A DNA stretch of 64,000 nt from Gautieria morchelliformis. Its lineage: Eukaryota > Basidiomycota > Agaricomycetes > Gomphales > Gomphaceae. Below the pieces are notes generated by a model. It did no database searches. It had not been told where the DNA came from and was given only the letters and a program-made list of their open reading frames with translations. A program made the position numbers and the translations under genes. Numbering within the stretch: the stretch's first letter is position 1; each line of letters begins with the position of its first letter. The stretch is from contig WHVA01000300.1 of assembly GCA_015179125.1 (NCBI GenBank), positions 1 through 64,000 of the forward strand. The letters run 5' to 3'. Shown here in pieces: positions 1 to 64,000 of this stretch.

Positions 1-1771
1 GTTCACGTCGGCGATTATAGTATGTCGCCATGTCCTCCTTTGACTTTGCTAGTACCGACTTCGCTTCTGACAGTGACTCCTCCATGCGTTCCTTGGATTC
101 ATTGACAGACTCAAGGTTCGATGGGGGTTGATGTGGTTCAAAGCCTATTCGTGGGTGCCGCCCAGTGTCCAGCATGAAGGGCGATTGACGAGTGGAAGCA
201 TGCACATGGTTGTTGTACTGGAACTCAGCCATGGGCAAGAGGTCATTCCAGTCGTCTTGTCGCTCATTGACAAAGAGTCGAAGGCACTGCTCTAGCTCTT
301 GATTGAGTCGCTCCGTCTGCCCGTCAGTCTGCGGGTGGTACGCTGTGGAGGCTGCGATGCGAATTCCCAGCAGGCAATAAAGCTCGCGAGTGAATTCGCG
401 CACGAACTGGACCCCACGATCTGACACCACTGTTCACGGGAGGCCATGCAGCTTCCATACATGGTGTAGGAAAAGTCACGCTGCTCCGGCTGCAGTGACC
501 ATGGTGTTGGTGGGGATGAAGTGTGCCCACTTGGAGACTGAGTCCACTACATTCATCACAGCATCGTAGCCATGTGCATCAGGCAGTTCCACAATGAAGT
601 CAACACTGATCATGTCCCAGCGAGCTTCAGGGACAGGGAGTGGATGGAGTTCACCAAGGGGTGGCTGCCTTCATGCCTTTGTTCGCAGGCATAAATCACA
701 CGTCTTGGAGTACTCGCCAATATACCGTGACATGTGGGGCCACCAGTAATTTCGTGAGACAAGTTCAAGGGTCTTCCATCGCCCAGGATGACCAGCGACC
801 CGCGAATCATGGTGCTGGGCAACAATTCATCGCCTGAGGTCCTGGACATCTGGAACGTAAACTTTACCTTGGAATGTGAGCAGCCCATCCATCTCATCCC
901 ACTCTGCAGACACCAGCGATTTCCCACCAGACTCTCGCAGCTTCTTTACTGCCCCTGCAACCTCGTCCTCCAGTGACCCATCCCCAAATGCCTTCTTCAT
1001 GTCATGAACAATCCCCCGTTCTTCCCCCGCCAGGGTGAGTCCCTCCAGGGCACAAACAATGAACAGCTCTGGGCGTAGGAGTGTCAAATCGCTGTTGTCA
1101 CCTGATCCTGACCCATGGTCTGAGCGCCGCAACAGTGCATCTGACTTGCCCATCGTGACACCAGGCCGATGGTGAAGCTCGAAATCGAAACGCGACAAGT
1201 AGAGGGACCATCTAGCCTGCCTGCGATTAAGCTTCTTTGCAGTGCGAAAATACTCCAGGTTCTTGTGGTCTGTCCAGATCTCAATGCGATGCTTAGTGCC
1301 TTCAAGGAAATGTCGCCATTCCTCTAAGGCACGAATAATAGCCAGCATCTCCTTGTCATGAATCTCATAATTTCGCTCGACAGGAGAGGGACTCTTTGAG
1401 TAAAACGCAATGGGATGCCATTTGTCGTCATCTGGAGATCACTGGGACAGGACTGCACCAGTGGTGACATCTGAACTGTCAGCCTCCACCCGGTATGGTT
1501 GATTGTCATCTGCGAAGTGCAGGATCGGCGTCGATGTGAATCGCAGCTTCAGCCCATCAAATGCCTGCTGTTCGCGATCACCCCATGACCATTGTACATC
1601 CTTCTTGGTGAGCTCAAACAGGGGTCGCGCACGATGTGAGAAGCCCTTGACAAACCGGCGATAAAAGTTGGCAAATCCCAGGAAGGCCTGCACCTCCTTG
1701 TGATTTGCTGGGGTTGGCCAGTCCATGACACCTGCGACCTTGATGGGGTCCATCTCCACCTTGCCATGTGA
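1..1771 (-). pseudogene. Ty3/gypsy pol fragment (end of RT, RNase H, integrase), decayed, runs off the window
   Basis: Reading leftward on the minus strand, the order is the end of the reverse transcriptase (FLGFANFYRRF near 1.67 kb), the RNase H domain (1.2-1.45 kb, with [19 protein letters not shown]), the H2C2 zinc-binding region (about 0.75-0.85 kb) and the integrase core (TAYHPQTDGQTERLNQELEQ near 0.3 kb). The fragment is broken by in-frame TGA codons at 1439-1441, 827-829, 476-478 and 434-436. At each of these the family normally has arginine or another polar residue. It is truncated on the right at about 1771, where NLR coding sequence begins on the other strand, and continues past base 1 on the left. 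No LTR or target duplication is visible for this copy. It is closest in sequence to the pol of element G2 at 59-61 kb. It is a dead relic. Confidence 0.9.
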
Positions 1772-2520
1772 CGAAGATATCTGAAGAATTCTTTATCAAA
1801 ACTGGCCAGGGAGGAACGAGACTGGCCGCCCGATAACGACTTATCAATCCTGCTCGAGCGGTCGGACAAACTATTCATTTACGCAGCAACTGCACGTGCG
1901 ATATATCAGTGACCCTAGATTCGACTTCAAGGAGCGCTTGCAGCAGATCAACGCGCTGGGATCGACTCGACCTACACCGTCGCAGACTGGCCCACTCGAT
2001 CAGCTCTACAACCACATTATGTCCCGAGCATTCCCTCCCAGTGCGGAGGATTGGGAGGTGTCGAGAAGAGAGGATTTACTGTCGGCAGTGATATGTCTAA
2101 ACACACCACTATCCAAGGCCGGCATTACGTCCCTGCTCCAAACGAAAACATCTGCGACTGACAAGGATCTGTCCCAATTTCTTTCAGTATTTGCTATTCC
2201 TGGTAAAGATGATGGCAAGGTGAGGAATTTTCACGCATCATTTCGTGATTTCATCGTCGATCCGAAGTGCTGTGAGGCGCACAGGGTAAATCCTTCTGAA
2301 GGACACTACAAACTCACCGTAAAGTGTCTTGAAAGCTTGAATAGGCTTCAACGTAACATTTGCGGCTTGCCTGAGGACAACATAGGCTCACAACCCCATG
2401 ACATCAATGATACCCAGGTCGTCCAAGAAGGCCTCCGGTACTCATGCTAACATTGGGCACCTCACCTTGCCGTTACGCTTACCAAACCTCTCACAGTGCC
2501 TCCGACGTTACTCAGGCTTC
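1772..2520 (+). pseudogene. NACHT-WD40 NLR-like gene, 5' piece (region after the NACHT ATPase)
   Basis: The coding pattern LLERSDKLFIYAATA followed by RYISDP and RNFHASFRDFIVD is the helical region that follows the NACHT ATPase in basidiomycete NLR-like (HET-E type) proteins. NLRs of this kind are thought to act in self/non-self recognition and programmed cell death. The ATPase itself is missing because the gypsy fragment replaces everything left of about 1772. There is a frameshift near 1890 and an in-frame TAA at 2448-2450. The frame then continues to 2520, where the copia element is inserted. It resumes at 7114. This piece and the one at 7114-9147 were one gene before insertion. Confidence 0.8.
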
Positions 2521-2684
2521 TATTGTGAGCAGCTTCTATAGGCAGTTTAGAACCTGGACGGCGTCAGAAGAAAGTCTGAAGCGCCGTCTTACACGAGTTG
2601 GGTAGCTATACTAGTTGCTTAGTAATATTGTCCAAAAAGAGAAGGTGGTGCCGACTCGGCGACTGGTCAATCGGATTCACAACA
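2521..2684 (-). repeat. copia 3' LTR (short form, 164 bp)
   Basis: This matches the LTR at 6894-7108 but lacks one 51-bp block. The right-hand LTR contains a 27-bp motif twice (starting ACCTGGACGGC) separated by 24 bp. This LTR keeps one motif and no spacer, as expected from deletion between direct repeats. Confidence 0.93.
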
Positions 2685-5600
2685 CTCCCCCGCGATTGAA
2701 CCATCGTTGAGTCCGAGTTTCAAGCGTAGCTTCTGGTGCTGATAGCGGGGCAGGGATTTGGTTAGGAGATCGGCGACGTTGTCCTTCGTGGATACAGGTG
2801 AGACTTCGATAGTTCCCTTGTTGATACATTCTCGAATATAGTGATATTTGACATCGATGTGTTTCGTTCGTTTGTGAAACACGGCGTTTGCGGCGATAGC
2901 GCGAGCACCTAGTGAGTCTGAATATACGTCGAGTGGGAGTTCTACTTCGAAGTTGAGTTGTTGGAGCAGGGAGATGGTCCACTGCGTGTGCTTTGTGCAC
3001 TCCGTCAACGCCATGTACTCTGCTTCCGTCGATGACAGTGCGACGGTCCTCTGTTTTTGCGCGGCCCATGCTATGGAGCTTCCTGATAGTATGAACACGT
3101 AGCCGGTTGTCGATCGTCGGCCGTCAGTGCCAGCGGCCCAATCCGAGTCGCTGTAGCTGAAGAGTTCAGTGGAGTCGTTCCTTCCGTACGTCAGGGCGTG
3201 CGTTTGCGTTGTGAACAGGTAACGGAGGACGTGTTGGGCGGCGAGTAAGTGGTCTGCCGTGGGGTTTGCGCCAAATTGCGAGAGCCGGTTGACCGCGAAG
3301 CATATGTCCGGTCTCGAGCCAAGCATGGCGTACATGAGTGATCCCACTATTTGTTGGTAGCGTGAGGTGACGGCTGAGTCGGAGAACTTTTCGGTGTTGG
3401 GTACAAGCTTTGTGCCCGGCGCGAATGGCGTGTACACCGGTCTACACTCCAGCATATCGTACCTGGTCAGCATGCGTTCGATATAATGGGATTGATCTAT
3501 GCTTATCGTTTTTTCTGGGCGATCGCGCGTGATGTGGATTCCTAAGAAGTGGTTTATCTCCCCTAGGTCAGTGATCTTGTAGCGCGTCCCAATTTTCGCT
3601 TTAAGATCGTTGACAGCTGCAAGGACTCCAATTATCGCTATATCATCCACATATACGAGCATGATGGTGGGGTGGTCTCCCCCGTCGTCACGTTTGATGA
3701 AAATGGATACGTCGCTGGCGATGTTTTTTTGGAATCCTAGGTTGTCGAGCGTCTCTTGCAGGTGCGCGTGCCATTGCCGTCCTGCTTGCTTTAACCCGTA
3801 GATCGCCTTTGACAGTTTGCACACCTTGTTTTCCTTCCCTGGGACTGCAAAACCTTCCGGTTGGTCCATGTACAGTTCTTCATCCAGGTTGCCGTTGAGG
3901 TAGGCTGATTTTATGTCGATTTGGTGTACATCTAGGTCGAAACTCACTGCAAGTGCTAGCAGTAGCCTCAGGGAGTCGAGCCTGGCGACTGGCGCGAAGG
4001 TCTCTTCATAATCAATGCCCAAGGTTTGCAGAAAACCTTTGGCGACGAGTCGAGCCCGGTACCTGGCGATTTTTCCTTGAGTGTTGCGCTTCGTTAGGTA
4101 CACCCATCTGCATTTCACCGTGCGTCTGTCTTTTGGTAGGTCGGTTAGCTCCCAAGTCCCATTATCCAGTAAGCACTTTATCTCTTCTGTCATGGCTCGA
4201 TGCCAGAATTCGGCTTCTGCGGAGGACATCGTGGCCTGGTACGATGTTGGGTCTCCCGTGGGTGTCGTGTCCGCAGCAGCTAGGAACGCCGTAATCGCGT
4301 TCGTCCATACCGCGGGTACCCAGCGCTGAGCCCTGTCTGGGCTAGCGTTCGTTGGATCGGGGCGCAGGGACCTCCCGACGATGCGTGCAGATCTTCACGG
4401 AGGTGCTGGTAGGCGTGGTGGAGCCGGTTGTGGGACGTGGCCTGGGACTGGTGACCCTGGAGGCGGCGGTGGACCATGTGCTGGTGCGTGGTCTTCGAGA
4501 TCTTCGTCGTCGCTCTCTGGCATCGCCAACTCGACTAGTTCAGGCGTCGGTTGCGGGGGTTGCGAAAAGTTGGGGTTTGGCTGCGCGATCAGGACGGTTG
4601 GGGCACGGAGAGGATATACGTTTTCCTCAAAGGTAACATCGGTGGATACTAGGATTTTGTGTGTAGATGGATCCCACAGCTTGTACCCCTTGGTGGATCC
4701 ATCATATCCTATGAAAATCAGTTTCTTTGACGTTGGGTCAAATTTGGTGCGCTGCGATGTGGTGTGCGCATAGGCGAGGCAACCAAAGGTTCGGAGATAG
4801 CTGAGGTCGGGTGCACGTTCAAAAAGGCATTCATGTGGGGAGAGGTAATTGCTTGCACGTGAGGGAGCACGATTTCTTACATGTACAGCTGTGGCAACAG
4901 CGCTCTCCCAGAATCCGTGGGACATGCCGGCACTCTGTAGCATGGCACGCGCAGCTTCCGCGATCGTTCGGTTCGCTCTTTCAGCGACGCCGTTCTGTTG
5001 CGGTGTGTGTGGCGCGGTAAGTTCGTGCTTTATTCCGTTTTCTGCGATGTACTGGATGAATTCCGTCGATAGGAATTCCCCCCCGCGATCTGAGCGTATG
5101 GCTCGGAGCGTACTTTTGTAGTGTGTGGAGACGAGCGCATGGTACTTCTTGAAGCAATCAAAGGTGTCGGCCTTCGTTTGCAAGAAGAATACCCATTTGT
5201 AGCGCGTGTAGTCATCCACCAGTACGTAGTGGTAGCTATGGCCCTGGATGGAGCGCGTTCGCATGGGACCCGCGAGGTCCATGTGGACTAACTCGAACGG
5301 TTGAGTGCGGCGGTGAGTTGAGGATTTGAATTTCCTCCTTGTGGATTTCCCTAATAGACAGCCTTCGCACGTCGATAGTGCGCGTCGCGAATTTGGATCG
5401 ATTTGGTCATTAATCCGTTTCAAGGATGACCAAGATAGGTGACCGAGGCGAGCATGAAGGGTGTCGATGGGGATTTCTGTTTGTGCTGAGTGGACGGAGG
5501 GCGACGCTGAGCTTAGTGCAAGCCAGTAGTGTCGTCCGTCGAGTTGTCCTACCGCGTATTCCACTCTATCTTTGCTGAATATCACTCTAGGGCCTTCGAA

Positions 5601-6298
5601 AATGACGGAAATCCCTTTTTCTCCGATTCTGAGTATCGAGATGAAGCGGCCTCCAATGTCCGGTGAGTGGAGCACGTTTTGGAGTTCTATTTTCTTCTCT
5701 CTTCCGTTTACCCATGTTTTCGTTGCGACTGTACCGATGCCAATGTAAGACACTGCCTTCTTTTTGTCGGCTAGGAACACGGTGCAAGGGGTTTTGAGCA
5801 ATTGATACGTGGAGTAATCGGCGATGTCGTGCGTTATGTGGTCGGTGCATCCCGAGTCGATCATCCACTTACTTGTTCTCGCGATATAGAAGCAAATTGA
5901 ATCAATTGAGGTGCCGGATGTTACATTGTTAGTGCTATCGGGCGTGTTTGTAGAGTCTCCCGTGATGGCGGCGTTCACGGTGGGTGTTGCTTCTTTCGCG
6001 TCACTCTTCTCTTTTCCCTTCGCCTTTCCCTTCCTGTCGCCTGTCCCCCTTTTTCTCTCTGACTGCGACTCTTCACGAGATAGGCCGCGTGTCTTGCGCC
6101 TGCAGTCCTTTTCCCAATGCCCGGTACCCCCACAGTAATTGCACTTGTCCTTGCTGGACTTCGACTTCGTACGGATCGCGTTTACGTTCGGTTGTGAACC
6201 CTGTCGCAGTTCTTCGGATAGAATGCGACTTCGAGTGCTCACCCAGTCGATCTTGGAGAAGTCCGTGATGGTAGCAAGGATCGTCTGTTGTACGATCT
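2667..6298 (-). pseudogene. copia pol: protease, integrase, reverse transcriptase, RNase H
   Basis: In order on the minus strand: a CCHC zinc knuckle (CNYCGGTGHWEKDC, about 6.14 kb), an aspartic protease (WMIDSGCTDHIT, about 5.86 kb), a GAG-pre-integrase HARLGHL motif, an integrase core with SDRGGEF and PHTPQQNGVAERANR (4.9-5.3 kb), a reverse transcriptase with catalytic YVDD (about 3.65 kb), and an RNase H with SDSDWA and STEAEYMAL (3.0-3.2 kb). This domain order, with integrase before RT, defines Ty1/copia. One in-frame TGA at 4395-4397 lies in the proline-rich linker between integrase and RT, and the frame stays open on both sides. The reading frame ends inside the 3' LTR. A one-base loss at about 6298 puts pol out of frame with gag. 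Confidence 0.93.
2685..2692 (-). other. copia polypurine tract
   Basis: On the element strand, GGGGGAG lies immediately before the start of the 3' LTR. This is the expected site for priming plus-strand DNA synthesis. Confidence 0.75.
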
Positions 6299-6805
6299 CT
6301 ACGATGCGGGTAGGGCTTGGAGGACGTTGAGGGTATGTAGGGGATCGCTGATTGCTAGTCCAGCGGCGACAATTCGATTCTTTAGCTCAGACATTTCGTC
6401 GATCTGTTGAGTGAGCTGGGCGTCATGCGAGAAGGTCATGGTAGTGTACTTTCGGTAGTCGACCCATAAGTTCAGACCGGTCCTCGTCCCGTAGGTCGTT
6501 TTGAGATTGCCCCAATTCTGTTCTAGGGTTTTCGCCATGTCGAGGGACTGGTGGACCGAGGGTTTGACCGAGACGAGTAGCAGTGAGAGACCTTGGCGAG
6601 AACGTTTCTCCCAGTTGTCAAGTCGTCTGCGTTCTTCGTCGGTGGGAATCATGCTCTGTGAAGGGGCTGTCTCAGTTCCTTCAGCGATGCGCAGTGCGTC
6701 GATGAACATCAGCGCGGCCTTCAGTGAGAAGGACCACGTTTCCCAGTTCGTTCCATCGAACTTCTCGATAGTCGATAGGAGTTTCGAGGTCGTTGTGTCG
6801 GCCAT
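6299..6805 (-). pseudogene. copia gag N-terminal part
   Basis: The frame starts at an ATG (6803-6805) 89 bases inside the 5' LTR. It encodes the copia/UBN2-type gag start: LSTIEKFDGTNWETW, then a helical core ending LHTLNVLQALPAS. It stops at 6299 because a single base is missing. The next frame begins at once with a gag-like continuation (IVEIVQQTILA) that leads into the zinc knuckle of pol. Family members usually make gag and pol as one polyprotein, so I read this as a mutation rather than programmed frameshifting. A sequencing indel is also possible. Confidence 0.85.
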
Positions 6806-6879
6806 GATATGGGTGTAGGGTAGTGAGACTCTCGTGCGTTTTGCGTCGACCGTTAGGTTAAAAATAAGTTTTCAGGGAG

Positions 6880-6893
6880 CGGGGCCCATAACC
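6880..6893 (-). other. copia primer-binding site, initiator tRNA-Met anticodon-arm type
   Basis: Directly inside the 5' LTR, the plus strand reads GGGGCCCATAACC, the anticodon arm of eukaryotic initiator tRNA-Met (CAT anticodon inside). The element strand is therefore complementary to the tRNA interior, not its 3' end. This is the arrangement of Drosophila copia, which is primed by a half-tRNA cleaved in the anticodon stem. Confidence 0.75.
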
Positions 6894-7108
6894 TATTGTG
6901 AGCAGCTTCTATAGGCAGTTTAGAACCTGGACGGCGTCAGAAGAAAGTCTGTTATTAAGGAGTCCAACTGTAAATACCTGGACGGCGTCAGAAGAAAGTC
7001 TGAAGCGCCGTCTTACACGAGTTGGGTAGCTATACTAGTTGCTTAGTAATATTGTCCAAAAAGAGAAGGTGGTGCCGACTCGGCGACTGGTCAATCGGAT
7101 TCACAACA
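6894..7108 (-). repeat. copia 5' LTR (long form, 215 bp)
   Basis: This is the same sequence as 2521-2684 plus an extra 51 bp made of one 27-bp repeat and a 24-bp spacer. It is followed by the target duplication GCTTC. Confidence 0.93.
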
Positions 7109-7113
7109 GCTTC

Positions 7114-9147
7114 TTTCCACATTTGCGGATGAACATATCCTGCACTGGTTTGAGTGTCTCAGCGTCCTCGGAGAGCTCGAATTAGGCGTAAAGTCTCTCG
7201 AGAGTGCGCGCGAAGCCGTAGCTGTACGTTCTCGACAGTCGGTGAAAGAGGCCATAGCTGATATACTTTCAGGGCTTATCCAAGTTGGAGTCCGAATTTG
7301 GGCGCATTGTATTACTCTTGGAGGATGCTCGTCGATGCCTCCAAATGGGCTTTGAAGCGATGCAGCATCATTGTCTCAATACCTACCACTCTGCCTTGAC
7401 ATGGCTTCCTCAAAACTCTTTGATGCGCCAGCAATATCCCGCATCATTTCGTGGTACTCAAGTGCTAGTTGGACTTTCGGAGTCGTGGGGACCAATCGAG
7501 CACGTAATGCAACATAGTTGGCACGTGGCGTCTGTGGCGTTCTCCCCCGACGGACGCCATGTGGCGTCTGCATCATGGGAGATGGTTCAAGTCTGGAACA
7601 CAGCCACGGGGGAATCAGAGTATATTTTAGAAGATAATGGGTTGGTGTCGTCTGTCGCGTTCTCGCCTGATGGCAGCCGTATTGTCTCTGGATCGGATGA
7701 TAAGAAGATTCGAGTCTGGAACGTGGCCACTGGGGAGGCAGAACATGACTTGAGGCACTCAGCTAAGGTGACGTCCATCGCGTTCTCACCCAATGGCAAG
7801 CACATCGTGTCTGAATGTTGGGACGGGACAGTGCGAATCTGGAATACAACAACTTGGATGTTAGAACACACTTGGACGTTAGAACACACTATGACGTTTG
7901 GATACACGACGGAGAAACGTTCACTGCCCATGTTCTCCGTTGCATTTTCCTCCGACGGGACTCGTGTCATGGGTGGAACCAAATTCGGGATTCGAATCTT
8001 GAATACGGCCACATGGGATATAGAGCAGAATTGGGACAGTCATACACGCTGGCCCAAGGGGGTGGGGAAACTCGCGTTCTCGCCCAACGGCAAACATGTC
8101 GCGATCGGATGCTCGGACGGAGCAGTTCGAGTCTGGAACATGGCGACTGGAGAGACAGATCGCGTGCTACAAGGTCATTCAGATTGGTTGTCGTCCGTCG
8201 CATTCTCTCCGGATGGCAGCCACCTTGTGTCTGGATCGCAGGACAGGAAGGTTCGCGTCTGGAACTTAGCGACGGGGGAGTCAGAGCACGTGCTTGAGGG
8301 TCATGTCGCGTGGGTGTCGTCACTCGCGTTCTCGACAGATGGCAAGCATGTTGTGTCTGGATCGAAGGACAAGACAGTTCGAGTCTGGCACATCGCTGCT
8401 GGAGAGTCAGACCATGCGCCAGATGGTCATTCGGAATTGGTATCCTGTGTCGCGTTTTCGCCCGACGGCAATCGCATTGTGTCTGGGTCGGAGGATAAGC
8501 AAGTTCGAATATGGAACACGGCGACTGGAGAGTCAGAGCATGTACTGAAGGGGCATATAGGCCGGGTGTCGTCGGCCGCATTCTCGCTCGACAACAAACG
8601 CGTTGCGTCTGGATCGGAGGACAAGACAATTCGAGTCTGGGACGCGACCACTGGGGAGTCAGAGCGCGTGTTGGAGGGTCATAGATTCGAAGTGTCTTGC
8701 ATCGCATTCTCGCCTGATGGCAGTCTCATTGCATCTGGATCGAAGGATCAGAAGGTTCGAGTCTGGAACGTGGCCACTGGGGAGCAATTGCATAAGCTAA
8801 GACATGCTGCAACGTCCGTCGCATTTCGGCCCGACGGCAGCCACGTTGTGTCCAGAGGCAAAGCGACTTTAGTCTGGGACATTGTGACAGGCGACTTGAT
8901 CCTCAGTCATTCGTGCGGACCCTTGCCCGACATGGCACGTCTACCACAGTACGTAGACCCAGGCTTACAATTCTCTCCAGATTACATGTGGCTACTTGGT
9001 GAATCGCCCATGCCCACTCGCTGGATAGCTCCAGAGTACCGCAATATTTCCGCTCATTGTTTCTCTGGCTCCAAAGTCTGTTTGGGACGCCTCACAGGCC
9101 GTGTCGTCGTCCTAGATTTGAACCCACAGGGGCCTAGTATTGTGTAA
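7114..9147 (+). pseudogene. NACHT-WD40 NLR-like gene, 3' piece: linker and 11 WD40 repeats
   Basis: The first about 170 bp continue the post-NACHT helices (FADEHILHWFECLSVLGEL). After a frame change near 7.28 kb (intron or frameshift, not resolved) the frame runs through HSALTWLPQNSLMR into 11 WD40 repeats (7.5-8.9 kb; e.g. SSVAFSPDGSRIVSGS, RVWNVATGE) and a C-terminal tail with RWIAPEYR before the stop at 9145-9147. A WD40 propeller is the usual ligand-sensing end of fungal NACHT proteins. Unlike the NLR at 29-34 kb, its repeats are clearly diverged from one another. The gene cannot be functional because its ATPase is gone and copia separates the two halves. Confidence 0.88.
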
Positions 9148-9316
9148 TTGCGATTGCCAAATATTGACCTAGCACTGAAGTTATCTATTACATAATTATG
9201 CAATTTACTACATCTTGGCGATACTGTATTATATTGAGCCAAGAACACTTAAGTTACAACATAAAATACAGCAACACGCACTCCTTAACTTTTTTACAGT
9301 AGCTTCAATTCTGTGC
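9148..9316. other. short intergenic gap, AT-rich
   Basis: Convergent gap between the NLR stop and the end of the remodeller gene. It is AT-rich and presumably holds the two 3' ends; I see no other feature. Confidence 0.5.
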
Positions 9317-12300
9317 CTACGACGCTGCTGATCGATCTTCATTAGCAGTGGCTGGAAGGAATGATCCCAAGATGTTGACAGTGTTGGCACATTGTGGGTC
9401 CACTGACAAGCGGGTTATGGCCTGTCTGATACTGCAAGAGTTTGAACGCCAAGAAAAGGGGATGACTGCATAAACGACGAACCTTTCGGGCCCGGCTTTG
9501 ACTACGGGACAGACTTTGGCCAGATGCACAGGTCCCCCGCAGATGACACAGGAGCTGGCTTTGGGGTCAGCCCGCTTCGCCTTTTTATTTGGTGCGGAGG
9601 AGCCACCAGGTGACGCGGGGCGCTTAGTCGGGCCTGTCTGTTTGGATTTGTGCGCCTTGCGGGGCAAACCCTTGCTACTGCCAGGCTCAAAGAAAGCGAG
9701 GGGTTGTCCTCTGATGAGGTGGGAAAGTCCACGGGCGGCCAGGTGGCTATCAATGGCCTGTACCGCCTGACGGCGTGCTTCGACAAGCTCCTTGGATTCA
9801 CTGAGTAGCATTAGCCTGTACTGGGCTAGATTGAACGGGTTCTGCGTCATGTAGCACGACCCTGTGCCATGGTTACGTTTACAGAGGCCACATGGGCGTT
9901 CATCGTCAGATTCGTCGGGGGTATACCTTTGATTTTCGATGGCAATCAGAGCAGGCGTGGGGGTCGTGTGAGGTATCTCCGGGGCGCTTTGTGCAGGCAT
10001 TGGTGTAAGGAATGGATCCGATGTGCGTTTTGGACGATCCTTAGACAGTTCACTATCTGATGATATATCCGAGAGGAAAGGTGTCCCCGTCGTAGACTGC
10101 GCTGATCGTCCAATGCTGACTTCTGATGCGTTATATTCAATATCAGATTCACCCGAACTTTTCCGCTTCTTTTTGCCCTTGGGTTTGACGGGGAGCCATC
10201 GTCATAGTAGTATTTCTGTCAAGATGTGTGAGATAATCGATAGGCTTTAGAAAGTCCCATGTAGTCGATACCTGTGCTACGGCTGCTCGTCTCTTGGCGC
10301 CACGGCCAGTGACCTCGGCAGCCTTTGCCTTTCCCTTCTCCGCGGCAGCGCGAGCGAGAACATTACCCCAGAACCCATCATCTTGCGCATCCGCGGGTAC
10401 ATCCTCCACCACCTCCTCCATGGAGTCCTTTTCTACAACCCATAGCTTGGCAAATCCGAAAGACGAGTTCGTGGCCTCCGGAACATCGTCCCCTTCCTTT
10501 TCCGTCCGCGCAATCAGGTTGTCAATATCTCCTTCGGAGTCTGGTAAAAGGTTAGTTGGCTGAATAGTGAAGGTGGTGGTCATAGCACAACTAACAGTTG
10601 ATATCATTGGTCTCTGTACCTTCAAATACAGCTTTTGCACCAAAGGTCAGAATTGACTGTACGTCATCGGCCACACCGTCATCATCCATCTTCTGTACGA
10701 TAAGATGGTCTAATGCGAGTTTCTTCTTGCCAGTCTGTACTATGCGTTCTAAACAGGCGCATCAGCCTGCTAGCGTCAGTTTCCGAAGCGACTTCACTCA
10801 CCTTCAGCAGCACCCTTGACCATGAGTTTGAAAACAAGCACGGTTTTGGTCTGACCGAACCTATGTGCACGAGAAATAGCCTTGTGGTGATTCAGTAAAC
10901 GAAACATGAATTGAGGTGCGGGCTCGAACCTGTAGATCTTGGTGCGGATTGAAATCCGGGTCGAAGATAATAACGGTGTCCGCAGACCATAAATTTATGC
11001 CTACGCCTCCTGCTCGGGTGGAAAGTAAGTAGATAAAGACGTCTGAATCAGGACGGTTGTATGTATCCATGTCTTTTTGCCGCTGAGCTTGTTTGGTGTT
11101 ACCGTCCTTTCCATCAAGCAGCGTAAATATGTAGCACACGAATCAAGATAAAAATGCGTACAAGGCGCAAAAATTTGTGTCTTTCACCAACCAAAAAATC
11201 CTCTATGATATTCAGAGCAATCACGAACTTTCTAGGGGGTCAGATATTTCTAGCTTTACTCGGTTAGACTCTGCACGAACCTGACTAAATAGGAGTACTC
11301 TATGGCCTCTAGCTTTCAATTTTGGTAAAAGTACGTGAAGTAAACGCAGCTTGGCGCTAGCGTCGAGCAAATTCTTATGTGCCGTTTGTGGAGTTATATC
11401 AGGACCCCCAGGTTCAAGCTCTGGAGAAACCAGATAAGGATGTTGAAGGCACCTGGTTGGGACTGTCAGGATGGCTAAAAGGGAGAAGCAATGTCATAAC
11501 ATACTTTCGAAGTTGCATTAATAAGTTATTGAGATTAGACTTCTTTACTACAGCGTTCACTCTAGACGACGGCTGCGCCAGACTGCCCAGGATGTCCACG
11601 TTTTGGCCTGTCCAAACGTCATATCCCCATCAAGTGGCTCTGCTGACGAAACTTACTCAGAATGGACTTGTATACTTCTTTTTGGATGGCCGTCATGGAT
11701 ACAGGAACAATGACTTCATTCTAAAAGACTTCATGAGCCAATGATATATCAGTGAATCGAGGAGTCACTAGCCTTCGGGGGGAGCGTAAGCACGTCACTA
11801 GATTGGAACACTAGTAATGAATAGCAGCAACTATGATAATCAACTTGCTTACGCCTTCGTCCTACGAAGGAAGTATGGCTTTAAAGCCTGAGAACATAAT
11901 CATAAACGACCAGGGAAAAATATGAGCCAAACATCATACCTCATGCAGTTCTTGTAATAGTTCCTCCGATAGATTCTCATATTTTTTCTCCAGTGCATTT
12001 AGATTATTCCAGTTGTCGGAGTCGAGGAAATTCATGAGGTTGAAAAGCTCCCGAATGTTATTGTTGAGAGGCGTCTGCCGACACCGAGTTTAGTGAAAAG
12101 GGAAGTATAGAATATCCAGCATACATACACCAGTCATAAGAATACGGTGAATAGTGTTCAATTCATTCAAACGCCTGAATAGCAGACTGGAGTCGCTTTT
12201 CACTGCAAAAACATTACTTGGCCAGTTACAAGCAGTGAAGTAAACGTGTAAATACGTACACCGTTGACCCTCATCAATGACCAGAAGCTCCCATCTCGGA

Positions 12301-15300
12301 ACCGTCTTGAAAACGGACGTGAAATCTTTTCCAATCAATGTTTCATAGGTCGTCACAAGGACATGAAACTTTAAATTGGTGAAATTCTTCGGCACCAACT
12401 TATGGTACAGCTCGTAATCCCGGATTATTGCCCGAGAGTTGGCTTCGCCATAATAGGGTACGACGCGAAGCCTAGGCGCCCACAGATCGAATTCACGAAG
12501 CCAATTGGTAATGGTTGAATTTGGCACGACGATCAGCACAGGATAAACTTCATACGACTCGACAAGATGTCCAACCAGACATGCTATTTGAACAGTTTTA
12601 CCCTTCAGACTGGTCAGCACGGGTCCTTCATATTTGGGCTAAGATACTCACGAGGCCCATTTCATCGGCTAGAATAGAGGGTTGGTGCCGCCACCAATTA
12701 CGGAAAAGCCAATTCACGCCGGTGAGCTGAGTAAAATTCAAGTCAGTCGTAATTCCTCGTGATTTTGACATCTCCATACTTGAAACTCCATCAGCTTTCC
12801 CTCTTGACCCAAGTTGGGGTCAGACTTCAGCGAAATGTTCTTCTGTTCAAATAGACCTTTCTTCCTGTTATCGAACCGAATGGCTTCACTTCTGCTCTTT
12901 CTAGCCACAAGGACTGTACGAGATTCAACGAAACGACGGAGAGCACGTTGAAATGGATTGTATCCCGGATCAGAAGGCACTGGAGTAGAGTCCCACGTAG
13001 CTATGAAATGGTCAGTTGCCACTGCCTAACTTGTCAACCAGAATAAACCCACCCTCTTCGTAAGCCAAGTCCGCCCACTTGATGAAGCCCCATACGACGA
13101 GTTCTGTATGTTCAATGCCAAAAGAGTCCCCAGTGCGTTGCTCCCAGTGGTCAACTGTTTCTAAATACTCCTGACTTGGTTCCTCGCCTAGTTCACGCGC
13201 CGCGGCGAGCTCAGCCTCTGCCCGTGGGTCATCCTCATCGTCCATCTCCGTGTCGTCTTCGTCATCGCTTTCGAGGCGCTTTCGCCTAGCTGCGCGCCGG
13301 CTTTGACGAGTTTTGACCTTTTTCTCCCGATGGGTTCGCCCAGGCGCCGCAGGATCCCATAGACGAATATCGAGTAGACGATCGATGGTACACCATGCAA
13401 GAGGAATCCTGCGTTCCGCATCTGGTAGTGCTGGGGGAGGACCTTCTTCTTCCTCAGATGCCGGCTGTGCGGAAGGATCTCGAGAGATATCCATGGCAAT
13501 CAAGAACGAAGGATCCGATTCTTTTTCTGGTTTAGTCGTAGTCAGAGAACCTTGAGCCTGGCCGCCATTGACCTCCTCTGGCTTGTCCAAAAGTTGTATT
13601 TTGGGGCCCGAGGCCAAGAAATTCTTCAGCTTCGTTGAGTAGCTGGCAGCAAGCCACATATGCGGAACCCATTGAAGGCGGCGATAACCTTTCCCAATCC
13701 ACTTGACGAGATACTCACGAGGCAATCGCATCTTCGGATTGGGGATGTAACCAGATTGTACGTTTGGCTCCACAGCATCTGCGGGGTAAGGTCTCCATGC
13801 AAGAATCTTATCCAGGGTGTGCACATATGAGATACAGTCAGAGCATTCCCAGTCATTCTCTGTCTGGTAATATTGAGCCAGCTCCGCGGGAGTCAGATTG
13901 GGACCTGGTTCAGGTTGAGGAAGGTGGGCATAATGTGCAAGACGTTTGCAAGTTTTGCAACGAAACAATAATTCCAAAGCGTCACCAGAATGCAATATCG
14001 AATTGCTTCGGGATTCGTGCGGTGTGGGGTCGATAAAGGGACTGCTGCTCGAAGAACCTGCCGAACCTTGTTCTAGATCAACAACAATAGTGGGCGGAGT
14101 CGTGCGGCTTTGCATGTCTGTCACAGGAACTTCCTTGGCTGACACATGGGGAGTCCCTTGGGTAGAAAGTTTCTTTTGTTCTTGTTCTTTTTGTTCATCT
14201 CCAGGTTTCTTCTGGGGAGGCGGTTCTGCGGTAACAGCCACTTGGTGACAATACATGCATATACCATCCTTCATGCATGCGCCACAGATGAACTCCGTCG
14301 TGTCATAGGCCTCTAGAGTTTCTCTCTTCATCGGCTTGAGACCAGCAGCCTCGGCTTCCTTATCCTTTTCACGGGCAGCTTTGATGATTTCGTCGTGTTG
14401 GCTGCGTGCGAGACAACCCCAATGGGCTGCGACACAGCATTTCAGGCTGAGCTTTCACGTCAACGAGATGAGATGCTTGTAAAAATTTGTACATACCACC
14501 GGACCCAGCCACCTAGACGCAAGTATCTTTGCTCTTCATTCACGTTATCCTCGAAATCATCTTCTTTGACCTTCCTCTGCGACTTTACCTTCTTGCCTCG
14601 CGCATAGAATTTTGTCAGGAGCTCGTGCGCAGGAGGGTCTTGACATTTCTCGCATGTTTTCCGGTGAGCATGAAGTGCAGCCATCTCGTCATCCGAGTCG
14701 TCATCCGAGAGGTCGGCGACTGTACGAATGTTACCATAGGCAGGGCGTGAAAGTCGACCTCGTGGGGCCTTCTTCGGTTTTGGGTTGACCTGCTCAGAAA
14801 CGACTTGGTCGGAATCTTCGTCATCGTCTTCATCTGTGTACCCGTCATCTTGAGTTATCCGAGAAACATGCCTCTTGGGGTTCGCACGCGTTTTCATAGG
14901 ACTCAAAGATTCGTCGCGATAGCTTATTTTGTTGGTCACGCCAGTAGTCCTGGTACTGCGACGCGTAGGCTCTGCAAACTTCCTCCGTTTGTTGCTAGCG
15001 TCATCTTCGTCCACAGCCTCGTAACCCTGGCTGTCATAACCGCCTTGAGAATCATCGTCTTCCTCGTCTGACGAATCAATCACAAGAGTGCGCCTTGCAG
15101 GTTGAGATAGGGCGGATCGCGTGACCGGACGTCTCGCTCTGTTACTCTTACCTGAAATGGACATCTTGTTGACGCGGTCTTTGGGATGGATACGCGACGA
15201 ATTCTCGTCAAACGTGTCTAAGGTACCCGCATCTTTGCGTTCATCTGTCCTGCCTGCCTTAACGCGTGTTAATCGACGCGGAAGGCGAAAACCTACCGTA

Positions 15301-15738
15301 AGTATCCACAAGCTCCGGGTATGAACCTCTGAACTGTTTCACGGGATGCTGTGTGACCACAACGCGTCTCTCAGTTAGATAACAAAATCTATTGAATTGA
15401 CTTACTCTATGAATCACATCGCTCTCATGGACGACCCAGTAGTAATGGTCAGTACCCTGTCGAGTCTCTCCGACAATCTCGACAGGTGTCTCGTTTTCAT
15501 CATCTTGGGAGGCAGTTGAAGACGTATCGAGTAGTATGCTCTTGTACCGGGCCTTCTCCTCGGAGTCAATGAGGGGGGGAGAAATCCAGAAGACGCGTTC
15601 TGGAGGCGCGTCTGTTGCTTGCGCTAATGGCGTATTCGGTGGAGAGCCACTGGCAGCATCGGGAATATTTGGCAAGGATGAGTGTAGAGTGTCCACTAGC
15701 GGGGAGTCGTCTCCCACTTCATGTAGTGTTTCTGCCAT
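9317..15738 (-). CDS. CHD/Mit1-type SNF2 chromatin-remodelling ATPase (multi-exon)
   Basis: A long minus-strand gene with short introns. From the N-terminus (ATG at 15736-15738): an acidic disordered region (14.6-15.2 kb), Cys/His clusters resembling PHD fingers ([15 protein letters not shown] near 14.28 kb; [13 protein letters not shown] near 13.95 kb), a chromodomain-like segment ([12 protein letters not shown] near 13.73 kb) and a second one near 13.08 kb. The SNF2 core follows: motif I GKTVQ (12.6 kb), VIDEGQR (12.27 kb), GTPLNNN (12.07 kb), then the helicase-C lobe with [11 protein letters not shown] (11.0 kb) and RAHRFGQTK (10.87 kb). The tail has [13 protein letters not shown] and a knuckle [14 protein letters not shown]. 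Clean introns include one just before the last exon (about 9.44-9.48 kb). Double chromodomains plus PHD-like fingers fit CHD3/4 or fission-yeast Mit1 (SHREC heterochromatin complex), giving ATP-driven nucleosome sliding in the nucleus. I found no lesion. Exact exon borders are not all resolved. Confidence 0.88.
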
Positions 15739-16556
15739 CGCAGGCTCAGACAACGGCGGCGGGAATTAGACGCCAATGAGGCGTGCTCAAATATGAACTG
15801 AGTTTGAAATTGCACCTATATAATATATTAGTAAGGGAACTAAATAGCTATTAATCCCCCTATATCAATCTGTCTTAACCTTCATTCACAAGACCATTTT
15901 TGATACGCTCCTCCTCATTATATGGGGTAAACTTAGGAGCTACTTCTGCTGTGATTTGTCATCCTTCCCACATAACTCAGTGATCTCAACGACCAGTGTA
16001 GGACTATGAGTGGTGGACCATTCCCTATGACCATTTTTGTTTTGCATGACTCACCCTATTTCTTGCTAGTCATTACTCATCTTTGTTCTATTTTTAGACC
16101 TTTTATGACTCATTATCCATACCTTACTGACTCATTACCCCTATTTGACACATTCTCACTTACTAATGCTATTGTCATTTTTCCATTGTTTACACTCTAT
16201 GCCCTTGCACTTGCTCAGACTGCTTAGTTAGCTACATACCCACTCCACTGCATTATATCATGAGAGTCAGCACTGCTATCTGAGTGGCTGCTTGTCAGGA
16301 GATGCCCCTTTTTCCATTTCTGACACACCCCTGGTTCTGCTTCTGACACTCCCATCTCCACCTCCATTTCTGCTTCCAGAAGCATTTCCTTCTGCTCACT
16401 TCTCCACCTCTGCTCCACTTTTGCACTTCCACTTTTAGAGTATAAGCCTTCCTGAACACCCTTGCCATGTATTTCATAGTCAGTGGGGATGCATTCCTGT
16501 TGGACCAAGCTTGAATTGGTCCCTGTCATTCTTCAAGTCCAGTAAGAGCTGCATGA
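15739..16556. other. intergenic, probable promoter of the remodeller, no gene seen
   Basis: AT-rich sequence upstream of the remodeller start. From about 16.3 to 16.45 kb there is a run of pyrimidine-rich short words (CTCCATTTCTGCTTCC type) that resembles the G3 LTR at 57.3 kb only loosely. No supported coding sequence. Confidence 0.4.
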
Positions 16557-18670
16557 TTGAACCAAGTCTTACATGCCAAGGCAAAAACCCAAGCCCTGCA
16601 CTTCCAGACCTGGGTGGACTTCAAGGAGTTCATAGACCAGTTCTGCCTGAGAAATAAGCAGCTCACCACCCTCACAAAGCTTGAAGGGACTGGCTGGCAC
16701 CAGGCCAAAGACCCAATTGATGACTACATCGACCACTTCCAGGAACTGATTGACCTGGCAGAGTATAAAGTCATCAAGTTCCACTGAGGATTATACCCAA
16801 GCCTGCAGAACAAGGTCACCCTGCCCAGGGATGGTACCCCATTTTAGATTAAAATGTTAATTAGTGCCTTTTTATCAAATGAAATCTGTTGCTTAGTGGT
16901 TGAAACCACTATGTTCGCCTCCCCTCTGTGTGCTGACTAAGCCCTTCGGGGCGCGTGCAACACTGATGAATGAGGGTCACGTGACCGTGTCAACAGAAGA
17001 ACAGTGTCGATCCAAGGGATAGTCAAATCAAAAGCGTTCGCTTTTAAGGTAGTATAGAGTAAACAGTGATAGTAGACTCTCAACGAAGATTTGGAATAAA
17101 CTGTTAAGAACTGAGCTCTGTAACTATCAAACAAGATTACAGCAATTTCAGGAGGCAGAAAAAATCGATTCTGGATAATTTTGTTCATACATTTGTACTA
17201 GCTATTTATACTATGTTGATAGTAACTACTAGTGTTCAAGATATTGGATGGATGGGTCGAAAAACTATTTTGTAGCTAAGGGGTGACTAATTTATAGTCA
17301 TAAAGTCATAGGGTGATGGGGATAGTGTCAGGATTGTCTGGGCTTTGAAATAGAGATCTGTACCTAGTATACAAAGCCCCTGTCCACATGTTGTTAGGAT
17401 AGTAATCAGTCAGACGTGTCATGGGATTCAAATAGAAAATGGATTTGATTTTACTCTGCCCAGCATATATGCTGGGCTTGGAGATGGGGCCGCTGTCTCT
17501 GTGCCTCTCTTGTGTGGCAGCTGATTGAGTATATGTGTTGCAGATGACTTTCTCAGGTCACTCCACAACACCCTGTACCCCTGCGCAGTCTACTATTCTC
17601 TGCGGCGTTTGGTGCCCGTACCCCTCGGTACCTATGGCCTGGCGCCTGTCGACGTCATGGCTGATACCATCACCCGATAGGCGCGCCGTCCCTGATCGAC
17701 CGCACGTGGCCGACGCTCGAACTCCTGTATATTACCCGATCTATGGGTAATATAGCGTGTCGTAAAATTCGTGTGATCGTCGTCTGCGCCGACGTCTATC
17801 GTGAATGTAGTTTGTGTTTCTTTTGATTTTTCTTTTGTTTTTCTTTTCTTTTTCTATTAGTTTCTTTTTATATATAAATGATTTGAGTAAGATAATTGCG
17901 TTTATCACAACACCCCAGACTTTGATGATCCCAAGGGATGGTACAAGGCCACTCAGAAGGTGTCCTGAAACCAAGATGTGAATGAGGTGTTCCTCAAGAC
18001 AAGCTGAGGCACTGGCAAACCCACCTGCACCACTGAGATATTCCTGAAGGCAGTGGTCATCCCCATGTTCAATGCTGAGGCCCTGTTCCAGTTCCCAAGA
18101 CAGCCACAGCCCCAGTGGATGTGGACTGCACACACAGAAGCAGCCACCTCTCAATCACCTGCTGCTGTTGCCACAAACCATGATACTATGCTTGGGTATG
18201 CCCCCAAGCCTTCAATGTCTGCACCATGACCCTTGAAGAGAAGCTGGAAATGATCCCCAAGCTCCTCACCCTGGTTGATGTAAGCCAAGCAAATCCCAAA
18301 GCAGGTGAGGGAGAGGGCAGTGGGTGAAAAGTGTGCCCCTGCTGCCTGTATATAACTGGTTTTCTTGAAGTTGAGAATGAAACCCCCCCACACACCTCAC
18401 CTTCACTGGAAAGCTTGGTCAAAGCCACACAAAATCCTGCTCCATGCACATGCCCTGGCTCCAAGCCTTCAAATGTAGAATGCTGAAGCAGTGCATCATT
18501 GGTTCGGTCGGCTCAGCAAACTCTCTAGTGGTGAAGGTGGAGATCTATGCCACCAACAATGAAGAAGTCAAGTCTGGACCCACCTTGATTGACTGTGGGA
18601 CCACCGGGATATTCATGTACCCCACATACATTGAGAAGAACCACCTCACCATGCAAAAGCTCAAATGGCC
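16557..18670 (+). pseudogene. decayed Ty3/gypsy gag-protease fragment (G3 family)
   Basis: The translation LTTLTKLEGTGWHQAKDP followed by DDYIDHFQELIDLAEY is a diverged copy of the gag at 57.9-59.0 kb (LTALTKLEGTSWYQAKDP there). It breaks at 16841, where a 1.07-kb solo LTR is inserted, and resumes at 17913 with TPDFDDPKGWYKATQKVS. Near 18.55-18.67 kb comes an aspartic-protease-like stretch (TLIDCGTTGIFMYPTYIEKN) in which the expected DSG is DCG. Several stops and frame changes are present. It ends where the hairpin-rich element begins. A relic, older than both insertions it carries. Confidence 0.75.
16842..17912 (-). mobile_element. solo LTR, family A copy 1 (1071 bp)
   Basis: Inserted in the gag relic with 5-bp target duplication CCCCA (16837-16841 and 17913-17917). 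The interior from about 16.93 to 17.6 kb is recognisably similar to 38179-39131, e.g. GGTCACGTGACC, ATAGTAGACTCTCAAC and TACAAAGCCCCT blocks. Termini on the LTR strand are TGTTGTG and CTAAAA, so the 3' end is not the usual CA. No internal retroelement genes. Confidence 0.8.
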
Positions 18671-20380
18671 AATTGCAAAGAAGGTGATTCTGGGGGAGGG
18701 GTTCCATAAGGACCCAATGTATAGTTAGTGCTTGGGAACCACCCGGTGGTTACCCAGCTTATCTTTACTTGTAACCTTCAGTTCTGAATACCACCCATTG
18801 GTCGACTTCAGCCCAACCCTTGTGATAAACACAAGTACTAAGCCATACTCATTTATTAAGTTCCATTAGTTGTTTGCTAGGCAAACAACTGAATTGTGGT
18901 TCTTGCTGCGTCTTGAAAAAGACTGCTGCACAGATGGCAGTTCGCCATTTAAAACACCATTTGCCATAATGTCTTCATCGTGGGAATGCTTCTTGGACAG
19001 TAGTGCAGCCTCACACTACTGTCTGCTGGAGGTTGTGGAATGCAGCCTCTGCATAGACCGACCTTATCAGTCTACTGCAGATCTGTCACACTCTCAGCCA
19101 TGTACAAGTGATGCAGAACTGCATCACAAGCAGGAACCGGACTTGATGATGGAGAGGAGGAAGGAGTGACTTGTTCCCTGGGTGAATACTCACAACATGA
19201 CATGCAGTATGCATGGTTACCATTGCCACACATGCCTGCACAAGCATCCACTGGGGCCACACTTTGCTGAAGGAAGGAGGGGAACCAGTGATGTAAAAAT
19301 GACCAGTTGTGCAGCTGGCGAGCCCAATACCATGGCCTGGCCATGATCACATCCTTCCGGGTGCATCCATGTGCCACAGCACCCACAGCCTCATAAGGCT
19401 TCCCAGCAGCCAACCACCTGGTAGGCCACACTGTGTGTGGTGATGTGCTTGTCAACACTGCCTCCACTGCCCACACCACACATCCATGCTCCAGGTCACC
19501 CCAGACAGCTGCAGATGATAGCATACGTCCCATGATGTGTGCATCCACCCTGGAGAACTGCCAGGAGCCCCCAGGACCATCAAGCCACCTTTGCCGCTCA
19601 CTATCATTTACGCACCCCGCACCCCAGGTATCGCCCCAGCCACCCTGCTCACTCCCAGTGAGCGGGAATGGTGGTGCACGCTCCACAGAGCATGTATCCA
19701 CCTCTGGGGACTCTGTGGAGGCCCCCAGAGCCAGCCAGATGTTGCAATGCCATGCCCACCATGTGACATCATCTGCAGTAGTGTGTGACCCCAGGACACC
19801 ATCCAGTTGTCCTAGTGCTCCCTAGAGCATGCATCCACCTCTGGGGACCCTCAAGAGGCCTCAGAGGTCGCCAGGTGCCATGTAAGCTGCACCCGCCACA
19901 CCACCTCATTAGCCCATGCTCGCAGCCCCCTGAAGACCTGCCCCCATCCAAGGTGGGCCCCACATGGTACCCCAGGTTACCAGCAGACATGAATGCTGCT
20001 GGGGCACCTCTCAGGACTGGCCCTCCATGGCGTCCATGCTGACATGCAGCCTCAGGGGCCACCCTATCCACCCCACTTGCTCCTGGCAAGCAGGAACAGC
20101 ATGGCACACCCTATAGGATGTGCATCCAACCATCAAGACGGCCCCAGAGCCCGCCAGGCGCCGAGTAGGCACACTGCTCCATCCGCCCACCCTCACAGCC
20201 TCCTGCAGGGCCGCCTCCATCCACAAGTCCACAGCAGCCATCAAGCCTGCTGGGGCTCCCTTCCACATGCCAGGACCGGTCCACTGCCATGTCCACATTC
20301 ACATGCAGCCCCAAAGGCAGCCCCAGCCACCCCACTCTCCCATCAAGGGGGAGGGTGTGGCACACCCCAGCTGATCACCT
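18671..20380 (+). mobile_element. decayed copy of the hairpin-rich non-autonomous LTR element
   Basis: Starts with a diverged version of the LTR found at 54209 and 56662 (shared GTATAGT, TGGGAACC and CTTGTGATA blocks). It continues with sequence parallel to 54.40-55.7 kb, including the small frame DLMMERRKE and the repeated CCACCTCTGGGGAC motif. Short stem-loops are kept (for example GGGAACCACCCGGTGGTTACCC, one base off perfect, and GTTGTTTGCTAGGCAAACAAC). No 3' LTR is found; the copy fades out near 20.38 kb before a T-rich tract. Compared with the 54-kb copy it is depleted of CpG, consistent with age. Confidence 0.7.
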
Positions 20381-20396
20381 TGGCCCCAATTTGTGT

Positions 20397-20434
20397 TTTT
20401 TTTTTTTTTTTCTTTCTTTCTTTCTTTTTTTTTG
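20397..20434. repeat. T-rich simple repeat (poly-T and TTTC units)
   Basis: A homopolymer T run followed by several CTTT units and another T run. It could be the poly(A) tail of a minus-strand retroposon or a plain microsatellite; nothing next to it decides. Confidence 0.8.
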
Positions 20435-20487
20435 TCCATTTGTATCCATTGGCCTCTGGCTCATGTAGGATGATACAAAACAAGTAG

Positions 20488-20949
20488 CTATTGAGAGTCC
20501 ATATTCAAGACGAGGGTGTATGATTTACATTGAACGATGGGCAACGGGAGAAGGGTTGCAACGCAGGTGATGATTTTCAATCCTTGGGGGTTATGGTCGA
20601 GTACGCGGAGTGTCTTCGCACGTACGCACGTCTTCAGCGAAACATGCTCCGAATACGCAATATGAAGGGAGTACTCACGTGGCCTTCGACACATTCGCGA
20701 CTTGTTCGGATATCCAGCCTTCGGTCTGCCACAGGCTGAAGAATGCAGGGTCAGTGACAACGCATCCCAATGAAGGGCGGGAGACAGTCGACATGAGGAT
20801 CGGAGAGCAGAATGGCGCCGCAATTGAATTGAAATGGCAGCTATGCAACCAGGATTGGAAAACGCAATACCGACTCTGCCACCATAATTCCATTCAAACC
20901 GATCCGCAAGCTGCTCTGGATGAATGGAATGGGGCGCATCGAACGCCTG
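20488..20949 (-). other. open region of unknown meaning downstream of the APH-like relic
   Basis: The minus strand is open for about 150 codons, and a second frame (20675-20893) is also open and ends at a GTGAGT-like donor. Neither shows the kinase catalytic loop expected after the APH-like part to the right. It may be the degenerate 3' end of that gene or a separate small gene. I do not recognise it. Confidence 0.3.
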
Positions 20950-21928
20950 TGGCCACATATCGTGATTGCCCTGTTATACCCAGAGCCTATGTCCGAGTGT
21001 ACTTTTGCTTGCGTTCCCGAAGAACTCCTCATGAACTCTGGCTATCCAGACATTGGCATATGCTACCCAATAGTCTGTGGCACTGGTCCATAAGCGCGAG
21101 GAAAGAACGATATCCTCCCCAGTCTCCACAGGAACTTTCGTGGCGATCACCTACCCTTCATGGGAGAAGTTTATACCTGGAACTTCAACCTCCACCAAAG
21201 AACCAATTTTGTCGAAACGATGCAAAGAAAGTTCTAGGAGTATGTTGACAACCTGCTGTTCGTCCTCCATGTCATCCCACAACTAACTTGTAACCCTCCA
21301 CCTTGCTCATGACAATGTAAGAGGGGCCTACTACTCCTTCTAATTCGGCGCTGTACTTAATGACACGAGGCACAGGCACTGTGGTATGCCTCTCGACGTA
21401 CCTCAATTGTGGCGATTTCACTAGAGATCCTTTTGAAGGCGGTTAGAGAGTTGGTGGTCATCCATCCGTCTGCAGGGTATAGGGGACCCGGACAAACTCT
21501 GCATCGGGAAGGCACAGGAACCTGACGACATTGTAGCCTCCCGCATGGTTTTCTCCCCACTCGCACGACTCGGTTCCATAGAGTGGGCAGACACGGGTAG
21601 CTATCTCAGATCAATGCACATTGTCAAAGGTCTCCTTGTCATATACCCACAAGTGGATGGACGGAGCCTGGTGTAAGACGTTGAGGTGAACTGACATCAA
21701 AGCAACTTCGAATTGTGGAAAGCAGCAGTACAGGTCCCTCAACCAAGAGGGCCTAGTCGATGGGTCGAACTTTTTTTCTGTGTTTCCGATGCAAAGCACC
21801 AAATCCCCTCCGCGGAGCAAAACATGTGACCCAAACACATTTCCGCGCGACCACCAGGTTACTTGTGGGATCATGTCACGTCCATGTATCCCACGGGCCA
21901 TATCTCCACCGTCTCCCGCAGCTAACAC
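20950..21928 (-). pseudogene. aminoglycoside phosphotransferase (APH)-like kinase, decayed
   Basis: The minus strand contains fungal APH-family N-lobe signatures in order: AGGYNVVRFLCLPDAEFVRVP (21.53 kb), VPVPRVIKYSAELEGVVGPS and YIVMSKVEGY (21.33 kb), then LLELSLHRFDKIGSL (21.22 kb) and an SSRLWTSATDYWVAYANVWI segment (21.1 kb). These proteins are small-molecule kinases of mostly unknown substrate, very abundant in Agaricomycetes. Lesions: in-frame TGA at 21611-21613, and a one-base frame change near 21.41 kb. I could not find the HxD...N catalytic loop or DxD metal site downstream, so the C-lobe is lost or unrecognisable. The start is uncertain. Confidence 0.6.
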
Positions 21929-22183
21929 CTTTTAGTATCCCAAGTTCATTTCGCAGTCCATCCATCGGTTTCCAACCCAATTCTTACTCACATGTTAAGT
22001 GGTTAGTTCTTTTGTGTAAGTCTCTTTTGCCTATAGGAGCTCTCCTTCCGAGAGAGCTGTGACTAGAACCTTCGATCACCAAATGCACTGGCTATAGGTA
22101 CCCATATGTGTTGAGTCTTTTAAAAATGGGCTGCTGCAGGTAAATCTTCATCTCGCAAACCTTCTCCTTGAAATCTCTTAACA

Positions 22184-24102
22184 ATGCCTGCAATGCGTTC
22201 TTCCCAAGTCAGCGATGCCACGCATCTCCTCGAACCATGCCTGTGTCTACAGGACGACATCATACGAGGCCTCCAACACGAGGTGGAGGTTTACGCTGCC
22301 TGGGGTGTCGTTAAGGGATTGCTGCGGAATACAAGGCACCCCAAACTTATTAGATGGACGCAGTAGGTTTTTCTAACTATTTCCTCTGCTACATTACTTA
22401 TGTATGTTCAGCCTCTTCCATGCAAATGGTGACCGGGTTGCACCAAGTGGTATCCCCCACCGGTGCCAGCAGGATGAGATCAACTACCCGTTTTGCTTTT
22501 GCGCCTGGAATCCATTTGCAACTGATGAGGAGTGCCGGGCCAAAATAGGCACGATCACCCTGAATGCAGTTCGCCACTCGTGCTTTAAGTGCCCACGGTT
22601 GAATCAGCCATCGGGTTGTATCTATGTCGGTAAGTCCTTCATATGTTATCATGCCCATCATTAACCTAACTACACTGTCCTGTAACTTACAGCCATTCTG
22701 CTTGAAAACCACCAGTTTTTGACAATGAACTGTAAGTCATTGTTTGTTGAGTTGAACTGACCGGCCAACCATCTGACTAACATCAACCAGTAACCGGCCA
22801 GGCACTCGATTTGCCTCAGACTAGTCGTCGCACCAGAGGTTTCCATCTCGTGTGCCCATCACCTGCCCCATACCAGGTTCCACAGACCCAAGTTAGACAT
22901 CGGTCGCATTCCCCTGAGCTTCAGATGAACCTTGGTAAGTGTTACGTATTGAGATTTCCGCTAAGTCGGAACTGGAAAGGACAGCGGCTTCAACTTATAG
23001 GTTGCGCCCCCAATGAACTATCGTCCTAAGTATTTCGGAACTGAGTTGGAAGTCGGAAAGTACTGAACCAAAGGTTGGTCGGAACTTGGGTCGGGACTGA
23101 GGCGGAAGGTGGAAGATGGAAGGCGGAGAGGGAACTGAGATCTTGCTAGACTCGCTGTGCTAAGAACAGGAGATGGAGCGAAGGAAATCAAGTATCGAAG
23201 GCGATTATCTGATTGCAGAATAAGAGACATACATGACAGGCTTTTATACAAAGAGCTGAGACAACAGGTAATGATGTGGTACTAAGCAAATTCCGGAGGA
23301 AGCGGAAGTCGAGTAGACAATGCGTGGGAACTAACTATTGGGAACAATGGGACTACAAGGGGGGTTCAGGGTAAGGTAGAACAATGGCAAAGAACAAGGG
23401 GTCGGGAAAACATATCTGACAACGAACTACAAGGGTGACCGGATATGTGGTTTTGATGAACGATGAAACGGGTCCGGTGGGTCCGAGTAATAGAGTCGAA
23501 AGAACAAGGGAATAGAACAATGGGCGGGAGTTGGAAATATCGGAGGGGCGGAAGGTGTGACGGAACTGAGGGTCGGAAGTTGGAAATGAACGGTCGTAAC
23601 AGTAAGCTCCTCAATACCCACTCAGTCAGTTGCTTACATACGTGATTCAGATGATGTTTTTGAAATTCAGCGTGATCTCAACAAAGACAACCATCGCTGG
23701 CTCGTGCCCTACGAACCTCGGCGTGGTTACGCTGATTCTGGGGTAGGCGGCTCTCAAGGGCCAACCACCCTCTCAAACCTCTTTCGTGCTTGGGACTCTT
23801 CAACAGGTGTGCGAGATGCTCCATTCCTTTATGCGTTGGGGCGCAACATTACTTGTGGTAACTGCCACCGCCATTTTGCTGGGCAGGACAACTTCAACAG
23901 ACATTTTCTCTGGCCGCGTTCTGGCTGCGTCAACCGTACCGTCCCCCTGAATCGACCGGATTCAGAGTCATACAACGAGTCAGATGATGGTGTGGACTCA
24001 GACTCTGATTCGACGATAACCACGGGGTTAGAGAAGACTGTCACTGCTGTGGTGGGTGGGAGCTCAGAAAAAATCCTCGCAGTGGATTTGGACTGTGAGT
24101 AA
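22184..24102 (+). CDS. five-exon gene, 343-aa protein with two Cys/His clusters, function unknown
   Basis: Exons 22184-22362, 22412-22629, 22693-22731, 22791-22934 and 23651-24102 join in frame from ATG to stop (1032 nt). All introns are GT-AG with donors GTAGGT, GTAAGT, GTAAGT and GTAAGT. The protein has DDIIRGLQHEVEVYAAWGVV near residue 25. A Cys cluster at about residues 88-130 (FCFCAWNP ... CFKCPRLNQPSGCIYV) resembles a GRF-type zinc finger. A C2H2-like CGNCHRHFAGQDNFNRHF motif comes at about residue 250, with an acidic Ser/Asp-rich tail. GRF fingers often bind single-stranded nucleic acid, but that role here is inference. Intron 4 is enlarged by a 662-bp solo LTR. The perfect phase of all five exons argues the gene is intact. 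It diverges from the APH-like relic with 255 bp between them. Confidence 0.68.
22940..23601 (+). mobile_element. solo LTR (662 bp) placed exactly at a splice donor
   Basis: Perfect inverted ends TGTTACG and CGTAACA, and a 5-bp target duplication GTAAG (22935-22939 and 23602-23606). The duplicated bases are the 5' splice site of intron 4 of the surrounding gene. The first base of the LTR completes GTAAGT. The interior is rich in GGAACTG/GGAAG words and has a TTTTATAC TATA-like motif. Orientation cannot be fixed from the LTR alone. Confidence 0.88.
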
Positions 24103-24747
24103 ATAATGTCTTGGTGGCATAAAACCATTGCTCCAAACCAAAAGTACTGGCATGGGGTCAAAGCTCACCCGAACATCGCCAGAGAAGGGGGGGAATAATT
24201 TTCTTGGGCCAAGTTCAAGTGTATGCAACTCTTGTATAAGAGTAATAAATACATTGTTTGATCGTTATGCTATGTGACCTACAAGTAGTGCAGTTGCGTG
24301 CCTGCAGTCTCGCACATCCCGAAGGCTATCTATCTCTGTCGCGGATCATCAAGAAACCTTTGCTGGCTGTGTCTGCCGCATTCCTCGCTGGACAATTTTA
24401 TGTTCTGTGGGGGCTGTTGTGTCTGTTTGGTCTCCCGGAGGCTCTTCCTCGCCTTTTATGCTATTTGTTTGCATTGATATAACTGGTTATATTGTGAGCT
24501 GGGTGGTCAGTCTTAGCCAGGCAAGTCTCGCTGGTCTCTCTTATTGAGTTAGTATGACGCTTCTCAGCTTCCTCTGACATTGCAGGGAAGGCTAGTAATG
24601 TAGAGTTCTAGTGCTCTTTCCATTCATAGGACATTCTTTGAATGATGGTTATGCTCTTCCTCGGCCGCTTGTTGTCACCCCAATCCTCTCTCCTGTCATA
24701 CGCCACGCTGAAATGAAATGCATGTGATAGATGCTGTGATACATACT
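24103..24747. other. intergenic, nothing recognised
   Basis: Convergent gap between the zinc-finger-like gene and the minus-strand gene that ends at 24748. Open frames here are short and show no family signature. Confidence 0.4.
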
Positions 24748-27700
24748 TTAGATAGGGTGGATCTGACCAGACCCCGTTTCCTGCAATGCCCTTGATGCCC
24801 CGCATGCTTTGGCATGCGCTGCTTGCGCTCGTTCAAATGTAGTTTTCCGAGCTTCAAATCGGGCCTGGTGCATCGGGCTCTTTGGGAGTCTTGATGCATC
24901 CTGTAGCCGCACCAAGGCGCATTGAAGTGTCTCAGCAGCCCGAGTGACCTGATCGTTGGAGGCCTGTATACGAGCATCTGCACTTGCAAATGCTTTGAAC
25001 CTGGCATGCTCTGTCAAGTGTGAAGGGATGAGAATTGAAATGAGAATTGCAACATTGACACACGTTCACGGCAGATATTTTTCTTGATGCGTTGCGTTGA
25101 TGCACCTGACTGGTAGCTTGGCCGGATCCCAGTATTATGGATGACCTGTCAGAGTTGTAAGAGTTGTTAGATAATATGTCCTGCCACATTCTATTTGGAC
25201 GTTGGGACGTTGCCTCCACTGACTTCAGTTTCATAAGGTCGAAGTGCATTCCTTTCTGAATTGCACCCAACAAAGTGCATGATTTCCCCTCTCGGTTGAC
25301 ATCTGCGTGCAGGGTCTCAATTAGGTTACTGTTCCTAGCCCCAGCTTGCCATACATCGAGAGGTATGTGGCTTAGTTCCCGACATAGTGCCGCAAATGCA
25401 AAATTGGTGTCATACTTCTCCTTGACCCAGTCTTCGGCCAAGGATGATGAACTGTCAAATTTATCATGACGAAATGCTCACCGGACCCTACTTTTCCACC
25501 TTCATTGCAAATACCATCCAGTGCTGCGGTCCAACCCTTGTGTTTCACGCACATTAGGCTGCGCATAATATTCTTCACACTCTCCGGCACCTTGGTTGTC
25601 TTAATGTTACGATGCACATGCACTTGGCAAAGCCTGAGGATGCGGTGTAGGTGATCAGAGATTGTGAGATCGCCTAGATTTTTCGCTGGTTCATGTAAAT
25701 CACGTTTGAACCTGAGATGTTCATGTTGTGCGAGGTGTTGCAGATGCCAACCTAAACCTATTTACCGAGGCCGCCGAAATCCAGAGATTGTTAGAATTTT
25801 AATAAATATGATCAAAAGAATCACCTTTGGCCTGACCGCCATGTTCATCAACTGTGAACATGCGGATACCCTGGTGTTCATGCAAAGAGGTAGAGTGCAG
25901 ATGACGCCAGGTCAATGAAAAGCCTGTGTCAAGTCTCACGATCTCTTCGATCTTTTGAAACACGAAAAGATGCGCTGCTGCATCTTTTCAATTCAAGAAG
26001 ACCCGACAATAGGTAACACCTGGGTTTGGACCAGTTAGCACAATAATTTCTAATCCTCTGTAGTTGAACATACTGATTTTGCTGTCTGCATCCCAGGCGC
26101 CGATTTCGAATTCATCGTACCCGACAACTCTTCGGAATGCAGTGTCGCTCTGTACATACTGTGCCCGGAGCAGGCCATAGCTCTGTGTAGGTGTCATGCA
26201 AACTACAAACCGATACAGCCCTGTATTGTCCCCACTCTCCTCATCTTTTTGAGTGCCCCCTTCAATATCGTGTGCCGGTATGACTCCTATAAACCTAATG
26301 TATTGTTCGGTGTTCCCAGCAGCAAGCTCCTGTTCATGGCAATTAATTGCACCTACAGGAAACAATGCACAAGCCAATTGTTACACAATCGCGTGGAACA
26401 TTTGAGGTTTTGGAACTTACCCTCCCAACCCGTTCCCCTTGGGTAACACTCTTGCTTGACTACAGTAATATATCTACGTAGCCTATCCCTGTTCGCCAGA
26501 GATACATGCAAGTCTGCTAGAGTTGGGTTGCTGATGTCAGGCAGCAAGCTCTGTAGGCGTGCGCATACAATGCTGTGTCGTAGGAATCGACGCGGTGTGA
26601 TATCGGGTAGATCATGGGGCATAGATCTCAGCAGAGTAAGCACCTCATCCCTAACCAACGGTGGAGTGGTTGTAGGCAATGGGATTGGATGGCAATGTGC
26701 TCCTGAACAAACTACTAAGACAAAAGGACACACTCGGCGGTATTCCTCGTGTGGGGTCCAAATTGTAAACTTGCTTTTGCACGGTAAATGGTCCATCTCC
26801 ATCATTTGGAGCTTCCCATCCTCTTGCCGGTGATCACATGCTAAGGTTCAAGTAATTATCTAGTAAGTTCTTGCAAATATGACGGTATCGCCAATGGAGA
26901 CTTACGGCAAACTATCTTCTGAGAAGAGAAATTAGCTACGGTAGAACATTGCGCTTGAGCTCCATAGCCCCGGTCAGCGGCGGCCCTTTCAATCCATGCA
27001 ATCTCGTGGATGTCATTGTCCAAGATTGCATCGATGTAGTCAAGGTCCATGGTCCCTTTGCTAGGTGCGTAATCCAAGAAATGCATCCGGTTGCTAGTTG
27101 TATTGTAATGCTCACAGCTTGGTATTCCGAGGCCCAGTCAACAGCAAGAATAAGAAGCCACCGACAAGCCTTACCTAACAAAAGCATCGCCCTTACTATC
27201 TACATCGAACAGCAAGCGACCTTCACACATTCCCTCCTTGAGCGGGAGTCCTCGTCTTGCAAGTGTGAGGAGGTCATGGGGCGATTTGAGCTCTGTACGC
27301 TCGTGGGTGGAAAGGTGTGTGGGCTCAAGCGCGGGAGCCCCACAACCTCGTTGGAATAACGCGTGTAGGTATGACACGGTTGTTTCGTGGATAGTGCGAC
27401 TCTCTGATGCTCCCATCGCTCGAATTGCTTGGTCGAGCCCGAGACGCTCCTTCAACAGCTCACGGCTAGCACTTGTATGTGCTACCTTAAACGTTTCCAG
27501 TGGAGCTTTGGGACATATCTTCGATCCTTGGCCTATATGATGGCGGCAAAAGATACCGAATCAACACAAAATCAAGCTAGGATAATGTGTTAGATAACCT
27601 ACAGGTATTGTGTGCTCTGATGCAAGGGACTAGATTACCGCTCTCATCTTTCAACAGCTTCGTGAAGGCCGGCTTGTTTAGTACACTACGGCCCCTGGGA

Positions 27701-28185
27701 GGACCTTGTGAGTAACAGAACATCTCACATGGATTCAACCAATGGTCAGGATCCATTTTAAACAGGTGGCCTATACTTCCATCGGCACTTGTTGAGGGGT
27801 ATTCGACATGCGTATTTACGGGATATGTGTACAACGTTTGGACCCTGGTCTGCTGCGTAACTGGAACATTGGATTGGACACCGTGCACAGGAGGGTAACC
27901 CTGTCTCATACTAGATGGCAATGGAGATTCAAAGGAGGAGGCCAAGTCTCTTTCATGAGGGCGAGATGACAATGTAGTCCGAGAGATAAACGAGTCGAGT
28001 ATGTCAGTAAATTTTTCATAAATATCAGAACAGACCATCAATGGCCCGCCATCCTCAAGGCTGACGAGTGTGCATAGGGACTCCCATTCGCGTCGGACGT
28101 CAATGAGCTCATTGGGCTCCGGGGAGGACAAGACGCCATCAAAGTCACTCCCATTCTCAAGGTCGTCTGGGTGACTGGTCGACAT
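24748..28185 (-). CDS. large multi-exon gene of a basidiomycete family of unknown function (HADVNREG motif)
   Basis: Likely start at the ATG 28183-28185 (MSTSHPDDLENG). Coding exons run through 27.6-28.2, 27.2-27.45, 26.9-27.1, 26.35-26.8, 25.99-26.35, 25.4-25.6 and 24.75-25.44 kb. Signatures in order: MFCYSQGPPRGRS (27.7 kb), GQGSKICPKAP (27.5 kb), QYVQSDTAFRRVVGYDEFEI (26.1 kb), RVFLN (26.0 kb), GWTAALDGICNEGGKVG (25.5 kb), HIPLDVWQAGARNSNLIETLHADVNREG in two blocks (25.3 kb), and a coiled-coil-like Ala/Arg-rich tail ending SGQIHPI. I recognise this as a recurring long Agaricomycete protein type but know no function for it; it may be transposon-derived. I saw no clear in-frame stop in the exons. 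Exon borders are approximate. Confidence 0.6.
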
Positions 28186-29040
28186 CGCGTGGGCAAGCTG
28201 GGGTAAAGGTACTCCTTGCTCTGACACCGTCGCACAAGTGAAGAATAAAATCCTGTTTTTCTCACACACCGCAAGTAGAATAAAATAATATTTGGGGTCA
28301 TTTTCAAGGTCAACAGGCTGGAATAGCAAGGAACTGGTGGCGAAAATGGAATATGGGGAGCTACGATGGGGAGCGAGTGGAGACGGTGTAGCACATGGAG
28401 ACGCGAGGGATGCAACGGATATAAAAAGCGGGATACAACGCGATTTTGTGAGTTTTTTTTTCGATTGAACACGTCCATAGACATCCACGTACGTACCATG
28501 TATCCGGGACCTGTGGGTTCGTGGCGTCTGAGGTCTGGCCCATTCTATGAATCCAAAAGCAAGCAAAACTTACCCTATTTCAGACGAGCGGCTCTGAGAG
28601 TCATTTCGCCGTTGTGAATGAATTTAGCACGTTCGACCCATCGACCATGGACTCCTCGACCAACAACATGTACGAGCGCTTAATTACAGCGTACTTATCA
28701 GAGAATCTCGAGTCGTATTTTTGTTTGTCCGCAGAGGCGCCCAAAAGCCACGATCGACGCGCTTCAACAGGCAGGACGCCGAGAACACGTGGGACCTGTA
28801 AGCTCGATGACATGTCCGAAGTACACAGTGCCATGCGGCGCCTCTCGCGTCCTACCACCCACCTCGAACACTGCGAACAATGAATAACGTTAAGGGCAAC
28901 GTTAAAGGCACAGTAGCGTAAGTCCACGATCACTTCTCTAGTGAGCCGACTGTTCACTCTCTACCTCGAAGTATTCCTGCAGCAATCAAAGTTGCAGGAA
29001 AGACTGTTTCACTTGCGCTTTCTATTCTATGCTGACTCTT
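28186..29040. other. intergenic between divergent genes, promoter region
   Basis: Divergent spacer between the minus-strand gene and the plus-strand NLR. A first NLR exon probably lies near 28.88-28.93 kb (ATG at 28879 followed by a GTAAGT-like donor), but I could not make its phase agree with the C2 exon. No other gene is supported. Confidence 0.4.
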
Positions 29041-32000
29041 AACGATCGACCACAGACCTGAAATGTGATCACCTTCCCAATGTCGGACTGTCCTGCAAAC
29101 GTCCTGGTAACTACTACGTAAAACTCTTTGTCGACAAGGATGTCAAGAAGACTGCCGTAGCTGTGAGAGGCAATACGGCCTCGTGGAATGAGTCGTTCTA
29201 TTTGTGCGTTTAATTCCAATGTTATTATCCTCACGCGACTTAAATCCATGCTCAGCAAGGACATTCATGGGTCTTCCGTATTAGGAATCGAAGTCTACGG
29301 GCACCGTATCTTTGCACGTGATGCCTACATAGGCGGTGCAAAGGAACGGATTGAGTGGCTGCTTGCAGAAGGAGGAACTGGAGGTCAGTCCTTTTCGCTC
29401 ATAGACGGAATGCACGCGTAATCATCGACCATAGCAGCCATCGTTCGCAAACTGCAAAAATCAGATAAGGCAGGGAAGATGCATGAGGTTCTGACTTCCC
29501 TGGAGTTCACCCTCACGTCTTTCGCGACGGCCGACGAGGCGCAGGAGGTCGAATGGAGCGAAGGAGTCAGCGAAACGAAAGAGCTCGATAATATGGACCC
29601 GCTGCCGTCCCTAATTGTTGATGCAGGGGCTGGGGCCGATCTCGCCACTTCCGCCATCGATACCTTCAATACAATATCGGCGACTTGGGCACCCCTCGTG
29701 GACAATATCAAGCTGTTTATTGGGATTGTGGATAGGGCCTCAGAGGTACGGTTAGGTTGGTCGTCTCCCAGGTCATCTCATTGACATGGTGTCCTTAATT
29801 CTAGGTCCATCCTTATGCCAAAATGGCATGGTCCATCTTGTCTCTTGCACACACGGTACATCTATGACATGCGCCAACCGGATAGATATAGCTGATATCT
29901 GGGGTTGACTCTATTTAGACGATCATTGCTCAGATGGACCGGGATGATAGCATCCATGGCCTGGCGAAAATTATTGGAGACACTTATGCATTTGTCCGTC
30001 TGACAGATCCGTTGAAGAAAATTGAAACGCACAAGTCAATTATCTTAGCGTTGGAGCAGCAGACGTTAGAGTGCAGCTACTTTGTCCGCGCATACGCAAA
30101 AAACAAGAATTTCTGTATGTTTGACTAACTGTCACGTGGCCATAGCTGATGATCGTTGTTCAGGGAAAAGAACCGCGAAACACCTAGTGTCGGATGTCGA
30201 CAGCAAGGTCAAACAATACCAGGAATCTTTCAACAAACTCCAGTCGGAGTTACAACGACTTGGCGTGATTCATACTGAAATCACTGTACAACGTGTTGAA
30301 AGCACTGTACAGCGTGTTGAAATCACTGTACTACGTGTTCTGAATGTTGTCGAGGAAATCGGCGAGTTTCCTGATTTGGGGCCTTTCCCCAGGCTAATAC
30401 ACCTTGCAATCAGCCGGGGAAGTTCCACTTAATGACATGCCCCACGCACAGGGAGCTCGTTTCGATCCTAATAAGGGATGTTTGCGGGGTACTCGGGAGA
30501 AAGTTATCGCGGAGATATGTGAGTGGGTCAACCAGGAGGATAGCGACGACACCTCCCGGATATTCTTCTTGAACGATGTTGCGGGTGCCGGCAAATCTGC
30601 GATTGCTCACGAGGTCGCTAAACGATTTGACGGGCTCAAACGTCTCGGATCGTCGTATTGTTTTGACCGCGCTCATCAGGCAGAACGCTCCCCCAACAAT
30701 GTCTTTAGCACAATTGCTCGTGGTCTTGCTGATCTAGATCCAAAACGCAAAGCATCTTTACTGAATGTGATTCGGGAGAATCGAGAACTTCGGACCACAT
30801 TCGTGCCTAGTGAGCAGTTCAAGAGGGTCATTCTAGATCCTTCCCAGGGCCTAACCACCGTTGGACCGACGGTGATCGTCATTGATGCATTAGATGAGAG
30901 TGGCGATGAGGAATCTCGCCATGGTCTTTTGTCTGTTCTTGGCAACGAAGCTGCGGAACTGCCGCCCAATTTCCGTGTTCTAATTACTTCCCGTGCCGAA
31001 AAAGACATCCAGGGCGCCCTTCTTGGGAAGAAGCACGTGCTTTCCAGGTCCCTAAAGGATATTGACCCGAACCCTGCCGATGCCGTCGCCCTTTTGTGAA
31101 AGATCAACTAGGTCACATTACGGCCCTCGAGCGCAAATGGCCTAACGATGGCTGGTGTCGATTATTAGTCGAGAAATCTGAAGGTCACTTTCAATGGGCG
31201 TCCACGGCTTGTCGATTTGTCAAAGGAGATGGGAAGGGTGGTCGCGTTGCTGTTAAGCAACTGGAGGAACTTTTAGTCAAGAACCTCCGTGGGATGGATC
31301 ACCTGTATCTCAGTATCCTCAAGCAGATATTCGGGGATGACGATGACTTGACAGACGATGTCAAGCGTCGCTTTAGTTTTGTGATGGGCTGCATCCTGAC
31401 TGCCAGAGAACCGCTCTCGATGTCTGCCCTGCAGAAGCTATGCAATGGAGACGAGTCGGGTACCGAGATTCATGCAATAGTTGGACCCATGGGGGCTTTG
31501 CTGAGCCTTCCTACGCAAGGCTCTGACCCAATCAGCCTGCTGCACACATCTTTTCGTGACTTCTTGACAGATCGCAGCTGGAGTGGACCATACTACATTG
31601 ATACATCTTTACACCATGACGGGCTTGCACTCTCATGCTTGCGCGTGATGATGCAAGAACTTTGTTTCAACATTTGTCATCTTGAAACTTCGCATCTGCG
31701 CAACGACGATGTTGTCGACTTGGCGACACGGACCAAGAAGTATATATCCCCACAACTTTCCTATTCTTGCCGTTTTTGGGCGGGCCATGTTCGCGCCACC
31801 ACCATTACGCCGGGTATAGGTGCAAAGGTCAGGGAGTTTTTCGAGACTAAGCTACTCTACTGGCTGGAAGTTTTGAGTCTGATCAAGAAGGTATCCGATG
31901 CATCAGCAATGCTCTCGTCAATGATGGACTGGAGTCAGGTGAGTGCCCAACTTGTTATGAGCTCCGACGGGAATTTAATAAACTTCAGGATAATGTCATT

Positions 32001-33913
32001 ACAGCATTCGTAACGGATACTTGCAATTTTGTAGTTGCGTTTGGGAGTGCAATCTCTCAGAGTGCTCCCCATCTCTATTTGTCAGCACTCCCGTTTGCAC
32101 CTGAAAGGTCGAAACTATGCGAGATTTACCTCTCACGATTTCCACGACTACTCCGCATCGAGACCGGGAAAGCGACGATGTGGCTACCCATTCAAACTGT
32201 TCTCGTAGGCCACACCGACACCGTCACGTCGGTGGCGTTCTCGCACGATGGCAAGCGCATTGTCTCCGGGTCTCATGACAACACGATCCGTGTGTGGAAT
32301 GCAGACACCGGGGAGCTCATTTCATCACCATTCGAAGGCCACACCGACATCGTCTCGTCGGTGGCGTTCTCGCACGACGGCAAGCGCATCGTCTCCGGGT
32401 CTGCAGACAACACGATCCGTGTGTGGAATGCAGACACCGGGGAGCTCATTTCATCACCATTCGAAGGCCACACCGACATCGTCTCGTCGGTGGCGTTCTC
32501 GCACGACGGCAAGCGCGTCATCTCCGGGTCTCGTGACAATACGATCCGTGTATGGAACGCAAACACCGGTGAGCTCATTTCAGCACCATTTGAAGGCCAC
32601 ACCGAGTGGGTCACGTCGAAGGCGTTCTCTCAGGACGGCAAGCGCATCGTCTCCGGGTCTCATGACAACACGATCCGTGTGTGGAATGCAGACACAGGGG
32701 AGCTCATTTCAGCAGCACCGTTCGAAGGCCACACCCACATCGTCTCGTCGGTGGCGTTCTCGTACGATGGCCAGCGCATCGTCTCCGGGTCTGCAGACAA
32801 CACGATCCGTGTGTGGAATGCAGACACCGGTGAGATCATTTCAGCACCATTTGAAGGCCACACCGACAGGGTCATGTCGGTCGCGTTCTCGCAGGACGGC
32901 AAGCGCATCGTCTCCGGGTCTGAAGACAACACGATCCGTGTGTGGAATGCCGACACCGGGGAGCTCATTTCAGCACCATTCGAAGGCCACACCCACATTG
33001 TCTCATCTGTGGTGTTCTCGCACGACGGCAAGCGGATCGTCTCCGGGTCTTTTGACAAGACGATCCGTGTGTGGAATGCAGACACCGGGGAGCTCATTTC
33101 AGCACCATTCGAAGGCCACACCGAGTTTGTCATGTCGGTGGCGTTATCGCAGGATGGCAAGCGCATCGTCTCCGGGTCTTGGGACAAGACGATCCGTGTG
33201 TGGAATGCAGACACTGGGGAGGTCATTTCAGCACCATTCGAGGGCCACACCGAGTTTGTCACGTCGGTGGCGTTCTCGCAGGATGGCAAGCGCATCGTCT
33301 CCGGGTCTTGGGACAAGACGATCCGTGTGTGGAATGCAGACACCGGGGAGCTCATTTCAGCACCATTCGAAGGCCACACCGCCACTGTCTCGTCGGTGGC
33401 GTTCTCGCACGACGGCAAGCGCATTGTCTCTGGGTCTTTTGACAAGACAATCCGCTTGTGGAATGCAGACACCGGTGAGATCATTTCAGCACCATTTGAA
33501 GGCCACACCGAGTGGGTCACATCGGTGGCGTTCTCGCATGATGGCAAGCGGATCGTCTCCGGGGCTTGGGACAAGGCGATCCGTGTGTGGAATGCAGACA
33601 CCGGGGAGCTCATTTCAGCCCCAATCGCAGGTCATGCTAGTCAGTAGCTGTTATCTTGATTTGTCGGAACATTACGAAATGTGCTAATATCCTTTGCACA
33701 GCTACGGGGCCTGGGTTTCGAAACGATTCACGGCTCGAAAATGGCTGGTTACTAAACTCGCCCTCAGAACTTTTATTATGGATACCACCCTGGTCACAAG
33801 TAGGCCTCTGGCGGCCGGCGAACACCGCTGTCATCGCGAAGGGGTCCACAAAGCTTGATTTCAGCCGGTTTGAACATGGCAGATTGTGGACACGATGCAG
33901 AAAGCCCACATGA
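29041..33913 (+). pseudogene. C2-NACHT-WD40 NLR-like gene with high-identity WD repeats, three lesions
   Basis: Domains in order: C2-like region (29.05-29.4 kb; RPGNYYVKLFVDKD, WNESF, VLGIEVYGHR, YIGGAKE), a helical linker with a short coiled coil (29.5-30.4 kb), NACHT NTPase with P-loop GAGKS (30.58 kb) and Walker B VIVIDALDE (30.88 kb), post-NACHT helices (HTSFRDFLTDRSW at 31.55 kb), 11 WD repeats (32.2-33.65 kb) and a tail (LLLWIPPWSQVGLWRP) to the stop at 33911-33913. Introns include 31939-31988 and one before the last exon. Lesions: in-frame TAA at 29419-29421, a frame change around 30.4 kb that may be an intron, and a one-base loss in a T run at 31095. Single-base losses could be assembly errors, so the gene may be live. 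In fungi such NLRs detect non-self and trigger cell death. A C2 N-terminus would tie it to membranes. Confidence 0.85.
32194..33640 (+). repeat. 11 tandem 129-bp WD40-coding repeats, nearly identical
   Basis: Each unit is 43 codons (GHT..VxSVAFS.DGKRIVSGS plus xDNTIRVWNADTGELIS). Differences concentrate at a few positions: after GHT (DTV, DIV, EWV, HIV, DRV, EFV, ATV) and before DN/DK (H, A, R, E, F, W). The fourth unit has one extra codon (ISAAPF). This is the high-internal-conservation pattern of fungal NWD allorecognition genes, kept alike by unequal exchange while a few surface positions vary. Confidence 0.93.
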
Positions 33914-34905
33914 TTTTACCTGGGGAAACACTCATTCACACACAGGTATATTGTAGGTCCTACTACCATAATGGTTGGCTGGGTAGTTTTGGCAACATTC
34001 CTGCATTTGATTAGCCACTCACATGCACTATTATAAATATTGTATATGTTAAAACCATTATTCCATGTGAAGTGCCCTAGTGATTAGCTTATCCATCATG
34101 TTGATCAACTTTGAAGTGCTGTGTCTGGCACGGAGTGCTAGGCCAGATATAGCAATACACAATCAAGATTGCATCAGTCAGTGGGTACTGATGGATGCAG
34201 CTGTCATGACTCATTTATTCTGGTGGAAGCCATCTCTATTCCACCCATCACCCTTCATCATGTTTGCTTGTGCCATTCACCATTCGATCAGTTCACCAAG
34301 CCCATTCACCATTCACATCATTTGCCATCAATCCTGCCATCAATCATGACCAACCTCTGCTGACTGCTGCCGCAATATATCACCCCATCATCCGTCAGTC
34401 CTGGGCCCACATGGGTGTTTATGGTCAGGACATTTGCCCAGCACCCTGCCTGCCTTTCATGCCGGATTGAGCCCTTGGGCCGAGTCAGTCCAGGTTGGGA
34501 TGCATGCAGGATTCCAAGGTGTGTTATCCTGATACTCTCTTCCCTAACTTACCTCTCTCTTGTTTCATGCTCATATCAGCAGATAATTCTATTGTGTATG
34601 TTTTTGTCAGAACCGTCCACACCGGGCGTAAGATCCCAATGTTGAAGACCCTGCACTAAGAAGGGGTGCCTGTTCTGGTTGGTCAAATGAGATAAGAAGA
34701 AGGACAAGTCTGAAGTAGACAAGCCTCGAAGCAAGAGATTGAGAGAAGAGAGACGATAGAGTGAGCAAGGTATCCTCAAGTGCTTAAGGGCACAGGAGAC
34801 AGTGTAACGGATATGATAACCAAACTAGCGAAATACATGGAGCAAGCTCTGGTATATATCTACTTTGGAAAAGGGGGATGAGTCAGAAGAGAATAGGAGG
34901 GATGA
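33914..34905. other. intergenic, no gene recognised
   Basis: AT-rich sequence with CATCA-rich words (34.25-34.4 kb). The stretch before 34906 looks like decayed repeat DNA, but I could not find paired ends. No coding signature. Confidence 0.4.
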
Positions 34906-35230
34906 TGTAACGAAGTGTGAATCGGAGCTTTAAGAGTGTTGATAGGACAGGCTTAATAGTGAAGTAAGAGCACTAAGTAGACCAGTCAATAATCAACGTG
35001 TATCGGGGGATAGAACTAAAGCTGAATATACATGAATGCTAGTGGGGCTTTTATACTATTTTCCTACTCTATTCCTGTCTTCGGTCAGTGCTTGCCGTGT
35101 TGATGTCTGAAAGGGATCGGGGTAAGTAATGAGTCTGATACCGCTTCCTTTCATTCGCCCTCCAGTTCACGGCACGTGGACTTATAAAAGTTAAACAGAA
35201 ACATACCCTGTCGTTGTTCAGTTAGCTTCG
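34906..35230 (-). repeat. G1 3' LTR (right boundary approximate)
   Basis: The left boundary is fixed by comparison with 63942-64000. The right boundary is not, because the matching LTR runs off the window; the first pol-like frame begins at 35382. Confidence 0.7.
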
Positions 35231-35381
35231 GGGTTAGACGGTCCTGCCATAGGCTCGTCAGACTGGTTGGTGGCTAGGTCTGCCAGGCCCTCAACCAAAG
35301 CCCCGACTACTCGTTCGAAAGCAGTTGAGTCCTCAGTGGTCAGCAAGTTGGTTGAGTAGGGGTGGGACTGACCAGGCTCGC

Positions 35382-38178
35382 CTACTTTGGGCGTGTCCCG
35401 ATGGGAGCCGCGGTTTCTGCCCCTCGCGGGGGAAGCCTCCCTTGAGTTGGGAGGAGAGCGGGGTGTCCTCGCTTGTCAACGTTGGGACGGCCGGGCTCAG
35501 CGTCTCGTTTCCTATCGTCGGCCTCAGACTCGCCTCGCCCTCTATTCTGACCACGTCCACGCCTGGAGTAACCCCTGGTGCGGTACTGTGCGTCAAGACG
35601 CTCTTCTTTGATGAGCTTTCGTGCTTCTTCAATGGCGGATTTGTAAGATTCCCTTCCGCCCCGTTGCAGGTGGTCATAGAGACCTATCATGGCATATTTT
35701 TCCATGAACGAGTGGCTGCCATAACCTTGGCCACGGTGTGGCGGAGGGACGTAGTACGGCGCGTACTCGTGTGGCGTCCCGCGACGAGGTCCGCCGTGGG
35801 TGCTATAATGGTGGTCACCGGCAGCGGGTACGGGGTGATGCTGATTGGGAACATGAGTGGGGAGAGGGGCGCCATAATACCCCACAGGCATCGTCGTGTG
35901 TTGACTTTGCGTCGTGGGGTTTGTGGGGCCTGCTGTGACAGAGGGTGCTATACCTGAGAACTGCGACATTGAGTCCAGCCCGCCGAACGCCGCGGAAATC
36001 TCAGAGAGGCTATGGTCCGTCTCACGATAGTTCTTGTTGGCCTCGTGAAAACTCTGCCCTCCCAGCCAAGTGTCGTATCCCGCAGGTGCTGTGCCTGGGT
36101 CCGGTCCCCCTGCATACTTGTGTAGCGTTGACTTGTTGTGCCAATCCTGGAAGGTGGCTTGCATGTCGAGGGTATCAGGGTGCGAAGTCATGCAGGGAAG
36201 TGTTAGCGTAATTTGTAGCAGATGTGGCAGGGCGTATGAACAAGCAGTAGCCTTTATAGGCTTGGGGATCAAAACTTGTATCGTATGGGTGCTGATCGGA
36301 GTAGTTGGGCCCGGCTCAGGCCCCATATGCTCGGGGAGCTCCATCTCGATCTCCAGATTCCAGGGAATGCGACCAAGCACGTCAGGGAGGTTGTCTATGG
36401 AAGTGACATCCTGAGCCTCTAAGTAAGCGTCGAATTTTGATAGGTGGCGGACGGATGTGTATGGGAGCCAGGTTGTGTCATCGTTTTGCCATTGAACCTC
36501 GAACCATGAATCTCGTCCCTTGCCAGTGTGGCTGAGAAAAGAGCGTGGTTGCCACTCCGGCGCCGCTGCGCCCAGGGTCGCGACTTGACCAATTGAGTGT
36601 CCTGGGAATTTTCGGTCGTCGTTGGGCACATGTATGCGCAGAAGGTTGGCGTGGAATACGGGGTGTATGTCCCATGCGAGGAGTTCACTCGGGAGAGCCA
36701 GCTTATAGGAAGTCCGCAGGACAACCTCCTGTAATATCTTGTAGGGGCCCACAAACTTTGGAGCTAGCTTCCTGGCACGGCCTCTTGGCAATTTCAAGTT
36801 TTCTGTGGATAAGTACACCAGGTCGTCCACGCAGAATGGGGCTGGTTGACGACGTCGGTTGGCAGAGCAAGTTTGTTTCACTTGTTGTACGAGGATTGTG
36901 TCGTGTGCTGCTGTGAGGGCGTCCTTCATTCTCCTGGCAAATGCTTGTACTCCTGGTACGTAAGAGTCGTTGTGTGTCCAAATGAGTGGGTGTGGAACCA
37001 TTCCATAATTCAAGAAGAAAGGGGAGAATCCTGTCGTGTCAGAGCGTGCCATATTGAAGGCAAACTCGATGAACGGCAGTTTCTGAACCCAGTCCTTTTG
37101 ATCGGAAGAAACAGTGATTCATAGCATTTGTGTGATCGTGCGGTTAGCGTGTTCCGTCGCGCCATCGGTCTGTGGGTGGTAGGCGGTAGACATGCATAGT
37201 TCCGACCCGAGGAGCTTATGCAGGTGTTCCCAGAATGTCGCTGTGAATAGGGAGTCCCTGTCGCTGATGATACATTCGGGCATGCTGTGCAGCTTGTAGA
37301 CATTATCGAAGACCAGCTCAGTGATTTGTTTGGTGCCGAATGTTTGTTTTGAAGGAGCTAAATGTATCATAGAGGTTAAATGGTCTATGATTACACATAG
37401 CATGTCAAACTCGCCGTGTCTGTTTGAGGATGAGGGCAAGGGGCCAACGAAGTCAATCCCTATTTGCTGCTATCGTCAAGTTGGCACGGCTAGGGGCTTC
37501 AACTTGCCATACTTTGCATGGTTGATTGGTTTCGCCATGGCACAGATGTAGCAGCTGGAACAGAATGTCTTCACATCGTTGAACATTCCAGGCCACCAGA
37601 GATGTTCGCGTAAGTAATGAAATGTTTTTCTGCTGGCTTAAGGAGTGAGCATGCGAAATAAGGATCTCAGGAATGTTGCGATCCTTATGCCGACCTTCTG
37701 GGATGCCTAGTTTTGTACCCTCGGTCTCTCGTAGTATGATGAGTCTGTCCTGGAGCGTGAAGTTCTCGAAATCGTTAGGAGCAGTGATCATATTTCTGAA
37801 GAAACTGTCTTCGTAGTATAGTGATTTCAGTACTTCCGGGAAGCTTAGGGAGGGGTCAAGCATAGAGACTACATCGGAGAATGGTGGTGGGTTATATTCT
37901 ACGCACAAAGTATCTGGCGTCTGTTCTATGGGGTGGTCCACTACACGATGAGTGTCACGTGTTGGGGTGTCCATGGGGTCACCCGTGTTGTGTAAAGCCG
38001 CGGGTTTCACCTTTTGTGGACGAGCGCGAAGCGTAGACTCCAGCGATTTGTGATCCTTATCGTATGTCTGCTGTGGCTTTTCACTCTTTTTTATCAGTGG
38101 AGTTACTGCCATGCCGTCCTCATCTTTCCTTGCAGGCAGTTTTACCACGCGTCCACTCCTTGTCCTCATGGACTTAGT
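35382..38178 (-). pseudogene. G1 pol, 3' part: integrase and C-terminal extension
   Basis: From right to left: the RNase H-to-integrase connection (FRNMITAPNDFENF, 37.75 kb), H2C2 region near 37.6 kb, integrase core (STAYHPQTDGATEHANRTI, 37.17 kb), GPY/F module (KLAPKFVGPYKI, 36.74 kb; HPVFHANLLRIH), a chromodomain-like segment (WFEVQWQNDDTTWLPYTSVR, 36.45 kb) and a long Gly/Arg/Tyr-rich C-terminal extension to 35382 (RRGRGQNRGRG). Lesions: TGA at 37119-37121 and a frame change near 37.47 kb. Interrupted at 38178 by solo LTR A copy 2. The extension of about 250 residues past the chromo-like part is longer than usual. Confidence 0.87.
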
Positions 38179-39131
38179 TTTTAGGAATAATAGATCAGAT
38201 ATATCAGGATATATCAGAATTGATATATTTGATGACTCAGGGAGTGGGGACTCTTCGTGCACCCCTGTGCACGGTATATGCGCGAGCTGACTAAGCTCTG
38301 TGGGGCGAGTCCGTCACTGATTGATGTAGGTCACGTGACCAAGTCGAGGAAGAAACAGGTGAGAACAGAGGAACTAGGGGTCCGAAGCTCTCGCTTTCGG
38401 AACAGTATAGTGTAGCCAGTTATAGTAGACTCTCAACAAAGAATTAGAGAAATCTATCAAGAAATAAGCTCTGTAGCTATCAAACAAGTCTACAGTTACT
38501 TCAGGAGGTGAAACAGCAATTCTGGATTGTTCTGGATAATATTCTGGATGTTTTGTTCGTACATTTATGGTAGCTACTTATACTAAAATAGTAGTGACTA
38601 CCAGTGTTCAAGATAGTGATAGAATGGGTCAGGATAATGTGGAAATGCTCCACAGGCTGCATCTGCATACAGCTGTGGGGCAGGAACAATGATGGGGATA
38701 CTTGTCCTACTGACAAGTATCTAAGTTGGGACCTTGGAGCAATGTACAAAGCCCCTTTCAACATGTAATACAGCTCGTAATCAGTGGAGCTGGTCAGGGG
38801 AATAGAATAGAATAGAAAACTTGTGTGTCCTGTGCTGTGTGCCTACAGCAGCCTTGGCAAGGCATTTGCCATCTCTGTACCTCTCTCCTGAGGTAGCTAT
38901 TCAGTACGTCCATAGATAGGACTGTATACTGTAATCTCCACCGTTTCCGATGTCCCTGTATGGGACTATTAGTCCCATAGCAATATTTCTTCTGACCAGG
39001 GCCCAGGTGCCTGCTTTCCAGGGCAGGCACTGTGACTGGTGCATGGATTATTTCTCCCAGATGTTAGCTCAGTTAGACGATTGTATAGACCTTAGAATAA
39101 TGTTTGATATAGCTATCCATTTATTCTAACA
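38179..39131 (-). mobile_element. solo LTR, family A copy 2 (953 bp) in G1 pol
   Basis: Target duplication TTAGT (38174-38178 and 39132-39136). Ends on the LTR strand are TGTTAGA and CTAAAA. The middle is related to 16842-17912. Removing it with one duplication joins the codons of TKTVT to KSMRTRSGR without a frame change. Confidence 0.87.
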
Positions 39132-39250
39132 TTAGTCACGGTCTTGGTTGCACCTGCAGCGCCTAGGTGCATTATTAGGGATGCTGTTGCCTCAGTGCCC
39201 GTTCGAAGGGGTTGGATGGCATGTGGTAGTTTCGCGGCCTGGGTTGGTAC
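39132..39250 (-). pseudogene. short G1 pol segment between two solo LTRs
   Basis: Minus-strand frame PTQAAKLPHAIQPLRTG ... GAAGATKTVT connects the RNase H tail at 40.51 kb with the integrase connection at 38.17 kb once the two solo LTRs are removed. Confidence 0.8.
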
Positions 39251-40508
39251 TGTCAAGATTGGTTTTTAGGCATTAATATCATGTATTAGTGAACACAGTG
39301 AATGCCCAAATAACTTGTGCGAATAAGTATGCCGTTCGGCGAATAGATGAACCGATGAATGTTCACAAGGTAAGAGGGTTGCCCGAACGGGGCTCACCCT
39401 ATCTACAGTCGTAGCGAAATAGCCCGTGGCACTTGACGATGTAACATGCAAGGTCTCACCGAAGGGGTGTCTAAGTCTCGACAATCCCTTCGCCGGCAAA
39501 GGTGCTCCTTCGGAGCCCTTCACCAACAGCACAGAAAATGGTTCGAAGGCTAAGGTAACAAAGATGAAGTATGAGAACTCACCAGTGATGCCTAAGTCCT
39601 TTGCTAGTTGAAGATGGAAATCTCCAAGAGAAGGCTTAAGACGATGACCACAGCGAGGTCAAATTTGCACAAGATGAACGACGTATGATAATTGAACTGG
39701 GGAATATACATGCGAATGTAAACTACTTATATCGAATGCTTGTAAGGTATCAGCAAATAGGAAAGAGGCTGTCACGAGTCAGGGTTGGATAGGGGTGCGC
39801 AGTCATGATACAACATAGATGAAATAAACATACAATAGAATGAGAGAAGAGGGAGAACATGAAACGACGGAGGGTGAAGGTGGCGAAGACACCTGTGTAC
39901 GAAATCATGTCTTGGGGCCCGCATATACACTGCCCTGCATGGGTTCTTCATCTACTGGGTTGATCCCACACGACCCACGGGTAGGACGTCCCACGAACAC
40001 ACCCTGCTCATATGAACACCGAAAGGGGGTTGGATTGAGAAGCTGATGGAGTTACTGACGAGCCATTATACCGGATAGGGATGTCGATTGTGATTTGATG
40101 GTGTGCCTGCTGGCGAATGGTCGTTCGGAGAAATGCGAGGAAGGGTGAACAGAGGTGACATAGAGGAGGAGAGGTCAAGGTGGAGGGTGAAGCCAAGAGA
40201 ACTCTGGGGAGGAGTAGCGAAAGGGGAAATGGGGATAACAAGGTGCAGGAAATACACAGGTCATGACAATCCAATTACCAGAACACCATCGGAAGAGGGT
40301 CGCGCAGAGGAGGTGGTAGACCCAGCGATGACTGCCGAGTCAGTCCAAAGATGTCAATCGTGTGTTTGATGGCGTGGCTATGGTAATTGGCGGGAACAGC
40401 GAGAATTGGTTGCCGAACATGACAATGGCGATCGGAATGAACACGAAGGTGGAGTGAGAAAATAGGAAAACTGAGCATCTGAGTATGGGAAATAAATGTG
40501 TCATGACA
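39251..40508. mobile_element. solo LTR, family B copy 1 (1258 bp)
   Basis: Ends TGTCAAG and CATGACA, target duplication GGTAC (39246-39250 and 40509-40513). Very similar along its whole length to 41043-42312. No genes; short frames inside it are coincidental. Contains repeated GTTCGGCGAAT-like words. Confidence 0.92.
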
Positions 40509-41042
40509 GGTACGTCAGTCTCATCTATGTATTCAGATGAACTTCTGATTGTTCCATTAGGCTCTGCATTGTACATTCGTGATAATGCATCCATGACCAC
40601 ATTGGTCTCACCAGGGATATAGTGTATATCGAAGTCAAAGTCTCCTAGGATGTCGATCCAACGGTGTTGTCTGGAAGATAGGTTCTTCTGTGTGAGTATG
40701 TATTCCAGAGGTTTGTGATCTGTGAATATTCTGAATCTAATTCCCTGTAGTAGGTGACGGAATTGTTTTAGGGATTCTATTATTGCTAGAAGCTCATGGT
40801 TGTGGACAGGGTAATTTTGTTGTGCGGGATTAAATTTGGCTGACCAGAACGCGATTGTTGCTGCTGTTTGTTTATCCACGCCCTGCGTGAGTACGCCTGC
40901 TGCTCCTCCTAAAGATGTGTCACATATTAGGTTCACTGGTGGTGCGTCCATTGCGTAGTTGATGGCCGTTCTATGCGAGTCTCAGTGAGTCTGTACTATT
41001 TCCTTTACCGAATCGAAGGCTCGCTGCTCTGTAGGGCCCCAT
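40509..41042 (-). pseudogene. G1 pol: RNase H domain
   Basis: Minus-strand frame with LICDTSLGGAAGVLTQ, IAFWSAKFNPAQQNYPVHNHELLAII in two blocks, FRIFTDHKPLEYIL and SSRQHRWIDILGDFDFDIHY, the RNase H of a Ty3/gypsy pol. In-frame TGA at 40982-40984. The right edge joins the RT at 42313 after removal of solo LTR B copy 2. Confidence 0.9.
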
Positions 41043-42312
41043 TGTCAAGATTGGTTTTCAGGCATTAATATCGTGTATTAGTAAACACAGCGAATGCCCG
41101 AATAACTTGTGCGAATAAGTATGCTGTTCGGCAAATAGGTGAACCAATGAATGTTCACAAAGTAAGGGGGTTGCCTGAACAGGGCTCCCCCTATCTACAG
41201 TTGTAGCTAAATAGCCCGTGGCTCTTGACGATGTAACGTGCAAGGTCTCACGGAAGGGCTGTCTAAGTCTCGACAATCCCTTCGCTGGCAAAGGTGCTCC
41301 TTCGGAGCCCTTCGCCAACAGCACGGAAAATGGTTCGAAGGCTAAGGTAACAAAGATGAAGTATGAGAACTCACCAGTGATGCCTAAGTCCTCTGCTAGT
41401 TGAAGATGGAAATCTCCAAGAGAAGGCTTAAGATGATGACCACGGCGAGGTCAAAGCTGCACAAGATGAACGACGTATGATAATTGAACTGGGGAATATA
41501 CATGCGAATGTAAACTACTTATATTGAATGCTTGTAAGGTATCAGCGAATGGGAAAGAGGCCGTCACGAGTCAGGGTTGGATAGGGGTGCGCGGTCATGA
41601 TACAACATAGATGAAATAAACATACAATAGAATGAGAGAAGAGAGAGAACATGAAACGATGGAGAGTAAGGGTGGCGAAGGCACTTATGGACAAAGCCAT
41701 GTCTTGGGACCCACATACATGCCACCCTGCACGGACTCTTGGTCTACTGGGTTGATCCCGCATGACCTATGGAAGGGATGTCCTGCGAACACATTTTGAC
41801 CATATGAACGCCCAATGGGGTTGGATTAAGAAGACGATGGTTAATGATGAACCATCATGCCGGGTGAATGGTATTGATCATATTTGATGGTGTGCCTGCT
41901 GGCGAATGATGCGAGCAGCGAATGGCCGTTCGGCGAAATGCAAGGAAGGGCGAACAGAGGTGACATAGAGGAGGAGAGGTCGAGGTGGAGGGCGAAGCCA
42001 AGTGAACACTGAGGAGGAGTAGGGAAAGGGGAAATGGGGATACCAAGGTGCAGGAAATACACAGGTCATGACAATCCAATTATCAGAACACCATCGGAAG
42101 AGGGTCAGGCAGAGGAGGTGGTGGACCCAGTGATGACTGCCAAGTCAGTCCAAAGACGTCGATCGTGCGTTTGACGGCGTGGGGATGGTAATTGGCGCGA
42201 ACAGCGAGCATCGGTTGCCTAACATGACAATGGCGATCGGAATGAACACGGAAATGGGGTGAGAAATGGCAGGACAGAGCACCTGAGTATGAGGAATAAA
42301 CGCGTCATGACA
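41043..42312. mobile_element. solo LTR, family B copy 2 (1270 bp)
   Basis: Ends TGTCAAG and CATGACA, target duplication CCCAT (41038-41042 and 42313-42317). Independent of copy 1, because each copy has its own duplication. Confidence 0.92.
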
Positions 42313-44417
42313 CCCATCTCCATACTGCAGTTGATCCTGTCCGATTTGTTAGGACTCCCATAGGCTTCCTGATGTCCTTACAGTTTGGGGCTATGTAGCT
42401 GACCGTGCCTATGAATGAGGCAAGTGTGTCCCAGCCTGTTGGGGTTTTCCAGTTCGTTATTTGGTCCACTTTTTCCGGGTCCATAACAATTCCTTGTGCA
42501 TTGATAACATGGCCCAATATTTTCAATTCGTCTGCAAAGAACATGAGTTTGTCAGGTGTGGACAGGTACATCTTTTCTCGTCGTAGAATGTCGATAACAG
42601 TTTTGCAGTATTGTACATGTTCCTTGATTGAGTTCGAGTATATGACAATATCGTCTAGGTATATGTCCATAAATACTCCTATGTGTGGACCGAAGATATT
42701 GTTCATGACTGCTTGGTACGTTGCTGGGCCGTTACAGTCTCCTTGTTGCATTACTAAACTTTCCATTGTCCCATCAGGTGTATTGAACATTGTCCGACCT
42801 ACGTGTTCGTCTATGACACGTATTTGTTCATACGTGTCCCTTCCGTCAACCAGTGTTCTGAATGGGTGTCGTAGTACATTGGTGAGTTGGTGAGGATGGT
42901 TTCTATGTTGGGGAGAGGACTAGCCAGCTTACGCGTGTTCTTGTTTTGTTCGCGTTTGTCTAGCACGGTTCGGATGCGAGGCTCACCATTAGGGCCAGGC
43001 TTCTTCATTACGATTAACATGGGAACAGCATTACGTCCTGGTCGAAAATGCCATCTCCCTGTCTTTAGGTAACTATCCCGTTTTGTCCTCCAAAGGTGTT
43101 TCACGGCTTCAGGACAGCGTGAGGGCCACCAATTGTAAGTTTTTGATTCATCTATGATTGGTATTGTGTGATTTATTGCTCTAAGAGGCGGCAGGGGAGT
43201 CTCTTCCGCGGAGCGGCATATATCCATGGCGTATTCATGTAGTTGTTGGCGGATTTTTTGTAGTCCGTCCTCCACTATGTCCGCAGCCATTGAAGTTACC
43301 GTGGCCACGTCTGGGCCACCTATTTTCTGAGCCGTGTTTGAGACAATTGACACTTGTGAAGGGTTGAAGCCTAGCATTACCCTATGTTGGAATAGGAAAG
43401 GTGTGCCTAGTATCATACCATAGTTCTCCAGATTAATGACGTCAAAGCGCCGTCTTTCCAGTATGTCTTGATATGCAAATTCGACATTCGTTGAGCAGTT
43501 GATCATCGTGCGAGAACCTGTGGCTGCCAGCTGGTAAGGTAGAGGTTTTGCTAATTGTTCTATTGGGAGCTTTAACTGATCGACTGCCGTAGTGGAAATG
43601 AAATCTGCTAGGGATCCGGTATCAAGCAAGGCTCGTACATCCTTCCCGTTTATTTGTACCGTGATGACTATTGCCTTGGGTATTAGTCGCTTGAAATCCT
43701 TTGGTTTTCCGGCGTTACGCTCCATTTCCTGTGATCGTTGTGGCGCTTTTACTACCTTGCCTCGTGATTTGGCGGCAATGGTATTCGATGTTACTGGCCC
43801 GGTGGCAGCGACGTGGAATGTAATGTGTGGCGCACTATCTTCATCGTCTGACTCGTGTTCTATTGGGATGAGGCCAGGCATGTCCCCATATATGTCCTCT
43901 TCCTCAGGCGGCAAGATTTCCTGCAGTATGTTTTGTAGGCGCGTTTCCTCTTCATCTTTGCTGTCTTCTTCGTCTGATGAAAAGGTGTAATCGACGCTGC
44001 GGCTGGTAATGGAGTGGGCATCATCACGTTCTTGTGCCCGTCTATTGTTTGCTATTCGCTCCGTGTTCTGCGTAGCCAGTTGTTGTTTATTGAGGTGTCG
44101 CAGATTATCAGCTAAGTGTAGCCAGTCTTCGCCATCCCATCTTGAACCTAATTTTGTGAATGTACGCAGAGTTCTTCGGCTGTCTACCCACATATCGTCC
44201 GAGAATCACTCTATTGCGGGGGGGATCTCTCGAATTCTGCGGATATTTTCAAACTCTATCCAATCTATGCAGTTGAAGTCGTTGTCCAAGATCGTTGTTA
44301 CATCCAGTGAGTATTGCATATTGAATAACTGTTTTGGAACCCTTCAAGACTTTGGTGTTATTGCTAACACTTCAATCTATCAGAACGTGTCGTTTACAAG
44401 ACTCAAAGAATATTAAA
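42313..44417 (-). pseudogene. G1 protease and reverse transcriptase
   Basis: From right to left: an acidic linker, retropepsin-type protease (DVRALLDTGSLADFIS, 43.61 kb), RT fingers (YNWWPSRCPEAVKHLWRTKR, 43.1 kb; VLDKREQNKNT) and RT palm with QQGDCNGPATYQ and catalytic YLDD (42.66 kb), through GTVSYIAPNCKDI. Lesions: TGA at 44207-44209 and a frame change near 42.87 kb in the RT fingers, so no active polymerase can be made from this copy. Confidence 0.9.
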
Positions 44418-45789
44418 CAATGCTGCAGCACAACTCCGGAAATAATTTAATATTTGTACCTTGGTTGCAATCCGCGTAAAAACTAGTCCAAGTTAATACG
44501 GATGGAAGGCAATGCATTTCTTAGCAGCACTGAACAATAAACTAAAAGACTGTAGGTTCAAGGACACTATCGGGGTCCAAGTGTATTCCAAAATATAAAG
44601 GAATGTACTTAGCAGGCGAGTTTATAAATGGACTGCCCTGATAATCTACCAGCACACAGCAATAAAACGAGAGGCAAAGAATAGAATCTAAAGCGGCTTT
44701 TACAAGTAACAGGAATTGACTTGTGAAAGATATTAACCAGGAAAATCAACTGATCAACTCTCTTGGGTATTGGAGTGCGAATGGCAAGACTATCAATTGA
44801 CAGACTCACTCTGTAGAATTACACCCGGAGGATTAGTCTAGGTGGCTAAGCAGAAAAGTATCTACTTAACAAGGAATTAGACACTAAAGTAAGTGAATAA
44901 CCCTAGCTGGGATTAGCAGCTTAGTAAGATGCAAGTCACACGAGTCACATGTAGGATAGAAGCAGTAGATTGCTAGATTGGATGATTCTCCTGGGGGTCA
45001 GAATGGCCTCCTTTTATATTGTAAATTACACAGGATTATGTAAAATGGGGAGCTTCTATCTATTAGGCGAGTGATGTCATAAGTAAATATTTGTACAGCT
45101 AAAACACACCCTTGTAACTATAGTGGTGTGATTGTGCAAGGAAATTAAGAATAGCTAGCCAATCACCTTCCCTGATTCGCACTGCCCAGCATAGCCTTAC
45201 ACAGCCCAGCATAGCCTTACACAGCCCTGCATAGCCTTGCATAGCCCTGCACAGCCCTGCACAGCCCTATGACATCAAGGGTCCTATTTCAGGGGTTGCA
45301 GCACTGAGCTTGGAGGCTCATTGTCCAATAGGATTGATTGAATATACACCCTAGTTTTGGCCCTGCATATGATTGGGCAGTCTTGCACACAGCCTTACAC
45401 AGCCATGGTTGCTATGAAGCAGGTCATGTGTCTGCTGGGTTTGAACTATATTTAAGTGTACAGGTTTGTGTAAGCTGCACCGGATATTCCCAATCTCACT
45501 GGCTGAGATTGAAAGAGCCAAGGTGTCGGAGTTGTGGGTGTTTGAGGACGTGCGGCTCTGAATTAGCGCGTTCGAGGATCGCTCCTGTCGGAGTTCGAAT
45601 TTGAGCGCTGATGACAAAGTTATGGACTCTCATGGGTTCATAGCCTTTGTCAAACACAATAAGGCAGTTTTGAGCCAAGGAGGTCAGCACAATTGGCGAA
45701 AAAATGCAAGAAAATTCAAGGAATATTCTAAAAACAGTTCCCCATCAAAGCTGCATGTATTGGCTGATGTTAAGATGGGAAAAAGGTTT
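44418..45789. other. unassigned 1.4-kb block inside G1, probable solo LTR or degenerate insert
   Basis: G1 coding is lost between about 44.42 and 45.79 kb. TGCTGCA at 44418 and TGCAGCA ending near 45.30 kb would be matching LTR ends, but I find no target duplication for them. AT-rich, no coding signature. Confidence 0.4.
45184..45268. repeat. short tandem repeat (CAGC/CAGCCY-TAGCCTT units)
   Basis: About five imperfect copies of a 16-20 bp unit built from CCCAGCATAGCCTTACACAG and variants. Confidence 0.8.
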
Positions 45790-46677
45790 TTACAGACTTT
45801 TTAATGCTTTTTTCGAGATTTTTAAACTAGAAAGCTGGTTCCTACACAATAACCTATCATTTATTAATACGTCGTTTGCTGATATTGGGATTGTAGTGTA
45901 ACGACCGAGCTTGGTGCAGTTGGGGGGTAGTAAGCAGTGTCCCGTGCTTACCCCTTCTGATAGAGAGTGGCTGATGGCGTCCCAAAAGCTCTGTGGGAGG
46001 TTCATCGCATCTGGTGCGTCCCTTGGTTTTTCCTCTGGCATTAACATATTTAGCTCAAGCAATATATTTTCAGAGGCTAAGCGATCTAGGTCCTTGATGG
46101 AGCTTGTCAATTCTTACAGTCACAGCCTGTATGCCTGGCGGGCATTTTAGGTTGCTATCCGTGATTGTTGTGCATTTAGGGCAGTCCCTTGATAGGTGGC
46201 CCCCCTGGGAGCACAGGAAGCATAAACCCTTTGCTCGTAGGTCATCTTTCTGAGCATCGGTGAGTCTGTTTTTGCGTCTTGGTGAGCGTGATTGCTTCTT
46301 TGTGCGAGGATTAGTTCTGATATCATTTGTGGTTTTATCTCTAGGCTTAAAATCGTGGAAGTTGTGGCGTTTAGATGGAGAATTCCACATCCTGAGTGCG
46401 TTGGTTGGGGACGCCGGTCGTGGGTATGCGTCGCTATTCCTCGATGGTCGTCTAGGGTCCACTTTGGGAAGAGAAGCATTGCGTCTTTCTTCATATTGTC
46501 GTAAGTGTTCGGCCTGTTCGAAGCGCTCCGCTGTTTCTTCTAACGTTGTGAGATCTGTATATTCATCAGATAAGCCCGCTTTAGTCCATTCTAGATGAAT
46601 GTAGCTATTGGCGCCATTCCATAGCTGTTGGACAATGTGAAATTCCGTAATATCCGGTAGACACGTTGCCAGAGATC
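45790..46677 (-). pseudogene. G1 gag C-terminal part with CCHC knuckle
   Basis: Minus-strand frame from the G2 insertion point: SLATCLPDITEFHIVQQLW, ERFEQAEHLRQYEE, a basic stretch, then zinc knuckle CFLCSQGGHLSRDCP (46.2 kb). A second frame (46110-45790) continues toward the protease. The right edge at 46677 is the junction with the 5' LTR of G2. Its N-terminal half lies at 62.0-63.8 kb. Confidence 0.85.
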
Positions 46678-47072
46678 TGTCAGGGTTCACGCATTTCCTT
46701 CCACAAGTTTCTATTTCCTTCCATGAGTTTCCGTTACCTTCCGTCAGTTTCCATAACCTTCTGTCACATTCTGTCACATTCTGTCACCTTCCATCACATG
46801 TCACATTCCATCACCTTCCGTAACCTTCTACAAGTTTCCGTCTCCCCTATTATGTAAGCCTTGCCAGCGCTATAAGACTGTAGCCCGTGTGGTGGCGTTT
46901 CCTCAGCGTGATCTCTGAGGATACCCACTACACAGGCAAGTCCCCATGTATCTATCGTTGGTAGAGTTATAAACTGAGGATACCCACTACACAGTTGGTC
47001 ATTGTCCTAGTATCGGCTCTTATCTCCTTGAGTATCTTTGGTTGTGGCTTCGTCATTAGTGTTGCCCTCACA
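46678..47072 (+). repeat. G2 5' LTR (395 bp)
   Basis: Starts TGTCAGGG, ends CCCTCACA. Its first 150 bases are a pyrimidine-rich array of CTTCCGTCA/TTTCC words, followed by GCGCTATAAG (TATA-like) and a tandemly repeated GGATACCCACTACACAG. Confidence 0.93.
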
Positions 47073-47132
47073 GAAGATCAAGCTCATAGGACGACCCCAC
47101 ACACTTTTCTTAACCAGCCTTCATCTCAGCCT

Positions 47133-47770
47133 ATGGCAGACCAACTCCCAGACGCATACTGGGACTCCCTGGGTGACCATGGGCCATTTCTTCGAGGCCT
47201 CCTTTCCAGCCAAGCACAGCAGCTGCAGCAACTTCAACTGCAGAATCAGGAACTGCACAGTCAGATTGTTAACGTTCATGACCACTTAGCCAATGCTGCC
47301 ACCAACGCTGCTGTTGCTGCTGCTCAAGCCCTTGCGCCCTCAGTACCTCACAGTGTCCCTCCATCTACTCGCTCTATCAAAGCAGCGGAACCGGAGAAGT
47401 TCAATGGAGACCATGCAGAGACTGAAGGGTTTATCAGGTCTATCAGATTGTCCATCGCTGTCCAGCCGGCATCCTTCCCAGATGAGCGCACAAAGATCCT
47501 ATATGCTCTTTCCTTCATGACAGGAGGCTCTGCGGAGATATGGGCACACAACGAGACACAGGCTGTCATTGATGGCACCTCCTCTATATCCACTCTGGAG
47601 GGGTTCATTAAACGTGTGGAGGAGGCCTTTGGTGACCCAGATCGTGCCAGAACGGCTCGCACTAAACTACATGACCTTAGGATGGCGTCAGGAATGTCAG
47701 CAGATGAATACACGGCTCAATTATCATCGATTTCGGTGTCAAGTGCATCATTAGGAACGGTAGAGCAGTA
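47133..47770 (+). pseudogene. G2 gag N-terminal part
   Basis: ATG 61 bases after the 5' LTR (MADQLPDAYW). Gln-rich coiled coil (QAQQLQQLQLQNQELHSQI), then a typical Ty3 gag core: AAEPEKFNGDHAETEGFI, ERTKILYALSFMTGGSAEIWA and FIKRVEEAFGDPDRARTART. The frame fails where the foldback repeat is inserted; the knuckle is not found. Confidence 0.88.
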
Positions 47771-47810
47771 ATTGCTTGGTGTTTGTGACTAAAAAATAAA
47801 ATCAATAACA

Positions 47811-48628
47811 GGCTTGACTGCATAAAAATAACATAGACTTGCCTGGAGTGTTTGCTGGATTAGAGGGCGCTGCAACTAAAAAATAAGATCAATAAGCTGC
47901 ATAACTACATAAAAATAAAATAGGACTTGCCTCAGGGGGCGTTTTCTGGTTAAGAGGGTGCTGCAACTAAGAAATAAAATCAATAAATGGAATAACTACA
48001 TAAAAATAACATGTGAACTTGCCTGGGAATCCCTCCACGCCCATGATGCCTGCGGCCTGGCACCGCTGAGACCTGCGAGGCTTTTGAACCGCTACTAGTA
48101 GACCGAAGCTGCATTAGAGTAGGAGGAGAAATGATTAAGTGGGAAGATTAAAGAGTGTGGTAGAAGTGCACCGACGAACGAAGTGAAAGTAGAGGGCAAA
48201 GGGTAAGAGAATTTGAGCTCCTCCTACTCTAATGCAGCTTCGGTCTACTAGTAGCGGTTCAAAAGCCTCACAGGTCTCAGCGGTGCCAGGCTGCAGGCAT
48301 CGTGGGCGTGGAGGGATTCCCCAGGCAAGTTCACATGTTATTTTTATGTAGTTATTCCATTTATTGATTTTATTTTTTAGTTGCAGCACCCTCTTAACCA
48401 GCAAACGCCCCCTGAGGCAAGTCCTATTTTATTTTTATGTAGTTATGCAGCTTATTGATCTTATTTTTTAGTTGCAGCGCCCTCTTATCCAGCAAACACC
48501 CCCTGAGGCAAGTCCTATTTTATTTTTATGTAGTTATGCAGCTTATTGATCTTATTTTTTAGTTGCAGCACCCTCTTATCCAGCAAACACCCCAGGCAAG
48601 TCCTATGTTATTTTTATGCAGTCAAGCC
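47811..48628. mobile_element. foldback-type inverted-repeat element with 91-bp sub-repeats
   Basis: The left arm (47811-48131) is the reverse complement of the right arm (48216-48628) around an 84-bp loop. The right arm holds three tandem units of about 91 bp starting GGCAAGT at 48324, 48416 and 48507, plus the start of another at 48595. The left arm has one unit fewer. Outer ends are GGCTTGACTGC and its complement. No coding capacity. Variable tandem units inside long inverted arms are the hallmark of foldback elements. Confidence 0.82.
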
Positions 48629-49579
48629 ACCAGTCTGAGGTATGTACGCACAGTTAATTTATATTATCTGACCTTTTTCTGCTAGGCTCCCCAGCCTTCT
48701 GCTCGACCATCGGTTCCCACTGAAGCCCAGCAGTCGGCCCCCGTCACTCGCAATACCCATGAAGCGTCGTGGTGACCTTGCCACCGACTTGAAAGCGGTT
48801 CATGCCAGGCTCAATCCTTCGCCTCAGCCTTCACAATGAACTCTCTCCCCTGCTCCGTCCACCACTTCGTCCTCGCCAGCTATCTCCAGTATCACCCCTC
48901 CATCTTACCCTGCCAGTCCAGCACCCACCATCGCCGATTCTGCTGATGAAAACATTACATGGGATGGCAAAGCGTTGAGTTATGTTGAGTATGTACGTCG
49001 TTCCACTGTCTCCCTTTGGCATTAGCACAATACTGACATATTTGCTTTTCTGATTGGTCTCTCTCTCCCGTCGCCATCGCATGTCATCACCACAATCGAC
49101 GTCACGTCCCTACATGCACGCGCGTTTCGCTGACGTTACGAACACTACACCACTCCACTCACCTACATTGGCCGTTGCCCTCCAGCCTGCTAACCTATAT
49201 CGCCCATACCGACCCCCCCCCCATGCGCCACCGCGCTCACGCACCGCCTCATTGGCGCCCTCACACATTTGGTGCCCACATCCCCCGTGGGGACAAGCCA
49301 TGTTGGGGGCAGGAGTAGCAGGAAGGCTGTTGCCGCCGATGCGGACACTGATTCTATACTTGCAGCCATTCTCCTCATCATACTTTGAATTTGTTGCTAT
49401 GCTTTGATGTAGTTATAACCTAGCTCGAAGGAAAATATTACAGTATGTTTGCAAGGTTATTATATTATCATAGTAAGTCGGCCACTACCACTACAGGAGT
49501 AGGGCGAAGGGCATACGGTTTGAGCGGAGCTCAAATTGCAACTCAACGTTGCCACTAACCACCACAGGACTCAAGCTTC
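48629..49579. other. degenerate sequence between foldback element and transposase
   Basis: Plus-strand traces such as DLATDLKAVHARLNPSPQPSQ (48.76 kb) and DENITWDGKALSYVEYVRR (48.95 kb) suggest an old coding region, possibly the end of G2 gag or a host of the DNA transposon. Stops are frequent. The transposon's left end should lie here; I could not find terminal inverted repeats. Confidence 0.35.
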
Positions 49580-50403
49580 ATGCCCCCAAAGCTTGCAACT
49601 GGAGTAGCTACTGAACGGTGCAAGCACTGTGCTTACTTTTATGCCAGTCTAAGTGGCCATCTTGCACAGTCAAAGCAGTGTGGAGATAAACACAGAGCTG
49701 GAGGGCAGCGGTAGCTTAGTGGTAAGCCCACCCTGGGGGTTGAGCGTATAAGCTAAGGCTGAGCGTTCAACCCTGGCCCCTCCGGAGATAACACCCTAGA
49801 CACTCTGGCAAATTTCTGCCACACCGATTGCCAATAACATCCGATTGCCTGCCCCAAATATGAATGGTGGTATACTCAACTATCCCTTCCAATTCAGAAC
49901 CGACCCTTTAGGAACATGATGACACCTACTCCAATTATCTAATCCATCCAACCGACGCATTGGAGTGCCGGGTACCTGTACTATCATGAGTTGTCACACT
50001 AACAGCCGGAGGCTGGGCCAGAAACATTGGCAGTAGACTGCAGCTGCTGCCACTCGTTGGGGTGTGGGAAAGGTGTCAAGGTGGTGTCGCAGCTGAGGGG
50101 TACAAACTGAAGTACACATGGGTATTACATGCCCAAATAAGCCGTGGAAGGTCGATTACTATGTGGTTTATGGGTTGGACTGTTTGGCTTTAAAGAGGTG
50201 CTGAGGGAGTATTGGTGTCTCGGCAGCATGATCATCCTTATATACCAAAAACACACCCCGCTTCACACAAGCACGGATCAGCTCAGGGGTCACCCACTGA
50301 GCACATGCAGAGATAGAGACAACAAGGATGGTTAGATTACAAGGGACAAGTTAGAAAAATGCATCGTCTTACATAGGGCAAGGCCCCAAAAGACAAAAAT
50401 GGA

Positions 50404-50434
<31 letters not shown>

Positions 50435-53400
50435 CACAGAGCTGAACAGACTACTATTTATGCCTCAGCACTCTATTCCAAATATGGAGCCAGATCATCA
50501 GGCTCTCAACCCACTTATACTCAGCCTGCATTTCAGGCTGCAGAGTCTTCATCTGTGCTTAGCCGGGAGCCCACAACTCCTGAAAGACCTGGTCAATCCA
50601 AGCGACCTCATTTTTTCTCTCCCACTCGTTCTATAGATGGGGACATTATCATGGAACAAATCGCCAAAATCGCCATTCCCCAAGAATTGTCTGAAGCAGA
50701 GCCTACTGCTTCTGCTTCAAACAGGGTGCCCCAACAAACATAGTTCCGCCAACAAATGTTGGAATGGATATTTTTGAAGTCAGGCCATTTGCCGATGCAT
50801 CTATTACTTATGGGAAGGGAGAAACTGCCTTTGAGCATATCAGGCAAAACTGGGAACATTCAGATATTCCTGAATACCCATTTACTAGTCGAGCTGAATG
50901 GAGCTTGGTAGAGTGGCTTGGAACCTCAGGGATTTCAAATGGTCAGATTGATAGCTTGCTAAAAATGAAATGGGTAATTTGTTGCTCATGGCAACAAAAG
51001 TATAGAACTAACATTGTTATGCCATTCTTTCAATTACAGATGCAGGATAATCCACCTTCATTCAAGTCAGCTAAAGAAATGTGGAAGCAAATTGATGATC
51101 ATATTGAAGCTGGGCCTGCCTGGCATGTCAAAGAGGTTATCTTGCCTGAGGCACCAAATGAGCCTCAAATTCTTTACTATCGGGATATTGTGGAATGCTT
51201 GAAATACCTTGAACAGAATCCTGCATTTGATGGCTTTATGAATTATGAGCCTGTCCTATGGTCCTCTGATGAAGAGCTCAGTGCTGCTTCACGTGTATAT
51301 GGAGACATCAATACTGGAAATGCTTGGCATGAGTTGCAGTCCAAGGCACCTGAAGGTGTAACTATCTTGCCTGCTATTCTGGCATCAGATGCCACCCATG
51401 TTACAAATTTCTCTGGAGATGGGAAGGTGCATCCTGTATATGCTTCAAATGGACATATCCAATCTGCTATACGTAACCAGCCAAGCCGACGTGCATTTAT
51501 CCTAGTTGGATTCATACCTGTTTGCAAATTTGGAAAGACTGAATTCCCAAACAAAACCAAGGATGAGAAGATGCCTGGTCGATTACAGGCAAGTTTGTTT
51601 CATCAGTGCATGTCAATCATTACAGAAACCCTCAAGGATGCAGGCAAAAAGCCCATTCGTATGCCAGATACAAAGGGGGATCTCCGCTGGTTTCTGATTT
51701 TTCTAGTCCTCTATCTTGCAGATAAGGAGGAGCAAAATCTAATAGCATGCCTTGGAAAGAACTCATGCATAACATGCTTGGCTGAAACCAAGGATTTGGG
51801 AAATTATGAAATCTGTGATGTTCCTACTGGGAATGCTATCCTAAGCAAGATACAAAGTGTCCGTGACACTGTTGGTCCAGATGCAGATACATGGACCTTT
51901 ATCATGGCAGCTATCAGTGTGCAACTAAGTGGTGTAGAGCATCCATTCTGGAAAGACTTGCCACACACTGATATTTGCCAAGTTATTTGCAATGATGTGC
52001 TCCATGGACTTCATAAGGCTTTCAATGACCACACTGCCAAATGGTGTAGGAATATTGTTAGGGATTATGAAATTGACAAGTGGTTCCGTTGCCTCCCAAA
52101 GCAGCATGGATTCAGACATTTTCTTCAGGCATATCCAAGATTTCTCAGTGGTCAGGAAGAGAATGGAAAGATCTTGAAAGGAACTTCCTCCCAGTAATCT
52201 ATAGAGTTGTTAAAAGCGATATCATCCAGGCAGTCAGAGCTGAACTGGACTTCATTTTTACTGCACAATGGAAACACCTGAGTGAAGGGGACTTACAGCA
52301 TCTTTCAGAGTTTGATCAAATCTATGATATCCATCGAGAAGCTTTTGTCAGGGATGGTGGCCGCCAAGTCAAGAGAGGGGAGGATAATTGGGCAATACCT
52401 AAAAAGCATAGTCGAAAACATTATGCTGATAATATACGATGGGCTGGTGCAACAAACAATTATAACACTGAGATATCAGAGCGTTATCACATTGATATGG
52501 TCAAGTGGGCATTTGAACATACAAATCGGAAGGAATATCTTGCCCAAATGATCCTTTGGTTAACACGTCAGGACAAGATTCGACAGCGGTCACTTTATTT
52601 CCATTGGATTGACAATGACTGGTCCGACAACAATATTGAGACTGGAAACATAATAGGCCTACAAGTTGAAAATCATGATGCAGATGATGATGATGATGAG
52701 GCTATCATACAACCAGATGTAGTGGGAGATATTGAGGGAGTTCAATCTATGTCAGACATTACTGTCCGTCGACTCAAAGCAAAGGGTCACATGTCTCATA
52801 ACAAACCTTCACATGCAGTTGCTCGTCGTCCTCCATTTCCATGGAATGATATATATGCTATTGCTACCACGTATCAAATCCCACAGCTTGTGAAAGAACT
52901 TGTTATGTTCCTGCTTAAGCAGAAAATGCCTGATATTACAATTCAACGCCTTAATCAGTTGCTTCAAACTACACCATTACCAGACATTTGGCAGAATATA
53001 GCAGTCTGGACTCAAATATCCATTGCCTTACCAGTGGTTGGAGTTTCTGATGATACTGTGGAGAGACGAACAATTCTTGCCCGACTCAAAACTGCAAAGA
53101 GTAATATAGCTTGTTTTGACACTGTGCTTCTTGATCCACATGGTGAGGAGGGAACTGAACAAGTCAGATTGGCCAGTAAAGATACCTTATTTATTTAAAC
53201 ATTTTCAATCATTTCTTACACGCATTTTTATAGGACTTCACATAGCACAAGTGAGGCTGATATTTGCAGCCTCAAAGGATGTTACAGGCAAGAAAAAGGA
53301 ATTGCCTGGAGGACTTCCAGTACCCAAACTATTTGCATATGGTGAATGGTTCTCCAAGCCACATCCAGAGCCATCTAAATATATTGACATGTTTGAGGTA

Positions 53401-53604
53401 AAAAGGCTGCGAGACAAGAATGGGGAGAAACAAGGAGGGATAGTTCCAATTGAATGGATTGTACAACCATGCCCCCTTGTTCCACGGTATCCCCAAGGTG
53501 ATGTAGGACAGTTGGACTTTGATGAGTACACATGTTTGGAGAAGTATGACAGGTTTTTCATCAATTCGTTTCATGATCAACTTACATATCAGACAGTGGG
53601 GTAA
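49580..53604 (+). pseudogene. Plavaka-type DNA transposase, interrupted by a SINE
   Basis: Start ATG 49580. A Cys/His finger (CKHCAYFYASLSGHLAQSKQC) opens the protein, is cut by the SINE after HRA, and resumes at 50445. The main body (50.76-53.6 kb) has RPFADASITYGKGETAF, YRDIVECLKYL, ILASDATHVTNFSGDGK, GDLRWFLIFLVLYLADKEEQ and NDVLHGLHKAFNDHTAKWC, typical of Plavaka (CMC-like) transposases of Agaricomycetes. The C-terminal half is in another frame (SGREWKDLERNFLPVIYR). Introns are seen at about 50.97-51.04 kb (GTAATT...TTACAG) and 53.17-53.23 kb. One-base losses near 50.72 and 52.12 kb break it; both lie in homopolymers. Confidence 0.85.
49701..50431 (+). mobile_element. tRNA-derived SINE with poly(A) tail
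   Basis: Flanked by a perfect 13-bp target duplication AAACACAGAGCTG (49688-49700 and 50432-50444), ending in about 25 A. The 5' head has a pol III A box TAGCTTAGTGG (49712-49722) and B box GTTCAACCC (49765-49773), spaced as in a tRNA. At 731 bp it is long for a SINE. It disrupts the zinc-finger codons of the transposase. Confidence 0.85.
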
Positions 53605-53972
53605 TGGTATACACTGTATGGTAAATGTTTTTCTTCACATGTCAGATACTAGGGTACTCTTACATGTCAGTTCTGAAATGTATGGTCATATCAAGCAATA
53701 GATATCTGTATTTCTTCCACAGTTCAGTGGGTGTTCCACTTACGTCCACCAGTGCTAGAAACTCCAGAAGAAGCTTTCTCGGTAAGCAAGGTGTCTCATT
53801 TTATTCCAACACACATGATGATCATGGCCCTCAGAGTGGCCTGCCGACTCCGGACAACACCTGTAGATGGTCTTCAAGATGCACTATGTGAATCCCAGCT
53901 CAAGTAGGTAAACAAATTCTGAGACTGCATGGACTGGACCCTCTTGGATGCCAAATCCACCCTTGCAAAGGC

Positions 53973-54208
53973 TGTAAGGGCAACCCTGGCTGGTTGTGGA
54001 GATCACACTACCACACAACTGACAAGGGGAAATCCAAAGTATGTATAAATGAACAGAGTATACAAGGAAGGGGATTCTCACCTGACAAGGGGAAATCCAA
54101 AGAGAAAAGTCTAAGGACCCCCAATGTCAGCGAGCCCGTATTATACTACGCTGCACAGCCAGGGACAACATTTGGTACCCGCCATCAACCCTGCATCCCC
54201 CTGACCTC
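53973..54208 (-). repeat. G3 LTR, inverted copy, first half
   Basis: Reverse complement of the end of the LTR at 57240-57729, starting TGTAAGGG. Cut at 54208 by the hairpin-rich element; the rest lies at 56861-57096. Confidence 0.85.
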
Positions 54209-54400
54209 TGTAAAGAAGTGGATTCAGAGGGGGGGGGGTCCACAAGACCCCACTGTATAGTATTGCGTGGGAACCGCCGGCAGTTCCCCAGCTTAATCTT
54301 TACCTGTCACTGTCACTACGTAGCATCTGAATTACCACAAACTGGTTGAATTCAGCGTGCCCTTGTGATAAACAGGTATCAAGCCACTCTTGAACCTTCT
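54209..54400 (+). repeat. hairpin-rich element 5' LTR (right boundary approximate)
   Basis: Matches 56662-56855 through CTTGTGATA and then diverges. It contains the stem-loop GGGAACCGCCGGCAGTTCCC. Confidence 0.82.
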
Positions 54401-54949
54401 GCAGTCTTTTAAAAAAGACTGCAGTGCAGACGGTGGTTCGCCATTGAGAACGCTGTCGCCACGATGTTTTCATCGCGGGAATATTCCGAGTCCGAGTTGG
54501 ACTCGATGATGGAGAGGAGGAAGGGACAGCTCACTCGCTGGGTGAAGGTGTGCGAGATGACGCCCAGCGAGGCGTGGTTCTGGGCAGAGGCCAGCGAGGA
54601 GCGTTGGCAAAGCCTCTGCAGGGCCATGGACAAACGCGATGGCGTCCCTCTGGGACGCATCCACGCGCCACGGCACCTCCAGCACCCTCAGGCCTTCCAG
54701 CAGCCGGCCAGACAGGTCGGCCATGCTGTGCGTGATGCGCGACGTGACGTCGCACTCGTCGACGCCGCCTCCACCACCCACACCACGCATCCGCGCTCTA
54801 GGTTGCCCCAGGCGCACACGGACGATGGCACACGCTCCAAGGTGTGTGCATCCACCGTGGGGAACCCCCAGGAGCCCCCCAGAGCTGTGAAGGACCCGCG
54901 TAAGCCGCCTTCGCCGCGCAGTGTCATCCGCGGGCCCCAGGTGCCATAC

Positions 54950-55480
54950 CGGCTGCCCTGCTCGTTCCCAGCGAGTGGGAACGGTGGTGCATGCTCCAAG
55001 GAGCATGCATCCACCTCTGGGGGCCCTCCAGAGGCCCCCAGAACCGGCCAAACATCGCGAATGCCGCGCCCGGCGCCCGCGGCCATCCACCCTCGCCTGC
55101 GGCCCCAGGGGCCACCATGCTCGCTCACAGCGAGCGGGAACGGTGGTGCACGCTCCTTAGAGCATGCACCCACCTCTGGGGCCCTCCAGAGGCCCCCAGA
55201 GTCGGCCGGACGCCGCGCAGCGTCATCCGCGGTCGCACGCGGCCCCAGGCGCCGTCCCGGCCGCCCTGCTCGCTACCAGCGAGTGGGAACGGTGGTGTAT
55301 GCTCTGTAGAGCGTGCATCCACCTCTGGGGACCCTCCAGAGGTCCCCAGAGCCGCCCAGATGTCGCGCACGCCGCGCAACGACATCCGCGCGCCCCGGCT
55401 GCCCCGCTCGTTCCCAGCGAGCGGGAACGGTGCTGCACGTCCCAAAGGACGTGCACCCACCGCTGGGAGCCCTCGAGGGG
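54950..55480. repeat. tandem repeats of 138-159 bp made of palindromes
   Basis: Four units, with GCGAG(T/C)GGGAACG at 54971, 55130, 55279 and 55417. Each contains three stem-loops: CGTTCCCAGCGAGTGGGAACG, GCATGCTCCAAGGAGCATGC and the TCTGGGGGCC/GGCCCCCAGA pair. Sequence between the stems is less conserved than the stems. Confidence 0.85.
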
Positions 55481-55855
55481 CCCCCAGAGGCCGCCGGGCG
55501 CCGCGAAAGCCACGCCCGCAGGGCCGCCCCCGTCAGCGGCGGGTGCCACGCGGCGCACCGGGTCCCCAGCAGACACCCAGGCTGCTGGGGCTCCCTGCCG
55601 CATGCCAGGGCCGGCCCACCGCCGCGTCCGCGTTCGCGTGCGGGCCCAGAGGCGGTCCCAGCCGCCAGACTCTCTCCTGTCAAGGAGGGAGGGTGCGGCA
55701 CGCCCCAAGGGGTGTGCATCCGCACCTGGGGACCCACCAAAGGTCCCCAGAAGCTCCCGGTTGTGGCATATGTCGCAACCGCCGCATTGCCGGCCCCCTG
55801 CGGAGCCACCGCCATTAGTGTGTGACAGTCTGCAGCTAACGAATGCAGTCACAAT

Positions 55856-56155
55856 GTGGAAGACCTGTGCCGAAAGGAACGGGACAAGCAGCGAATGCCG
55901 CCGCCAGCCGTCCTGGTCGAACAGGACGTAAGGTTCGGGAACGGACCTCAAGAGCAACCGGCTGCCCCCACGGACAGCTGCAAGATGATCCAACAGATCG
56001 TCAGAAAGTGTGCCTCTGCCTGCATCACATGCCTGGCACAAATGCACATCCGTTGTGTCCAGGTCCATGGACACAATGCCCAGCGGCTGTATGCAGCCGC
56101 TGGCCTGTTAATGAAGTGGTCAAGTATTGACCGCTTCGGTAATTTCATTGCGTAG
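55856..56155 (+). other. small open frame (99 codons) in the hairpin-rich element
   Basis: ATG-initiated frame with MEDLCRKERDKQRM and IVRKCASACITCLAQMHIRC. It has no resemblance I know. It is the only frame in the element not made mostly of GC-rich repeat units, so it might be translated, but it may equally be chance. Confidence 0.3.
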
Positions 56156-56660
56156 GGCTCCTCCGAGTCCTACGGGTGACATCATGTCACAAAGCAGTCA
56201 ATTATTGACCGCTTGGTTATTCCTTGCATAGGGCCCTGCCAGGTCCTATGGCTGCATAACTGCTATCCTTCGCAGTTAGGCACCAATGATGCCTAGATCA
56301 TTGGCTGTTCAGTTCCCCACAGACATCACCTGTCTGTGGGTTTGAGAGCATTCAAGTTGTTCTCAACCATGGGTTTCGGTTCAGAGGGGGAAGAACCATG
56401 CCCCCAAACCAACCAACCACCCACTACAACTGGGGAGTGCCGGTGAAGCCGGCACAACCACTGGTGTTCAGAATGATGAACACCAGAACAGATGTATTGG
56501 CACTATGCCAACACATCTGCCATGATGCCATGTCATGGCATCAGATCTGCGGTTATTCTGAGGTACATCAGAATGACCTGGTCCACACACCCATCCCTTT
56601 CTCAAGGTCAAAGGGGCGCTTCTTTTGGCTCACCCGGTGGGTTCCTTCTAGAAGGGGAGG
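56115..56660. repeat. chain of at least 15 consecutive short hairpins
   Basis: Successive inverted repeats with almost no unpaired sequence between them. Examples: GTGACATCATGTCAC (56176), CCAATGAT..ATCATTGG (56283-56304), CCCACAGAC..GTCTGTGGG (56316-56340), GTGCCGG..CCGGCAC (56437-56455), CTGGTGTTCA..TGAACACCAG (56461-56486), a nested CAGATGT/TTGGCA stem (56489-56519), TGATGCCATGTCATGGCATC (56523) and ATTCTGA..TCAGAAT (56555-56574). Stems are 7-10 bp, many perfect, others with G-T pairs. Confidence 0.9.
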
Positions 56661-56661
56661 G

Positions 56662-56855
56662 TGTAAAGAAGTGGATTCAGAGGGGGGGGGGTCCACAAGA
56701 CCCCACTGTATAGTATTGCGTGGGAACCGCCGGCGGTTCCCCAGCTTGATCGCATCTTACTCTTACCTGTCACTACGTAGCATTCAGAATACCACTCATT
56801 GGTCAAGTTCTGCAGTGCCCTTGTGATACAAGGTCCTAAGATCGACATCTTTACA
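56662..56855 (+). repeat. hairpin-rich element 3' LTR (194 bp)
   Basis: Starts TGTAAAGA, ends TCTTTACA, preceded by a polypurine tract and followed by target duplication ACCTC. Confidence 0.9.
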
Positions 56856-56860
56856 ACCTC

Positions 56861-57096
56861 CCTGACCCTTGATCAACCCTTGATGCCACCTATTATGCGA
56901 GTCGCTTGATTTCCAACACTGTTCCGAGAGCGGAAGTTGGAAATTGGAGTGGAACTGGCAAGGCGAACAGAACTGGTGGAAGTTCTCCCAGAAGCGGAAT
57001 CATTTCCAAAAGCAGAGGCGGAGATGGAATCGGAACCGGAACTGGAGTCAGAAATGGAGTCGGAACTGGGAATGGAAAACAGGGTGTCCCCTGACA
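56861..57096 (-). repeat. G3 LTR, inverted copy, second half
   Basis: Continues the inverted LTR after the hairpin-rich insertion, ending CCCCTGACA. With 53973-54208 it makes about 472 bp, close to the 490 bp of the right copy. Confidence 0.85.
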
Positions 57097-57239
57097 AAGG
57101 CCAAGGAAGACAGTACTACAATGCAGACACATTAGGCAAAGCAGTTACGGTGCTAAAACTGTACATAGTGAGCAATCAAAATATATACAATCACTGAGTA
57201 GGAAATGGAATGAGTTCAGGATGTGAATCACTCCAATAC

Positions 57240-57729
57240 TGTCAGGGGACACCCTGTTTTCCATTTCCAGTTCCGACACCGCACCCAGTTCCGACTCCAT
57301 TTCCGACTTCGCTTCCAGTTCCGATTCCATCTCCGCCTCCGCTTTCGGAAATGATTCCGCTTCTGGGAGAACTTCCACCAGTTCTGTTCGCCTTGCCAGT
57401 TCCACTCCAATTTCCAACTTCTGCTCTCGGAACAGTGTCGGAAATCAAGCGACTCGCGTAATAGGTGGCATCAAGGGTCGATCAAGGGTCAGGGTGGTCA
57501 AGGAGATGCAGGGTTGATGGCGGGTGCCAAGTGTTGTCCCTGGCTGCGCAGCGTAGTATAATACGGGCTCGCTGACATTGGGGGTCCTTAGACTTTTCTC
57601 TTTGGATTTCCCCTTGTCAGGTGAGAATCCCCTCTCTTGTATACTCCGTTCATTTATACATACTTTGGATTTCCCCTTGTCAGTTGTGTGGTAGTGTGAT
57701 CTCCACAACCAGCCAGGGTTGCCCTTACA
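57240..57729 (+). repeat. G3 5' LTR (490 bp)
   Basis: Starts TGTCAGGGGACACC, ends GCCCTTACA. It lies 143 bp from its inverted partner and directly upstream of the G3 gag, so it serves as the 5' LTR of that gag. The first half is a pyrimidine-rich TTCCGAYTCC array. No matching 3' LTR is found in the window. Confidence 0.85.
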
Positions 57730-57916
57730 GCAGAAAAGTCTCTCCCCTAGAGGACCGGCGGTCGTACTGCGCGTTGCATTCACCATAGGTGCGTTCGGAA
57801 TCGGAGACAGCAACTCGGAGATTGCAACCTCTTCCGCACACACAGCGTATGACAGCCCCTCTTCTTATGTCGAGCTCCCAACCCCGGAAATACCGTCCCA
57901 TATTTCTCCTTCCAAC

Positions 57917-59032
57917 ATGGATCCGGACAATCACCTTCAGAATATGGAGGAGGAATTGAGGCGGAACTGGATGAAGACCGACGCAATTGAAACAGCCTTA
58001 CAAGTGATTTTGGCTAAATTAGATATTCCACAAAGTGGTGGAAATGAAATGCTGGATGATCTGGATTTCGGAAAAGTGGAAGTAGCGGAAGAGAGGGTCT
58101 CCACGAAGTTAGCAAAGGTCAAACCTGCAACTCCGGTGGACTTTGACGGAGATCGGGAGAAGGGACGCGCATTCTTCAACACATGCAGCATCTACTTCGC
58201 AATTGTCAGGGACCTCTTTCCGAACGACCAGGCTCGGATTCACTGGGCATTGTCCTTTTTCAAGTCGGACCGCGCAGCCCATTTTGCAAACAAGGTGATC
58301 CGACATGAAGCAAAGGGAAAGGGAAACTACTTCCGGGACTGGGACGCCTTCGAGAAAACATTTTCCGACCAGTTCTGCCCGAAAAACGAGCAGCTCACAG
58401 CCCTTACGAAGCTTGAGGGAACCAGCTGGTACCAGGCCAAGGATCCGGTCGATGACTACATCGATCGCTTCCAGGAGCTCATTGACGTTGCGGAGTATGA
58501 TGACGACAAGACGATCGTCATCAAATTCCGACGAGGACTTGATCCGACACTCCAGAACCAAGTCGCGCTGCTTGGGGATGGAGCTCCAGATTTCGATGAC
58601 CCAGAAGGGTGGTACCAAGCTGCACAGAGGGTGTCCCGGAACAGGGAAGCAAATGAGGCCTTCGTGGAGACAAGCCAGAACATGACACGCAGTTCCACTT
58701 GTCCTACTCCACCTCTGCCAAAACCCAGAAGCGCATTCATTCCCACACGGAAACTATTTCTGACGCTTGCTCCGCCTGCTCCTATTAGGAACCATAGCCC
58801 TCCTCCCTTGAAGAGCGGCCCTGCCCCAATGGATGTTGACCACATGCATGGAAAAGGCCGCGGAACTATCACCTGCTTCCGATGTCGACAACCAGGCCAC
58901 TATGCTCGCGAGTGCCCCCAAGCCTTTGATATCCGGCTTATGACCACAGAGGAGAAACTCGAGCTCCTTCCAGAGTTCCTCCTTTGCTATGTAACGTCCC
59001 ATCCCAGGCCACCAGTAACTCCGAGCAACTAG
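57917..59032 (+). pseudogene. G3 Ty3/gypsy gag with CCHC knuckle
   Basis: First in-frame ATG at 57917 (MDPDNHLQNMEEEL), 187 bases after the LTR. Contains VDFDGDREKGRAFFNTCSIY, HWALSFFKSDRAAHFA, WDAFEKTFSDQFCPKNEQLT, WYQAKDPVDDYIDRFQELID and the knuckle CFRCRQPGHYARECP near residue 335, then TTEEKLELLPEF. Native sequence appears to end near 58985; the last 15 or so codons belong to the inverted pol segment. The gag itself looks unbroken. A decayed relative is at 16.56-18.67 kb. Confidence 0.88.
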
Positions 59033-59605
59033 TTCAGTGGTTCTCCAACGACCAGGGTGACCGGTGAGAGGCATGTCATGGTGCGCTTTCACTATGTCAT
59101 GTCGTAGTTTTGCATCAAGCGGCACGTACACTTTGTTGTGATAGAGGACAAGCCCATCCTGTTCAGACCACTCTTCTCCTCGCAAATTTCCAGAGGAGCC
59201 CAGTTCTTTGAGAGCCTTGACAACCTTTTCATCCCGGTCTACACAGTTCCTTACTCGATTGAGGAAAGCATCACCTTCACCTGGGACTAACTGCGCGCCA
59301 GCCTCTGGGGGATTCGCCTTGATGTGGAACAAGTCAGGGGTAAGTAAGACTTGATTTTGGTTGTCTTCCTCCCCCCGCTTATGATCCACGCGTCGTGAGA
59401 GTGCATCAGGCTTGGCTGAATGACGACCAGGACGATGGATCAGCTCAAAATCAAAGCGAGAGAGGTAGAGTGACCAGCGTGCTTGACGACGGTTCAGGTT
59501 TTGTGCAGTGCGGAAGTAGGTGAGATTCTGATGGTCATTGAGAATCTCAATCTTGTGCTTTGTTCCCTCTAAGATGTGGCGCCATTCCTCTAATCCCCGA
59601 ATGCA
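58985..59605 (-). pseudogene. inverted pol segment: RNase H tail and H2C2 zinc-binding region
   Basis: Minus-strand frame, open from 59605 to about 58985: [47 protein letters not shown], a linker, then the H2C2 region AHHDMPLTGHPGRW and YWWPGMGRYIAK. The normal next residues (YVKACDLCNRTK) are on the plus strand at 59.6 kb. The segment is therefore inverted relative to the integrase it should precede. GCAAA is present at both breakpoints. Confidence 0.87.
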
Positions 59606-60907
59606 AAATACGTGAAGGCCTGTGACCTGTGCAACCGGACAAAAACCTTCCCTGCTTCTCCCATTGGCAAGCTTCTACCAAACGGTATCCCAGACCGTAG
59701 ATGGCAGGTTATGTCTGTTGACTTGATCGTAGAACTGCCTACCAGTCATGGCTATGATGCTCTCCTTGTTGTCGTCAATCGCCTCTCAAAGCGTGCACAT
59801 GTCATTCCCACCACTTCAGATGTAACTTCGGTGGGAGTTGCCCGACTCTTCCGTGATCATGTTTGGAAACTTCATGGGCTCCCTGAAGAAATCATCAGTG
59901 ATTGAGGCACACAGTTCATCTCCCAGTTCATGCGTGAACTGAACAAACTTCTTGGTGTCAAAGTCACTGCCTCTACTGCTTATCACCCCCAAACTGATGG
60001 ACAGACTGAAAGGGTTAATCAGGAGATTGAGCAATACCTTCGACTATTCGTCAACCAGCGTCAGGATGATTGGTTTGAATGGATATCCTTGGCCGAGTTT
60101 GCCTATAACAACCGAACCCATGCCTCAACCCAGACTACACCCTTCATGTTGGACAGTGGCCAACATCCAAGGCTGGGACTGGAACCAGTCCGGGAAACTC
60201 GACTCGAGGCCCTGGATGAGTTCACAACACGGATGGAAGCGGCCACAAGAGAAGCTCGTTCGGCCCTGTCCAAGGCAGCAGAGGACATGGCACGCTTCTA
60301 TGACATGCACCATAAAGCAGCCCCAGTTTATAAGCTTGGTGACAAGGTCTGGCTCAATGCACAAAACATCACAACCACTCGCCCAATGAAGAAGCTAGAC
60401 CACAAGTGGCTAGGCCCCTACACTGTTAATAAGGTGGTCTCACGAAATGCCTATGGTCTAAATCTTCCTGCATCCTTTGGTCGCACACATCCAGTGTTCT
60501 CTGTCGTCCTGCTTCAGCCATATGAAGATGACCCAATCCTTGAACGTCATGCCCCTCCACCACCCCCCCCTGTCATACGGGATGGAGCCGAAGAATATGA
60601 AGTTCAAAGGATTCTAGACAGCAGGATGTTCCGTGGAAGGTTGGAGTATCTCGTGCGCTGGAAGGGCTATGGAGCTGCCGACGATCTCTGGCTACCAGTG
60701 AAAGATGTCTCTGGGGCAAAGCGACTCGTTAAAGAATTTCACCGGCAGAACCCAGAGGCACCTCAGCGTATCTCAGCAGCCACATATATGTCCCTCCCCT
60801 TCCAGAGATTTCAGAACTTCACAGAACCTTCCAGGCAAACTCTCTTTGACTGGACAGCAGGCAGGGCTTCTACTTATGATGTCAAGGGTCCAGAACCCCA
60901 AAGATAA
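59606..60907 (+). pseudogene. G2 integrase core, GPY/F and chromodomain
   Basis: Plus-strand frame from the second half of the zinc-binding module (KACDLCNRTK) through the integrase core (MSVDLIVELPTSHGYDALLVV; STAYHPQTDGQTERVNQEIE), GPY/F (DHKWLGPYTVNKVV, HPVFSVVLL) and a chromodomain near the end (EYEVQRILDSRM, LEYLVRWKGYG, DDLWLPVKDV). One TGA at 59904-59906 falls in the conserved SDxGTQF motif where arginine is invariant. Chromodomains of this type steer integration to heterochromatin. Confidence 0.93.
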
Positions 60908-61013
60908 GTGATATCGGCCTCCGCCTAACCAATTCATTCCGATAAGCTATATATCCCCTCTCCACCTGTGACCGCTCACTTCCACTGCATCGACCCCACC
61001 ACATCCATCAACC

Positions 61014-61568
61014 ATGTCCTCGCCCGCCATTGAGCTTGTTGCCCTCCCCAGCTTCACCCAAAACCTCTCTGACCTGCCAAACATGTCACGTGTCGATCCC
61101 ACCCTCCTGCACTTCTCCGGCTTCTCGTCATCCAGAGCAGCCAGTGAAGCCAAGCTACAAAGGATGCTTGACTGCCGTGATCTCGACGTCGCATGGTCTT
61201 CAAAGTGGTCCGTCAGCTCTGAGGACCTCACACCAGCGGAGAGTCAGGCGCCCACTCGCCCTGCACTCGCATTCCTCAGACCCCGACACAGACGAGAGAA
61301 CACGTACTACGTCGGCGACCCTGTCTTCCTCAACGATGGAACCCCCCCTTGTGGAACTCCCTACACTTTCGAAGGCTGGGTGGGGCGGCGTTTCCGTAAC
61401 ATGGCAGGAGAGCGAATACATCGAGCAAGGTTCCGAGGGCCGCACTTGCCCATGGACCCCAATCCCCCTGAGCTCATCATTGACCTGCGTTACCAGGAAG
61501 GGAAGGGCCAGGAGAGATGGTGGTCCCGCCTGTGGCATACTTGGAAACGATGTCTCAGTGGATGTTGA
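61014..61568 (+). CDS. extra ORF of unknown function between integrase and the 3' LTR of G2
   Basis: ATG-initiated, 184 codons, open to its stop at 61566-61568. Preceded by a TATATATCCCC TATA-like motif near 60.95 kb. Protein starts MSSPAIELVALPSFTQNL, has no signal peptide or membrane segment, and contains NTYYVGDPVFLNDGTPP, GWVGRRFRNMAGERIHRARF and two Trp-rich C-terminal blocks. It is not env-like. I do not recognise it. A second frame (61030-61575) is open across most of it, which lowers confidence that this frame is the coding one. Confidence 0.5.
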   Translation: MSSPAIELVALPSFTQNLSDLPNMSRVDPTLLHFSGFSSSRAASEAKLQRMLDCRDLDVAWSSKWSVSSEDLTPAESQAPTRPALAFLRPRHRRENTYYVGDPVFLNDGTPPCGTPYTFEGWVGRRFRNMAGERIHRARFRGPHLPMDPNPPELIIDLRYQEGKGQERWWSRLWHTWKRCLSGC

Positions 61569-61607
61569 GGGCTAGGTGGCAGCTGTGCTTGTCGGGACGA
61601 CAAGCAT

Positions 61608-61621
61608 TGAGAGGGGGGTGA
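61608..61621 (+). other. G2 polypurine tract
   Basis: GAGAGGGGGGTGA immediately before the 3' LTR. Confidence 0.8.
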
Positions 61622-62016
61622 TGTCAGGGTTCACGCATTTCCTTCCACAAGTTTCTATTTCCTTCCATGAGTTTCCGTTATCTTCCGTCAGTTTCCATAA
61701 CCTTCCGTCACCTTCTGTCACATTCCGTCACATTCTGTCACATGCCACATTCCGTCACCTTCCATAACCTTCTACAAGTTTCCGTCTCCCCTATTATGTA
61801 AGCCTTGCCAGCGCTATAAGACTGTAGCCCGTGTGGTGGCGTTTCCTCAGCTTGATCTCTGAGGATACCCACTACACAGGCAAGTCCCCATGTATCTATC
61901 GTTGGTAGAGTTATAAACTGAGGATACCCACTACACAGTTGGTCATTGTCCTAGTATCGGCTCTTATCTCCTTGAGTATCTTTGGTTGTGGCTTCGTCAT
62001 TAGTGTTGCCCTCACA
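61622..62016 (+). repeat. G2 3' LTR (395 bp)
   Basis: Same length as 46678-47072 and differing mostly by C/T changes in the pyrimidine-rich array. Confidence 0.93.
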
Positions 62017-63825
62017 ATTTAATTCTCAGGTGTCATATGTATTCTCGTATTGTTTTCTTGCCTTGGTAAGCTTCATAGAATTTCGTACGCATCTGTTGTC
62101 TAAAACGTGCTGGAAAACAGAAGTCAAATAGCTCTTTTCCCAGGGATTCTACCGTATAGGTGTTGGGTTGTGGAGCCACGAATGTCATGTAATACTTGGC
62201 CGCTTTTCCTTTCATAAACTTCTTCATGTGTCTTACACGAAAATGAGATGGAAAATTTGTCATTTTGAACCAATTATTTACTTCAAACGTCCATTATTCA
62301 AACGCGTCGAAGTCTGCGGAGCCGTCATAGGGATCTGGCTCCGAGATTTTCATGCGGGACGTGTCCGCAAGTCTTTCTTTCAGTCTTTGATGGTAGGCTT
62401 TCTTTTGAAGTATTTTGGCTTTGTACACACTAGGTGGGTCACTGGATTTAGCCGATGATACATCCGAGTCCTATTGCCGGTTCGTAGGGGGCCTCGTCGT
62501 TCCTTCCCTGAAGATATTGGCCAGATAGCTTTGGACTGGAATCTGGTCCGTAGCATGGGTCAGGAGCGGGTAAGCGGTTGTTGCTGATTCCTTATTCCCA
62601 GGTTTCAACTGTCTAAGCTGATAGACCCCAGGGAGGACACTTGATAAATTTTTGTGAAAATTTTCTCCGCAGGTTTCTGCTGGGTCCGCTCCATTGAGTT
62701 CTACGTGGAGTTGTTGGGCAAGCAGTTCGTCAGTTTTGGAGGTGACGGTCTGTATGTTTATTGTCAACGTTGTATCCTTTGAGCTTGACTCACGTGCCCT
62801 CCATTTTTCTTTTTGCACCGCAGTCAATCTAGGCGTCGCTCGGGGCGTTGTCTTAGCAAGTTGTGACGTCGATGGCGCAGTCGATTCGGATGTCGCAGTG
62901 TTATTTACATCAGTGTAATGGGACATGCGTCATGCTCGATCTTTTATCATCTCACACAGTGATTTCAAGTCCATGTTGTCTAAGATGCCGATCATGAGCT
63001 GTCGGTAAGGGTCCTGGTCATGTTCGAGCGTTGTCGGGGATGGTCTGCGTATTCGTCTGGATTTACCAGGCGGGCATAATGTCCATGAAGCAGGGATCTC
63101 GCCGTATGGATCTTCCGACCCGTCGTAGTCGGACCATGCTGGCGATTCATGACCTGCCCGTTCCAGAGTCTCCGGTGTGGGGCCACGTCGTGTGCTGATG
63201 CGGTCGGGGGAGTCGTTGGTAGGCCAGGACTGTGATCAGAGAACCAGTCCTGGAAGTAGCGAGCATTCGTCCGAACTATTGCATGGCCATTTGGAGGCCT
63301 TCCCTTACCCATGTCGCGTTGGGCCGGTAGGAATTCGTCCTGACTTGACTCGGTGTCGACGTATTCATTGTCGACTTCAGCCTCACTCACAGAGCGGTGG
63401 TGAAGATCTATCAGGTCAGCTCCATCCGCAGAGCAGGGGCGATATTCCATTGAGTCAGCTCCATCCGCTGAGCGGGGGCGGCGTTCTCTCCAGTCAGCAC
63501 CATCCGCTGGGCAGGGGCGACATGTCATAACCCCGTGACGGTTCTCAGTTATGAGCTCGCCAATGGGGGTTCTGTCCTCGACCTCTAGAAGGGGTATGCG
63601 TGTTTCTGTTGATTGGGAAACGTCAAGGGCCACACCCTCCGCTCTTTCTCGGTCGTGATATTCATCATCACTTACTTGGGAAGTGGTGATCTCGATATCA
63701 TCTCCCAGGTCCATCGAGGTTTCCTCGTGGCCAGGTTCTTGAGGTGACTCGGTGTAGGGGTTCGGTGTGTCTGTCTCAGCCAAAGCTGGGCGCTCTGAGT
63801 ATGCTTTTCCAGAGCATGTGGCCAT
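62017..63825 (-). pseudogene. G1 gag N-terminal part
   Basis: ATG at 63823-63825 (MATCSGKAYSERPAL), an acidic Ser/Asp-rich region, three tandem SADGAD repeats (about 63.41-63.51 kb), then after frame changes near 62.95 and 62.46 kb the gag core: EPDPYDGSADFDAFE, MTNFPSHFRVRHMKKFMKGKAAKYYM and LFDFCFPARFRQQMRTKFYEAYQGKKTIREYI. TGA at 62033-62035 follows. The frame would continue at 46677 if G2 were absent. Confidence 0.82.
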
Positions 63826-63941
63826 TCTGTGGGTTTTCTTTGAGTTACACGTAGTTGAGAGAAAGATTTTTTGAGAAATTGGGTACTCAGCGGTTGATCA
63901 GGCCGTCGAGCTCAATGTTGATTTAAGAGTAGGTCAAAAAA

Positions 63942-64000
63942 TGTAACGAAGTGTGAATCGGAGCTTTAAGAGTGTTGATAGGACAGGCTTAATAGTGAAG
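63942..64000 (-). repeat. G1 5' LTR, first 59 bases visible
   Basis: Identical base for base to 34906-34964; cut by the window end. Confidence 0.92.

Follow-up and report, generated by a model that had tools for sequence, protein, structure and literature searches.

A gene-free LTR element that probably takes its 3' end from the strong-stop cDNA of a Ty3/gypsy helper

The window, the whole stretch of 64,000 nucleotides from Gautieria morchelliformis that was analysed, carries at positions 54209-56855 an element with LTR-like ends and a body rich in short hairpins. This locus raises the question of how an element with no recognisable gene of its own is copied, and of what its folded body represents. 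The initial annotation described it as a non-autonomous LTR element with every mark of LTR retrotransposition. The outline of this description was right: the polypurine tract (PPT), the TGTAAAGA/TCTTTACA ends and the ACCTC target duplication are all present. However, the unusual structure of the ends was overlooked. The 5' repeat is no full LTR, and it matches the 3' repeat well over the first ~86 bp only.

The absence of gag and pol was borne out as well. Neither was recognisable among the listed frames of the element, and a Pfam scan of the frame 54464-55309 returned zero matches. Codon differences over 54464-54736, counted against 22 other copies, gave 102 synonymous and 199 nonsynonymous changes in frame 0, and 77/200 and 113/198 (synonymous/nonsynonymous) in the other two frames; no clear selection is seen. 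Stops over the same stretch number 3 in frame 0 versus 66 and 44 in the other frames.

Two types of copies and the structure of their ends

Dozens of copies, as a lower bound, were found in the one genome searched (122 Mb, 1113 contigs), and 40 loci were fetched for comparison. Two kinds were present among them, the A-type and the B-type. The B-type copies (10 analysed) have LTRs that are nearly equal and ~195 bp long, duplications of 5 bp as judged by eye, and a PBS-like stretch past the LTR, where a primer binding site (PBS) is expected. The terminal repeats of the 18 A-type copies with both ends, the window copy included, are unequal; the target duplication is an exact 5 bp in 12/18 and has one mismatch in 6/18. 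The 3' end of the A-type is shared with a further family, H, which is called the helper here. The parts of the window copy are as follows.

54204-54208 (no strand): left target-site duplication ACCTC, by direct reading of the sequence
54209-56855 (+): A-type element, starting with TGTAAAGA at 54209 and ending with TCTTTACA at 56855
54209-54289 (+): 5' U3 with TATAG, which co-varies with the 3' U3 of its own copy
54290-54398 (+): 5' R-U5 remnant (the "a" tail), without an LTR terminus
54290 (+): predicted RNA start; AGCTT, 34 nt past TATAG in 15/17 copies
54399-54424 (+): 11-bp perfect hairpin, at the position of the LTR end and putative PBS of the helper and the B-type
54640-55815 (+): GC-rich, hairpin-dense body with diverged internal repeats; no coding frame supported (test over 54464-54736)
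55824-56004 (+): segment 84% identical to the helper region immediately before gag, by sequence comparison
56050-56600 (+): short hairpins in a chain, most of them with Watson-Crick pairs only; compensatory changes are seen among the copies
56650-56661 (+): polypurine tract AGAAGGGGAGGG; the helper counterpart is GAGGGGGAGGG
56662-56748 (+): 3' U3 of the element's own type, last bases AGCTTG, by copy alignment
56749-56855 (+): helper-derived R-U5, 107/107 identical to helper LTRs
56856-56860 (no strand): right target-site duplication ACCTC, by direct reading of the sequence

The helper and the B-type have a CTTTTTGAA/G-like stretch past the LTR, which is named a putative PBS by its position. 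The A-type 5' repeat has neither the TCTTTACA terminus nor a stretch resembling this putative PBS. An alignment of the A-type 5' end with a B-type LTR and with helper LTRs, both older and current ones and taken together with the stretch downstream of them, shows that the A-type terminus is altered. The hairpin that replaces the PBS position is perfect over 11 bp in the window and imperfect in some copies, for example L014 and L017. It should be mentioned that the putative PBS of the helper, CCTTTTTGAACTATCC (L059, L060 and L063), does not start with TGG and has no obvious match to a tRNA 3' end (by eye).

The two repeats of each A-type copy were compared in two parts; these pairwise end tests exclude one-ended loci and loci that were fragmentary or hard to assign. 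Over positions 1-19 and 31-86 of the repeats, the G run being left out, the difference is 2.7% within a copy versus 4.7% between copies (18 copies), and the likeness within copies over positions 1-86 was reached in 0/20,000 permutations (p=5e-5). Over positions 87-160, the mean difference is 27.9% both within and between copies (p=0.47), with an own-copy range of 23-33% in 18/18 A-type copies. In this second part, the difference among 5' repeats is 4.7%, and among 3' repeats it is 9.5%. The own LTRs of the B-type (10 copies) differ by 2.3% and 1.8% over the same two parts. The U3 part thus co-varies within a copy and positions 87-160 do not, which means that every cycle makes a new duplicate of the first part but not of the second.

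These ends set the A-type apart from both of the usual classes. As in a complete LTR retrotransposon, a PPT, TG..CA ends and a short target duplication are present, but LTRs of the kind that are identical at insertion were seen in 0/18 A-type copies, and a hairpin stands where the PBS should follow the 5' LTR. As in TRIM and LARD elements, gag and pol are absent and a partner with shared cis-signals exists, namely H, but the two equal terminal repeats and the own PBS of those elements are lacking. LTR identity at insertion is the rule by which elements are found and dated; the A-type breaks this rule, and could be missed or misdated.

Long inserts in L017, L021 and L025 were considered as autonomous versions of the element. 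This was ruled out, since their sites differ, 4-6-bp overlaps are present and the inserts are, by eye, nested gypsy or copia elements. These lie at ~770-7230 in L017, ~490-7430 in L021 and ~3260-7880 in L025 (oriented-locus coordinates), and the matched element overlaps by 4-6 bp at each insertion point. In L041 (301-904), an A-type 5' half is followed by an inverted piece of the 3' LTR, which perhaps arose by aberrant self-integration.

The 3' tail, the helper family and the junction

The last 107 bp of the window copy (56749-56855) match perfectly at 37 or more other places in the genome, and these 100% matches start at the junction or one base ahead of it. All nine tails fetched from them (9/9) sit behind the unrelated U3 of H; four precede the putative helper PBS and so belong to 5' LTRs, and five follow the PPT and belong to 3' LTRs. 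Other A-type copies carry other helper tails. The different tail of L021 is 100% identical at 31 or more further places, and an additional one, on C502, has an A-type U3. The tail of L011 occurs at 12 or more places at 99%, and 7/7 of those fetched carry the H U3; that of L012 occurs at one or more places at 99%, and the one fetched also carries the H U3.

The A-type tails, among which L027 (3' end only) was included, were compared with 39 helper tails; two of the latter, L065 and L082, are truncated or rearranged LTRs without most of the helper U3. Gapless matches with 0-4 mismatches in ~107 positions were obtained for 15/19. The tail of L027 has 1 mismatch and a gap to its nearest helper, that of L023 has 7 mismatches and a gap, and that of L026 has 8 mismatches and 3 gaps. 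The tail of L024, an old copy, is far from all 39 (20 mismatches and 7 gaps). Older helpers outside the sample are assumed to explain the poor matches of L023, L024 and L026. Of the 18 A-type copies, 17 match a helper, and in all 17 it is the 3' end that does so. Copy age, taken as the U3 mismatch, correlates with the distance to the nearest helper tail (rho 0.54, p=0.02, 18 copies), as is expected if the tail is the helper tail at the time of insertion. Each copy's tail would then record the helper variant used, and a genome could reveal which helpers and parasites were paired over time.

In a copy of H on C298, zf-CCHC, RVT_1, RT_RNaseH and SH3_Tf2-1 were found above the Pfam cut-offs, and Ty3_capsid, Retrotrans_gag and rve below them; its frames stand apart from one another or are interrupted. 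Judged from these matches, H is a Ty3/gypsy family with gag, RT, RNase H and integrase domains. A long extra frame lies between integrase and the 3' LTR (L073:1894-2880, + strand; L049:952-2112, minus strand), and a search with it gave nothing above the Pfam cut-off. The named protein closest to the helper gag comes from Gautieria morchelliformis (71%).

The element and H share the PPT, the LTR termini, the promoter core, the 3' R-U5 and a 181-bp segment. This segment, 55824-56004, is the only homology to H outside the LTRs in the helper pieces fetched (84% identity), and the B-type copy included in the comparison has a counterpart too (86%). The segment might serve as a packaging signal. The initial annotation had proposed mobilisation by another element as one possibility; this gains support, because a partner has been found in H, by which the element would be moved.

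The helper tail starts 35 nt past TATAG in 35/39 helper LTRs (two have no TATAG, and two have other spacings). This start and the AGCTT of the A-type are likely, from their sequence context, to be transcription start sites. Wherever an A-type copy could be matched to a helper, its 3' LTR changes from the A-type U3 to helper sequence at this point. The U3 before the switch ends in AGCTT or a one-base variant of it, plus one base. This extra base (56748 in the window) is G in 16/19, A in 2 and C in 1; as a speculation, the extra G may be cap-templated. A switch at the likely start site of the helper matches the product of strong-stop cDNA that ends at the helper cap. At the other end of the element, inspection by eye shows that 5-10 helper-R bases separate U3 from the "a" tail in L019 and L022; these chimeric 5' ends are interpreted as marks left by a second-strand transfer that set out from the 3' U3.

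Proposed replication cycle and its alternatives

Probably, the A-type is a non-autonomous satellite of the Ty3/gypsy type that takes helper strong-stop cDNA in trans in every cycle, a reading that rests on comparison of sequences. With the primer site missing, the element would be unable to prime its own reverse transcription. Its RNA would start at 54290, end in the 3' LTR and be packaged together with the RNA of H. Minus-strand strong-stop cDNA would be synthesised on the helper RNA, from the helper PBS to the helper cap site. The sequence footprint suggests that this cDNA is then transferred in trans to R at the 3' end of the A-type RNA, and that it is extended across the A-type U3, the body and the 5' remnant. 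The plus strand would begin at the PPT, and its U3 would be joined to the minus-strand end at R, so that the 5' U3 is rebuilt. Such rebuilding is seen as the co-variation of U3, and the two 5' junction chimeras fit it; these two chimeric ends also suggest that the second-strand transfer takes place without a PBS. The integrated copy would have the form U3-a ... U3-b, in which "a" is inherited and "b" is the R-U5 of the current helper. The latter would also provide the end that is recognised by integrase. Consistent with an "a" tail of this kind, it was found at 36 or more strong loci, no two in one element; the matches listed reach down to weak ones, and few should be missing.

A helper tail might instead have been acquired on one or a few occasions and passed on from then, with minus strands primed near the element's own 3' end and only U3 duplicated. 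This would likewise yield U3-a ... U3-b. The inheritance of tails was examined with 18 A-type tails, L024 being omitted. Twenty-two tail alleles occur in A-type copies yet in 0/39 helpers; 21 of them are in a single copy and one is in two. The sole shared allele, a C-to-T change in base 5 of the tail, is found in L013 and L026, whose tail types are different. Minority variants are shared more often in the 5' tail (10/35, p=0.037 versus the 1/22 of the private tail alleles) and in the body (48/174, p=0.018), and the differences are not significant for the 5' U3 (5/19, p=0.08) and the 3' U3 (2/15, p=0.55); this comparison is not like for like, because helper-absent alleles only are set against any minority variant. 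Several H tail variants recur on different A-type copies, at 98-100% identity. On the other side, tail distance correlates with body distance among the A-type copies (rho 0.54), and the tail and the body are therefore not independent. Such a correlation is expected if helper types change over time, and it also fits some inheritance. The comparison of alleles argues modestly that tails are not passed down within the A-type lineage, and capture followed by inheritance seems improbable.

An ordinary LARD or TRIM element, in which the LTRs were identical at insertion and then diverged, with genomic helper LTRs acting as donors in gene conversion of the 3' LTR, would account for the PPT, the TG..CA ends and the 5-bp duplications, and the B-type relatives are of that kind. 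However, the first 86 bp are near-identical within each copy while the next part is 23-33% different in 18/18. Moreover, the 5' tails are alike (4.7%), and the helper-like end is always the 3' one (17 matched of 18). Gene conversion should scatter the junctions and affect the 5' LTRs too, but the observed switch point is constant. This explanation is very improbable. It is scarcely credible that the element is a DNA transposon, bounded by 8-bp terminal inverted repeats and containing subterminal direct repeats, which an integrase-like transposase would move as one piece: the TGTAAAGA/TCTTTACA ends do form 8-bp inverted repeats, with 5-bp duplications and non-identical terminal repeats, but U3 is duplicated anew within each copy, where cut-and-paste would pass on the ends without re-duplication, the PPT is retained, and the 3' end is the LTR end of a Ty3/gypsy family.

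The use of helper cDNA in trans would also distinguish the A-type from known pairs. In the sections of PMC11302176 that deal with autonomous and non-autonomous partners (Cereba and Quinta), an identical PBS and identical LTR termini serve as pairing criteria. Like LARD and TRIM elements and the Cereba/Quinta pair described there, the A-type lacks pol and would depend for its movement on a helper that shares its LTR termini. Unlike the pair in that account, the A-type shows no recognisable PBS, its two terminal repeats are unequal in every copy examined, and only at the 3' end is R-U5 shared with the helper. In retroviruses, according to the relevant passages of PMC5651808, strong-stop DNA can pass from one packaged RNA to another; the second transfer is generally intramolecular, and has been argued to be intermolecular at times too. 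The intermolecular first transfer described in those passages is an option between related genomes, whereas that of the A-type is apparently obligatory and fixed in its anatomy, and the U3 regions of helper and satellite are largely unrelated. The A-type would offer a natural and testable example in which the first strand transfer has to be intermolecular. No precedent for an LTR element dependent on helper strong-stop DNA was found in the titles and abstract openings of the open-access literature searched.

A wider picture is put forward tentatively. The A-type elements might be regarded as "strong-stop parasites" with a way of life distinct from that of other LTR elements, in which reverse transcription is never begun by the element itself, the primer site has turned into a hairpin and a usable end is rebuilt from helper cDNA in every cycle, within a family whose RNA is hairpin-ordered as a whole, perhaps through snap-back copying by its reverse transcriptase.

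Hairpins in the element and in its helper

Hairpins were counted strictly, as perfect stems of at least 7 bp with loops of 3-20, and compared with dinucleotide shuffles. In 56115-56660, 8 perfect hairpins were found versus 0.6±0.7 (maximum 3) in 100 shuffles, and in 54640-55815, 12 were found versus 2.4±1.5 (maximum 8; 100 shuffles). Two flanking stretches gave 3 versus 2.8±1.7 and 5 versus 2.2±1.3 (40 shuffles each). The chain of hairpins that had been described, and the stems in the GC-rich part, are thus far denser than in the shuffled controls. As for the proposed figure of at least 15 stems in 56115-56660, the chain is dense but the strict count is 8, to which imperfect stems and longer loops would add.

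Fold energies gave the same picture. In 200-base windows, z reaches -8.6 within the element, and the flanks (+ strand) lie between -1.2 and +1.4. In the 12 windows of 54209-56608, the fold of the + strand is stronger in 9, weaker in 2 and equal in 1.

The stems are also preserved in other copies. In 34 copies (640 bp before the 3' LTR), variants present in at least three copies occur at 0.116 per paired site versus 0.220 per unpaired site, and singletons are nearly even (0.257 versus 0.275). That shared variants avoid paired sites and singletons do not suggests selection on the stems. Double compensatory changes were found at 15 pairs versus 8.7±2.1 in shuffles (3/500 reach 15), and in 27 cells versus 12.5±2.9 (0/500 reach 27), counts which are inflated by kinship among the copies; slid controls gave 2-8 pairs and 2-14 cells. 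Neither a stem density equalled by shuffled sequence nor a faster erosion of stems than of loops, either of which would have spoken against the hairpins, was observed. In the helper coding region (9-10 copies), compensatory changes did not exceed those of shuffles, and paired sites are not clearly poorer in shared variants (per site, gag, 0.130 paired versus 0.164 unpaired; pol, 0.125 versus 0.122).

The body is not alone in its folding. The mean z is -4.8 for the A-type and -4.7 for the B-type, and the helper gave -3.2 and -4.0 for gag-pol and -3.4 for the leader. Seven other retrotransposon regions, including 35382-37052 (assigned to copia or gypsy by visual inspection of their frames), gave -0.94 to +0.45, and two host genes and a mixed stretch of the window gave -0.27 to +0.07. 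Perfect stems of at least 8 bp, counted without shuffles, number 5.5-7.6 per kb in the A-type (three copies) and 6.8-9.7 in the B-type (two), and, likewise without shuffles, 2.5-3.6 in the helper and 0.27-0.63 in three control elements. Hairpin density seems to be a trait of the whole helper/satellite family. A packaging or Dicer device confined to the gene-free element, as the initial annotation had considered, is weakened by this, as the gag-pol of H is structured as well. A role for Dicer seems unlikely from general knowledge, because most stems are only ~7-14 bp.

The hairpins might have been produced by snap-back (quasi-palindrome) copying by the reverse transcriptase of the family and not by selection on RNA. 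The stems are nearly free of mismatches and poor in G-U pairs, which make up 5.0% of stem pairs (16/319) on the + strand versus 9.8% in shuffles, and 9.5% on the - strand versus 13.6%. No excess of G-U (G-T) over A-C, which would be a sign of selection at the RNA level, was seen in the small counts at hand, and the trait is present in sequences copied by this reverse transcriptase and absent from the other elements tested. However, shared variants shun paired sites and singletons do not, and z is stronger on the + strand in both the A-type and the B-type. Snap-back copying as their origin is rather unlikely. Tentatively, the hairpin body is most likely a selected folding of the RNA (or cDNA) that might aid packaging or copying.

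Retrozymes are non-autonomous LTR elements with structured bodies and a hammerhead ribozyme in the LTR. The A-type is likewise non-autonomous with a structured body, but no ribozyme family was matched, and the reading as a retrozyme was ruled out on this ground: an Rfam search of the window element, with E up to 5, gave no ribozyme family and no hammerhead. Its four matches at that threshold, three snoRNA families and Ocean-VII, are all under the gathering scores. RNA viruses have ordered RNA structure on the scale of the genome, with fold energies far under those of shuffled controls in coding and non-coding parts. Here, such order is found in a Ty3/gypsy family and its satellites, and the stems are short and almost purely Watson-Crick. 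No LTR retrotransposon with an ordered RNA structure was reported in the titles and abstract openings of the open-access literature searched. A structured Ty3/gypsy family beside unordered families in the same nucleus lets the purpose of the structure be asked.

In the window, the region 40340-46777, which is not hairpin-dense (mean z -0.31), surrounds a gypsy element at 42305-44193 (minus strand) whose RT motif, QGDCN, is similar to the GDCN of the helper (by eye).
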